A DNA stretch of 64,000 nt from Basidiobolus meristosporus CBS 931.73. Its lineage: Eukaryota > Basidiobolomycota > Basidiobolomycetes > Basidiobolales > Basidiobolaceae. Positions within the stretch are counted from its first letter, which is position 1, and the number at the start of each line of letters is the position of its first letter. The notes beneath the pieces were generated by a model. That model saw only the letters and a program-made list of their open reading frames with translations. It searched no databases and was not told the origin of the DNA. Shown piece after piece: positions 1 through 64,000 of this stretch. The stretch spans positions 60,918-124,917 of the forward strand of contig MCFE01000217.1 in NCBI GenBank assembly GCA_002104905.1, in the 5' to 3' direction. Made by a program: the position numbers and the translations under genes.

Positions 1-318
1 TATTATATTCACTAAAATTTAACTCATCTTTAACAAGGCTCCTGCAGCTACTCATATACATTTTGCCGGATCATTTGTAACCTAATTATTATTACCAATG
101 TAAGCTGTGGCTGATTACTCAATTCATTAGTTGATCATCACCCAATTAAAGCCAACTTAACATATCTTTGTCCATCTGGTAAGGATTTGCTGATTGGACT
201 GCTTACTAACACTACTAATTTGATAGATAATACTGATATACTGATATGTTTAACACAAAGCTAATTGAAATGACTTAATATTGCTCAAACTAAGACATTC
301 AAGTATCAGATCATAACA
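1..318. repeat. Long terminal repeat, truncated by window start
   Basis: This stretch matches the solo LTR at 3290-3658 over most of its length. The shared blocks include the aaggat-ctgatt-ctgct segment and the closing tcataaca. The window begins inside the repeat. A gypsy integrase relic lies to its right on the minus strand, so this could be that element's 3' LTR. That link is an inference from position. Confidence 0.6.
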
Positions 319-563
319 TTTTCCCAACTAAATCAGAGAGGGCTCTGCTGAATTTCTTTTCTTGTGTTTCAGTCTCTTGATGGTTCAGCATTGTCAATAA
401 GTGTTGCAAGCATGCGTCTGTTTCTATGAACTGTATCTTCTAATATATTTGCTTAGTTGCCTACTAGTTAGTGAGTTGTAAATAATCATTCTCTGATGAA
501 CATGAGGATTCATTTCAAGAAATGTGTTGGATATAAGGAACTTATCAAAAAGTATTGATAATG

Positions 564-1620
564 TCATTGGGTTTGGTTATGCGCAATCTCCTGGAATCTT
601 TGGTTTGCATGCATATGCTTGGGAAAATGGCTATTGTTAAGTAGTGTTGTGCACCCTAGCTCTGCAGGCAAACAGTGCTTAGTCATTGTGCTGATTCCAT
701 ATGTTACTGCTTCATTTTTATACTTGGTCAGCACTTTCCCAAGTAAACAATTATATTGCTCAGTAATTTCATTAGTTCTAGGCTGATAAGCAGAGGTTTT
801 TGGATGTTTGATCTGTTGTATTTCCAGGTAGGCTTCTAACATTTCTGCCATGAAGTTGGCTCCTCAGATAGATAAGATTTTCACAGGGCATCCAAACTTT
901 TTAAGTATCTCCTTGTATATGAAGCTTGTATAATAGTTTCCCTGAGTTCAAGGTCACTTAAAATAAGTATTCTTTGTGATAGAGTAGGTAAGTTCTGAGT
1001 GCTCTTCAACCTTGTCCTCCACTTCACTATATTCTTGGGCTTCAATATGGCTGAAGTTACTTGTTGACTGATGTACATATCTTCTTTGATGGCAGTACTT
1101 TGAGATGCACCTATGCTGCTGGCAATTGCACAATGTCCTTTCCTCAGGCATTCTTGCCAGCTGGGATTCTTCTACATAGTATCTATATTCATTAGCACTG
1201 CTTCTAGTTGCTTCTTTCATAGTGACTACAGCATCTCTGATTAGTCACTGTAGGCTTTCCAACCCTGGACATAGTTGAATCATAGTTGATGGCAATCCTG
1301 ATAGCTTCTGTGATAGTATCAGGTCTTTGATAATTCACTTATTGCAAGTTCTGTCTTTTGACTCATCACTGAAGTATTCAACTTGATCAAGACATTCCAA
1401 TCTTTCAATCTGCATGGACCATTCCTTACTGTCTGAGTGTCCTCAGCATCCTTCTTAGCAGTGTCTGCTGTTATGCAGGCTCAAAAGCATCCTGAGTTTC
1501 CAACACAAACTCATCCTATGTAGAGATTGTAGAGCACTCTATCATAGTGGCAGTTCTATTCTTGCTGTGTTACCACTGTAAAGCTGCATCTGCCAAGTAT
1601 TCACTCATTCATACAGTTCC
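564..1620 (-). pseudogene. Ty3/gypsy-type retroelement relic (gag and integrase fragments)
   Basis: Read on the minus strand, 564-900 encodes an integrase-core fragment. It has the fG.P..I...GANF and HPKTSAYQPRTNE patterns typical of Ty3/gypsy integrases. Upstream, around 1200-1560, is a gag-like stretch with EAIRIAINYDSTM, a pattern seen in gypsy capsid proteins. Protease, reverse transcriptase and RNase H are missing between them, and several stops and frameshifts interrupt the frame. It is a dead, internally deleted copy. A short fragment near 490-560 resembles the end of the LTR family seen at 5201-5570, so older insertions are nested here. Confidence 0.6.
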
Positions 1621-4290
1621 ATTCTCTCAAATATAAGACTGTCTTATACTTACATAAGTACTGACAAAAAGATAATAAAGTAGCACTGCATTGTTAAGTG
1701 TCAAACTGTTTTCCCCATGAACAAGACTAAATTGATGCAACATGGTCAGAGAAGAGAAAAAAGACCATGTAGCTATTATTGCTAGCCTCTCAGCCATGAA
1801 GCATGCCAGCAGAATAAGAACTATTGCAAGGATCATGACCAGTGCCTTGCTACACAAGTAATAGTTGGGCAATTATTAATTACTACTTTACCAACAATTT
1901 CAGGCCAGTCACCAGCTACTTATGCAACAGCACCTTGCCATACCTGTCACCCTGCACAAATTGTGTCAGATGAGCTTGTGATGCCACATGGCTCACCTCA
2001 ACCTTATCAAAATGGTCTGTATAGCAATTGCTCCAATGAAGAAGGCCCCTGGATTGACTGTGAGCCCATATCCCCTCAAGCAAGTACCATACATGAGCCC
2101 AGAAAAACACCAATATACAATGAGAAAATACCCTTAAATAATAACCAAGAATACTTTATGAGGCAAGTGAGCCCTGTATTCAATTACTGATGAATGCTAC
2201 AATGTTCTGGCCAGAGAAGTGGCATACTTCCACCAATACCAGCAATGGGAGCTTTGAGGATTTATTGCTTCTGATTGCCAAAGTGATTCCAGGATACAAC
2301 TTAAAAATGAGCCTAGTGCAAATAAAATACTATTGTGCAGTATCCTGTATGATCCTGGAACAAACCTAAAATGCAATGAGACAGAACTGTGGAAAGTGAT
2401 GCTATGGATACATTATGGAGCCAAGTGGGCCCAGAAGCCTACTTGCAGGTAAATAATATTAAATAAATGGCTTGTGTTAAATAACAATATTAATGGGGAA
2501 ATTGAGGATTTACTGTAAATTCTAGCCAAAATCCTTCTGGAATGCAACCTGCTATGTGTTTAGTACAAAGAGACAGCCATTGTATGGCTGGCAGTATATG
2601 AACCAGAGACTCTCCTGATAACAGCATGTGGCAACAGTTGCATTGGATTAACATTGGAAAATACTGCCATTGCACTGTGACTAACTTGTCAGGAATATCA
2701 CAATCAAAAGAGGAAATCATTGCTTACACCCTGTATATATTGTAGTTGCACCCTGTCTTAAAATGCTCATGCAGTCCAGCAAATAATGCAAAGCTATAAA
2801 ACACCCACAAAGTATCAATAAAGTACAAGCAATTTCAATAAATTTGATGTCAAATCTCACAAAAAACTAAGAAGCAAGGGTTACTTTGAAGCTATGTATG
2901 GCAATCTCTGTGACTTGGTACCTGCTCCATTCTCACTGACAAGTACCCTGCCTGCAAATCTTCCTTGCCACTGATACTTATCATGCCAAAATACCCATCT
3001 GTACCCATTGCAGGATGTGCTTTTTATGTTATCTAGCAGGATACTAGTAAATGACATTCATGTTAAAGAGCAAATTATAATCTGCATTTGTGATACCCCA
3101 ACCATCTGTAGGGTAGCCAGCTTTTCTGGGCACTATATACATTATGGCAGATTAATAGGTGAGATCCAGAAAATATGCTCCATGACTTATACACATAATT
3201 ATTTACCAGACACCAACAGTGGAACATCTCTTTCCACAGGAAGAATACACAGAAGTCAGCTTGCAACTGTAGCAAAGCTGTCAAGGTATTGTTGCACATC
3301 ATGGTACAAGGGCTGTAGAGAAATAGTTAGTTTAAATAGTGTTGTATTTGCTAAAACTTGAACTGATTTTTTTTGAGGATCCAGCAGCTTCTTAAATATA
3401 TTTTGCCAAATCAATTGCTGACTAATTTTATTTCCTAATGTAGGTTGTGGCTCATGATTTATACATTTGCAATATCATCACCAAATAAGATCCTACTTTA
3501 AATATCTATTTCTATCTGATAAGGATCTACTAATTAATCTGCTGACTAATGCTATTGATATGATAAATAACACTGATACACTGATAGGCTAAGCATATAA
3601 CTCATTGATTTGACTAAAAACTGATCTAACTTAAACATTCAAGTGGTATATCATAACAGTATAAGCCATTGGTCAGAATATTGAATTAATCAGAGACCGG
3701 ATATACTCAAGCTAGAGGGAATGTGCAATTACAAAAGTTTTCCACTGTGAGTAATGCATCTGAACTCTGATAATATCCCTATACTAATGGCTAAGTTGTA
3801 TATGGTGCATTTCATTCTTAAAGAGCCCTTTATAATAGCATATAACTTTGAATGAGCTAACAGTATAGGAAAGAGGATCCACTATACAGAGTATTTCTTT
3901 TAAGCTCAAGTTAATGGTCATATGGACATGTAACATTATAAATGCAAGAACTGGATGAGCAAGAATATATATCCTCATGTGGACTCTTGAAGCAATTTCT
4001 ACTAACAATACATTGAAGGTATCATATGTTGACATTGCATAACATGTTTTGAACTACTATACTAACAGTGTAAAGCTGCAGATGTAGATTGCTGCCACTA
4101 CTTCATCTATTTACTACACCAACTTATTTTTTTGCGGAAAATATTGGGCCTTACTTAGCCTTCCATTTCTCCTGAAGAGCAGATGTGAGGAAATGGAAGA
4201 TACTGTCATAATCACACAACATTCTTGACTTTTCATGATCTGGCCAAATCAAGTTGGTGAAGAAATCCCAGTTACTTCCAAAAAGCTCTA
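1590..4290 (+). mobile_element. Decayed tnp2-type DNA transposon, copy I (split by a solo LTR)
   Basis: The sequence is collinear with the better-preserved transposase at 14,600-17,490. Matching blocks are the non-coding leader near 1600-1810, the EPISPQASTIHEP region near 2040-2110, the C-x2-C region near 2500-2760, the YKQLRSKGYF equivalent near 2850-2900, and the segment after 3659 that resumes exactly where the LTR at 3290-3658 breaks it. Stops and indels occur in every frame, so no protein is made. The family resembles fungal transposons with tnp2 and DUF4218 domains (CACTA-like or Plavaka-like). I assign the family from motifs in copies II and III, not from this copy alone. Confidence 0.6.
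3290..3658. mobile_element. Solo LTR inserted in tnp2 copy I
   Basis: The 369-bp repeat begins TGTTG and ends ATAACA. It is flanked by gtat on both sides (3286-3289 and 3659-3662). The transposase sequence of copy I is interrupted exactly here compared with 15,930-15,960, where the two flanks are adjacent. The same repeat occurs at 1-318. The duplication reads as four bases, so it is less certain than the five-base cases. Confidence 0.7.
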
Positions 4291-4296
4291 CTATGT

Positions 4297-5060
4297 CTAT
4301 ATGAGTTTAAGAAAATCTTGTATTTGAAGGAAGGCACCTATATGCATGATCAAATCAGTTGGGACCCACCATAGTAAGCTTATATACAAAGCCATGGAGC
4401 CACTTAAAGTAGACCCTATCCAAAGAAGCTCATACAGTCCACCAAATATTGTGGAACTATAAAGCACCGCATTCAGCATCAATCAAGTGCATACATATCA
4501 GATATGTTAGATAGCAATCATTACAAGCAGCCAAGAAGTAAGGGCTACTTTAAAGATACATACTACCATTCCTCTATCTTGGCACTTGATGGATTCTTGT
4601 TGAGCAAATTCTCTACCGGCAACTCCTGCTGGCCACCAACCCAAATTGGCTACCTATCTGATGGTATCAGAGCAGAAATCCAATGGGAGTCTCACTGGCA
4701 TTGGGGCCCATATCTCTATCCAACCTGGATAGCTACCTGTGTTCATTTCTGATTGAATATAGCTACCTGTATTCATTTCTGATTGAATATATATGTTTCT
4801 AGCAGGATAACAGTATATGGCCATCATGCAAAAGCACATATTATTCTCTGCATTGGAGATAGCCCAGCCATCAGCAAGATAACTGGCTTTCCTGAGTATA
4901 ATGAATGGCATTGCTGTCAAATGTGTGAGATCTAAGGGACTCACTTTGTAACTTACACACCATACAATTACCCAAGCCCTGGCACCAAAAAAAGTATCTT
5001 TCTATGGAAAGAACATACAGAAGTCAGTGTACAATTGCAGCAAAGTGGGCATGTTTTAAG
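4297..5060 (+). pseudogene. tnp2-type transposase fragment, second partial copy
   Basis: This second partial copy lies in direct orientation after copy I. Positions 4504-4752 encode a readable 82-residue stretch with YKQPRSKGYFKD and NSCWPP. These match the YKQLRSKGYSED and RSCWPLILINLN region of the transposase at 15,420-15,570. A 27-bp direct duplication (gaatatagctacctgt...) lies at 4753-4791. The fragment ends near 5060, where it meets sequence also found around 22,970-23,085. Confidence 0.55.
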
Positions 5061-5200
5061 TCATTCCTAGGATTTGGAATGTAAGCAGAGCATTACAGCA
5101 GAAATACTTATTGAGTGGTGAATTTTAATGGAGTTACTCAATGAGTGTAGGGTTGGGCTTAATGTTAGTGCAGGGTATGGGGACTTATATAGGCCAATAC

Positions 5201-5570
5201 TGTTGAAAATATTGGACTAGTTGGTAACATTCTGCAGCTAAAAGTTTACTTAACAATTCTGGACTAGGCTTGGTCACTGTAGGACTAAATTACAGCTCTA
5301 ACTTTGCCACTTTGTTCAGTTGCATGATCTTATGATTATTCCTTTATAGTCAGGATCAAGTTAGCACCACTACTAAACATTATGTACTAACCCTGAAACT
5401 GTTACAGAATGCTCCTGAATATTGAGAAACCCTCCCTACTTAGTGTTACAGCTGTATTACTTCGACAAAGGTATAAATACTGAGCTGCTTTATCAATAAA
5501 CAACAGCTTAACTATCATCACTATTTCTTGATAAGTTCCTTATATCCAAATCACTTCTTGAATTGCAATA
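5201..5570. mobile_element. Solo LTR (family A) with 5-bp target-site duplication
   Basis: This 370-bp repeat begins TGTTGAAAATATTGG and ends TTGCAATA. The five bases aatac stand directly before (5196-5200) and directly after (5571-5575), a clean target-site duplication. No coding sequence lies inside. A TATAAATA-like element at about 5471 followed by AATAAA near 5496 fits an LTR promoter and poly(A) signal. A closely similar copy is at 8149-8517, and a truncated one starts at 23,086. Confidence 0.85.
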
Positions 5571-6050
5571 AATACAATTGGCAATTGGGTACAACTGAAG
5601 TTTCAATGGATATTAATCAATTTGTAGGCAGAAAAATATTGAGAAATTGTTGAGTCAGAAAGTACAGAGTGTGAAGCAGACGCAATAGCCTGTCAATGTA
5701 CACAAATGTAGGAGGTGATTGAGTGTGTAGGATCAGAAAGAGAGCAAATTGGCAGGGCGCCAATGAAAAGCCACTAACATATCAGTGAGATGAAAAATTT
5801 TGACCAAGGTTTTTTATGAAATCTGGGGTGCAATTATTTTTCAATGGTCTCTGCACAGTGCCCTGACAGGATCAGTACCTCTTAGTCACAGGACTTTGAA
5901 TTTGTGATGGCCTTTTAACAGGATCCTCACAATAACTTTTCATAGGAAAAAAAAGTTAAAGTTCTTACTGATTGATGCTCTTAGCCAAAACAGGCTGCAT
6001 CCCACAACAGCCAAGAAGAATTACAAAGTATGTAACAGCTATTTTCACAA
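5571..6050. repeat. Non-coding transposon-derived repeat
   Basis: There is no gene here. The stretch is a diverged direct copy of 23,160-23,515, including a gatgaaaaattttga block and a tttgtgatggccttt block. It partly recurs at 23,975-24,130 and 6560-6720. I read it as the non-coding end of one of the local DNA transposons. I cannot define its exact termini. Confidence 0.5.
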
Positions 6051-6057
6051 GAGTGAC

Positions 6058-6440
6058 AAGTGTTAGCCAGCTAAGCTACACTCCATTAAGGTGGATGAGC
6101 TTTCAGTGATTGGATATTTGTCTATCATAGCCATGATGTCCCCCATTGTAGACAGAGTGGAGTATCCACTAACAGATAAGGTATCAAGTTCAAGAACTTG
6201 CAAGACCATAGCAATGCCTTCAGTGGGACTTTTGAACACAAATAGGTACATCAAGAGGTTGCAGTACTTCTTCAAGTGCATTGCTCAAGATAAAATACTA
6301 GTATGTTGCAAGGACTTACTGCAAAGACTGGCTGATGACATACCAAACCAGGCAGTGCTGGCTGGTGACCAGAATATATGGGAATCAGTGAGTGAGAAAT
6401 TGCACAAAGCTGTAGAGTTTCCACCCAAATCATGAAAAAA
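6058..6440 (+). pseudogene. ORF-B C-terminal fragment (transposon-associated protein)
   Basis: A frame of 114 residues (6091-6435) matches the C-terminal part of ORF-B at 12,715-13,073 and 22,590-22,965. The order is VDRVEYPLTDK, then a CKTIAMPSV block, then RLQYFFKC, CCKDLLQRLADD and HKAVEFPP. It ends in a stop at the same place as the copy near 22,965. I do not recognise the domain. The upstream two thirds of the gene are missing here. It is flanked by the same non-coding repeats as the other copies. Confidence 0.5.
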
Positions 6441-6998
6441 AGGTGCTGTGGCAGAAATATGTATTAAAAAGTGGGTTTTAATGGGGTTATTTGTTGAGTA
6501 TGGAATGGGCTTGATATTGGTGATCAGTGCAGGGACTTGTTTAGGTCAGTAAAGCTGACAATTGAGTTTCAACTAAGGTTTCAATGCTGATAAGCCAATT
6601 ATATAGCATGAAAAGTAATAGCACTGGTTGAGTAATAAAGTAAGGAGTCCAAAAAGAGGCAATAGTCAATCAATGTGCCCAAATGTTGGAGGCAACTGAG
6701 CATGCAGGATCAGTAAGTGAGAGAGTTGGCAGAAAGCCTGTTATATTGAACTACACTTTCTCCTTTATAACTGCTACATTAATACCTTGTTTGCTGCCTG
6801 TTTGTCCCTGGCCAGCCCTCTCCTGGCTACTTAGCACTTCTTTGCCACTTATTTTGAGTTTTCAGTCCTGTTTGTGACAGGCATTTAAGGAAGCCACAGG
6901 CATCTATAATGTCAAATACCTCAATGCTACCTCAGCAGAGTGCTTCCTGAAGAGTACCACACTCTTTGCATGATAATACCACACTGGCAATCTGTTTT
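6441..6998. other. Transposon-derived non-coding stretch
   Basis: Positions 6441-6720 repeat the sequence found after ORF-B at 22,970-23,300 and at 5070-5200. Positions 6720-6998 contain a short fragment resembling the ORF-B middle section (compare 13,330-13,400). I see no complete gene. Confidence 0.4.
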
Positions 6999-7346
6999 TG
7001 TTGCAAGTGTCTTGGAGATATTGGAAGTGACTTAGAAGAACAAGTAGATTATATGGTTTTCACTTAATTATTTATTGAATGTAAAAGTAGTAATGATACT
7101 TTGACATATAATGTCATTACACTCACAGAGACAGGTTAAGGAGGGTCCCAACAACATGTGTGCAAAGTTTGGGGGCTGTGTGGACAACTTTGAGAATTTT
7201 CATCCTCTGGGTACCTGATATTTTGGTGAAAACATTTTAAGTAGATCCCAACAAGAAATTTGGTCAGTATTCCTTAGGATCCGGAGGTAATGATATAAGT
7301 GACCAAGTTAGATGAATATTTAGGTGGATTTTGAATTCTTATAATA
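6999..7346 (-). mobile_element. Copia-type LTR (3' LTR of a minus-strand relic)
   Basis: The sequence is the reverse complement of the copia LTR at 32,657-33,005 with many substitutions. It keeps the TGTTGCAAG end at 6999 and the diverged opposite end at 7346. It is followed at 7347 by ctcccactc, which on the minus strand is the GAGTGGGAG polypurine tract also seen before the LTR at 32,657. That places the element body to the right. Confidence 0.75.
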
Positions 7347-8700
7347 CTCCCACTCAGTTAAATATTCACACTGACTAGTCCTAATCTTGACCTAAGATAT
7401 TCAGACTTGTCTCTAGCTAATGGTTTGATAAATAGGTCTGCAATCATTTCATCTGAAGAACAGTGAACTAAGCTAGCTAAGTTATTCTCTATAGCTTTAT
7501 GTATGAAATAATGTCTAATATCTATGTGCTTGGTTCTAGCATGAAAAGTTAAACTTCAACCTATTCGTATACATCCTGGATTTTCTTGAAATAAACTAAT
7601 AGGCATTTTTGACATAGGCCTAAATCTGTACAAAGCTTTCTTAGCCACATTACTTCTTTTGTAGCTTCACAGGCTGCCGTATACCCCGCCTCTGTGGTAG
7701 AAAGTGCTATGGTTGGTTGCTTTCTTGAGTTCCATGAAGCTGCTCTTTTACAGTGAAGAAAAGTGTATTTGGTGGTAGTTCTTCAGTCTTCCAAGTTTTG
7801 TCCCCAATAAGCATCTGAGTATCCCACCAGATCCTCTACTGATTCCTTATGGGCTTATCTCAGGCAGATAGCAACAGCTCCTTTCAGTATCTAAAATTCT
7901 GCTCAACTGCTACAACATGATCAGATCCATAGTTCTGATTATGCTGGCTGACAACCCTCACTGAATATGAGATATCTGGACATGTGCCAAGCATGATATA
8001 AATCAGGCTGCCGGCCATAGATTGATAAGAAAAGTCAGGACTTTCCAATGGCACCAAGCTCTCTTGATTTGGTCGGCTTTGGACCAAGTCAAGGTTTGTC
8101 TCCATTAGGGTAGCTGCCAGTTTACAGTCTTCCATTTGGTACTTCTTTTGTTGAAATATTGGACTATTTGGTATCATTCAGCAGCTAAAAATTTACTTAA
8201 CAATTCTAGGCTAGTCTTAGTCACTGTAGGACTCATTTACTGCCTTAACTTTGCCACTTTCTCCAGATATATGATCTTATGATTATTCCCCTATAGTCAG
8301 GATCAAATTAACACTATTACCAAACATTATGTACTAACCCTGAAACTGTTACAGAATGCTCCTGAATATTGAGAAACCCTCCCTACTTAGTGTTGCAGCT
8401 GTATTACTTCTACAAAGGTATAAATACTGAGCTTCTTTATGAATAAACAACAGTTCAACAATTATCACTATTTCTTGATAAGTTCCTTGTATCCAAATCA
8501 CTTCTTAAATTGCAACATCTTTGGTATATCTTGAATATACTGGATTGACTTAGAGTGATAGTATGGGTACTTCTGTCTATGGAGAGCTTAATCCCTAAGT
8601 TGTAACTGAGTTCTCCTAGATTGCATATGTTGAGCTCATTAGATAGTGTTGTATTCAAGAGGAAAGTGCAATAAAACTCTTAAATGAGTTAACTGAGCCT
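7347..8700 (-). pseudogene. Copia polyprotein relic (reverse transcriptase and RNase H part)
   Basis: The minus strand encodes, in broken frames, the C-terminal third of a Ty1/copia polyprotein. RNase H motifs (TEAEY region near 7690, D-N-Q-G region near 7560) and the RT-RH linker (KYQMEDC, YQSMAGSLIYIM, CPDISYSV; 7884-8140) are readable. A further piece near 8520-8658 contains NLGELSY. A solo LTR at 8149-8517 splits the frame. Everything upstream of the middle of reverse transcriptase is absent. It is the same family as the element at 28,560-33,005 and is not functional. Confidence 0.75.
8149..8517. mobile_element. Solo LTR (family A) with perfect 5-bp target-site duplication
   Basis: The 369-bp LTR begins TGTTGAAATATTGG and ends TTGCAACA. 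The flanking five bases are tcttt on both sides (8144-8148 and 8518-8522). It sits inside the copia reverse transcriptase relic, so it arrived after that element. The better-preserved TG...CA ends suggest it is younger than the copy at 5201-5570. Confidence 0.9.
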
Positions 8701-8896
8701 GAAGAACAACTAAGTGTAGAATCCAGAATTGTCAAGAGTGACAGATATATTAGCAGAGGGGTTCTGGTCTAATATTGGACTTGTATAACATTGAGTGGGG
8801 CAACAAAGGTGACCGTGTTGGTTTGCTATGCAGGCTAGGCTTAGTGCTCTTGGGAGTGCTACATATGCTAAGCTTGAGCCAAAACTAGAGCAGATT

Positions 8897-9304
8897 TGTT
8901 GAATTTTTAATTTTGTTAGGGCACAATCTTAGTTTTGTCAAAAAACACACTAAGCTAAAAAGTTCAGTAAACTTTGTTTATACTTTTCTGATCAAGTGGA
9001 ATTAGTAACCGCCAAGTGACTGAACTAATTGAAATCTGTTAGGGTGTTAAGTGGTGCATAAGATAAAGAAAATTTGCATCATTAGTAAGCAGATATCTTG
9101 CCAACTGCTAAGTGGTTGGATAGATCTCAAATAACTAATCACTTACAAAGGCTTAGCAGATCAGTTGAGGACATAATGACCACATGAAAAATGATCAGGT
9201 GTGACAGCTAAAAATAGAATCTGAGTAGCAATAAAATAAACCATAACTGGTATTAGTTAAATTTGGGTTAGAGAAAATCAGGTAGGATGCTAGATTTTCT
9301 AACA
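8897..9304 (-). mobile_element. Chromovirus 3' LTR
   Basis: This is a 408-bp repeat with TGTTG at 8897 and TAACA at 9304. It is the reverse complement of the solo LTR at 30,415-30,801. It borders the chromodomain end of the Ty3/gypsy polyprotein on the minus strand, where a 3' LTR is expected. No second LTR is found at the other end of that polyprotein. Confidence 0.75.
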
Positions 9305-9339
9305 GAGTAAAATTGGATAAGGTTTAAATGTTGATGCAC

Positions 9340-12300
9340 AAGTTCACTTCCTCCCAGGAGAGGAGTTCTCAAATCTTCTTGGTTCCCTGGTGGCTCCAAT
9401 ACTGATCAATGATGGCAGCATTGTCAAATTGGTGTAAGGTTTGCAGGTGTAGTGCTTGTTGTCATGACCTTTCTGCTTGACTAAATAAAGGCAATTTGGT
9501 TCTTCTCCACCATGGTCAAAAATAGCTTCAACTTTATAGGATTCCAAAGTAACTGGGTCTTGAGATATAAGCTTCAGTAAAGAACTTGCAACATTTTGGG
9601 TATCAGTGCTCCAGTTTTGTCATGAAGTACATAAGATCCTCCAGTAGTACATCTGACAATTTTGAATGGGCCTTCATAGTTGGGATCAAGCTTAGGTTTT
9701 CTGATTGGATCTAGTATCATGGCATATGGTCCATCTGGGGAACTGTTGTTCCTGTGTCCTGATGTGTATATTGAAATCAACATTTGCTGCAAGGCCTTGC
9801 TTCTGGCACTGATAGCAGGGTAGAGAATGTTGGTAAGATACTCAAGTTGGTACTTTAGCTTATCTGTATTCAACTTTGCTGACTCTGTATTTATGCAGTC
9901 TCCAAAGTGGTTGTATCTCCTTCCAAACATTAAAGAAAATGGTGTTGATCCATGTAGTGCTTCAATTTTGGTGTTGATAGCATACTAAAAAGTGGGAATG
10001 AACTTGTACCAGTTCTTCTTGATACCTTTGATATATTTCCTGATGATGTTCTCTGAGGTGTGAACATGGCTTTCAGCAAGTCCATTAGCTTTGGGATGAT
10101 GTAGAGTGATCAAATAGTGATCAATGGTGTTACTCTGGCAAAGGGCTTTGATCACATGATTTACAAATTCTCTTCCATCATCCAATTGAACAACCTTAGT
10201 GAATCTAAAAAGGCAGAAGAGCTTGAAAAGTGCTTGTGCAATAGTGGCAGCATACTTGTCTGGGATAGCTTTGAGGAAGACAAATGTGTGCAGACATCCA
10301 CAATTACAAAGAGGTAGTGATTACTATCATCACTAGTGATGAAAGGTCCAGCTAGATCAATTGCAATATGATCCATAAGAAGGCTTGCATGATTGGGACT
10401 CAAAGGGTGTAATCCATGGTAGCTGATACTGTAAAGTAGACATTCTCTGCAAGACTTGACAAATTCTAGCCAGTCAGCTTTGATGTTTGGCCAGTAGTAT
10501 CCATTAGAGTGTAGCCTCTTCATAAATGTGTCAGCTCAAAAGTGACTAAGTAAATGACTTCTCTGTATCAATGTTTTCATTTCATTGGCATGAGGGATTT
10601 TTCAAGTTGCTGAGTCCAGTTGAGGAATTATTTTGGAAGTTGTAGTGTTCTTACTGATTAAGTCGTTAATCACATGTCTCTCCCAAGGTGAGGTTGGGGA
10701 AAGTCTTGAAAGGTGGTCAGGCAGGATGTTGAGGATTCCTGGGCTATGAACGACTTTTTATACATAATCAAGTAGGGTACCAAGCCAGTTGGAATGCATT
10801 GGAGTCAGAGTCTTTTGAGTGTGGATATAGACAAGAGCATGGTGGTCAGTGTACAGAGTCAAAGGGTTACCCTGTAAGTACTGATGAAACTTCCTCAAGG
10901 CAAAAACTATGGTAAGTAGCTCCTTCTTGGTGGCTGAGTAGTTTCTCTCAGCAAGTTGTAGAGATCTGGCTTGAAAAGGGATTCAGTGAGGTGAATTTTG
11001 GTCTTCATCCTGGTATAGGACAGCCCCTAACCCAACATTAGATACATCTGCTGCAACAGCAAAGGTTTTAGTAAAGTCTAGGTAGGATAGGCTGGGTGTT
11101 TGTGGGAGCAATTGGCAGAGTTACTCATATGCTTGGCCATGAGCCTTGTTCCAGGCTGAGTGAAGATCAGGACTATGGCATAATGCATCCAAAGGGGCAC
11201 TCAAGGAGGATATGAGAGGAATGTGTTCCCTGAAATAGTTGAATACTCCAAGATAATGATGGAGTTGCTTAGCACTGGTGGGTTTTAGCCACACTCTGGA
11301 ACTTGCTAGTAAGTGTCTTTAGGCCAAAGGGAGTTTCCTGAAACATCCATTGCATATTATTCCAAGCAAAGGCAGTTTTATGCTGATGATCAGGATGGTT
11401 CTGGAATTGTTGATATGCATCCTTCAAGTCCAATTTGGAGTATTCTTTTGCACCTGATATTGAGGAAAAGATATCCTGGATTCTTGGAATTGGTAATTTA
11501 TCATCATGGAGAAGTTTACTCAGAGGTCTAGGATCCCAAAAGGGTCTCTTCAGATTTAGATTTACATCAATGTCTTTCTTAGGTGCAAGCCTCAAAGGGC
11601 TGTTGAATGTTGGGCTGACAGGGGCTTGGGTAATAATTCCATTGTTAGCCTACTTTTGGACTTTGTCATCCACCAAGTGCTGACAAGAATGCGGAATTGG
11701 GTATTGTCTCCTTCATGTTGACTCACCAGGTGGGGTTTCTAGCATAACAATGCATTCTGGAGTAGTGCAGAAATTGTTCCTGGGTATGGCTTGGTTTCTT
11801 TCTATGGCTGGTTGAATATTCAGCTTACCCAATTGAGAATATGCTTGAAAAGTTGGGGCTGACTCCTCTGCTTCCAGATGGGGTGAGATAATCTCTGGAA
11901 TCTGATCCATTATGGGTGGCTGAGATTTAGGGATACTAGGATATAAAACTGGTAGTCTGCCTATGTGAAAGCCAAGTTTGGTGAAGGTGTGTAGACTAAT
12001 GACTACCTGAGGTCTGTCTGGAATATCAATAACTTCCATTTGATGAATTATAGTCATTGCGCCACAATGTATGCTGACTGGGTTGGTAATACTAATTCTT
12101 GGGTTGAGAGGTCCTTAGCTGCAAGTATGATTTTTCCTGGTTGCTTTTCTATTTCCAATTTGAGTTCTTTGACTACATCAGGTGATACAATAGAGTTGGA
12201 TGATCCAATATTCAGTAGTGCTACATATGCTTGGCCATTGAGTTTGAGTGGCACTTCTATAGCCTTTGGCCATGCAATTGGTTGCTTCTTTTCTGGAACA

Positions 12301-12700
12301 GTAGAAATTTTAGCCGGAATTTCAAAGAGGTTGTGATAATCTTGAACTGTAAGTTCCTCATATGCTTCCTCATACCCAGTCATTTCATTGGTTGAATGTT
12401 CATTTAGGATTGGGGTAATCTTTGCCAATATTGTAGAGTTCTTCTCTGGACAGGCAGGTGATCTATGTCCCATCTTTCCACATTCAAAGCATTTGTCATC
12501 AGCATATGGATAATCAGTTTTGGTATTTTGCTGCTTCTCTGATGAGTATCTTGACTTGCTTGACTGCTTATTGATGCCTTTGCATTCACTTGTAGAGTGC
12601 TAGCATCTGTCTTGATGCTCATAATGCTTTGTAGTAGTAACTTCTGTTTGATCACATGACTGCTCTCTTTTCTGGTTGCTACTGTATCTGGAGTAGTGTA
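9340..12700 (-). pseudogene. Ty3/gypsy chromovirus pol relic, 5'-truncated
   Basis: Read on the minus strand, the order is CCHC zinc knuckle (CFECGKMGHRSPACPEK, near 12,430-12,490), aspartic protease region (near 12,180-12,270), reverse transcriptase (SKLDLKDAYQQF, near 11,400-11,430), RNase H (ILPDHLSRL, near 10,720), integrase with a GPF..SDD block (10,160-10,520), an integrase C-terminal region (9574-9930) and a chromodomain (KVEAIFDHGGEE...YLVKQKGHD, 9440-9547). The last domain marks it as a chromovirus. The protease centre reads LLNIGSSN, where families normally have D-T/S-G. Frameshifts and stops occur throughout. Gag capsid and 5' LTR are missing. The upstream end joins ORF-B sequence near 12,700. 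Confidence 0.8.
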
Positions 12701-12704
12701 ACCC

Positions 12705-14570
12705 AACAGCTTTATGCCACTGTTCATTCACTGGTTCCCACACAGCCTGGTCTTCAGCTGGCACTGCAAGGTCTAGCATCTCATATGCCAGTCTTTGCAA
12801 TATATCCTTGCAATATTCCAGTGCATTTTCTTGAACACTGCTCTTGAAGAAATGCTGCAACCTCTTGGTGTGCCTATTAATGCTCAAAAGTTCCACTGAA
12901 GACATTGTGGTAGTCTTGCAAGCTCTTGGCATTGCAGCCTTGTCTGTCAGTGGAAACTCCACTCTGTCAACAGTTGAGGATGTGAAAGCTGTGGTAGATG
13001 AGTTGTCATTGTCAACAAGCTCATCTACCTTGCTGGAGTGTAGCTCAACCGGCTGCACTTCCAACTCTTGCAAAAACAGCTCTTTTCTTGTTGGTCATTC
13101 TTCTTGGCTATGATGGGGTTCAGTCTGTTCCTGCCTTGCGGCATTAATTGGCAAGAACTACAGTTTTTTGCATGCATCCCCCTCCCAGGCTTGGGTAGAC
13201 ATTTTTCCCTCTACCTTTTCCTTTATTACTGCCAGGTCTTTTACCGCTACTTTGTCTGAGTGCCAATTGTAAAGAACTACATTTGCTCCTGGTAAATTCT
13301 GCACTGAGGCATCTGTTTTGGCCTGCTTGTCCCTGGCAGGCACTCTTCTGGCAACCTAACATTTCTTTTCTGCTTGTTTTGAGCCCTCAACTACAGTTGT
13401 GACAGGCTTCTGTACAAGCAGCTGGTTTTTATCACTGCCAGGTCCTTCTCTGCTACTTTGACTGGGTGCTTCTTGAGTGGTACTACACTTTTTCTTTTGT
13501 TGTGCTAGTGTATCTGTGTCTGCCTACTTGTCCCTCATTGGCTCTCTTCCAGCTACCTGACATCTCTTTGATGCTTGTCTGGAGCATTTGGTCCTGCTTG
13601 GTACAGGCTCTTAAGGAAGCCAGCAGCTTTTAGCCATGACACCCTTGTTCTTCTGCCTTTGATAGTTTCTTCTATTCTTAAGATACTTAGCATACCAATG
13701 CTTGCCCAAAATCCATTTGCCCATTTGAATCCAGGATAATGCTCATGGAACAAGTCAAGTGCATTCTGCTTGGCCTTGAGTTTTTGATGGTCCCATGGTA
13801 TGCTGGCCTTAGGGTGATGGTCTGCTAGACTTCTGACAGCCTCTTGAATATTTCCCCACACTGCATTATTGCACTCAACAGCCTCACAGATCTTCAATGT
13901 CTTTTGATTTTTAGGCTTTGGTATACACACTGCATTGTCTCCCTCCCATGCTGCAATAGGTTTTTCTGTAGGCTTTATCATTGGGCACTGTTGTTGTGCT
14001 TCAGAGACTGTACAATGTTCCTCAGTTGTTACATTGGGATATGACTCAATTCTTGGCTGTGACATTGAGCTACTTGAGTTCCTTCTTTACAGCAAAGATA
14101 CTACTTTCTCTACCTGGAATATTGATTGCTCTACACATATTATCCACTCATCCTGTTTCTTGACTATTTCCTGACTTCTCTGGGCCATTGCATCAATCCT
14201 ATCAGCCACTGCACCTTATTGCTTCATTAATGCTTTGGTATGAGCTGACAACATACTTGCTAATATGGGTGGTGGTGATGTTATGATGGTGACGTGCTGG
14301 TCTTCAACTGAGGGTACTGCATTTGCTACATTCTCATCTGCCTGAGCATAATGGTCTGCTTGTAGCTCTACCAAAGGTTCTCAATTGCCTATTTAACTGA
14401 GAGCCTGAGGAGTCTGCATTATTACCTTCAATGGGCACACTGTCCACAGGGCCTTTTTTGGCTGGAGCCCTGCTTGTAGCACTGAATGTCAAAGCATGCT
14501 GTTGTCCAACCATTCTTCTGTTGCCATCAGTTGAGGGGTTTGTCTTACATTCATGTAGCTGCAATGTCAC
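12705..14570 (-). pseudogene. ORF-B, transposon-associated protein of unknown function, copy 1
   Basis: I do not recognise this protein family. It is the longest copy of a gene present at least four times in the window (also 6058, 17,870 and 21,040). In order it shows an N-terminal polar stretch with NPSTDGNRRM, a middle block (TEKPIAAWEGD, KNQKTLKICEAVECNN, WGNIQEAVRSLADHHPKASI, ALDLFHEHYPGFKWA; 13,700-14,010), a low-complexity Lys/Gln/Ser-rich part (13,080-13,560), and a C-terminal block (VDRVEFPLTDK to HKAVGL; 12,715-13,000). Stops interrupt it. It is transcribed away from the tnp2 transposase that begins near 14,600. Conservation of the two blocks between copies suggests it was once a working protein of the transposon. 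Confidence 0.5.
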
Positions 14571-14599
14571 AAATACAAGACTGTCTTATGTTCACAGGA

Positions 14600-17490
14600 G
14601 TGTTGACCAAAAAGTGATATGTTAGCATTATGTTGTTGAAGGTCAAACTATTTGCTACATGGACAAGACTATTTTGACTCAACATCATAAGAGAAGTGAA
14701 AAAGACCATGTGGCTATTGTAGCAAGCCTCTCAGCCATGAAGCACACCAAGAGCATAAGAAGTATTAAAAGGATCACAGCCAGTGTTTTGCCACCCAAGT
14801 CATATTTGACCAATCCTTGGTCACTACTGTACCAACATTATCTTGCCAGCCAGTTGATCTGACAAAGAATGCTCACTGATGGGTTTTGAGCCTATCTCCC
14901 CTAACAACAGTACCATGTATGAACCCGGTCAAATCCCTATATGCAATGAGACAACACCTGCTGAAACAAATGCAAAGGATACAGTATGGGGCCAGGTGAG
15001 CCCAGTAATCCATCTACTGGTGAATGATGTAATGTTGCGGCTAGAGAAGTGGTGCGTTTCTACTAAAATCAGTAATGGGGGTTTAAGGAGTTATTACTAC
15101 TTCTTGCCAAAATCATATCAGGATGCAACTTACCATGTACATGGTACAAGTGGACAACCATCATGCAGCTGGCAATATATGATTCAGATACTGTCCTGAT
15201 TCCAGCATGTGCTAATACTTGCAAGACATTCACATCCAAAAATGCTACCATTGTAATGTGTCCAAATTGTCAGGAATCCACCACCATTGAGGGAAAACAG
15301 TATTCACACTCCAGATATATTCTGGTCATACCCTGTCTGAGGAAGCTGATGCAGCTCAACAGATATTGTAAAGTTATACAGTACTGCACTCAGTATCAAT
15401 CAAGTGCAAGCATATTCATTATATTTGATGACAAACATTACAAACAGCTAAGAAGTAAGGGCTACTCTGAAGATATGCATGACCCTGCCTTTGATTTGGC
15501 ACTTGATAAGTTCTCATTAGAAAAGTACTCTACCAGCAGATCCTGCTGGCCACTGATTCTCATAAATCTGAATCTGCTGCCCATCTTATGGTATCAGAGC
15601 AATAATATGATGGTAGTCTCACTGGTATCTGGGCCTAAATCACCATCCAACATGGATAGCTACCTGTATCCATTGCTGAATAAATTTTGTGTGCTATCCA
15701 GCAGGATAACAGTGAATGGCCATCATGTAAAAGTAATATTATTATCTGCATTAAAGATAACCCACCCATCAGCAAGATAACAGATTTTCTAGGCACAATT
15801 GATGGTCATGCTGTTGAATGTTTGAGATCCAGGGGATTTACTCCATAACTCACGCACATTATTATTACCCAAACACCAGCACTAAGACCATCTTCTTTCT
15901 ACAGAGAGAACATACAGAAGTCAGAATGTAGCTGCAGCAAAGTTGGCAGGCTATAAGCCATTGGCTGCAATATGGAATCAATTTGAAACTGGAGATACTT
16001 AAGATAGAGGGTATCTGTTGGTGCAAAAGCTTTCCACCGGGAGCAATGCATTTGCTCTTCAGTAATATCCCTACACTGATGACCAACTTGTAAATGGGGC
16101 ATTTCAAGCTAGATGAGCCCTTCACAATACCAGAGAAACTTGAGCAAAATGGCAAAATATTACAGAGTATCCACTACCCTAAGTACTTCTCACATGCTCC
16201 AATTAATATTCATACACATATGAGACAATAAAAATGCAAAGATTGGATGAACTGGATATGTATTTATTCAAGTGGCATTCTGAAGCCATTCCTACCAAGA
16301 GAACATTGGAAGCATTGGGAGTCATACATAGACATTGTGGGAATATTTATCCAGAAGCAGATCACCAATGCCAACTTGACACATCTACAGCTGTTATTCA
16401 AGGGGTTTGTGACAGGATTTGAGCATCTATACTACAATCAAAAAGCAGAACATAAAGATCTCTGCCACTACTGTATGCATTCACTACTCCATCTTGCATG
16501 GTGTGTGGAGAATATTGCACCTTGCTTCACCTGCTGGGAGTTTCCTATGGAGTGGATGTGTAGGGAGATAGGAAGACAAGTCAAGTTGTAGGTACTACCA
16601 TATCCCAATCTCATCAAGAATATTACCTTCAAGTCCATCATGGATGTGATGGGTTGGCACATGGAGGACAGCCAGGAGGAGTTGGAAAATACTGAGGACA
16701 AATGTGCACATGGAGACACCTATGCCTATGACATTAAGAAGCTAAGCAGCCCCAATGCATGGGTAATCAGTTAAGTAAAGCAAAGTTGGGTTGGGTGCGA
16801 CCAGCAACTAATTTTTATCAGGAAAACTCTACCAAGGTGTGGCGGATTTATCATGGCAACAAGCCAGCTTCTACACCATTTAATATGGGATTCATAAAAT
16901 AAAAGCCAGAGCACAACTATAATGGGGACTAGAATCCAATAGGGAGAAAGAATATATTGGCTAAATGCCAAGAAGTACTTTGTCAATATTCAGCAAGTAT
17001 TTGTGGCAGATGGCAGCAGCCAAGCATGTGTTTGCAAGATGTATATGTTACCAGCAGTACAAGGATTATGGCAACTTTGCAAGTGTAACACTAAAAAGCT
17101 GTAAAGTTGAGGTGATTGAAGTATATCATTTGCGGCAGGTGTGTGCATTTGTAGAGGTTAGTAAGCAGGAAGCCATATTTTTTTTTGATTCAAACTATAT
17201 ATGGAATGCCCAAGGTAGTAGAGGGTAAGCAAATAAAGAGGGGTGATTATACAATGGAATATATGAAATTGTGCAAGTGGAGGTAGAAAAAGAAAATATC
17301 ATTTTTAAATTGATATGGTAGCATTATACAGAACCAGCAGTAGACCAACATACTGCAAATATAATGCTATCAGAGTTTTACAGTGAGGCTTTCAAAATAC
17401 TGCAAGCTTCTTGCCATATAAGGCAATTGGATGTCCTGGCCAACTGGATCCACTTAAAATAGTTATAGAGCACCAGAAGACCGTAATAAT
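14600..17490 (+). mobile_element. tnp2/DUF4218-type DNA transposon, copy II (best transposase copy)
   Basis: A broken transposase frame is readable in order. Positions 15,163-15,780 give a C-x-N-x2-C...C-P-x-C zinc-binding region, then YKQLRSKGYSED, a DPAFDLALDKF block, RSCWPLILINLNLLP and SGPKSPSNMDSYLYPL, the classic pattern of tnp2 transposases. Near 15,950-16,200 lies the SFPxGAMHL...DI equivalent. Positions 16,234-16,591 give EHWKHWESY, HYCMHSLLHLAWCVE and CWEFPMEWMCREIGRQVK, matching the DUF4218-like C-terminal region. Positions 16,965-17,228 give a last Cys/Val-rich block. Stops and frame changes separate these blocks. An inverted copy of most of this unit is at 18,960-20,930. Confidence 0.7.
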
Positions 17491-17515
17491 ACAAGGCTCA
17501 TAATCTGTTGCAAGA

Positions 17516-17855
17516 GTCTTCACGATATTGGAAGCAACCTGGGAGGATAAGTGTATTATGCAGGTTGTAGTTAGTGATTTATTGAATGTAAAAGTAGTAT
17601 TTATACTTTTACATGGTAGTGGCATTACAAGTATGTAGAGCAGGTCAAGGAAAGTCCCAAGAACATGTGTGCAAAGTTTGGTGCTGTATGGATAACTTTG
17701 AGAATGTTCATGTTCTGAAGACCTGATATTTTGGTGAAAATATTCCAAGTAAATCCCAACCAGGAATTTAGTCATTTTTCCCTAGGACTTGAAGGGAATG
17801 ATCTAAGCAACTAAGTTGGGTGAATATTTTGGTGGAATTACAAATTTTTACAATA
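17516..17855 (-). mobile_element. Copia LTR on minus strand, next to a primer-binding-site remnant
   Basis: The reverse complement matches the copia LTRs at 28,560-28,893 and 32,657-33,005 across its length. Directly to its left, 17,505-17,515 reads ggctcataatc, the reverse complement of the copia primer binding site. This end therefore once led into an element body that is now gone. It lies at the inner end of tnp2 copy II. Confidence 0.7.
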
Positions 17856-17869
17856 GTTTCTGCCTGCTT

Positions 17870-18780
17870 GTCACTTGCCAGCACTCTTTCAGCCCCCTGG
17901 CATTTCTTTGTCACTTGTTTGGAGCTGTTTGCCCTGCTTGTGACAGGCTCCTAAGGCAGGAGCCACTTTTTGTAGTGGTGCCCTAGCTCTTTGTCTTCTT
18001 TTTATGATCATTTCTGCAATTCTTGAGATACTTTATTAACATTTTTATGCTGGCCCAAAACTAGTTTGTATATATGAATCTAGGGTATTGCTCATGGAGC
18101 AAGTCAAGTACATTCTACCTGGCCCTGAGCTCCTAATGGTCCCATGGTGTGCTGGCCCTGAGGCAATGGCATACTCAACTTTTTGTAACCACTTAATATT
18201 GGCCAACTTTTTATTGTTGCCCTCAATGGCTTTTGTGATGTTCAATGTTTCTCAGTCTTTGGGCTCTGCCATAAACACCACATCTCTCCCTCCCATGCTC
18301 TGATAGGCACTCTGTAGGTATTATCTTTGGGCACTGCTACTTTATCTCAAAGACTGTACAGTCTCCCTCTGCTGTTACACTAGGATATTGCTCAACTCTG
18401 GTCTGCAACACTGAGCCACCTGGGTTTCTTCTTTGCAGCCCAGATACTGTATTTACTACCTGGGATATTGATTGCCCTACATATTTTCCCTGGTCATCCT
18501 GTCCCTGGAATGCTTCATGATTTCTCTTGGCATTGTATCTATCCTATTGGTCACTGCACCTAACTTGCCCCATGATGCTTAGGTGTGAGATGATAGCATA
18601 CCTGATAATACTAGCAGTTGAGATGTTATGGCTATCATTTGCTAGTCTTCAACCACAGGTGCTGAGTTTACTAAATCCACATCTGCCTGTGCATTTGGGC
18701 AGCTTGCAGCTCTGCAGAGATTCCAGTTGCCATCTTGATTAAGAGCTTGAGGTGTTCTAATTATAACCTTCAGTCCCTAT
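17870..18780 (-). pseudogene. ORF-B fragment, copy 2
   Basis: The nucleotide sequence is collinear with 13,330-14,390 (ORF-B copy 1, same strand). It keeps recognisable pieces such as the ggagcaagtcaagtacattct segment near 18,097 and the catgctctgataggc segment near 18,294. No frame longer than about 70 residues survives. It lies between the two opposing tnp2 copies. Confidence 0.5.
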
Positions 18781-18959
18781 GAAATATATTTTGGTTTTGC
18801 AGGTGGATCCAATCCAGATCAGCCATCAGGACCCTGTTAGGAGACTGCTATAATACTAGCAATTTGGAGTTAGTGACCCTCCTATCAATCTTATAACAGG
18901 ATCACAACAGTGTTTTACTAATTTTACTACCAAATAAAGTGATAAAACTTCACAGGGTT

Positions 18960-20930
18960 TGATTAGTACTGTGACAATAATTGCATGGTATTGTAGCAGT
19001 CTTATTGAGCTCTACAACTATTGTAAATGGATCCATCTGGCCAGGTCATCTAATTGCCTTATATGGCAAGAAACTCAATGGTATTTTAACAAGCTCTGAG
19101 AAAAACTCTGATGGCATTATATTGGCAATATGGTGGCCTACAGCTGGTTCTGTATAATGCTACTGTACCAACTTACCCAAATGGTGTTTCCTTCATCTAC
19201 CTCCCCTTGTGCTAATCCTATATTCCACTGTAGAATACCCCTCTTTATTTGCTTACCCACTACTACCTTGGGTATTCCACATATAATTTGAATAAAAAAA
19301 ATATGGCCTCTTGCTTACTAACCTTTACAAATACATACCCCTGCCGCAAATGACATACTTCTATCACCTCAACTTTACAGCTTTTTAGTGTGATACTTGC
19401 AAAGTTGTCATAAACCTTGTACTGCTGGTAGCATATACATCTTTTAAACTTATGCTTGGCTGCTGCCACTTCTGCCATAAACACTTGCTCAATATTCACA
19501 AAGAACTTCTTGGTATTTAGCCAATATAGTCCTTCTCCCTATTGGATTCTAGTCCCCATTATAGGTGTGCTCTGGCTCTTATTTGTGTGAATTCCATATT
19601 GAATGGTGTAGAAGTTGGTTTGCAACCAAGAGAAATCTGGCATACCTTGGTAGAGTTATCCCATTGAAAATTTGTTGCTTGTTGCACCCAACTCAGCTTT
19701 GCATTACTTAGCTGATTACCCATGCAGTGGGGCTGCTTAGCTTCTTAATGCCATAGGCATAGGTGTCTCCACATGCACATTTGTCCTCAGTATTTTCCAA
19801 CTCTTCCTGGTTGTCCTCAATCAGCCAACTCATCACATCCATGACAAAGCAAAGGTAATATTCTTGATGAGATTGGGATATAGTAGTACCTGCAACTTGA
19901 CTTGTCTTCCTATCTCCCTACACTTCCACTCTATAGGAAACTCCCAAAAGGTGAAGCAAGGCGCAATATTCTCCACACACCATGCAAGATGGAGTAGTGA
20001 ATGCATACAGTAGTGGCAGAGATCTTCATGTTCAGCTTTATGACTGTAGTATAGCTGCTCAAATTCCGTCACAAACTCCTTGCATAACAGCTGTAGATAT
20101 GTCAAGTTGGCATTGGTGATCTGCTTCTGGATAAATATTCCTACAATGTCTATGTATGACTCCCAATGCTTCCAATGTTCTCTTAGTAGGAATGGCTTCA
20201 GAACACCACTTGAATAAATACATATCCAGTTCATCCAGTCTTTGCATTTGTATTGTTGCATATGTGTAAGAATATTATTGGAGCCTGTGAGAAGTACTTA
20301 GGGTAGTGGATTCTCTGTAATATTTTGCCATTTCTTTCAAATTTCTCCGGTATCTTGAAGGGCTCATTTAGCTTGAAATGCCCCATGTACAACCTGGTCA
20401 TCAGTATAGAGATATCACTGAAAAGCAAATGCATTGCTCCCAGTGGAAAGCTTTTGCTCCAACAGATACCCTCTATCTTAAGTATCTCTGGTTTCCAATT
20501 GATTCCATATTCTGGCCAATGGCTTATAGCTTGCCAACTTTGCTGCAATTGCATGCTGACTTCTCTATATTCTCTCTGTGGAAAGATGATGTTCTTAGTG
20601 CTAGTATTTGGGTAGTAGTAATGTGTGTGAGTTATGAAGTAAATCCCCAGGATCTCACACATTCAACAGCAATACCATCCATTGTGCCTGGAAAAACCAG
20701 CTACCTTGCTGATGGCTGGGGTGTCTCCAATGCAGATAATAATATGTGCTTCATGGCTAAGAGGCTTGCCACAATAGCCACATGGTCTTTTTTCTCTTCT
20801 CTTACAGCATTGAGTCAAAGTAGTCTTGTCCATGGGTAAATAGTCTGACCTTTGACAATGTCACGCTTTTATATCACTTTTTGGTCAGTACCCAGGTAAA
20901 TTTAAGACAGTCTTGTACTTCAGACATTGC
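18960..20930 (-). mobile_element. tnp2/DUF4218-type DNA transposon, copy III (inverted)
   Basis: The minus strand repeats copy II. Positions 20,231-20,620 encode FPQREYREVSMQLQQSWQ, then WSKSFPLGAMHLLFSDI and a LYMGHFKLNEPFKIPEKF block. Positions 19,833-20,261 encode NWICIYSSG, EHWKHWESYIDIVG, HYCMHSLLHLAWCVE and FWEFPIEWKCREIG. Positions 19,263-19,499 encode the last block. About 1 kb present in copy II (roughly 14,745-15,740, with the zinc-binding and SCWP regions) is deleted near 20,737. The homology runs on to about 18,960, opposite 17,490 in copy II. Confidence 0.7.
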
Positions 20931-21039
20931 ACCTACATGAATGTAGATTTAATGATGACCCACCATAGTAAGCATTATACATAAAGCTGTGGCACCACAT
21001 ACACCCATATATGTAGCACTATTTGCCCTTTGGCATGAG

Positions 21040-22970
21040 CCAGCTTCATATATATGCCACCAAATATAAAGCACAATTGTCTGGTTCTCAACCAAACCCC
21101 TCAACTGATGGCAACAGAAGAATGATTGAACAACAGCTTGCTTTGACATTCAGTGCAACAAGCAGTGCTACATCCAAAAAGGCCATGTTGACAGTGTGCC
21201 CACTGAAGGTATTAATGCTGACTCCTCAGGCTCACAGTCAAGTAGGCAATTGAGAACCTAGGCAGACAAGTAGGCAATTGAGAACCTTTGGTAGAGCTAC
21301 AAGCAGACCATTATGCTCAGGCAGATGAGAATGTAGCAAATGCATTACCCTCAGTTGAAGACTAGCAAGTGGCCATCATAACATCATCACCACACATATT
21401 AGCAAGTACATTGCAAGCTCATACCAAAGCATTAATGAAGCAATTAGGTGCAGAGGCTGATAGGATAGATGCAATGGCCCAGAGAAATCAGGATATAGTC
21501 TAGAAACAAAATGAGCAGATAATATGTGTAGAGCAATTAATATCCAGGTAGAGAAAGTAGTATCTTTGCAGCAAAGAAGGAACTCAAGTAGATCAATATT
21601 GCAGCCAAGAATTGAGCCATTTCCCATAGTAACAGCCAAGGAATATTGTACAGTCTTTGAAGCACAACAACAGTGCCCAAAGATAAAGCCCACAGAAAAA
21701 CCTATCACAGCATGGGAGGGAGACAATGTGGTATTTATACCAAAGCCCAAAAATCAAAAGACATTGAAGATCTGTGAAGCTGTTGAGTGCAATAATGAAG
21801 TGTGGGGAAATATTCAAGAGGCTGTCAGAAGTCTAGCACACCATCACCCTAAGGCCAGCATACCATGGGACCATCAAAAACTCAAGGCCAAACAGAATGC
21901 ACTTGACTTGTTCCATGAGCATTATCCTGGATTCAAATGGGCAATTGGATTTTGGGCCAGCATTGGTATGCCAAGAAGCTATCAGTGGCAGATGAACAAT
22001 GGTACCATGGCTAAAAACTGGCAGCTTCCTCAAGAGCCTGTAACAAGGAGGGTCCAAAGCTCCAGTCAAGCAACAAGGAGATGTCAGGTAGCTGGAAGAG
22101 TGCCAATTAGGGACAAGCAGGCAGACACAGATTAGCCAGCACAACATTTATCAAGGAAAGAGTGTAGTACTATTCAAGAAGCACTCACTCAAAGTAGGAG
22201 TGAAGGACCTGGCAGTGATAAAAACTAGTGGCTTTTACAGGAGCCCATTACAACCACAGCTGAGAGTTCAAAACAAGCAGAAAAGAAACATCAGGTTGCC
22301 AAAAGAGTACCAGCAAGGGACTAGCAGGCTAAAACAGATGTGTCAGAGTAGAATTTATCAAGGAAAAAATGTAGTTCATTACAAGAAGTATTCAGACAAA
22401 GTAGCAGTGGAATACCTGGCAGTGATAAAGGGAAAGGTAAAGGGAAAATGTCTACCCAGTTCTGATATAGCAATGCATGCAAAAAAAACTGCAGTTCTTG
22501 CCAATTAACGCTGTAAGCCTGGAGCACACTGAATCCCTTCATATTCAAGAAGGATTACCAAAAAGAAAACAGCTGTTCTCACAAGAGTTGGAAGCACAGC
22601 CAGCTGAGCTACACTCCTGCAAGGTAGATGAGTTTGCAGGAAAAGGCAATTTATTTACCACAGCCTCCACATCCTCAATTGTTGACAGAGTGGAGATCCC
22701 ACGGACAGACAAGGCTACAATGTCAAGAACTCATAAGACTATCACAATGCCTTCAGTGGAGTTTAGAACATTAGTAGGCACACCAAGAGGTTGCAGCACT
22801 TCTTCATGAGCAGTGCTCAAGAAAATGCACTTGAGTGTTGCAAGGATTTATTGCAAAGACTCTTGGATGAGGTACCAGACCTTGCAGTGCTGGCTGAAGA
22901 CCAGGATGTGTTGGAACCAGTGAATGAACAGTGGCATAAAGCCATTGGGTTCCCACCAATGTTGTAGAAC
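21040..22970 (+). pseudogene. ORF-B, copy 3 (long open middle section)
   Basis: This is the inverted partner of copy 1. A 203-residue frame (21,524-22,135) is open through the conserved middle block (TEKPITAWEGD, NQKTLKICEAVECNNEVWGNIQEAVRSL, ALDLFHEHYPGFKWAIGF). It begins with a likely helical stretch and ends in a basic Gln/Arg-rich tail. A second frame (22,477-22,809) covers SIVDRVEIPRTDK. The gene ends near 22,965 without any retroelement attached, unlike copy 1. That argues ORF-B belongs to the DNA transposon rather than to the chromovirus. The function is unknown. Confidence 0.5.
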
Positions 22971-23780
22971 CAGAGCGTTACAGCAGATATACTTATTGAG
23001 TGGTGGATTTTAATGAAGTTACTTGTTGAATGTGGGGTTGGGCTTAATGTTAGTGTAGGGTATAGGGACTTGTATAGGCCAATACTGTTGAAAATATTGG
23101 ATTAGTTGGTAACATTCTGCAGCTAAAAATTTACTTAACAATTCTGGACTAGGCTAATTGAGGTACAGCTGAAGTTTCAACAGAAATAAATTGGTTTGTG
23201 TGCATGAAAAGTATGAGAAATGGTTGAGTCAGAGTATGAGAAAAAGGCAATAGCCAATCAATGCCCACAAACATAGGATGTGATAGAGTGTCTGGGATCA
23301 GAAAATGAGCAAATTGGCAGGGAACCAATCAAATGCCACTTATATGCCATTGTGATGAAAAATTTTGATAAGTTTTTTGTGAAAACTTGGGTGCAACTAT
23401 TTTTCAACAGTCCCTGGATGGTGTCCTGATGGGATCATTACCCCTTAGTCACTGGACTTTAACTTTGTGACAGCCTTTTGATGGGATCACTAAAATAACT
23501 TTTCATAGGGTAGAGTGCATATTGTGAACATGGCTTTTTTTTTATCTAGCCCTGCTACTTGCACTGAATGTCATAGCAAGTTGTTTTTGAACTGTACTTT
23601 GGGACTGTCTACAATGAGGTTTAATTGGGAACCCAACAGCTTTGCTTAATTTTTTGGTGGCCAATGTATGGAAGTGAGTCAAGCCATAGGAGAAATAGTG
23701 TAGTATGTACAAGTGCAATTGGTACACTACTCTATATATAATTTTTGTTATGGTAGATCTTCAATGATTCCAACGTACTT
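22971..23780. repeat. Transposon-derived non-coding repeats with a truncated family A LTR
   Basis: Positions 22,975-23,085 repeat 5080-5200. At 23,086 a family A LTR starts (TGTTGAAAATATTGG) after the same aatac as at 5196-5200, but it breaks off near 23,155. From there 23,160-23,515 repeats 5580-5940. Positions 23,540-23,780 resemble the N-terminal and leader part of ORF-B (compare 14,460-14,590). I see no gene. Confidence 0.5.
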
Positions 23781-24730
23781 ATAGGTGCAATGTCTCAAAT
23801 ATAAGGCTGGCTTAAACTCATATCTGTATTGACAAAAAGTGATCTAATAGTATCATGTTGTTCAATAGTATGCTGTTTGCCCTATGCACAAGACTTCATT
23901 GATTCAACACTGCAAGAGGAGAGAGAAAAGACCATGAGGCTACTGTTGCTTGACTTAGGAGCAACATAAGGACCCTTGTGATGAAAAATTCTCACCAAGT
24001 TTTTGTGAAAAATGGGTACAGCTTTTTGGCAATGGTCCTTAAATGGAGATCCTATGACATCAACACCCCTGAGTCAAAGTATTTGTATTCTGTGATGGCC
24101 TTTTGTTAGGATCATAAAATCATATCTTATTGAGGCTATGAAGTAATGCCCTCAGCATCAAACTACTTCTTGCCTAAGTCAATCAGGGATGCAACTTACA
24201 GTGTACTTAGTGCATATGGATGACCATCATGCAGCTGGCAGCATATGACCCAGAGACCATCCTGATAATAGCATGTAACAGTTGCATGGCATGCACATCA
24301 GAAAATGCCACCATAGCAAGTTGTCCAGCTTGTCAGGAATTTACTACCATAAGAAGTGAACATTGTTTACACTCTGAATATATTCCAGTCATGCCCATCC
24401 AAAGTAGCTCATGCAGTCTAACAATTATTGTGAATCATTAATGTACTGCGCTCAGTGCTAATCAGGTGTCACAATATATAATTCATCAAAAGCCAAAGCT
24501 ACCTTAGCTGGAGGGAATTGGTTGGAGGAAAGCCAGTGCACTGGGAGCAAAACATTTGCACTTTGACAGTATCTCAACACTAGTAACCAAATCTCACACA
24601 AAGTACTTCAAGATCAACAAGCACTCAGAAATACTGTGGATATTTCAAAGAGTTGGCAACTATTGCATACAATTGATTACCCAAAATACTTCACACATGG
24701 TGCAATTGATATTCTTATTCACATTTGATG
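23780..24730 (+). pseudogene. tnp2-type transposon fragment, copy IV
   Basis: The leader at 23,780-23,960 matches 14,570-14,730 and 1590-1810. Positions 24,220-24,441 encode MQLAAYDPETILIIAC followed by C-x2-C...C-P-x-C, matching the N-terminal zinc-binding region of the transposase at 15,163-15,290. A 24,500-24,700 segment resembles 15,950-16,190. An insertion of the repeat at 23,975-24,130 separates the first two parts. Confidence 0.5.
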
Positions 24731-24744
24731 TGACAAATGTAAGG

Positions 24745-25091
24745 GCAGGAAGAAATGGATATGAATATATCCAAATGGCCACTGAAAGTGACTTGGATCA
24801 TTTCCTTCATGTTCCTGGTAATACTCACCAAATTCCTTGTTGAGATTTACCTTCAATATTTTCACCAAAGTATTTGGTACCAAGTACATGAGAATCCTCA
24901 AAGTTGTTCAAACAGCCCCAAACCTTGTGCACATGCCTTTGAAATCATCCTAAGCCTACTTGATGTGTTTATTTTACAAAACCATGTCAGTGTATCCATA
25001 ATACTGTAATAATCAATAAATCATTAAGTCAAAACCACATAATCTAATTGTTGTCCCAACCACTTCCAATATCATCAAGACTCTTGCAACA
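24745..25091 (+). mobile_element. Copia LTR (5' LTR of relic B)
   Basis: The sequence is collinear with the LTR at 32,657-33,005 but strongly diverged at its start. It ends CTTGCAACA at 25,091. It is followed at once by GGTTAGGAGCCC, a mutated copy of the primer binding site at 28,894. The left edge is approximate. Confidence 0.65.
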
Positions 25092-28000
25092 GGTTAGGAG
25101 CCCTAAGCTGTCACTCTCAGCAAACTCTACTACTGATATAATTGGAGCTTTCCACTCTGCTGAAAGGTTGAATGGATCTAACTACTAAGTGTGGAAGGTA
25201 ATAATCAAGATGCTGCTACAAGAAAGAAGCCTTTGAGATATTGTCATGGGAGAAGAATGCCATCCTGAAAACATGAGAGAGGAGGCCTTAAAGTACCAAA
25301 AGAAAGAACAATGTGCCATTAATTGTATTTGCCTTAATATTAAGGACAAATGCTAATTCAATGCTCAAGAGCAAGAACAATGTAGAATGCCTGGAAGGCA
25401 TTGGATGGCAAACACCAGTCATGTTCAGCTGCCAAGAAAATGTATCTTAGACAAAAATATCTTATTATTATATGCTGCCAGGAGAAGAAGTCATAATTCT
25501 GATTTATAAAACTGCCCTGCTGATGGATGAGATAGAATCTGTGGGTGTGCCAACTACTGTTGATGATGTGACAGTTACCCCCCTGGATAATATGACAGAC
25601 CAATTTTGGAGCCTTGTAGCAGCCCTAGAGCCCAGAACCAAAGACTTGACCTTAAGTTACACATATGAATGACTTCTGTATGAGAAATCAAGAGAATCAA
25701 GCACCAATAGGATTGAAGACAAAAACACTTCAATAAGCAATGATACCCTGCAAATAAGGTATTTAAGACCATTTAAAGGTAACAGCAACCTGTTTTGAAG
25801 CTACTGCAAAAGGAAAGGAAACGCATCAGACCAGTGCCTTAAGTAGGGAGATAATCAGCAGAAAAAGCCTGAATATGGAAATTGTTCTGAATAGGCACAA
25901 GACTGGAGAGTAGTGCCAGGCAAGGCAGTACCAGGAAAGGACTTGGGTGTGGATCAAGTAGGCAAGGATGTTTATTCAGGACCTGTGTTTATCAGACTGC
26001 AAAATACATATGGAGGAATAGGATTATAAATGCATTCCGGCAATATGGATGTTGGGAGTTATTGGCTTATGCTGATGGGTCCTGGTATGAAGCACAGTAA
26101 GTGTGTCAAGATAGATATATACAAAAGAGCAGACTAGAATATCACACCAGGATATGCCAGGGGTCAGCTGGTCATGTAACCAGGTCATGTGACATGCAAC
26201 TGCAATATATGGTATTGAACTACTTTAATTCTAATGGGAAGCTTCCATAGAGTATTCCATTGTGTAATGCTAACTTGGAGCTTTCAAGAAGTTGCTAGAA
26301 TGTAGTAGTACTTTCTGGAAGGAACTGGGATATATTTACCAACTTGATTTTGCCAGATGATTATAGGTCAAGGATGTTAGGTGATCATGCCAGAGATGCT
26401 GCAACAGCTGAAGATAGACTATGCATATCTGCAATAAATATGACCACAAACAAGGATTCTCTGAAGTGGTACATTGACTCTAGTGCATTTCAACACTTTA
26501 CACACCAAAAAGAACTTTTAAACCTATATCAAGAAACTCCAATCAAGAAAGTTTTCAAGGGTGACAATAGAACACTTGATGCAGTGGGAGAAGGAAGTAT
26601 CTAAGTAAACCATAGAAGCATGAAGAAAGCCACACACTCACCTTCTAGGAAGTACTCTATGTACCAGAAATAGCTAATATCCTACTTTTGGTAAGTAAGG
26701 CCACAGCAGAAAGACTCAGTTTTAGCTTTGACAATTCTGGATGCTGGATCACTGCTCAAAATGGGGCCCATGTTGCTTAGGTATCAGAGATCAGAACTTG
26801 TACAAGTGGACATATATTCCATCATAACTGGAAGTCAATATAAATAACTTAAATGAAGAAACACCACTGCTTAGGCACAGGGGATTTGGACACATCAATC
26901 TTGATTATTAGCACCATATGATCAGAGATCAGCAGATTTCTGGAGTAAAAATTGCTTCCCCAGCCAATTTGGTGCACTGGGAAGCCTGCATATATGTGAA
27001 AGAAGCCAGACAACTGCTCAAGAGCTCTGGGCTGATCAAATTAAAAAAATTGCATCTAATTCACCCAGATCTGTGTGGACCAGTGAAAAATTTATCATCA
27101 TGCAGGATGATGCATTTAGTCACATTTAGTGATGATAACATAAGATGTACATGGGTCTACTTCATGAAAAGGAAGGAAGAAGCCATGTCTAAGCTCAGGA
27201 AGTTGAAAGCTATGGAAGAGAGAGAAACTGGTGAAAAATCAACTATATCTGTTTTGACAATGATGAATAATATGCCTCCAAACTCTTTAGACTTGTTCCA
27301 TTGGATAGTGCCACATTGAGCCATGAGTGCCAAATGATGTCATAGTGTGCCAGGGAGGCTAAGTGAGCCTATACTTGGCCACAGAGTGTGAAACATAGAT
27401 CTGCATCTTCATGCAAAGCAGCCCCTGTGTTTCACCAATTGTGTTGGAGAAAATCCATTATTTGACCTTTTTTTTTAGGTCAATGTTGTGCAGGATGTGT
27501 AAGAGCACAAAAGGATTGAAAATATGCATTTGGTACTCAATACCCATGGCACTCTGAATCTAGCTCCTGTGGCTTGTAACATGTCACAACAATGCATGGC
27601 ACTATCTTGGTCCACTGGTACTATCTGGCACTATAAGTGCTTTGTATAGATCTTACTTTAGGGCTAATAACTAAATATACTTTGTGATTCTACTACATTT
27701 GAGGCATGGTATGGATACACATCAAGTGCAGAACATCCAAGAATATCAGGGTGCATAGCCTATGCCAAGAAACTGCCAGATATCAATCAGGATTTGAGCC
27801 AAAAGTGTAAAATGTGTTTTTTTTTGGGCTACCAAAATGAGAGTAAGCCATACAGACTCTATAATACCAAATAAATGAAGCTGATCAGGTCCAGGGATGT
27901 GCTGCTTAATGAAAAATCAAATTATTTGCAAAACATGACATTTGATGATGGCAAGAGTATGATCACAAGTTCAACACAGTCAGCATTGAATCAGAGCAAA

Positions 28001-28330
28001 ACAATGGGAACTTCTCACTCTAGAGGACTCTACAGCAATGGTTTAGTCCAAATCAGTGCCCAGGAATATCCCAGAACTGATCATTCCAGTATCACAAACC
28101 AGGAAATCCAGCAAGACCAGAAATAGTCCAAATTACAACATCAATGAGGGTACAAACTTAGCCTATGCCTTCTCAGTCCATATTGATGAGCCCTGGAATG
28201 CAAAAGAGGCCCTGAATAGCCCTCAGACAAAACTTTGGAGATCTGCTATGATTGAGGTGTATTGGACCCAGATGGAAAATCAAACTTGTCACTAAGTCAA
28301 ATTACAAATCAACCAAAAATCAATTGGATG
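25092..28330 (+). pseudogene. Copia element relic B
   Basis: A degenerate Ty1/copia body runs on the plus strand. Gag pieces (LNGSN-like region, 25,150-25,400) are followed by a zinc-knuckle region near 25,800. An unrelated insert lies at about 25,880-26,340. Next come a protease region reading WYIDSSAFQHFTHQK near 26,467 (families have D-S-G), a GAG-pre-integrase/integrase part (26,860-27,320) with many stops, a second unrelated stretch (27,330-27,860), and a fragment with YRLYNT, LIRSRDVLL and HIDEPWNAKEAL (27,850-28,300). Reverse transcriptase is missing. The primer-site ATG is mutated to AGG, so this copy also lost its apparent Gag start. Confidence 0.65.
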
Positions 28331-28332
28331 CT

Positions 28333-28567
28333 GCAGTAGGAGTTTTGGAGATATTGGAAGTGATTGGGAGAGCAAGTGGAATATGTGGTTCTCACTCAGC
28401 AATTTATTGAATGTGCAAGTGGTATTTATACTTTAACATGGTCTTGGCATACTAAACATGTAGAATAGGCTTAGGAAGGTCTCAAGAGCATGTTTGCAAA
28501 GTTTGGGGCATTTGGACAGCTTTGAGAACTTTCATGTTCCAGGTACCCAACATTTTGATGAAGATAT
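28333..28567 (-). mobile_element. Inverted copia LTR fragment
   Basis: Positions 28,333-28,567 are the reverse complement of roughly the last two thirds of the copia LTR (compare 7010-7230 and 17,530-17,720). They stand immediately before a plus-strand LTR. The two form a head-to-head inverted pair with almost no spacer. Confidence 0.6.
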
Positions 28568-28893
28568 CAGAGGTAATTGCACCCCAATATTCACTTAACT
28601 TGGTCACTTATATCATTACCTTCAAATCCTAGAGAATACTGACCAAACTCCTTGTCAGGATCTACTTGGATTATTTTCACCAAGACATCAGGTACTGAGA
28701 GCATGAAAACTAGACAAGTTGCCAAACAGCCCCAAACTTTGCACACATGCTCTTGGGACCTTCCTTAGCCTATTCTACTTGTTTGTTATGCCATAATAAA
28801 TACTACTTTTACATTTAATAAATCATTGAGTGAAAACCACATAATCTACTTGTCCTCCCAATCACTTCCAATATCTCCAAGACTCTTACAACA
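28568..28893 (+). mobile_element. Copia element A, 5' LTR (start truncated)
   Basis: The sequence matches the 3' LTR at 32,657-33,005 from its CCTAAATATTCAC segment to the CTCTTACAACA end at 28,893. The first 15-25 bases of the LTR are missing or scrambled where it meets the inverted LTR fragment. No target-site duplication can be recognised at this end. Confidence 0.75.
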
Positions 28894-28905
28894 GGTTATG
28901 AGCCC
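28894..28905 (+). promoter_or_regulatory. Primer binding site, initiator-tRNA anticodon-arm type
   Basis: GGTTATGAGCCC directly follows the LTR end. It is complementary to GGGCUCAUAACC, the anticodon arm of a typical eukaryotic initiator tRNA-Met. This is the half-tRNA priming type known from Drosophila copia and yeast Ty5, not priming from the tRNA 3' end. Its ATG (28,898-28,900) opens the Gag frame. Confidence 0.75.
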
Positions 28906-31900
28906 TGCACTGTCACTCTCTGCAATATCTACTACTGCTATTACAGGAATCTTTCCCTTGGCTGAAAAGTTGGATGGATCTAACTACCAAGTGTGGAAGG
29001 TAAAGATGAAGATGCTGCTACAAGAAAGAGGCCTTTGGGATATTGTCATGGGAGAAGAATGCCCTGCTAAAAGTGTGGGAGAGGAAGCCTTAAAGTACCA
29101 GAAGAAAGAACAAAGTGCCTTTAACTGCATTTGCCTCAATGTTAAGGATAAATTGCTAATTCAATGCTCAAGAGCAAAACAGCAAAGAATGCCCGGAAGG
29201 CATTAGAAGACACAGGTTTCAAGGCTTTGTATCAGCCCTAGAGTCCAGAACCAAAGATTTGACCTTAAATTATGTATATGGAAGGCTCCTTGATGAAGAA
29301 TTAACCAAATCAATTGCCAATAAGATGGAAGAAGAAAATACTTTAATAAGCAATCATAACCAACAAAGGAGGTACCCAAGGCCCTACAAAGGCAACAGCA
29401 ACCTATTTTGCAACTACTGCAAAAGGAAAGGACACACATCAGACTGGTGCTTCAAAGAGAAAGATTGTCAGCAGAAAAAGCCTGAAAATGGAAATGCTGC
29501 AACAACTGAACATAGGCTATTCATACCTGCACTAAATATGACCATATACAAGGATTCTCAGATGTGGTATATTGACTCTGGAGCATCTCAACACTTTACA
29601 CACCAAAAGGAACTTTTTACCCAATATCAAGTAATTTGAATCACAAAGGTTTTCATGGGTGATGATAGTACACTTGATGCAGTGGGAGAAGGAACTATCC
29701 AAGTAAACCTTAGAAGCAGTGAAGAAAGCCATACACTGACCTTCAAAGAAGTACTCTATGTACTAGAGATAGCCAACAACCTGCTATCTGTAAGCAAGGC
29801 CACAGCAGAAGGACTCAGTTTCAGCTTTGACAATTCTGGATGCAAGATCACTGATCAAAATGGAGCCCATATTGCTTTGGGTATCAGAGAGCAGAACCTA
29901 TACTAGTTGACTTATATTCCATCATATTTGGAAGCCAATATAAGTAACTTAAATGAAGAAACACCTATGCTTTGGCACAGGAGATTTGGGCACTTCAATT
30001 TTGATTATTTGCGCAAAATGATCAAAGATCAGCTAAATTCTGGAGTAAAAATTGATCCCCCAGCTAGTTTGGAGCACTGGGAAGCCTGCATATATGGGAA
30101 ACCAGCCAGACAACAGTTCAAGAGCTCTGGGTTAACCAAAACTAAGAGAAAATTAGATCTAACTCACTCAGATCTGTGTGGACCTATGCAAGATTTATCC
30201 TTAGGCAGGATAAAGTATTTAATCACTTATATTGATGATTATACAAGATACATGGGGGTCTACTTCATGGAGAGAAAGGATGAAGCTCTGTCTAAGCTCA
30301 GGGAGTTCAAAGCCACGGTGGAGAGAGAAACTGGTGAGAAAATCAAGAAAATACGCTCTGACAATGGTGGAGAATTGCTGTGCATCAACATTTAAAACTT
30401 GGCCAATTTCTCTCCATTAGAAAATCTAGTACCCTAACTGATTTTCCCTAACCCAAACATAACTAATCCTTGTTATAGTTTATTTTATCACTTCTCAGAA
30501 TCTCTATTTAGCTGTCACCCCTGATCAATTTTCATGTGGTCATTACATCCTCTACTGATCTGCTAAACCTTTCCAAGTGATTAGTCATCTGAGCTTTATC
30601 CAACCACTTAGCAGTTGCCAAGACATCAGCCAATTAATGATGCAATTTTACATTTATTATATGCACCTATCAACACCCCAACAGATTTCAGTTAGTCCAG
30701 TCTCTTGGTGCTTACTAATGCTACTCAATTAGAAAAGTATAAATAAAGTTTACTGAACCTTTTGGTCTAGTGTATGTCTCAACAAAATTAAGAATTCAAC
30801 AAATACTTCAATGAGAGTAAAGCATACAGACTCTACAATTGCAAAGCAAAGAAGCTAATCAAGTCCAGAGATGTGTTGTTTGCTAAAAATTCAAAATTGT
30901 CACAAAAAATGACATCAGATGATGACAAAAATCTGATCTCAAGTCCACCAATTGTCAGGATTGAATTAGAGCAAAACAATGAAAGGTTTTTACTCCAGAG
31001 GACTCTACAACTGTGGTTCAGCTATAATCAGTGCCCAGGAATATCCCAGAAGTTATCATTCCAGTATCAAATGCCAGGAGATCCAATCAGACAAGAAATA
31101 GCCCAAATTACTATATCAATGAGGGTACAAACTTAGCCTATGCCTATTCAGTCCATATTGATGAGCCCCAGACTGTAAAAGAGGCCCTAAACAAATCAAC
31201 AAAAAATCAATTGGATGCAGATGGGTCTTCAAAACAAAATACAAGGCAGATGGTACAATTGAAAGATACAAAGCAAGACTTGTGGCCAAAGGATACTCTC
31301 AAACAAAAGGACTTGACTATACTGAGACCTTTGCACCAGTAGCCAAGTTTAATTCCATCAGATTAATATTGGCTATTGCAGCCAAATATAAGTTTTTTAT
31401 TCATCAAATGGATGTAAAAACTGCATTTTTGAATGGAGAACTTGATGAGGACGTGTATATGGACCAGCCTGATGGGTTTGTTGACCAAGATAACCCCCAT
31501 TTGGTCTGCAAGCTTAAAAAGTCACTATATGGTCTCAAACAATCACCGAGAGCCGGGAATTGCAAGATAGATTCTTATTTGGAATCTTTGAGTTTCAAAA
31601 GGAGTAACGCAGACAATAGTATATACTATAAGCCAGATAGAGCAAATCCAGTTCTATTAGATCTATATGTGGATGATCTTATTATAGCCACCAATAACCT
31701 AGAAACATTGAAAGAGACTTAATCCAGCCTGTCTAAGGAGTTCAAGATGTCCAATCTAGGAGAACTCAGTTACTACTTAGAGATTAAGTTCTCCATAAAC
31801 AGAAGTACCCTGACTATCACCCTAAGCCAATCCAAGTATATTCAAGATATACTAAAGAAGTACCAAATGGAAGACTGTAAACCGGCAGCTACCCCAATGG

Positions 31901-32645
31901 AGACAAACCTTACCTTGGTCAAAACTCAACCAAATCCAGAGAGCTTGGTGCCATCTGAGAGCCCTGACTTTCCTTATCAATCTATGGTTGGCAGTCTGAT
32001 GTATATTATGCTTGGAACACATCCAGATATCTCATATTCAGTGGGAGTTGTAAGCCAACATAATCAGAATTATGGATCTGATCATATTGCAGCAGTTAAG
32101 CGGATTTTTAGATACCTAAAAGGAACTGCTGATATCTGCTTAAGATACACTTATAAGGATTCAGAACAGGATCCTGTGGGATACTCTGATGCTGATTGGG
32201 GCCAAATTTGGAAGACAGAAGATCCACCACAGGATACACCTTTCTATACTGCAAAGGAGCAATTTCATGGAATTAAAGAAAGCAACCAACCATAGCACTT
32301 TCTACCACAGAGGCAGAGTATATGGCAGCCTGTGAAGCTACAAAAGTAGCAATGTGGTTAAGAAAGCTTTTCACAGATTTAGGCCTATGTCAAAAAACGC
32401 CTATTACTTTAATTCAGGATAATCAAGGATGTATAAAATTAGGTAGAAATCCAACTTTTCATGCTAGAACCAAGCACCCAGATATTAGACATCATTTCAT
32501 ACATGAAGCTATAGAGAATAACTTAGTTAGCTTAGTTTACTGTCCTACAGATGAAATGATTGCAGACATATTTACCAAACCATTAGCTAGAGACAAGTTT
32601 GAATATCTTAGGTCAAAATTAGGACTAGTCAGTATGAACATTTAG
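28898..32645 (+). pseudogene. Copia element A gag-pol, nearly complete but broken
   Basis: The domains are in Ty1/copia order. Gag has an LDGSNYQVWKVKM motif (from 28,898); a frameshift follows near 29,185. A CCHC knuckle (CNYCKRKGHTSDWC, near 29,410) and an aspartic protease (WYIDSGASQHF, near 29,570) come next. After those come a GAG-pre-integrase domain and the first part of integrase (29,940-30,390, with ...IRSDNGGE). Reverse transcriptase shows FAPVAK, MDVKTAFLNGEL and YVDDL (31,282-31,690), and RNase H runs 31,747-32,645 with TEAEYMAA and H-x-R-T-K-H. The second half of integrase is missing, replaced by a chromovirus LTR at 30,415-30,801. Several other stops and frameshifts remain. It is the youngest-looking copia copy here. 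Confidence 0.85.
30415..30801 (+). mobile_element. Solo LTR of the chromovirus, inside copia A
   Basis: The sequence is the reverse complement of the chromovirus LTR at 8897-9304, from the TTAGAAAATCTAG start to the ATTCAACA end. It replaces the C-terminal half of the copia integrase, so a deletion went with or followed the insertion. I see no clear target-site duplication. Confidence 0.75.
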
Positions 32646-32656
32646 CTGAGTGGGAG

Positions 32657-33005
32657 TGTTGTAAAAATTCGTAATACCACCTAAATATTCACCTAACTTA
32701 GTCACTTAAATCATTACCCTCAAATCCTGGAGAATACTGACCAAACTCCTTGTCAGGATTTACTTGGAATATTTTCACCAAGACATCAGGTACTGAGAGC
32801 ATGAAAACTAGACAAGTTGTCCAAACAGCCCCAAACTTTGCACACATGCTTTTGGGACCTTCCTTAACCTATTCTATGTGTTTGTTACATGAAGACCATG
32901 TAACAGTACAAACGCCACTTCCACATTCAACAAATCATCAGGTGAGAACCACATAAACCACCTGTTCTCCTGATCACTTCCAATATCACCAAGCCTCTTA
33001 CAACA
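32657..33005 (+). mobile_element. Copia element A, 3' LTR
   Basis: This 349-bp LTR runs from TGTTGTAAAAATTCG to CTTACAACA. It directly follows the polypurine tract GAGTGGGAG (32,648-32,656) and the end of RNase H. It is the best reference copy of this LTR in the window. Confidence 0.85.
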
Positions 33006-33180
33006 CCAACAATACATGGTATGGGGCAGCTAGGCAAGCAACACACTGAAAAGCTGCAAAGTCAAGGGGATAAAAGTGGGTCCATCACAGCAGGTGTGCA
33101 CACATGTTGAGGTTGACCAGCAGGAGGCCATGGTAAATTTTGGGTCCAGATTGTATGTGGAATTCCCACGGTCATGGCCC
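33006..33180 (+). pseudogene. tnp2 transposase 3'-end fragment
   Basis: Positions 33,006-33,180 match 17,050-17,225 (end of tnp2 copy II), for example KSCKV, then QVCTHVEV.QQEA. This shows copia A inserted into or next to a tnp2 element. This fragment is richer in G and C than the other copies. It marks the edge of the transposon block. Confidence 0.55.
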
Positions 33181-34125
33181 TATCAGCCAGCTCCACCCAA
33201 CCATCATTCAGGAGTACATTGTGGTGGCTGCCAGTTTGTTGCACCATCATGGGTGCGGCCCTTGCCAGCAGATATCCCCCCCTCCCCCACCCACCTACAA
33301 CACCCGATTGGAACCTACTGGTGGGCCAGTCGCTGGCTCCATGCCTCACAGCGATTTCTGACCAGGTCGGTGGACTTGCTGCACCTAAGAGTGCCCAGTT
33401 CCAATTGTGCGCGGTGTAGGTGGGGTCCCGGAACACCCGGAGCAGTTTTCACCCGACTGCACCTGACACCATGGTGTGGGGTGGACCTTGAATCCATGGG
33501 CACCGGTGCCGGGTTGGTTCCCCCGCTTCTCGAATGCCCACGGGGAAAGTCCCTCGGCGTCTCTACCGTTATCCCAGGGTTGTTGTGCGTGCTGATGGGC
33601 ACCGTGTCGTAGGTAAAAGCTAACCAGGCAAGATACTCTGTTCGGTGTTCCGTGCCGCGGCTCACCCCACAAGCGGCTCGTGACTAAGCGCACCACTTAC
33701 CACAGTAACACCTGGGCAACCTACCGGACTATTTACCACTTTGGGGGCTTTGTCCAGAACGAATTGTCCCGTTGGTGCCCAAATTGTGCGAGTGAGAGGG
33801 GGGATCCAACGGCCCAAGAGGTCCGTTGGTCAAGGTCGGGTTGGGTTGAGTTGGGTTTATTTAGTTTACAGGAATATATTCGTACAACCGGTGGTATGGG
33901 AAGGAAATGACGTTGAAGGCGAGGGTGCAGGTGCAGGTGCAGGTGATGGAGAAGACAAAGAAGGCATGGTTGGCTGATATGGATGGCGGGGCTTGTGAAA
34001 CGGGTGCGCGTGAGGTTACTTCTACGTGTGCGTGTGCTTGTGCTTGTGTGAGTGCGCAGGTTTGGGCGGGTGCGAAGGTATGGTAAGCGTAGGAGAGACG
34101 GGAGCGACGGGTACGCGGGATAGGC
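33181..34125. other. Intergenic stretch, no supported gene
   Basis: Several overlapping frames of about 100-180 residues are open on both strands (for example 33,076-33,612 plus and 33,315-33,665 minus). They look like by-products of GC-rich sequence, with no motif I recognise. Positions 33,919-33,945 hold a short gcaggt tandem repeat, and 34,024-34,056 a gtgtgcttgt-type simple repeat. Confidence 0.4.
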
Positions 34126-37100
34126 TCAGACGAATCCCTTCAACTGATTTTCCAGCAGCACTTTCTGGGCGAGTCTCATCAAGGTGTCGAAGTTGAAGTC
34201 CACGAACTTCCCCCAGCACGCGCTACGGCACCTAGATGGCCACGAGATCAGCACGGGTAGGATTTGGTGGGTGAGGGAGGGGAGCTTACCATTGGGTGGT
34301 GGTGTACTGCGGGCTAGGGATACCGTGAAAGATTCTGGTCACCGCGCGGGCTGATTACGATGCAGCGTTAGAAGGCGGTTGGACTGAACAGGGGGATGAA
34401 AGTGAGGGACACTAACCCGAGGCGATGAACTCTGACTGATGGGCCAGGAAGTTCTGCAGGTGGTACAAGACGGTACTGTCATTCTCGGTCAGGCCGGCGA
34501 TCAGCTCTTGGATCGTCGCGGGTGGCGTATACTGGGGCGGATGGCCGGCTTGGCTCTGGATCAGTTGGGTGGATTCGCTGAAGTACTGTCCGATGGATTT
34601 CTGCAGCTGTTCGGAATGTTGGATCCGCAGTGGACCCATGCGTTCCCCGGTCTCGTCAACTGTCGCATAGGAGGCCTTCAGGTGGTCCTGGGTGGCGATG
34701 GAGGTCATGATGTTGTATACCTAGGAAGGGGAAGGGGAAGGGGAAGAGGAAGAAGAAAGGTCAGCTCGTCGGTCGGGGGACAGATGTGGGAGGGAGATGA
34801 GCGGGGGTGTGGTCAGCACGTACCTGATCCACCTGCATAAGCTTGGTGAGTTCCTGGAATTTCGATCTGGAGAAGAGCTCCACCTTTAGGGAGTCGATGA
34901 ATTCGTCGTCCACATCCTGTTTGAACGGGAACTTCAGCAGCTCCAGGTAAAACGACGGCTCTATAAGCTCGAAATAGCCTTCCTTGCGTCGCTGCAGACG
35001 GTACAATTGTCCACGGAGGTCCTCGAAGGAGATGTCCAACATCTCACATATCTTTGGAGATAACAGGTCAGCTCACCCTGCTGGTAAGGAGAATAGTTCG
35101 GGAGGGGGGGGGGTACCTTGATAGGTTCGAACACGTAGGAGGTGCGGGTTTTCTTGGATTGCTTGATGATCGTCTCAAGACATGGGAATTCCTGGAACAG
35201 CTTCTCTGTTGGTGGCTTGTAGAAGCCAAGGTTGCACTTAGCAAACGTAGCTAGTGAAGGCGCCGTGTCAGTACGAAGGCGACTTTGGTTGGCCGATTCA
35301 ATTTACCAACTTACATGGGAGCATCCTCAGCGGGGGATCAGGAAACATGTTCATGTAGCTGAGTAACGTCTCGATCACTTCGCGTTTAATGTCCAGGTCC
35401 GCCTCCAGCCCATCCATCGAGAGACACAGCTGCAGTGGCCTGGAGAGGGTTCGCCCCGCGGCCATGTTTTCGCCTTCTTCTCTGCTTTCCTCTGTCTTGA
35501 CCGAGTTGGGGAATACCTTGAACAGAAGGCGTCGGATCGCTATTTCATCGACGCTGTCGCTGTAGGCCAAACTGCGCAACTTCGTGAAGTCCTCTTGGTC
35601 CACAAACATATGGCAGTAGGATGGCAGTCCATCTCTACCGGATCTCCCGATTTCCTTTGGAAGGCAAATGTCACCCTGCTGCTCCACACCCGCATGATGC
35701 ATGTGTGGCTTCACTTACCTGGACGTAATTCTCCATGCTCTTCGGGAGGTTGAAGTGGATAACGCTTCGCACGTCTAGCTTGTTCAACCCCAATCCGAAA
35801 GCGATCGTAGCCACCAGGATCCTCAACTTCCCGGTCATGAAGTTGGTCTGTGCAGTTTTTCTCTGGCTCGCCGACTTCCCCGCGTGGTAGCTGTCGGCCT
35901 GGAAATTTCGGACTCTCAGCTGTGAAGCCAGGAGGTCGGCTTGATTCTGGAGATGGTGTCTGGAGTAAGTATGGATGAGGTGGGATGATGTGGATATGGC
36001 TAGCAGCCGGTTACCTGGCGCATAACATAGATGATGATCGAGTTCAGTCCACGGAATGGCTCGGAGTTGAGCAGATTGATCAACGCCGTTTCCCTGTCAT
36101 GGTTTGTGTTAGCAGTCGTGGGGCGGTCCAGGAATGGAATGGACGTACCTATTGGTCTCCACGCTGACCGAGAGTTTCAGGTTCGCCCGGATCAGTGGGC
36201 CAGAGATGACCCCGGTTGTAGGATGGATTTCAAGCATCTCGCAGATCGAGGATTTAGTGGAATGCGTGGCGGTACCGGTCATAGCTAGGATGCACGGAAC
36301 CTTCAGTTTTTCTTTGAGGGTCAGGTTGACCTTCAAGTAGGACGGCCTGGCAAAGAGGGATAATGAGCAAAAGGTTCGAAACATCAGGGTTCCAACTGCA
36401 TTCACCTGAAGTTGTGAGACCATTCAGACAAGCAGTGCGCCTCATCCACGCATGCCAAGAGAATCCTCGGGAATCGATCGGCCTTGAGGAGGTTCTGGAA
36501 GTTCTCGCTCTGGAGCTTTTCCGGGGAAATGAACAGGATCCTGATTTCATTGGCAAAGATTCGCTTGATGATCTTCTTTTGCTCGGACTGTTGGAGAAAA
36601 CTCGACGTTAACACATGTGCCACACGCCCTGGCCGAAACTAAAGAGCAATACCGATTCTTGCATGCTGGTGAGGCATGCGCCAGGAAGTTCTGGGGGTAG
36701 GCAGCGGACCTGGTCCTGCATCAAGGACACCATTGGGGAGATGACCAAGGTGATAGATGGTCTGGCCACCTGAGACAGTACGTACGCAGGGATCTGATAG
36801 CATAGCGATTTTCCGGAACCTAGGATTGGATTGAACGGGGTCAGCTAAGGTCGATCCAGCGCTCGACTCGCTGCATAAAACTCAACAAACCGGTGGACGA
36901 GATAAGCAGAGTGGATTGGCAATCGAGTATACGTCGGATGGTGTCCATTTGGCCTGCGAATTGTAAGGAGTACGGGGATCAGCGACCGGCTAGCACTGGA
37001 CGATGTAGCAAGCCAACCTACCTTCTCGAAACGTCTCGAAGCCCCAGATGGTTTTGAGAATCTGCTGCACGTTCACGTTTACATCCTTCGGATCGGGCAA

Positions 37101-38813
37101 CTCCTCCGACCTTAGGAAGGCCGGGTTCACTCGACAGGAGCTAAAGCAAATGTTCGTTAATCTTGGCCGACTCCCGCTGTCCGGGCTGAGGCTGATGGCA
37201 ATTACCTCGAATCGGCGAAGTCAGTGATAAACGTGGATGGGTCGCCATCGACAATCTCAATTTCACAATCGTCATCGCTGTGCGCAAGGAGCCCGGTGGT
37301 TTTGATGGCTTCCGTGTCCAACTCAGCCTGATGGGCCTCGTTAAACGGGTTGTCAGCATCGCAAGTTTGGGACTGGCTCGTCTTGGGAGCCTTGGGCTTG
37401 GTCTTGGGCTTAGGCGTGGTCGAATACGATTTCTTGGGGAATTTTCTGTCAAAGTGTTAGTGTTTGCCCGCGAGAGCTGTCGGTGTGCACCTACTTGTTG
37501 GACTTGCTCTTGTATTTGCCCCGTAGGTTGGACCGGACGAAATTCTCGCTGACCAGGTTGTATTTCGCCTGAACGCTTTGCTTCTTCCGGGTGGCTTTAG
37601 CTTTTTCCGGCGGTGGGGCGCTTACCTCTTCTTGATTTTCCAGATCATCGACGGGGGGCTCGGGGTGGGACTGGAGGTCGTCAGAAAGCTCGTTGGCCAT
37701 CTCCTCTCGGAATTCATCGGTTTGCGAGAAGCTTAACAAGGAATCGAAGGTAATGGATGTGGTTCTTTTGAACAGCTTCGTGGCTCCGGTCGGATAGTTT
37801 GTGGGCAGAATGGACTCATCGTCGCTGCTCTCTGTGTCCTCGCCTGAGCGATGAGCAGTGCTATCATGCCTGCTGTATATATTTTGTGGCTGTTAGGACG
37901 CGGGTGAATGTCGTAGATGCTTACACGACCTCATACCTTGGCTTACTGCTGAGCATCCCCTTGATGTGGTCCAGATTTCCGAAACCGGGGTCCTCCTTGC
38001 TCTCGACCACACTGGCGCCTGCAGAGCTGTCTGAGGCAAAAGACGGGTTTCGGAAGGAAGCGAAAAGAGTTCCTCGGTGGTTCGTCTCCTCGGTGTCGCT
38101 CTCTTCGATATCGGAATGCTGATTAGTTGTCGGCACATTCTCTTGCTTGTCCAACGAGTGATCGAACACATTGTGGTTTTCTTGTTTGAAACCGCCGTGG
38201 GTGTTGGGGAGGTGGGGGTGCTGGTCTGAGCCGAGTGCGGTAGCAATTGGGGTCTGCGGAATGGTGGGCGCTTTGGGCGGTGTGGTGCACTTTGCTAGTT
38301 TGGTTTTTGTGTTGGCCGGTTGCTCGGTTTGCCCGAGGAACTTACGCTTCCGGGAGAGTTGGGTGGATTCGGGGTTCTCAAGTAGCTGTTGGGAGTGCTT
38401 GTGCACGGATTCGTCAGTAGCAAACAGCCTGGGCTGAAAGCCAGGAAGTGAGGGCTTGCTGAACAATGGCTTTTTGATGCTTGTTGGAGTTGCGCTGGCG
38501 TTACCAGCGAGATTATTCTCCTTCTCCTCGGAGCTCCCGTGCGTGGCGTGTCCTCTGTCTAGCGCTTTCTTCAGCTTCCTATATAACGAGTACTTCTTGG
38601 CTGTGTCCGCATTTTCACAGGAAGGGAAAGAATCGAAAGCACGTTAGGTGTGAACCCTTGCCACGAAGTTCACATAAAGAAATTACCAATGTCAGGCTCT
38701 TTTTTCACGTCCAGACTCTCTGGATTCCGTTTCCATTTGGAGAAAAACTCCTTCTCCCAAGCCTTGAGCTCTATCTTCACCTGCATTAGGTCATCCTGGG
38801 TGGTATGGGTCAT
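34126..38813 (-). CDS. RECQL4: RecQ4-type DNA helicase with Sld2-like N-terminus
   Basis: This is an ATP-dependent 3'-5' DNA helicase of the RecQ4 family, expected to act in the nucleus in replication initiation and repair. The gene splices into 17 exons: 38813-38687, 38600-37937, 37869-37495, 37445-37206, 37140-37022, 36953-36891, 36819-36663, 36600-36406, 36346-36149, 36093-36015, 35946-35719, 35654-35315, 35250-35117, 35051-34824, 34720-34417, 34350-34290 and 34231-34126. The result is an unbroken frame of about 1205 residues, close to human RECQL4. It shows an Sld2-like start (residues 1-60: [11 protein letters not shown]...[19 protein letters not shown]), an [11 protein letters not shown] motif (about 375), Walker A STGSGKS (about 527), [14 protein letters not shown] (about 633), the motif VI region EIGRSGRDG (about 816) and a C-terminal [10 protein letters not shown] block (about 1152). 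The seventh intron fits only with a GC-AG boundary. Confidence 0.92.
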
Positions 38814-41800
38814 GGTGTACGCTGGATGTTGTAAGCTGGCGAACAGGAATGCTGTTGGGATTTGACCTGTGTACAGTTCGCTTTTTTTCGTCAACGCTCG
38901 CCTTCGACGATGATTACAATTGGTGACATTTTTTGAAGGGCGATTGTTGTGGTTGTTCAATTTCTGGGGTCCATTTCATCGCACCTCCAGGAAATCGTAA
39001 ACAAATAAATGCCATCTTGATTGGAGCCATCACCAAGAGAAGAGCTGCGCCTCCTGGCCAAATGCGGCCCCATCCTTACAATACGGTCACGACACAAAGC
39101 AGGAGTCGGGTGTGACAGCTTGGATTTGAGAAGGACCGCGGAGTTTTGTGGAAATGGCCGGACACTCCGCACCAGTAGCAGTAGCAAGGTTCACCAGGTC
39201 TCTGACTAGGATTGGCGTCTCCCCAGGCGTAGTTATGCGAAGCTAAACTTGCACTGATATAGCATGGAATCTCTGATGAAAGAATTTTTCCGCACTAGAG
39301 CACGCATCCACGGCGACCATCAAGGTGCTACCTGGTATGCTAACTGGAATTGCAGCCTTGGGTTATAACTAAGACGTCGATGCTGCCTAGTATCAGCTTG
39401 GATGTTTAACATACTTCCATCACGAAAGCATAGATGGTTCATTGGTTGAAGACCAATCAGTTTATATTGGGTGCTACTTTAGTGATATAGATGTGTCAAA
39501 TAGGCTGAGATGTCCACTGGGCCCTTGGCCTTGACACCGAATCATCCTAGACAAAGCCCCGTCATTGGCCACGCGGACCGGTCGAGAGTACGCTTGCCAT
39601 ACTTCAACCCGAATAATCTACATGTGAGCAACCTGGTTTCTGGCAGCCACTGCGCTCCACCCCCAGAATGCCTCATTCTCGAACACACCTTGTGAAATCT
39701 GATGGCATGTCTCGTGGAGCACCAGGCCAACAAACAGCAACCACGAAGACCCACCAATCTCAACACCAGCATTGATCGACGGAGTGCCCGCCCGCTCTTC
39801 TAGACATGGCTGGCTAGTCCTGAGACTGAACCACAGTAAACAGAGTAGCGACGCTGGGAGAGGAGTCACATGGGCGAATGGTTCAGAATATGCCCAGTAT
39901 CTTGGTTGTGAAACCTGTCGCCGATTGGCTGGCCGCAGGGATCTGGATCTTCGTCAAGGTTGCAAGGGTGCGATTGTAGATGGTGTATCACTTATGTTGC
40001 ATGCACTCTAACACCGATCAACAAATGCAGATGTGCGGCACCAGGTAGAGCGGGCTCTGGACGCTGTGTTTCAGCATCAACTAAGGACAAAGGTTGCAGC
40101 TGATGAAGTGGCGCCTGCCCTCAATAGTCACCGAAGACTAGGGCGTATAGCCCCGCCCAGCCTGTCCGTTAGCCCCAGACATTGGCACTGGTTCCAGGCG
40201 ACGCTAAGAAATATTGGGCCAAGTGGATGGATGTGAACTCGGCGCAGACCGGGGGCTCACTCGCTCATCCGCACCAGCCCTCACTTGATTGCTACCCCAA
40301 GCGGCCGCATTGGATGGCCATTGTAACTTCCCTTGGATCTTGGTGGTAGAAATTCTTCTTGGCAATCCTCTACCAACCCCCATCCGGTCCACCCGCTGAC
40401 CCTCCTTTGCCAGGACCACTGCTAATCGCCGACCACTGAGAAGTCCCGATCAGGGCCGTGTTGAGAGTCAGCATGGTTGACGGATACCCTGCCAAATCCC
40501 CCTTTCCCACCGTCTACATGGAGGGACTCAACGGCTCTCGTGGTCTCACATCTGCAAGGCCAATCCCTCGTGATACATGGGGGCGAAGGTGGAGGTGATT
40601 GGGCCTCGCTCAGATCTCCGCATCAATCGTGCAGGATTAACCTTTTTGGATGGTCGAGGTTGGTTTGTACTACTGATTGTTGCTGTCCATTACGGCTACA
40701 GCGGGAAAGACCCGATCGCATGTGACGGTCGGTATATTTTTAGTTGGCAAGTATACACAGTCGATGGCTTTACTGTTCTATTGGCAACGGATGGTTCAGT
40801 CATACGATGGGAAGCGTATTCCAGGTGCCTGAAGATGCCGGCCACCCATTGGATCGCGTCACATCAACGACGCATCTCCACTCGCACTCGCTGTCGAGGT
40901 TTGGCAGGCTGCTCGAATGGCAGACAGCCGCCTGCATCATGCTAGCTTTAATCTTATCATTCCATTGTCCAGATTTAGCTATATTCACTGCGCTGGTGGG
41001 CTCGGCAGTCACATGCTCCTCCTTCAATGAACAGAACCTCTGACCTCGGCTAGCCGCTGCCCAATCGTCGCCCAGAGGTGTGGATCAGAGCCTTGATAGA
41101 TGGTTTCCAGGCAGATACGAGGCTTGGTCAAACGCAGCAGGGTAATGAGGCGGCAATCGTAAGCGATTCCCCCTGGAATGCCAAGCAATCCTCTTGGGAT
41201 GCCAGCCTATCACTTAAACCATCAGCCGGCACTCTGGGACAATCAGGGCGTCCGAGCTCCCCGGTACAGAGGCTGGTTGTCTTATCGGCCATTCTCCGGG
41301 CGCAACGCTCCTTGCGTAGCCGACAGCCACCGAGCACGCATCGCAGCCCCCAGTGGCAGGCAGCAACGATGATCTACTAGCACAGGGAAGACGAACGCCA
41401 CGTACTCCGGTGCGCGGTGGATTTTGAAACCATCAGGATATCAGATGAGCAATCATCAACAGCCTATATATGGTTAATATACAAGATCATCAATAGGAAC
41501 CCTGGTCCACCCAACTCTATTCCCACTTTGCCGACCAGTGTCTCACCCGACGCCGATGGACCAGTGAGGCCGCGCCTCTGGGATCTCAGAAAAGCAGGGA
41601 GTAAGATCTCAAACGGACTCCTGCTCCAATCAAGAAACGTTTCCAGTCATGAGTCGAGCCCAGCTCTGGAAATCGGTTTCAGATGGATCCTGTGATCTGG
41701 CGATCCTGATTGAATTCCACGACTCGCTTCACTTGTGCCCAAGAATGGGGTGATCCCAGGATATCTCGGCTCCGCAAATCAAGGCCATCTTCCGGATTCA

Positions 41801-42707
41801 TGTCCAAATGCAGGACATTTCTGAAGACAAGGGATGGTCGCCATGCTACCGGCGTAGCCCCGAATGGCGTGCCACCACCGATTAGCCTCATCCACTCCAA
41901 TCCCACCCCAGGTTCAGGGTGGCACAGGTTGTAGCACACGGTGTTCATCGTGGGAATCCCCTGTGGTTGGGATTTCGTGAGCACCGAAGTCGCCATTCCC
42001 GTCGAGCGCGATTGACCCAGCTGGCGCGCTAGGCCTCTCCACCATGACGGTGAGCAAGCGAAGCGTGGATTCCGAGCCAGACATGCGCGGGGCGAGGGCG
42101 CCATCGATTGTACCCTGGGAATCCGTTTGGTTGGGTTACATTACTGATGGAATGAAACCGATACGAGGGAGCCAGACTTCGCTGGGTTGATCACAATGCG
42201 GATTTTCAGCAAACCGGGTTATTTCTCCAAAATTGGATGCATCTAAGACGCCCAGTCGTCTGCCTGATCGTTTACTGATTGTGATGTTTCAGAACGCTGG
42301 ACATTGTGGGCTGTTAGCGAACTGTGGTGGATGCGGCTCTTGTGTTGTCTCGTGTATCCACGCATCACGTCCCTTGGATTCACGTAGTAGCCAACTGCCG
42401 CTTCAGTATGGTGGTCTCACGAACAATACGGGGCAATGGATTGAAGGCAGGCGGTTTATTACGAGGAAGAGAAATTTACATTGGAAAGCTATCTATTATA
42501 CATTAAATAAACTCACAGACTGTAGGGAGAGATAGATCAAGCCAAGGTTTTTACACGTAAACGTTTCTACATAATCACAATGAACTGAACCAAATGACTC
42601 GGGCCTTACTGATGTTCCGGAAGCGGTAAAAATCGACCAAAAGCAGAGCTGGCAAATGTTGGAATGGTTGGCAGATGTTGAGAAACCCTTTACTTGTCTG
42701 TGAGTAC
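38814..42707. other. Long intergenic region, no supported gene
   Basis: Frames of 60-140 residues occur on both strands (for example 41,679-42,104 minus and 40,577-40,945 plus). None shows a recognisable domain, and none can be extended by splicing into something convincing. Composition and CG content are like those of the genes rather than the transposon block. I see no LTRs or terminal repeats. It may hold an old decayed gene or element, or regulatory DNA. Confidence 0.4.
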
Positions 42708-43880
42708 TTATTCCACTTGGCGTCGGTTGGGGTTGGCGTCCGGGGCGATGCCGACTGTAGTGGCACGCAGAACTTCAAGCTCTCGCAGCACCTCGCAGAG
42801 CTTCGCCTTGAGTGCGTTGTTTTCGTTTCGAAGCGAGTCATTCAACCCTTCAAGATCCCGCAGGAATTGCGTGCGTTTTTCACGGCTGCGCCTAGCGGCG
42901 AGTCGGTTTCTTTCCCGTCTGCGGTTGAGCCGACGTTCGATGACGGAAACCTGCCCGTCGGGCTCGGTGGTTTCGTGATCCCCGCGGCCGTGAGAGCTCA
43001 GGGGCTTTTTGTGGGTTGCCGGGTCGTTGTTCTCTCGTAGTTTCTTCGCCTTGGAATCATGCTTTAACGTGTCGTCTAATGAGAATGAGGGCGAATGGGT
43101 GAGAGCGTCATCTAGTGGGAAGGTGTTTCGAACAGACGCGGAGTGCGTCTGGCTAATGCCATCGGGATTGCCTGGATCCTTTGCTCCATACGGATCCAAA
43201 TAGACTTGGTTGCGAATGTTTTGAAGAGGTATGTTCACCGAAGATCTGCGCACAGATTGTGCAAAGTCCATGTCAGGTCCAAAGAGGTTCGAGTGGTTCA
43301 TGTCGGCCCAGGAGAACACCCTTTTACGGTTGTGGTTGAAATCGGCCATGGCGGAGAATTCGGCCGCCACGCCATTGCCCGGTAGACTGGAGCGTCGCTG
43401 GGAAGAGCCGTCGCTGCTGCTTGGCATCAGAGACATGGCCCCCATGGGTGCTCCAGCGATGGACCCGGCGGCCACACCAGTGCTGAGGTTTCCCCAGTCA
43501 AACTTACTGGGAGTCGCACGATGGTCGAATTCGTAGGAGGGGGGAATTGCACTCTGGGCAATCATGTCATGGGCGAAGCTGGGTTGAGTGGCCAGGTTCG
43601 TGCCAAAATTGTAGTTCATGAGGAACTCGTCTTCACTCACGCTGTTCTGTCTGTCGGAGAGCTTGGACGCGTCGTAGGCGGGGTTGCGAGCCTGCTCCGC
43701 GTCGTTGTCGCTGTTGCTTAGATAGTCGGTGGAAAATACCTGATCAAACTCGTTGACCTCGTTTGGTGGATTGCTCTTGCCGTCAGCAAACTGCTCCATC
43801 AACGTGCGGATAGGAGTAGGCAATGGTTTAGTAATCATGTGCGATGAAACAGTGTTAAGCAGATTGGTGTCCAGGTCCAT
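42708..43880 (-). CDS. bZIP transcription factor
   Basis: This intron-free gene of 390 codons encodes a basic leucine zipper protein. It is expected to bind DNA as a dimer in the nucleus. The C-terminal end carries the domain. A basic region at about residues 314-337 has the N-x7-R signature in ERNRLAARRSREKR. It is followed by heptad leucines from about 340 to 373 (LEGLNDSL, NNAL, V, EVL). Residues 1-313 are polar and Ser/Asn/Asp-rich, as expected for a disordered regulatory region. A TATAAAT run directly abuts the first ATG on the coding strand, so translation may really begin at the next methionine (residue 15). The target genes cannot be told from sequence. It is not clearly of the Atf1, Gcn4 or Yap type. 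Confidence 0.85.
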   Translation of the reverse strand: MDLDTNLLNTVSSHMITKPLPTPIRTLMEQFADGKSNPPNEVNEFDQVFSTDYLSNSDNDAEQARNPAYDASKLSDRQNSVSEDEFLMNYNFGTNLATQPSFAHDMIAQSAIPPSYEFDHRATPSKFDWGNLSTGVAAGSIAGAPMGAMSLMPSSSDGSSQRRSSLPGNGVAAEFSAMADFNHNRKRVFSWADMNHSNLFGPDMDFAQSVRRSSVNIPLQNIRNQVYLDPYGAKDPGNPDGISQTHSASVRNTFPLDDALTHSPSFSLDDTLKHDSKAKKLRENNDPATHKKPLSSHGRGDHETTEPDGQVSVIERRLNRRRERNRLAARRSREKRTQFLRDLEGLNDSLRNENNALKAKLCEVLRELEVLRATTVGIAPDANPNRRQVE

Positions 43881-46800
43881 ATTTATATCCAGCAGATAAG
43901 CGGATTCAACTGAGATACAGACGCAGGCTTGATTGGTTGGAGTAGCGGGTGGCTATTGGCGAATCTCCAGGTGGTGTATATTGGCAATTAAATAAAGTTG
44001 ATATTGTCCTGAGTGGCGCCTCGGGTGAGCTCAGAAATGCAGGGCGAGAGCTGAGAAATATAGTTAGACGGTTGTTGACAATTGGGATGCCGACCGAATG
44101 GACCTTTTAATATCAATGCCAAGGATTCCTTACTAGGGCGCAGCTTCGTTCTCACCGACGATCGTGTGGGCCTAATCAATGCGAAAATCCTTCCCCCAAT
44201 ATTATGGTTTGGTTCATTGAATTGATTTATTTTTGTGAAACCCAAACCCCAGCAGGGCTCGCAGTTGACACTTTGATTTACGTGAGCTATTCAGTTCTCA
44301 TGTGTCAAAAACAAGTTCCAAGCTGATCAGCGACGAATCGATGCCGTCTTGGATGCTGGTTCCAAAGCAGTAGCGGTTGTTGGAGAAGGCATCTTCGAAG
44401 CTCGGAATCTCTGCCTGCATTGCCCCCCTCGCGGCAAGCAGGCGAGCCTCGGGCGGGCAGGGTGTCCACCGGGGCTGCCATTCCGTTCATCGGCGATTAG
44501 GATCTGAGTGCGTTGCTGCTGTTCCATTCTCTGAGAAGCATTAGTACTTTAAATAGAAGCGGCGCTGATTGGCTGCGATGTGCTGATTCATATTCACGTA
44601 TGGTCTGCCCAAACGAGATACGCTGGACTTAATTGTCCACATTCACTAGATGAGGAAGCGAACGTTCGGGAATGTGGTTGGAAGCTCATTCGTGATGATG
44701 ACTCGAAGACATCTGCCGAGAGATTTCTCCTTATTTTCGCAGGGCTGCAAGTGTGTGTGCGAATCTCCTTGCTCCGTTGTGGGGCGCAATGCTCGGATCT
44801 TCAAACCGTCCATCTTCAGGTACGTCTCTCAAGAGCCAGTCTGCTGCCAACGTACTGTCTGGCAAGAACTGAGACATGTTGCTATTTTCTGTCGAGGGAG
44901 TGGAACATGTTTCGAAGGATTCGTTCGTTTGGTGCACGTCCGACGCTACGCACGACTTCGCGCCCTCTGGTTGATGTTGCGTCAAGGCTTGCATGTGAAG
45001 TTGGTTGCAATGGCTCACCAGGGGGCCACAAGATTCTTGTTTGGCGAGTGGACGCTCAGTGGAACCAGGGAACCAGTGCCGTTTGATCTGATCCACCAGC
45101 TGTCCGAGCTGGCTCTTGGAAGGATGTCTTCTGATGCATGGCTCGGGATGCGCAGCAGATGCGGACGGGGGCTTCCCGGACATGCGACTGAATATGCCTG
45201 CTCCGATCAGCAAATGGCACTCCGCGGACATTGGAGTTGGGATTTAGAGCTCTGGCTGGGATTGGGATTTTCACAAGACACCAACTCTATTCATGCCCGT
45301 TCCGAGCGAAGCTCTCTGATTGGGCCCCTGGTAATTGCCATTTCGCTGTCTCATATTCCTTATCCACCACAAGGCTAATCTGATGCGCCAGATCATCTAT
45401 ATATGGGTGCATAGATAGCGAATCGGGAACGCATCATCCGGATTGAGGCCCACTAGCTGCAGGCCCAGCTATTCTGCGAGGTTTCAACCCCTTCGCTCCA
45501 TTCCAGAATAGGCCTAATTCTCGCTCGTGTTCAACCCGATGATACATTGATCGGGGTGCAACCCTGCTGGCGGCCGAGTGTTCGCCCAAATGGGGCTTAT
45601 TTGCTCAGCAGCCAAGCGTGGCTGGTGTTGATTTCCCCGTGGTGGAAGCAACCATCCAACCTGTGGCCCAAACTCGACCCTAGCCCATCCAAGCTGCACT
45701 TTGGGCAGTTCTGACCCATCGTTGCACTCGCCCATGAACCCTATCCTTACATCCGTATTTGTCCGCTGCAGACCCCATGTTACAACCAGCTGTGGCACCA
45801 CCCCTTCTTCAGCCAGCCTGGAGAGCCCTACTTGACCGGCCACTCCATCCAGAATATGATCTGCTGCTTCAAGGCACCTATGAGTCCCTCCGGCTCTACA
45901 ACCTCGTACACGTTGACCCGCACCCACCTCCAATCCACTCTGGCGTGGCCTCTACTCTCCATGATCCTGCCTGTCTGTGGCCCTGATGAGTAGTTGGGCA
46001 AATAGTGCGCCCAAGAGATTCATTGACATTGAGTAGGAATCACTAGTCGTGGAGTTCGCTTCCAATGGGCCGACTGGACCTAGTAGTTTATATAGGTTGC
46101 ATTGAATGTGCATGTCTCTTGTTGAGGTGTATTTTTATCCACCAATACCTTGTACCTGGCATACAGGGTAATCGCTCCTTGATCTGGTGGAATCCGCATG
46201 CATAGTCACGCAGTGTAAAGGTTGCCGCCCCATGACCCTCAAGCTCGAGTCGAATGGGTAGTGCTGTTGATTGTGGCTTCGATGTGGTGGGCGAGTGTGA
46301 ATGGATATCTGGGTCACTCCAAGAAGATCACGTGTCTGGCCATTCATCAGCAGTCTATCCTTAGGTAATCAAGTCATCAAGTGATTTCCTCTACCACAGC
46401 GACTGCACCCACAAGCTCCATTCCCCGAGGAAGTGAGGGCCACACAAATGTCCTTGGGGGCTGAGTGCTCTGTAATCGATGCTGTGCATAGCCGCGGTCA
46501 ACCGCCCTGTGTCTGTTTGCTGAACGCGTTAAACTGGCGCCTGTGGCATTCAAGTCAAACGCTCCAGTCATCACTGAGTATTTACGGCCCTACCACTGTT
46601 GGGGATGGGGAGTTCTCAGAGGGTTGGAGGGCTGGAGGGCTGGATTGCCAACCGTCCTCTTGTCCTATACAATACTGAGCTAGTCGAGCCTCATCATTAC
46701 CTGCGCATTCAGCTACAACCTCCGGCGCTGGAAAGCCGGATACGAAATACTTAACATCGGTCGCCTATTGGGTTTCTAGGCATCGAGTCCCTATTTTCGC

Positions 46801-47370
46801 TCCTCTCCTACATTGTGCAGCATTGGGTGTAATGGAAACAAGCCCATTCCATGACGTGCCCCTCACATACGCAGCCAATCACCTCGTCCAGAGGGTTGAA
46901 GCTCATTGTTGGGATCACCCTACAAATTACCTCGACCGCTTATGGCTGTTGATGTGTTGAGAACGCAGTGTTGGGGCCTATATATGGGAAAGATAATGCG
47001 CTGACTAGGGAGTGTTGCATGCAAATATGAGCATCTTGCTGCTTGCTACAACTTCTAACGAATCGATGCAACTACCCACTCGAATCCTGCCAACTATAGG
47101 CGGTTCCATCCATAAGTTGAGCCAGGAATCAGTAAGGATGCTGGTCTTTTCAGCGTTTGTTGTTTAAGGGAGACTGGATACATGGCGTCATCCATACAGC
47201 GGCGCATAGATTGTCTCTAGAAATAGATCGCCACGCACTCCCTCATTATCACCGCCCTCATCCATGGCTTATCGTATAGACAAGACGCGGTAGAGCTCCC
47301 GCTTAGGATGAGCTTTGAACGAGTGTTTCAATCCAAAAATGACCTGCTCCATTGGATCCGTCGATCCTCA
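43881..47370. other. Long intergenic region with only doubtful small frames
   Basis: Candidates I looked at are a 66-residue minus frame starting at 44,527 with a TATTTAAAG element about 30 bp upstream, a 166-residue minus frame at 44,731-45,231, and a plus frame ending at 45,986. None has a known motif. The 44,650-45,378 plus frame mirrors the minus one, so at most one is real. Positions 46,617-46,645 hold a gggttggagggctggagg-type short tandem repeat. Otherwise I see nothing. Confidence 0.35.
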
Positions 47371-47375
47371 TCCCG

Positions 47376-47382
47376 TATAAAT
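47376..47382 (+). promoter_or_regulatory. TATA-like element upstream of the LRR gene
   Basis: TATAAAT lies 184 bp before the LRR gene start. It is followed by a pyrimidine-rich leader (47,415-47,520), a common layout in fungal promoters. This is a position-based inference. Confidence 0.4.
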
Positions 47383-47565
47383 CTGAAAGCGGAACGGCGT
47401 TGTCCGTTGCATTGGATCCTTTTCTGCTTCTGCCTCTATTCGTTCGCTACCACGTCTCACTAATCCTCCCTTCCAACTCTCCTCTGCTCTTGTTGGCAAC
47501 TTCCCGACACTTTCGAAGCTTGCTCCTACATACCCACCACTCCCTGAATCGCAGCCAGAAGAAAG

Positions 47566-49620
47566 ATGAAACTAAGTCGACTCTCCCTCGTATTGAGTCT
47601 TGGGCTACTTTTGGCAATGCCAGCATTTTCCCAGGATCCAACTGAAGCCTCTGACCCAAACACTACACCCTCGGACGGGAGCGCCTCGGAGGATCCTACA
47701 GTCCCCTCCATTGATGTCACTGTTAACGAGAGCCCATCCGAAACAGGGGCTCTGCCTCAACCGACCGGTACCGACGGCACCACCTCTACCCCAGGAATCA
47801 CTCCCAATCCCCCACCCAACGATACCCAGCAAGCAGGCTCCGGTGCCGATTGCAGTACGCTGAAAACAATCTACTCGAACATGAATGGACCCAACTGGCT
47901 AAATAAGACTGGTTGGGAATCTCAGGATGCATCCAGCTGTTGCAGCTGGTTCGGCGTGTCGTGCAACAATGGTGGCAGGGTCAAGGGCATTCTTCTCCCT
48001 GCTAACGGGGTTTCCGGGCCTATTCCCCCTGAGATTGGACAGCTCTCAGGCCTATTAAGTCTGTAAGACACATTCCCCCCTCACGTGCAACTAGACGGCT
48101 CCCTCACGAACACTCTTTCTAGGGATTTGAGCAAGAATCAGCTAGTTGGACAAATCCCCGAGTCTCTGTGGTCACTTGTTTCACTTATATCGCTGTAGGT
48201 AAATGTAGTTGAAACTTGGCGACGCTGCCTTACTGAATTTACGTGCACCAGGAATCTCGATGGGACCGGCCTTAGTGGAGCCATTGGTGAGTCGATAGGA
48301 GGAATGGCCCGTCTGCAAAATTTGTAAGCACAGATCCCGTTGCTCCGTCCCTACACTGAGGGCTGGTTAATTGACCTTCATTGGCAGGCATCTGAGGAAC
48401 AACACTCTTACCAGCATTCCGGAATCGCTGAGTAGGCTGACCACTCTGAGAGGACTGTAGGTTATTTCCGAGTGTAACCTCACTTACCGGTATTAACGCT
48501 CCTCCTCCAAGATTTCTTTCCAACAACCGGCTCACTGGCATCATCCCCCCTGCAATCTTTAAGTTGGCCAATTTGGAAATAATGTACGATTATCGCTCAT
48601 GACCATGCAATGAGGATCTTGCTGATACATCTGTAGAGCGCTAGATCACAACCAATTGCAGGGCAGCATCTCTGAGGAGATCGGGAACCTGGTTAAGCTG
48701 CAAGCAATGTAACCTTTTCATGTCTCTTCCCTCAAACACTCCATGCGATATTAACTGCGAGTCTTTAGCTACTTCAAGCACAACATGCTCAACGGGACGT
48801 TACCAGAGAGCTTGTCGAGATGCACCAACCTCCGAGCAATGTAGGGACCACGTCTAGCTCGTGAGGCAACCCTAATCCTGACATCTTCACGTGATTCCTC
48901 CAGATCCCTTAGCCATAACAGAATTCAGGGGAATATCCCGCCCTCCTACATGACGCTCACGAACTTGACTGCTCTGTAAGTAGAATTGCCTATACAACAC
49001 ACCCGACTATTTCCGCAACTTATTGAACACGACTATGTTAGCGACCTATCACACAATGGCCTGATTGGGCCCATTCCAGGAGATATTGGGAATCTGAAGA
49101 AAATGGAGAAATTGTGAGAGCGTACAGCTGCCCAGATGATCAGGGATTGAACTAAACATCGATTTATGCTAGGTCTTTGTCGCAGAATCAGCTGGTGGGG
49201 CCGATCCCAGGTTCTTTGGGCGCACTGGAGCGACTTCAGCGTTTGTATGTATCAGCACCAAGCTCGGCCGGATTCCGAGACCTAACCGGTTGATATAGGA
49301 CCATTCACCTGAATGCCCTTAATGGCGTATTCCCAGACATGCCGTCTCCCAAGAACATGACTTTCTGCAAGGTGCAGCCGAACCCCTTCAACGGATGCCC
49401 GCCTGACAGCCATGTTAGAGACCGCACCACGCTGGCTTTCCAATGCCACCTGGACTGCTCACGTAAGTAAACTACGTCGTGACATTGCCTATGCACCTCG
49501 CGACTCACACTTTACCCCACAGCAAAATCGATCCACACCGTCACCGCCGCGGGAGCAGCAATGCTCCCCACGCCTGCATTCATTGTATTACTTGCCATCC
49601 TTTTGCTGTCGCACATCTAG
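47566..49620 (+). CDS. Secreted plant-type leucine-rich-repeat protein, probably GPI-anchored
   Basis: Splicing gives 12 exons: 47566-48062, 48123-48194, 48252-48323, 48388-48456, 48512-48583, 48637-48708, 48769-48840, 48904-48975, 49042-49113, 49173-49244, 49299-49462 and 49523-49620. The frame is intact over 467 residues. Residues 1-22 form a signal peptide. Residues 23-94 are a Ser/Thr/Pro/acidic linker. A Cys-containing LRR cap follows (about 96-135: GPNWLNKTGW...CCSWFGVSC). About ten repeats follow, of the L-x-L-x2-N-x-L-x-G-x-IP type. A Cys-rich end cap comes next (CKVQPNPFNGCPPDS...CHLDC). The last 25 residues are hydrophobic after small residues (TAAGAAMLP...), as in GPI signals. There is no kinase domain. 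Its role is unknown; it is likely a cell-wall or membrane surface protein that binds a partner. Confidence 0.9.
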
Positions 49621-50815
49621 CACATCAACAGTATTTCTTAATTGACCCCGGGCTCGACCTGAACATTGATCTACGCATGCATCATCACCCATATTAGGCC
49701 AATCTCCATGCGGCTGATAGCATATATAGATAAGTATTTTGAAAATAAAGTACCCTGTGGGGCTATCTTCCGTCGCCATTCTTACGCCCAGCAACGCATA
49801 GCTGCTGCACAGCCGATACTCACCGCCGTGTATGCAACGGCCTACCGTTAGTTCGTTAGGATTGAGAAACGGGGCTGGCCATCGTATTGCTGTGGGACGG
49901 GAGACACTGGCGTTTCCAGCAGGTCCCGTCCATCGCTGGGTGCAACGACGCAGGCCGTGCTAACCCCGTACATTGCACCTCCTCGCCCTGCATCCCGATA
50001 TTGCATTCTGAGCCATGACTGCATATTGGATGGATTAGCCATTTACAGCTGTCAATAAGAACCGATCAGACATGGAAAACAGGGAGCCTCCGTGGCAACC
50101 AATGGGCTTCCCCTGCCGTGCGTTGGAGGGCCCTGTTGAAGAAAGGAATCCCCACGATCGAGGAACATACAAACCTGGCGGGCTCTGTCTCAGCAGTCCC
50201 GGCACCGGCCTAGCAGCTTCTAGGAGCTTCTGGCGGCCATTGCACCAGCACCCCATGAGGAAGCGGATCAGAGGTCTAGGCACAGGCTGTGGACGAGCAA
50301 CGCTTGCTTCCAGCATGAGCGGATCGGGGGACCCTGGCTGTTGCCACCCCGTGGATCATCCTGGCTAGACAGCGGATTCCGCGGTGCTAGATAGGTCTGC
50401 CCAGCCGGTGATTCGTCATTGCCCTGACTCTTGTTTATCGGTGTGGAAATCGGGGTCGAGCACCCCATACCCAGCGCTCACTATGGACCAATGCATCCCA
50501 GGGCTAAATTGGATTCAGAAATGAATCGCTGCCCTTCCCAGCCAATCAAGGGCGCGATCCTTGGTTTGAGGGCCATATCCAGCAAGTCCAAATATTTGTG
50601 ATCACCGTCATGTTCGGCATATTAGTGGATTTCGCAACTACGCTAAATGCGGATCTCTCGAAAAAAAAAGAAAAAAAACCACGATAAATGCAGATGAATC
50701 ATAGTTGATTCGATGGCGGGGTTTGTTGTCCAGTCAAAAACCTTGGACGAGTCCCTGTTATGGATTTTCCGTATCACAAACTATGGCCATTTTTTCATCG
50801 ATATAATCATCCATT
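49621..50815. other. Intergenic region, no supported gene
   Basis: Overlapping short frames lie on both strands (for example 50,035-50,316 minus) with no recognisable motif. A poly-A tract interrupted by single bases lies near 50,660-50,679. I see no RNA gene or mobile element. Confidence 0.4.
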
Positions 50816-51090
50816 CTCAACCTCCCTGCTCCGGCCTTTTATTTCCTTCATTATTCCTGTGTTCCCAAGCTCTCCTGGCTTGTATTTCCCTCCGCTACAC
50901 TTCCCCTTGTGTTTATTCTTTTTACTTGTTAACTTTCCTTGGCTTCTGCCCCACCAACTCTGTATTTTCCTACCTCCATTTCGCTCTGCAGCTGGCTTGC
51001 CCCCACTCTCTCCAAACCTTATCCCTCTCCACCGTGTGACGTTCTGCACTCTATTGCGGCATCCCTTCCCATCCCATCCCATTTTAGTTT
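50816..51090 (+). promoter_or_regulatory. Pyrimidine-rich promoter or leader of the GDS1/APSES gene
   Basis: For about 270 bp before the start codon the plus strand is dominated by C and T, a usual sign of fungal core promoters near the transcription start. A TGACGT core lies at about 51,037. No TATA box stands out. Open frames through this stretch are an effect of the biased composition. Confidence 0.5.
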
Positions 51091-51107
51091 CTATTACACA
51101 TAAAATA

Positions 51108-54100
51108 ATGACCGAGTGCTCTATAAACCAATTAGAAGACAGTAATATTCAAAGCCTTACTCATAACTCTGGGGAGTTTTGGGACTCGCAAAAGCACTCC
51201 TCCAAGACTCCTTTACCATACAGCCTGGAGAATATACACCCAGACGATGCTAAAGATAAAGTTTTCGCTGCCATACTAAAGGCGTTGGTTGTGATGGATA
51301 ATAAGCCAAGCTCTCCAAAGGAGCTCGCAAACTGCATCATGAAGCACAAATTCACCATACTAGGGTAAGTTTGAGCAATACATTTGCTTTTAAAAATACG
51401 CTCCTTCATTTTAGCTTATTTAACACCCTCTCTAGTAAGGCAGCCTTGTGGATATTTGTTTTAAATAAATGCAAGGGTGACTTGGGCTTTGACACTTAGT
51501 ACTTTATTTTACTAACTTCTTTCTAAATGATAGTGGCGCCACACCGTACGCAACCGTATCTTCCCGGATATCACAACACTTTAAGCGGGCCGCCGAGCAT
51601 AAGCCTCCACGTCCTCCTCTACTGGCGCGTGTAGTGGACGAAGTGCACTCACGGAAGATTCATTATTACATCGCTGGTGGCAGTGTCCCACAGAGCAAAC
51701 GGAGCGATCCTGTGTGCTCACCTCAAAAAGCGCCAGCCTCTCTCAAAGAAACGAATGCTGTACAGGGCGGTTACCCAAAGTTGCGAATTCGTCTGAAAAG
51801 ACGAAAGAAAGCCAATGAACGTACTGCTCACGTGATGAAGAAGCAAAAAGCAGTTTTGTCTGGAACGAGGCCAGGCATGGGCAAAGGAAAGTGGGTTCCT
51901 CGGACTGAACCAGCCAACTGCATCAAGTCTTACAGCGCAGGTAGCTCGGAAGATGGGAGCGATGCTGACATCGATGCAATCGGTCCTGATTCTGAGCAGG
52001 AGTTTGAGGGTGACATCGCCCGCAGCCACCCGGCTAGCGGCAAGCGTGGCATGTCTTACCATTCGGAGCTCTCCTCTCATGGTACTCAGACTGGCTCCAT
52101 TTCGGTGGACGCATACGATGCAACCACGTCTATGTTAGGCTTGACAAGTGATGCCGAGTATAGTGACTATTTTGAGGAGATGATGAACGGCGACTTGTGC
52201 ATTGATGACGATTCTCCTATCGTCAAACTAGAGCCAGATTCGGCATCTTCGCCTCTCTTTCACCGCTCTCAGCTCGATTCAGTAAACAGCCCTACATACG
52301 ATCTCGGCACCTCCACTTCGTCCACTGTTACCCCTGATCCCCCTGTTCATAAAGAGGTCGGAGTAGATCTCGCGCCAGGAACCAATCTCCTGACCCCGGA
52401 TACAACGTCGCTGTTTGAGCGGGAGCTGGACACGCACCTTATCCCCAGCTTTGGCGACGAATTTAACGAGGATTCACCTTTGCTCTCCAAGAACGTTTCT
52501 TATGTCCCTCTCATGGAGCTAAACAATCCGGAGACCATGCCAGTATCAGAGTTGGACGAACTATTGAATGGGTCTCCTCGTACCCATGACTCGAGTCCTA
52601 AACGCCTATTCGGCTCACGTGACAAGGGCATGACCAAACGTACACCAAACCACGAATTCAGTAGATTTGAAGAGAATCATGACCACAAGGTCCCCTCTCG
52701 AGAAGACGAGATTGCTGATGGTGAGTTGGCTTCATTCAATGTGAAGTCCGATGTAGTGGGAATGGATCTAGACTCTAGATCGTCGGATGGTTCCCCAAAC
52801 CTCTCCCAAGACGGGTCATTTGGAACGATGTCAGTGGATTCCGAACGGACGCCTGTTCATGAAGATAGCACTACCCAGGCCACATCCATGGAAGGTACAG
52901 AACTCCTAAACGAGTCCAACCCGGTGCTGATAGATGCAGAGGCCAAGGCGCCCATGGTTGTGGTCAAGGTTTACTCGAATGTAAGTGTGTATGAGACTGT
53001 GCTCCCAGACACGCAATTGAGGCTACTTCGCTTTAAATCCAACGTTCCAGTCGAAGACTCTAACTCTCGACACAAAAAGTCTATGGTTATGCTTGAAGAA
53101 GACCGCCACAAGGATTTTTGCAACGCCAGCTTGTTGAGGAAAGCCGCCCAGCCTTATGTTGGTGACGGCAAACTTGAAAGCGATGATGGAAACACAAGAT
53201 TTGTCGTCATACGAAATGGCCCTGCTGAATGTCGTGGGGTGTGGTAAGTTCATCTAGCATAGAGGTTCGTGATAATTTGGATATACTAAGCTTAAATTCC
53301 TACGAAATAGGGTTTCCCTAGACCGGGCCCGGCATTTAGTGGAGGAGTATGGAATGCAAAATGTGCCGCATATTCAGAAGTTGTTGAGTGATGCTCCTCT
53401 GGACCAACGATACGGTATGCACCACAAGAGATTTCATGTCGAGCCCGGTTTACTTACCATCGCCACCCCTAGATTTTTCCGAGTCTTCTATGGATCCATC
53501 GGAGATTGACAAGCATCTAGTGGAGCTAAGTGGAATCCTCCAAAATGCGGTATCCGAATACAGCCTTTCGCAAAAGAATCGCACAACTCCTAAATCCGCA
53601 TGCAATTCGAATCACGACGAGAATACCTTTTCCGAACCTCATATTGAAAAGGAGTCGATGGAGTCTGCCAACCCAAGTCACATGGGCGACATTGATCCTC
53701 ATGCGTTCATCAGCTTAGATGAAGACGACGAAGATCAAAGCCACATGCAATGCCATGAAGACGCAAAAACTTGTGATTCATCACCCAGTTCGACAGCTTC
53801 AGGTGGTGAAGGTGACAGTGAGGCCCTTGAGGATATTACGGACGAAAGAAAAGCTTTCATTACCACTCAATCTCCCACTACCCCAACAATTTATCTCACG
53901 GTCATTGAGTCTGTTCCTGTCTATGTGACCTATATATCCAAAGGCGCTGGCAGCAACGAAACTTTTCAGCTAATGCGTCGCTTCGATTCTGGCTACGTTA
54001 ACGGAACCAAACTCCTCATGGCTGGCGGTGTGGAAACCGAAAGTGAACGAACGATCGTGCTGAGCCTTGAGGTTGGCCGAGTTCGTATCCGTAAACCAGA

Positions 54101-54674
54101 GAGCAAGCTGTTTGGTACCTGGTAAGCTAAGTCCCTTCAAGGTTGAAATGTCGTCCGACAAATACTAACGTAGAATAATACAATAAGGATCCCGTTACCC
54201 CGAGCTCGAGCTTTGGCCTCGACATGCTCATTACAGCATAAGCTTGGCCCATTCCTGGACAACAACTTGCCATCCTATTTCTCAACACCGCTCCCAAGTT
54301 CAATCACCACTGCGAGGCCAATGCGTCTTACATCCCGCTTACATCAGGTACTAAAAGCAAAAGACTTGTCTTTAAACACCCGAACCACAATAGGCTCAAG
54401 CGCTGGAGTTTCTCCACAATCTTTGCACCCTTCAAAAAATTTCCTCTCTGGTCCCAACTACCATATTTACCAAATCCTAGGTCTTCAGGGCTCCAAGCAA
54501 TCTAAGAGTGCAGCTTTAAGTGGGCTATTTGGAGGGCCGGGTGTGGTTGGATCCCATGACGATAAGAAAGGAAGTCGATGGTTGAAGAAAGTCAGATCCA
54601 GATTTGGCAACACCAAGCGTTCTGTGAAGGGATCCTGCGAAGAGCATGGCAACTATCAGAAATGTCCGATATGA
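51108..54674 (+). CDS. GDS1-type winged-helix and APSES/KilA-N transcriptional regulator
   Basis: Five exons (51108-51364, 51534-53243, 53311-53414, 53473-54121, 54188-54674) give an intact frame of 1068 residues. Residues about 46-133 match the GDS1-like winged-helix region of fungal regulators (AILKALVVMDNKPSSPKEL, then GGATPYATVSSRISQHFKR and PPRPPLLARV). A long acidic, Ser-rich linker follows. Residues about 558-690 look like a diverged KilA-N/APSES module (VVVKVYSN...WVSLDRARHLV). Residues about 830-945 are a clear one (QLMRRFDSGYVNGTKLL, RTIVLSLEVGRVRIRKPES, FGTWIPLPRARALA). The last exon ends in a basic tail. It is a probable nuclear DNA-binding protein. The start ATG was chosen because it opens the frame just after the CT-rich leader; frames further upstream read through the promoter. 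Confidence 0.88.
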
Positions 54675-55133
54675 GCCAATTCGATATCGAAGGACCCAGT
54701 CATGTTAAACCTCGATTCTGAAACTGACATTGAAATTTGAGCAAGTGATTAAAGCAAGCACCACCCAGATGTTGAGTGGCTCCGTACAATCAAGGTGATC
54801 ATCCGATCCCAGCACATCAACCGTTGGTAAGATTCAGTACACATTCCGGACTGGTTGTTCTGAATCCGTGTTTCCAGTACTCCGACCAATCAAAAAGATA
54901 CGACATGTGCGAAGACTGGTATTTGCCTGAATGATCTCCGCTCCTATTACTCCTTACCTGGTAGCCATTTCGTCAAAGCAGTATTTTAGTATGTATATAA
55001 GTCCAACCCACTATGCTCCCCATGTATTTTTTTGTCAATTTAATATACACTTAATATATCACTTCGCCCGGATAGTGAGTTGATGGCGACTGCGAACATT
55101 TATATAGTACGAGGTAAAGGGGGGACGAAACAG
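54675..55133. other. Spacer between the APSES gene and the tRNA array
   Basis: This holds the likely 3' untranslated region and intergenic DNA. I see no gene. The sequence is unique up to 55,133 and then enters the repeat unit. Confidence 0.5.
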
Positions 55134-55148
55134 CTCGGCCATCTTGCC
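55134..55148 (-). pseudogene. tRNA-Leu 5' remnant at the array's left edge
   Basis: Fifteen bases equal to the first 15 bases of tRNA-Leu(UAG) (GGCAAGATGGCCGAG on the minus strand) open unit 1. The remaining 67 bases of the gene are absent, and unique DNA lies to the left. In units 2 and 3 the same position is a complete tRNA-Leu. Confidence 0.85.
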
Positions 55149-55684
55149 ATGTCTTTTCTCCAGGTACACAGTACGCTAGGGATATAGCTGAAATTAGTGG
55201 TATTAGTAGTATTACACCTGCTATCCGACACTAAATCAAAGCCACTTCCAGACATGAATGCATACTACCATCATTGAAGGTGACCAAAATCCTGGGTGCC
55301 TATTACATATCAATGAATATGATGAGGAAACCTCGTTAGACTCGGCTATATGCTATTCCTGTATAATCAGAAGCTAAAAGGACATGCTCCTCCACTGATC
55401 AACAATGTTCTTGAGCTGCAGGCAAATGCTTCTTTTTTATGGGAGTAGGTTGCCAGTAATTGAGTGTTGATTTGGCAAAAATGAACATTCACTACAACAA
55501 CAGCTAGGATGTGAACATACGGCCTTCCTACTAGGAGGGGGTGCGATATCAACCAAGCTATCAAAATTCCGGAGACTCCATCCGCTGAAGTGTTTACTTG
55601 GCCCGCGGTTTGCTAATATGGAGGTTAAACAAACCCTGCACCAAGCCAAAAAAATATACAAAGCTTGATTTAGCATAAAATGAG

Positions 55685-55780
55685 TGCTCCAGGCGGGGAT
55701 CGAACCCGCGACCTTCGCGTGACTCAAGTATAGAGAGTTACTCTATAAGCACGACGCATTAACCACTTTGCTACTGGAGC
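55685..55780 (-). tRNA. tRNA-Ile(UAU), form a, with 23-nt intron, unit 1
   Basis: A 96-nt gene. Acceptor GCTCCAG pairs with CTGGAGC, the T arm is GCGGG-TTCGATC-CCCGC, and the anticodon loop is CTTATAA after splicing. The intron (55,743-55,721) starts one base after the anticodon, the canonical place. A T4 terminator follows (AAAA at 55,675-55,678 on the plus strand). This tRNA decodes AUA. Confidence 0.95.
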
Positions 55781-56136
55781 GTCTTGGTCTAATGCTTCTA
55801 TGGGTTGAAATGATACCTACCCAAAACTTCCAAGCTCAAATATTAGTTGAGTATTTACACACCTCAAGGGTAAGTGTGTACCAAGATATCGATCTAAGGT
55901 GAGCCTCAACAAATAGACAACTTTCTATTCAAAGGGCACTACGTCAGGCTCATTTAGCTATTCAGTGTAGCATGCCATGCCTATGGAATGAGTAGGACTA
56001 GGTTGGTGATTAAAATTACACACCAACTGATAGACACATATAATTAAATTGGTAGCTGAAATCTGAGCCTAATGGTAAGTGTCTGTGTGAAGTAGAGTTA
56101 AACCAGCAACATCTGGATGAGAAGCTGAGTTTAAAA

Positions 56137-56207
56137 TGCATACTCGGGGAATCGAACCCCGGTCTACCGCGTGGCAGGCGGTAATTATACCACTAAACCA
56201 AGTATGC
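56137..56207 (-). tRNA. tRNA-Gly(GCC), unit 1
   Basis: 71 nt with no intron. Acceptor GCATACT pairs with AGTATGC, the anticodon arm is ACCGC-CTGCCAC-GCGGT, and the T arm is CGGGG-TTCGATT-CCCCG. A T4 run follows immediately. It occurs only once per unit. Confidence 0.95.
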
Positions 56208-57156
56208 AACTGTGAACAACTTATCTCTTAAGGAACTCATTATCCCATATATTAAACAGCCGTATAGACAGCACTACAACACCCCATGAATTCAAGGCAG
56301 GAAAAACCGATTATTTGTGTAATGGATAATGACGATTCCTACCCCCTACGTACGAGTGAATCTAATATTCCACTTGTATATGCGGCAGATTGGCCCGCCG
56401 AGTTCATTTTTCATGGAGACAGGCCCAGAGAGATTAGAACAGACTCGTAGCTGAGAGGGGGTATTTTGGTAGGATTTAGGTGGTGTGAGGGGGACCGATG
56501 AGATCACCAGAGACACGCCAACAATAACGACACACACACATAGCATACATGACCAGGCCAATAGTTTAGTTGCGAGGGCGGGATGGGAGTGTGGCAAGTT
56601 CGTGGTTCAAATCCGACCCCCTCGTTAGGATTAGAAGAATCGGCAGTAAAATGAGCGGGTTATGCAGAAATTTTGCGCCAGAAAGAATGGGGGATCCGCG
56701 ACGGATAAGGGAGAGAAAATGGGAAATTTCCAGCAACCCTAAACCCTAAGAGCAGGAATTCAGGGGTTTGCACAGACACGACACTGTGGTGGCAGGATAT
56801 ACAGCAGACTCGTGGGGAATTTTTCTGGTTAGAACCCGTTCCGCACTTTATATTTTGGGAAGAAAGTCATCGGTTTGTAGTGTGAACAGCAGCAGCACCT
56901 ATGGACTGAAAAGGCCTCCACCGACCCCCTTCCTTGAAAGCGGTTGTTGTCACTGTAGCTGGGCGAGCAAGAAAGGGAAAGGAAATGACGAACCGAACCG
57001 AACCAAAATGAAACAACACATAGCTTAGCCGCCTCAGATGTGAAATCACCGTATCCCGAACCAGGCCAGGGGTTATGCACAGGCTACCCAGCAGCGGACC
57101 TTTTGGGGGGGGGGGAAACGGGCGAATGTATAAGAAAAGAAAAAGGGGAAAACAAG

Positions 57157-57238
57157 CGACGGCCACAGGATTTGAACCTGTGCGGGCAGAGCCCAACAGA
57201 TTTCGAGTCTGTCTCCTTAACCACTCGGACAGACCGTC
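57157..57238 (-). tRNA. tRNA-Ser(CGA), first copy, unit 1
   Basis: 82-nt type II tRNA. The anticodon arm is ACAGA-CTCGAAA-TCTGT, with a long variable arm, B box GGTTCAAATCC and discriminator G. The T4 terminator lies 6 bases on. There is no intron. It decodes UCG. Confidence 0.95.
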
Positions 57239-57513
57239 GTACTCACGAGCGATTGTTAATCGCGAATTTATTTCGAATTTCTTATCTGGGTTGAGACAAA
57301 GTGGTGATTCTTCCGAGTACCTTCACTCAATTTAGGGTTAGAGGGTAGATAATGCTAACATTGTAATGCAAGATCCCCAACCAGTCTTTGTAAAAGACAC
57401 GCACGCGTTGCATGGCTGCTTGGATTGCGAGAGACAAGATAAAGCAGATGACATAAGATTAGCCCAAATGGGGTATGGCAACTCAAAGTTAAATGCCCGC
57501 CTGCAAAAAGTAT

Positions 57514-57595
57514 TGACAAGAGTGGGGTTCGAACCCACGCCTCCGGAGAGACTGCGGCCTAAACGCAGCGCCTTGGACCACTCGGCCATCTTGCC
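57514..57595 (-). tRNA. tRNA-Leu(UAG), first copy, unit 1
   Basis: 82-nt type II tRNA. The anticodon arm is CTGCG-TTTAGGC-CGCAG, the acceptor is GGCAAGA with TCTTGTC, and the discriminator is A, as leucyl-tRNAs require. A T5 terminator follows. There is no intron. Confidence 0.95.
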
Positions 57596-57787
57596 TCACG
57601 CAGGGTGCTTGCTTGGCTCAACGGTCTCATGCTCCTTTCCTCAGGCAGCCTTCTCGGGTTACGAGCTATGAATGGGCACATCCAATTCTCAATTCCTAGC
57701 TAACTTATGCTATCGTTGGGGTTAGGGATATTTAGTGGTAGTACTAGCCACTATGGGATGCGCGCACAACAGAGAGCAAACATGACA

Positions 57788-57809
57788 CATTCAATTCAAT
57801 TCAATTCAA
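57788..57809. repeat. ATTCA pentanucleotide repeat
   Basis: About four head-to-tail copies of attca in unit 1. They are repeated unchanged at 61,423 in unit 2. Confidence 0.7.
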
Positions 57810-58075
57810 TACAATATTAGAACAACGCAAAGCCCGGTGGCTTGGGCTAAGTTGATTAGTGACAAATCTCCGCTCTTCTCCTCAAGACATTTCATAGTGA
57901 TGAATAAGCATCTGCATATTGCCGAGTGCCCACGCTAGAAGGGTTAAGTACATCAAGGTTTGTCTGAAAGAGGGAATAAAGAAATATATGATCCTAAAGA
58001 AAAAGGCTAACCTTCTCTTTTCGAGTGTGCTCATGGATTATTACAAGATATGAGCTAAAGAGATGCAAAACACAG

Positions 58076-58171
58076 TGCTCCAGGCGGGGATCGAACCCGC
58101 GACCTTCGCGTGACTGAAGTATAGAGAGTTACTCTATAAGCACGACGCATTAACCTCCTTGCTACTGGAGC
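58076..58171 (-). tRNA. tRNA-Ile(UAU), form b, with 23-nt intron, unit 1
   Basis: A 96-nt gene that differs from form a at a few sites: D-loop GGAGG for AAGTG, and one intron base. The anticodon arm and acceptor are identical to form a. A T4 terminator follows. It is a second, diverged locus within the unit. Confidence 0.95.
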
Positions 58172-58416
58172 CCGTCGTTTACGGCTGATCGTTCTAAATT
58201 TCATTATTTTTTATAATGCATTTATCTCATAGATGTCAGCCGGTCTACTTTTTCCAAATGGAATATAGTTCTTATGATAGTACCTCACCTCATCCACGTG
58301 TTGATAAACATGAGCCGGGATTAGGGTTTCCCAGTAGTACAATGGTAGGTAGCCTACAAATTATTTATCGAAATATCACATAATCACACAGAATGTTTTG
58401 ATCTATTTACAAAAAT

Positions 58417-58498
58417 CGACGGCCACAGGATTTGAACCTGTGCGGGCAGAGCCCAACAGATTTCGAGTCTGTCTCCTTAACCACTCGGACAGACCGTC
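58417..58498 (-). tRNA. tRNA-Ser(CGA), second copy, unit 1
   Basis: Identical over all 82 bases to the gene at 57,157-57,238, but with unrelated flanks. A T5 terminator follows directly. Confidence 0.95.
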
Positions 58499-58701
58499 AT
58501 ACGGGAATCGGAGCAGATTTTAGAGACAACACTTCCATGGTGTAATGCATACAAGTGTAGTCAAAGCAAATAGCCTTGATGGCCACGAGAAAATAAAAGA
58601 TACTTTCCCCATTCGCTAGGCAAGCTCCAAACCATTGAAAATAGTTTACTGGTCAAGTCTAGCTACTAGGTTAAAAAGTATGGATAATACTTAAAAAGTG
58701 T

Positions 58702-58783
58702 TGACAAGAGTGGGGTTCGAACCCACGCCTCCGGAGAGACTGCGGCCTAAACGCAGCGCCTTGGACCACTCGGCCATCTTGCC
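58702..58783 (-). tRNA. tRNA-Leu(UAG), second copy, spanning the unit 1/2 boundary
   Basis: Identical over 82 bases to the gene at 57,514-57,595, with different flanks. Its first 15 bases (58,769-58,783) are the start of unit 2. A T5 terminator follows. Confidence 0.95.
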
Positions 58784-59319
58784 ATGTCTTTTCTCCAGGT
58801 ACACAGTACGCTAGGGATATAGCTGAAATTAGTGGTATTAGTAGTATTACACCTGCTATCCGACACTAAATCAAAGCCACTTCCAGACATGAATGCATAC
58901 TACCATCATTGAAGGTGACCAAAATCCTGGGTGCCTATTACATATCAATGAATATGATGAGGAAACCTCGTTAGACTCGGCTATATGCTATTCCTGTATA
59001 ATCAGAAGCTAAAAGGACATGCTCCTCCACTGATCAACAATGTTCTTGAGCTGCAGGCAAATGCTTCTTTTTTATGGGAGTAGGTTGCCAGTAATTGAGT
59101 GTTGATTTGGCAAAAATGAACATTCACTACAACAACAGCTAGGATGTGAACATACGGCCTTCCTACTAGGAGGGGGTGCGATATCAACCAAGCTATCAAA
59201 ATTCCGGAGACTCCATCCGCTGAAGTGTTTACTTGGCCCGCGGTTTGCTAATATGGAGGTTAAACAAACCCTGCACCAAGCCAAAAAAATATACAAAGCT
59301 TGATTTAGCATAAAATGAG

Positions 59320-59415
59320 TGCTCCAGGCGGGGATCGAACCCGCGACCTTCGCGTGACTCAAGTATAGAGAGTTACTCTATAAGCACGACGCATTAACCA
59401 CTTTGCTACTGGAGC
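59320..59415 (-). tRNA. tRNA-Ile(UAU), form a, unit 2
   Basis: Exact copy of 55,685-55,780 at +3,635, intron and terminator included. Confidence 0.95.
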
Positions 59416-59771
59416 GTCTTGGTCTAATGCTTCTATGGGTTGAAATGATACCTACCCAAAACTTCCAAGCTCAAATATTAGTTGAGTATTTACACACCTC
59501 AAGGGTAAGTGTGTACCAAGATATCGATCTAAGGTGAGCCTCAACAAATAGACAACTTTCTATTCAAAGGGCACTACGTCAGGCTCATTTAGCTATTCAG
59601 TGTAGCATGCCATGCCTATGGAATGAGTAGGACTAGGTTGGTGATTAAAATTACACACCAACTGATAGACACATATAATTAAATTGGTAGCTGAAATCTG
59701 AGCCTAATGGTAAGTGTCTGTGTGAAGTAGAGTTAAACCAGCAACATCTGGATGAGAAGCTGAGTTTAAAA

Positions 59772-59842
59772 TGCATACTCGGGGAATCGAACCCCGGTCT
59801 ACCGCGTGGCAGGCGGTAATTATACCACTAAACCAAGTATGC
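59772..59842 (-). tRNA. tRNA-Gly(GCC), unit 2
   Basis: Exact copy of 56,137-56,207 at +3,635. Confidence 0.95.
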
Positions 59843-60791
59843 AACTGTGAACAACTTATCTCTTAAGGAACTCATTATCCCATATATTAAACAGCCGTAT
59901 AGACAGCACTACAACACCCCATGAATTCAAGGCAGGAAAAACCGATTATTTGTGTAATGGATAATGACGATTCCTACCCCCTACGTACGAGTGAATCTAA
60001 TATTCCACTTGTATATGCGGCAGATTGGCCCGCCGAGTTCATTTTTCATGGAGACAGGCCCAGAGAGATTAGAACAGACTCGTAGCTGAGAGGGGGTATT
60101 TTGGTAGGATTTAGGTGGTGTGAGGGGGACCGATGAGATCACCAGAGACACGCCAACAATAACGACACACACACATAGCATACATGACCAGGCCAATAGT
60201 TTAGTTGCGAGGGCGGGATGGGAGTGTGGCAAGTTCGTGGTTCAAATCCGACCCCCTCGTTAGGATTAGAAGAATCGGCAGTAAAATGAGCGGGTTATGC
60301 AGAAATTTTGCGCCAGAAAGAATGGGGGATCCGCGACGGATAAGGGAGAGAAAATGGGAAATTTCCAGCAACCCTAAACCCTAAGAGCAGGAATTCAGGG
60401 GTTTGCACAGACACGACACTGTGGTGGCAGGATATACAGCAGACTCGTGGGGAATTTTTCTGGTTAGAACCCGTTCCGCACTTTATATTTTGGGAAGAAA
60501 GTCATCGGTTTGTAGTGTGAACAGCAGCAGCACCTATGGACTGAAAAGGCCTCCACCGACCCCCTTCCTTGAAAGCGGTTGTTGTCACTGTAGCTGGGCG
60601 AGCAAGAAAGGGAAAGGAAATGACGAACCGAACCGAACCAAAATGAAACAACACATAGCTTAGCCGCCTCAGATGTGAAATCACCGTATCCCGAACCAGG
60701 CCAGGGGTTATGCACAGGCTACCCAGCAGCGGACCTTTTGGGGGGGGGGGAAACGGGCGAATGTATAAGAAAAGAAAAAGGGGAAAACAAG

Positions 60792-60873
60792 CGACGGCCA
60801 CAGGATTTGAACCTGTGCGGGCAGAGCCCAACAGATTTCGAGTCTGTCTCCTTAACCACTCGGACAGACCGTC
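60792..60873 (-). tRNA. tRNA-Ser(CGA), first copy, unit 2
   Basis: Exact copy of 57,157-57,238 at +3,635. Confidence 0.95.
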
Positions 60874-61148
60874 GTACTCACGAGCGATTGTTAATCGCGA
60901 ATTTATTTCGAATTTCTTATCTGGGTTGAGACAAAGTGGTGATTCTTCCGAGTACCTTCACTCAATTTAGGGTTAGAGGGTAGATAATGCTAACATTGTA
61001 ATGCAAGATCCCCAACCAGTCTTTGTAAAAGACACGCACGCGTTGCATGGCTGCTTGGATTGCGAGAGACAAGATAAAGCAGATGACATAAGATTAGCCC
61101 AAATGGGGTATGGCAACTCAAAGTTAAATGCCCGCCTGCAAAAAGTAT

Positions 61149-61230
61149 TGACAAGAGTGGGGTTCGAACCCACGCCTCCGGAGAGACTGCGGCCTAAACG
61201 CAGCGCCTTGGACCACTCGGCCATCTTGCC
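61149..61230 (-). tRNA. tRNA-Leu(UAG), first copy, unit 2
   Basis: Exact copy of 57,514-57,595 at +3,635. Confidence 0.95.
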
Positions 61231-61710
61231 TCACGCAGGGTGCTTGCTTGGCTCAACGGTCTCATGCTCCTTTCCTCAGGCAGCCTTCTCGGGTTACGAG
61301 CTATGAATGGGCACATCCAATTCTCAATTCCTAGCTAACTTATGCTATCGTTGGGGTTAGGGATATTTAGTGGTAGTACTAGCCACTATGGGATGCGCGC
61401 ACAACAGAGAGCAAACATGACACATTCAATTCAATTCAATTCAATACAATATTAGAACAACGCAAAGCCCGGTGGCTTGGGCTAAGTTGATTAGTGACAA
61501 ATCTCCGCTCTTCTCCTCAAGACATTTCATAGTGATGAATAAGCATCTGCATATTGCCGAGTGCCCACGCTAGAAGGGTTAAGTACATCAAGGTTTGTCT
61601 GAAAGAGGGAATAAAGAAATATATGATCCTAAAGAAAAAGGCTAACCTTCTCTTTTCGAGTGTGCTCATGGATTATTACAAGATATGAGCTAAAGAGATG
61701 CAAAACACAG

Positions 61711-61806
61711 TGCTCCAGGCGGGGATCGAACCCGCGACCTTCGCGTGACTGAAGTATAGAGAGTTACTCTATAAGCACGACGCATTAACCTCCTTGCTAC
61801 TGGAGC
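61711..61806 (-). tRNA. tRNA-Ile(UAU), form b, unit 2
   Basis: Exact copy of 58,076-58,171 at +3,635, intron included. Confidence 0.95.
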
Positions 61807-62051
61807 CCGTCGTTTACGGCTGATCGTTCTAAATTTCATTATTTTTTATAATGCATTTATCTCATAGATGTCAGCCGGTCTACTTTTTCCAAATGGAATA
61901 TAGTTCTTATGATAGTACCTCACCTCATCCACGTGTTGATAAACATGAGCCGGGATTAGGGTTTCCCAGTAGTACAATGGTAGGTAGCCTACAAATTATT
62001 TATCGAAATATCACATAATCACACAGAATGTTTTGATCTATTTACAAAAAT

Positions 62052-62133
62052 CGACGGCCACAGGATTTGAACCTGTGCGGGCAGAGCCCAACAGATTTCG
62101 AGTCTGTCTCCTTAACCACTCGGACAGACCGTC
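62052..62133 (-). tRNA. tRNA-Ser(CGA), second copy, unit 2
   Basis: Exact copy of 58,417-58,498 at +3,635. Confidence 0.95.
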
Positions 62134-62336
62134 ATACGGGAATCGGAGCAGATTTTAGAGACAACACTTCCATGGTGTAATGCATACAAGTGTAGTCAAA
62201 GCAAATAGCCTTGATGGCCACGAGAAAATAAAAGATACTTTCCCCATTCGCTAGGCAAGCTCCAAACCATTGAAAATAGTTTACTGGTCAAGTCTAGCTA
62301 CTAGGTTAAAAAGTATGGATAATACTTAAAAAGTGT

Positions 62337-62418
62337 TGACAAGAGTGGGGTTCGAACCCACGCCTCCGGAGAGACTGCGGCCTAAACGCAGCGCCTTGGA
62401 CCACTCGGCCATCTTGCC
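62337..62418 (-). tRNA. tRNA-Leu(UAG), second copy, spanning the unit 2/3 boundary
   Basis: Exact copy of 58,702-58,783 at +3,635. Its 5' end opens unit 3. Confidence 0.95.
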
Positions 62419-62954
62419 ATGTCTTTTCTCCAGGTACACAGTACGCTAGGGATATAGCTGAAATTAGTGGTATTAGTAGTATTACACCTGCTATCCGACA
62501 CTAAATCAAAGCCACTTCCAGACATGAATGCATACTACCATCATTGAAGGTGACCAAAATCCTGGGTGCCTATTACATATCAATGAATATGATGAGGAAA
62601 CCTCGTTAGACTCGGCTATATGCTATTCCTGTATAATCAGAAGCTAAAAGGACATGCTCCTCCACTGATCAACAATGTTCTTGAGCTGCAGGCAAATGCT
62701 TCTTTTTTATGGGAGTAGGTTGCCAGTAATTGAGTGTTGATTTGGCAAAAATGAACATTCACTACAACAACAGCTAGGATGTGAACATACGGCCTTCCTA
62801 CTAGGAGGGGGTGCGATATCAACCAAGCTATCAAAATTCCGGAGACTCCATCCGCTGAAGTGTTTACTTGGCCCGCGGTTTGCTAATATGGAGGTTAAAC
62901 AAACCCTGCACCAAGCCAAAAAAATATACAAAGCTTGATTTAGCATAAAATGAG

Positions 62955-63050
62955 TGCTCCAGGCGGGGATCGAACCCGCGACCTTCGCGTGACTCAAGTA
63001 TAGAGAGTTACTCTATAAGCACGACGCATTAACCACTTTGCTACTGGAGC
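62955..63050 (-). tRNA. tRNA-Ile(UAU), form a, unit 3
   Basis: Exact copy of 55,685-55,780 at +7,270. Confidence 0.95.
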
Positions 63051-63406
63051 GTCTTGGTCTAATGCTTCTATGGGTTGAAATGATACCTACCCAAAACTTC
63101 CAAGCTCAAATATTAGTTGAGTATTTACACACCTCAAGGGTAAGTGTGTACCAAGATATCGATCTAAGGTGAGCCTCAACAAATAGACAACTTTCTATTC
63201 AAAGGGCACTACGTCAGGCTCATTTAGCTATTCAGTGTAGCATGCCATGCCTATGGAATGAGTAGGACTAGGTTGGTGATTAAAATTACACACCAACTGA
63301 TAGACACATATAATTAAATTGGTAGCTGAAATCTGAGCCTAATGGTAAGTGTCTGTGTGAAGTAGAGTTAAACCAGCAACATCTGGATGAGAAGCTGAGT
63401 TTAAAA

Positions 63407-63477
63407 TGCATACTCGGGGAATCGAACCCCGGTCTACCGCGTGGCAGGCGGTAATTATACCACTAAACCAAGTATGC
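63407..63477 (-). tRNA. tRNA-Gly(GCC), unit 3
   Basis: Exact copy of 56,137-56,207 at +7,270. The window ends before the next tRNA of this unit. Confidence 0.95.
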
Positions 63478-64000
63478 AACTGTGAACAACTTATCTCTTA
63501 AGGAACTCATTATCCCATATATTAAACAGCCGTATAGACAGCACTACAACACCCCATGAATTCAAGGCAGGAAAAACCGATTATTTGTGTAATGGATAAT
63601 GACGATTCCTACCCCCTACGTACGAGTGAATCTAATATTCCACTTGTATATGCGGCAGATTGGCCCGCCGAGTTCATTTTTCATGGAGACAGGCCCAGAG
63701 AGATTAGAACAGACTCGTAGCTGAGAGGGGGTATTTTGGTAGGATTTAGGTGGTGTGAGGGGGACCGATGAGATCACCAGAGACACGCCAACAATAACGA
63801 CACACACACATAGCATACATGACCAGGCCAATAGTTTAGTTGCGAGGGCGGGATGGGAGTGTGGCAAGTTCGTGGTTCAAATCCGACCCCCTCGTTAGGA
63901 TTAGAAGAATCGGCAGTAAAATGAGCGGGTTATGCAGAAATTTTGCGCCAGAAAGAATGGGGGATCCGCGACGGATAAGGGAGAGAAAATGGGAAATTTC

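Follow-up and report, generated by a model that had tools for sequence, protein, structure and literature searches.

Head-to-tail arrays of multi-gene tRNA units in the fungus Basidiobolus meristosporus

The tRNA genes of the unrelated amoeba Entamoeba, the best-known case of such an arrangement, lie in many distinct tandem arrays that carry almost all tRNA types and, in E. histolytica, account for over 10% of the genome; in the passages of that study considered here, the authors describe the function of the arrays as obscure (PMC2652664). As far as those passages go, the loci that we read in Basidiobolus meristosporus CBS 931.73 resemble these arrays in several respects. They too are many and distinct, covering 20 amino acids, and units within an array are uniform (99.7–100% identical in direct arrays, the edge of the array on contig C680 excepted). 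Some units carry a 5S rRNA gene and some an additional small RNA gene, here that of U2; a few isoacceptors are dispersed, as Leu-CAG, Thr-CGT, Pro-CGG and Arg-CCG appear to be here; gene order is related between units, and retrotransposons adjoin arrays. Entamoeba units, as described in the same passages, differ in being smaller, with no more than six tRNA genes and a 5S gene within 2.36 kb, whereas those of Basidiobolus mostly span 3.3–5.9 kb with 7–17 genes, and in spacers of ~70–80% A+T as against 57–63% (nine arrays). The short tandem repeats found between genes in E. histolytica and E. dispar only have no counterpart in the array studied here (55134–64000), where TRF finds none. Basidiobolus also differs in having canonical telomeres and a retrotransposon that targets Pol III sites precisely. 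A sequence-only reading of this DNA had named a fungal host and Entamoeba as the closest analogue, and both points hold, with multi-tRNA units seen head to tail in 11 of 14 unit types. Convergence presumably explains the likeness, an assumption made from taxonomy, as the Basidiobolus arrays belong to a fungus.

Phytophthora infestans offers a second comparison: it likewise has thousands of tRNA genes, most of them tandemly arrayed, but ~64% are single-gene arrays and 36% dimeric or trimeric, whereas Basidiobolus units mix up to 17 genes. The same source, in the parts considered, calls dimeric and trimeric tRNA arrays infrequent in fungi, not absent (PMC9584435). In Hydractinia, tRNA genes for 20 amino acids, rRNA genes and spliceosomal RNA genes also lie in tandem arrays; Hydractinia and Nematostella differ in being animals, and the passages considered describe evenly spaced copies that are nearly identical, with no mention of mixed tRNA–5S–U2 units (PMC11067881). 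Among titles and the starts of abstracts in the open-licence literature, we found no report of tRNA arrays in Basidiobolus and none of multi-gene tandem tRNA units in any fungus.

The array at the end of the window

The window, the whole stretch of 64,000 nucleotides that was analysed, ends at the last base of contig C444 (124,917 bases), so the array breaks off where the contig does. Up to that point a unit of 3,635 bp, carrying seven tRNA genes on the minus strand, is repeated 2.44 times head to tail, its period starting exactly at 55134 and being kept over 5,232 consecutive positions up to the window end. Units 1 and 2 are identical at 3635/3635 positions, and unit 2 matches the partial third unit at 1597/1597, in agreement with the earlier description of at least 2.4 copies without a difference. 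The accompanying statement that the array continues past the window holds in the sense that the contig itself stops there. Exact periodicity over 5.2 kb rules out both chance and a low-complexity repeat. The features are as follows.

51634–54125, plus strand: two ORFs (537 and 245 aa) that probably belong to a protein-coding gene, in unique sequence to the left of the array
55134–64000, unstranded: tandem array of the 3,635-bp unit in 2.44 copies, ending with the contig (exact periodicity; units 100% identical)
55134–58768, minus strand: unit 1; of its seven tRNA genes, the seventh (Leu-TAG) extends 15 bp into unit 2 (periodicity)
58769–62403, minus strand: unit 2, identical to unit 1 (unit comparison)
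62404–64000, minus strand: partial unit 3, 1,597 bp long and identical throughout to the matching part of unit 2 (unit comparison)
55134–55148, minus strand: 15-bp Leu-TAG stub at the left array edge (start of periodicity against the complete gene at 58702–58783)
55685–55780, minus strand: tRNA-Ile(TAT), 23-nt intron (Rfam 58.8 bits; ARAGORN with intron)
56137–56207, minus strand: tRNA-Gly(GCC) (Rfam 65.6 bits)
57157–57238, minus strand: tRNA-Ser(CGA) (Rfam 56.4 bits)
57514–57595, minus strand: tRNA-Leu(TAG) (Rfam 57.3 bits)
58076–58171, minus strand: tRNA-Ile(TAT), 23-nt intron, second copy (Rfam 52.1 bits; ARAGORN with intron)
58417–58498, minus strand: tRNA-Ser(CGA), second copy (Rfam 56.4 bits)
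58702–58783, minus strand: tRNA-Leu(TAG), second copy, across the unit junction (Rfam 57.3 bits)
59320–59415, minus strand: tRNA-Ile(TAT), unit 2 (Rfam; ARAGORN with intron)
59772–59842, minus strand: tRNA-Gly(GCC), unit 2 (Rfam)
60792–60873, minus strand: tRNA-Ser(CGA), unit 2 (Rfam)
61149–61230, minus strand: tRNA-Leu(TAG), unit 2 (Rfam)
61711–61806, minus strand: tRNA-Ile(TAT), unit 2, second copy (Rfam; ARAGORN with intron)
62052–62133, minus strand: tRNA-Ser(CGA), unit 2, second copy (Rfam)
62337–62418, minus strand: tRNA-Leu(TAG), unit 2/3 junction (Rfam)
62955–63050, minus strand: tRNA-Ile(TAT), partial unit 3 (Rfam; ARAGORN with intron)
63407–63477, minus strand: tRNA-Gly(GCC), partial unit 3 (Rfam)

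Each unit thus holds two genes each for Ile-TAT, Ser-CGA and Leu-TAG and one for Gly-GCC. The left repeat edge falls inside a Leu-TAG gene, which leaves the 15-bp stub ahead of the first complete gene. All 16 complete genes lie on the minus strand and score 52.1–65.6 bits against Rfam RF00005, and each of them has four or more consecutive T starting no more than 5 nt from the ARAGORN 3′ end, which supports the earlier impression of functional-looking genes with terminators. Run without introns, ARAGORN took one of the two Ile-TAT genes in each unit for Ser-AGA and missed the other; with introns allowed, both are Ile-TAT with a 23-nt intron each, and contig C216 carries Ile-TAT exons and an intron nearly identical to these copies. 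A genome search with the complete unit matched C444 only, 40 of 134 candidates being scored. To the left, neither ARAGORN nor Rfam found a tRNA at window positions 1–55133, and the two left-flank ORFs had no Pfam match.

Array types and probable tRNA supply across the genome

The array in the window is one of many different head-to-tail tRNA arrays in this genome, jointly covering 20 amino acids. Grouping by hand, we distinguished 14 gene-order types of multi-gene unit, which are not mutually independent; 11 of the 14 were seen repeating head to tail, the design being common to several different unit types. Direct unit-level repeats occur on contigs C444, C964, C426, C615, C711, C275, C339, C1258, C418 and C439, while repetition was not seen for types L and N, was seen over 380 bp only for type M and as inverted pairs only for type H. 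Gene order is widely shared, with 116 of 161 neighbour pairs present in at least two of the 14 types, against 18 on average and 39 at most in 2,000 random gene orders. The tRNA genes are similar across unit types; types K and L align in their tRNA genes only, their spacers not being alignable. The 5S gene lies in the type B unit and the U2 snRNA gene in another type. Five of nine 5S matches fall in B-type stretches (C339 twice, C16, C615 and C1291, the last read in part), one is a partial match at the far end of C615, and three are on C1106, C1301 and C752.

Across the window and 30 loci, ARAGORN made 485 tRNA calls in 32 anticodon classes. Cys-ACA is represented by one gene only, on C680, which has probably decayed, and the genes called as an intron-bearing "Asp" class are Tyr-GTA. 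We searched the genome for core stretches (42–51 nt) of the Trp, His and initiator-Met genes, allowing three mismatches, and found them at 21, 13 and 11 places, respectively, every one with zero mismatches and on a contig with array genes; outside such contigs, no core of these three essential tRNAs was found at that threshold. This exclusive placement indicates that the arrays are very probably the working tRNA source. Arraying is not universal: Thr-CGT, at 30 places on 27 contigs with none adjoining the arrays read, rules that out, and Leu-CAG, Pro-CGG and Arg-CCG were met outside arrays only.

The degree of identity between units supports the earlier suggestion that exchange keeps them uniform. 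Alongside the near-identity within direct arrays, neighbouring units differ slightly on C1258 (99.8%) and C418 (99.9%), and the edge of the C680 array has drifted to 95.5–96.2%; identity of 100% may have been sharpened by assembly polishing. A T4 terminator lies within 30 nt of 470 of 484 tRNA genes, as against 831 of 4,777 spacer stretches. The 19 Tyr genes combine identical exons with five different introns, and the observed/expected CpG ratio is 0.73 in array DNA but 0.05 in that half of the window which transposons occupy. On the strength of the core searches, kept terminators and invariant Tyr exons, we reject a pseudogene cluster.

A Ty3-like retrotransposon at Pol III genes

A Ty3/gypsy gag-pol element with Ty3_capsid, protease, RVT_1, RNase H and integrase matches and 310-bp LTRs marks these genes. 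Of 27 insertions for which one or both edges were read, 20 have an edge 6–12 bp upstream of a Pol III gene, as do seven of nine on contigs not known to bear arrays; in the other seven of the 27, a Pol III gene is absent from the 12 bp next to whichever edges were read. Distances were taken to the Pol III gene itself. Three of four complete elements tested have a 4-bp target-site duplication, in contrast to the 5 bp of Ty3 in yeast, and many Basidiobolus targets lie inside tandem arrays. The element otherwise resembles Ty3 of budding yeast in its polyprotein with a Ty3_capsid match and its insertion near Pol III start sites, which for yeast Ty3 is put at 2–3 bp upstream in the passages considered (PMC8632968).

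Explanation and alternatives

Taken together, we regard the stretch in the window as one of many tandem RNA-gene arrays in B. meristosporus, with a probability of roughly 85% for the full explanation. The arrays would be the main working tRNA store, transcribed by Pol III gene by gene, with Ser-AGA and Ile-AAT probably as a pair. Within an array, unequal crossing-over or gene conversion would keep units uniform and let their number drift, and rare exchange between arrays would shuffle gene blocks into new unit types. Transcribed and constantly homogenised, arrays could avoid the CpG loss that ruins other repeats, while stray copies and array edges would decay without that protection; the Ty3-like element would land where Pol III initiates, both in arrays and at tRNA genes that are dispersed. 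Coverage of 20 amino acids together with 5S and U2 points to a general mode of RNA-gene organisation, and the earlier proposal of a dosage device for a few selected tRNAs falls as a general account.

That the assembler circled repeat loops, producing false arrays from units present once or a few times, is unlikely. Several arrays do meet contig ends (C444, C426, C418, C970, C964, C1258, C275, C339 and C615), units are up to 100% identical, several array contigs hold near-perfect inverted repeats (loops of 72–159 bp or none resolved) that may be PacBio or assembly artefacts, and on C1 two unit types are joined via a retrotransposon without target-site duplication. Such an error sits poorly with several different unit types of the same design, with the differing neighbours on C1258 and C418 and with a C680 edge that is decayed rather than copied. 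Missed adapters yield inverted, not direct, repeats, and a search of the loci, inverted-repeat loops included, for 14-nt fragments of the SMRTbell adapter found none. The multi-tRNA units would stand even if their number were wrong. Amplification as extrachromosomal circles would also give exactly repeated units ending at a contig edge, and Entamoeba has an episomal rDNA circle, according to the passages considered (PMC2652664); we think it very improbable, as non-repeated sequence that probably contains genes adjoins the left edge of the array in the window, the C1 tRNA stretch lies within a 345-kb contig bearing a telomere, and retrotransposons at different sites in different units of C964 are easier to hold in chromosomal arrays.

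There is similarly little to recommend a telomeric or subtelomeric device that caps or buffers chromosome ends, as proposed for Entamoeba. Several arrays stop at contig ends and some Thr-CGT genes lie near them, one on C21 ~5 kb from telomere repeats; however, the assembly has canonical TTAGGG repeats (7,428 forward and 81 reverse overlapping pattern matches, the first 100 places listed being on C1, C2, C21 and C22, of which C1 was read), and on C1 (345,098 bp) the repeats are at the right end, ~187 kb from the tRNA stretch at 143–157 kb. The arrays are therefore not telomere substitutes in general, and the earlier idea of a subtelomeric block finds no support in that form, although individual arrays, the one in the window among them, may lie near a chromosome end. 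Inert arrays, with cellular tRNA drawn from dispersed genes, are extremely improbable: the intact dispersed genes for Thr-CGT, Leu-CAG, Pro-CGG and Arg-CCG exist, but the Trp, His and initiator-Met cores, the Tyr exons with their variable introns, the kept terminators and CpG, and the insertions at Pol III sites all stand against it.

More tentatively, and with somewhat less than even odds, the arrays may be the Pol III counterpart of nucleolar rDNA: mixed tRNA, 5S and U2 units kept in open, homogenised arrays, possibly in a nuclear compartment of their own, where essential multi-copy RNA genes survive while repeats lose nearly all CpG and single copies that leave are mutated away. If so, tandem arrays would arise in evolution again and again, sheltering RNA genes of many copies against repeat-directed mutation. 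The findings also suggest that whole arrays may go uncounted when the tRNA genes of early-diverging fungi are tallied from short-read or collapsed assemblies. Next to Entamoeba, Basidiobolus provides a second and presumably independent case of tRNA arrays, in a fungus that can be cultured and that combines larger units with canonical telomeres and a retrotransposon marking Pol III genes; it argues against telomere replacement as the array function in this host and makes the other proposed functions, namely dosage, homogenisation and shelter from CpG loss, testable.

The array at the end of contig C444

The window had been read from sequence alone as ending in a 3,635-bp repeat with seven minus-strand tRNA genes, present at least 2.4 times without differences, and we find this period to be exact from position 55134. 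A total of 5,232 consecutive positions equal their partners 3,635 bases further on, giving two full units plus a 1,597-base part of a third, with no differences among them. The array is truncated, since the last base of the window is also the last base of C444 (124,917 bases). From the unit boundary, 5' to 3' on the minus strand, the tRNA order is Leu-TAG, Ser-CGA, Ile-TAT, Leu-TAG, Ser-CGA, Gly-GCC, Ile-TAT; without introns, ARAGORN misnames one Ile-TAT per unit and misses the other. The terminators ascribed to these genes were also borne out, with a run of at least four T beginning no more than 5 nt from the ARAGORN 3' end in all 16 of 16 complete genes. An inverted-repeat scan found none in the C444 array. 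On the left, the array is adjoined by the open frames of probable protein-coding genes, and transposon-derived DNA occupies approximately 1–32 kb of the window, with a Transposase_21 match and an RVT_2 match under the Pfam cut-off. Many diverged repeat pairs lie in this half (1–32000).

Features in the window
42708-43880, bZIP protein gene; its product matches a B. meristosporus CBS 931.73 protein at 100% identity
55134-55148, Leu-TAG gene remnant of 15 bp; the repeat edge falls within the gene

Unit types and their gene order

The genome of B. meristosporus CBS 931.73, whose phylum is Basidiobolomycota, is described as sequenced by PacBio (PMC7466969). A tRNA search of the assembly (G000) gave at least 62 matches with 63 of 3,931 candidates scored, many of them at fixed spacing on other contigs. 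Thirty stretches (240,029 bases; L numbers below), read by ARAGORN with introns on, together with the window contain 485 tRNA calls, comprising 101 distinct sequences in 32 anticodon classes and representing 20 of 20 amino acids. The ARAGORN class "Asp with intron" is Tyr-GTA, and the Cys-ACA class is one gene at the edge of C680, probably a decayed Arg-ACG. The tRNA arrays of B. meristosporus are a system, not a single array. We told 14 unit types apart by gene order and period, grouping them manually, and certain of these may be variants of one another. Direct repetition is observed in 11 of the 14 (A to G, I, J, K and M).

Unit types (type; contigs; period; genes; repetition)
A; C275, C439, C1; 5,488 bp; 17 tRNAs; direct
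B; C339, C16, C615; 5,488 bp; 14 tRNAs + 5S rRNA; direct
C; C964, C680, C197; 5,227 bp; 17 tRNAs; direct
D; C964; 10,117 bp including an inserted retrotransposon; 14 tRNAs; direct
E; C1258; ~4,327 bp; 12 tRNAs; direct
F; C418, C249; 5,898 bp; 12 tRNAs; direct
G; C426; 4,007 bp; 9 tRNAs; direct
H; C970; 7,325 bp; 9 tRNAs; inverted pairs
I; C615; 3,488 bp; 10 tRNAs; direct
J; C711; 3,268 bp; 7 tRNAs; direct
K; C444 (window); 3,635 bp; 7 tRNAs; direct
L; C216; 7 tRNAs; repetition not seen
M; C1268; 4,315 bp; 14 tRNAs; direct over 380 bp only
N; assembled from C1 and C1107; 14 tRNAs + U2 snRNA; repetition not seen

U2 snRNA genes amid the type N tRNA genes
L023:1140-1333
L029:3115-3308
L029:4146-4339

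Loops of 72–159 bp separate the arms of inverted repeats on C970, C615, C16, C197 and C1258, while C964, C216 and C1107 carry palindromes; we suspect that these are artefacts. Within arrays and the retrotransposon, inverted repeats with such loops measure 0.8–4.3 kb (L013, L016, L024, L025, L009 and others), as either an artefact or a genuine fold-back duplication.

Across the 14 types, all treated as circular except H, 116 of 161 signed neighbour pairs are present in at least two; in 2,000 shuffles this number averaged 18 and never exceeded 39. Three pairs, Ile-AAT/Asp-GTC, Gly-GCC/Thr-AGT and Asn/Tyr, are each shared by seven types. These orders indicate that gene order is inherited between unit types. 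Gene order in K and L differs only by one absent Ser and an extra Arg-CCT, and the two align only in pieces of 76–120 bp around the tRNA genes and one 17-bp piece, the spacers being unaligned. The same is reported for Entamoeba histolytica and E. dispar (PMC2652664). Entamoeba also shares the mixed-tRNA units, 5S in some units, uniform arrays and the dispersal of certain isoacceptors. Basidiobolus departs from it in unit size, gene number per unit and spacer composition (57–63% A+T in Basidiobolus), and in having canonical telomeres and a retrotransposon at Pol III sites. Oomycete arrays are described as mostly single-gene (PMC9584435) and hydroid arrays as including spliceosomal RNAs (PMC11067881). 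A 2010 survey gives tandem tRNA repeats as then reported from Entamoeba only and concludes that large tRNA clusters arose independently in further clades too (PMC2888827). A literature search limited to open-licence papers found no fungal report of such tRNA arrays.

A retrotransposon beside Pol III genes

An LTR element of 5,378 bp, with LTRs of 310 bp and Ty3/gypsy domains including Ty3_capsid, recurs among the array contigs. A 4-bp target-site duplication is present in three of four complete elements checked (C1258 and both on C964), the C1 element being without one. At array loci, 12 of 15 insertions have one edge 6–12 bp upstream of a Pol III gene, at 9–12 bp for tRNAs and 6 bp for 5S. 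Because these first insertions came from array loci only, we searched the genome for the LTR and obtained at least 41 matches (40 of 65 candidates scored). Flanks were read on nine listed contigs without known arrays, of which C824 was already known to carry a Leu-CAG gene; in seven of the nine, a tRNA gene lies 9–12 bp from an element edge.

tRNA genes 9-12 bp from an element edge
C725, Pro-CGG
C47, C7, C648, Thr-CGT
C878, Leu-CAG
C1057, Arg-CCT
C824, Arg-CCG

The C791 and C1220 insertions have no tRNA gene within 201 bp on either side. Among the extra flanks of C1291, C713 and C1306, only C1291 qualifies (Lys-CTT, 10 bp). Altogether, of the 27 insertions for which one or both edges were read, 20 lie 6–12 bp upstream of Pol III genes, and part of the 20, such as those at 5S on C16 and C615, may derive from a single event duplicated along with the unit. 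The other seven are C791, C1220, one palindrome partner on C964, C197, C439, C713 and C1306; for the last four a single edge was read (C713 at 37 bp, C1306 at 100 bp). Yeast Ty3 is described as integrating 2–3 bp ahead of the Pol III start via TFIIIB (PMC8632968), and the insertion sites therefore point indirectly to Pol III factors on the array genes.

CpG loss, dispersed copies and gene conservation

CpG observed/expected in the window is 0.05 at 1–32 kb, 0.79 in the gene-bearing 33–55 kb and 0.73 in the array; the compartment border, near 33 kb, is sharp. The ratio is 0.72–0.81 in six further array stretches and 0.21 in the retrotransposon. Four stray or edge copies diverge from array units largely through CpG changes, C>T or G>A at CpG accounting for 11 of 15 differences on C569, 16 of 28 on C1117, 8 of 15 on C50 and 37 of 74 at the C680 edge. 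The CpG positions mutated number 11/26, 16/32, 9/22 and 39/112, respectively, and 2/336 in an inner C680 unit. Solitary array-unit fragments with a tRNA (L021:965-1244, L031, L032) show decay largely at CpG. The C5-cytosine methylase domain has five genome matches, two interrupted by a stop. A simple 5mC account of the CpG loss would run counter to the literature picture, because 6mA is described as abundant and 5mC as scarce in early-diverging fungi (PMC8298701).

The hypothesis that homogenised arrays protect multi-copy RNA genes from repeat-directed CpG loss is weakened by the survival of dispersed identical families. Thr-CGT occurs in at least 30 places, spread over 27 contigs; scoring covered 40 of 46 candidates, and the ten remaining matches were elongator-Met genes. 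Of the 30, 24 are identical full-length copies, and seven are no more than 1.5 kb from a contig start. Identical families can thus persist while dispersed. The Thr-CGT contigs include C1059, C497, C316, C313, C62, C603 and C102, and on C21 the gene lies approximately 5 kb from telomere repeats. Overlapping TTAGGG matches in G000 number 7,428 forward and 81 reverse, and from this excess the contigs seem to be oriented with telomeres on the right. Leu-CAG genes on C769, C805, C824, C20 and C878 are not arrayed, and three of nine 5S matches lie on C1106, C1301 and C752.

5S rRNA genes, identity to the array copy
C1106:32265, 99%
C1301:164734, 96%
C752:14313, 83%

Genome-wide, with three mismatches allowed, the Trp (42 nt), His (51 nt) and initiator-Met (50 nt) cores occur in 21, 13 and 11 places, respectively, all with 0 mismatches and all on array-gene contigs; for C713, C1291, C1306 and the ends of C16 and C216, the other tRNA genes are known from genome-search matches. 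Ser-CGA is found in six places, exclusively on C444 and C216, five exact and one with three mismatches. Nineteen Tyr genes are identical in their exons but carry five differing introns; a further copy, on C680, is decayed. Leaving aside one of the 485 genes that is too near a sequence end, 470 of 484 have a T4 run no more than 30 nt from the 3' end, as against 831 of 4,777 spacer stretches. Ten of the 14 genes without such a run are Ser-AGA, which stands 3–4 bp ahead of Ile-AAT in types A, F, G and M. Given this spacing and the missing Ser-AGA terminator, the two probably form a two-gene transcript, an arrangement that four unit types retain. Pairs in which Ser lacks its own terminator are seen in L012, L006, L018, L022, L026, L027 and L028. 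The sequences indicate that the array tRNA genes are under selection, and they are probably needed.
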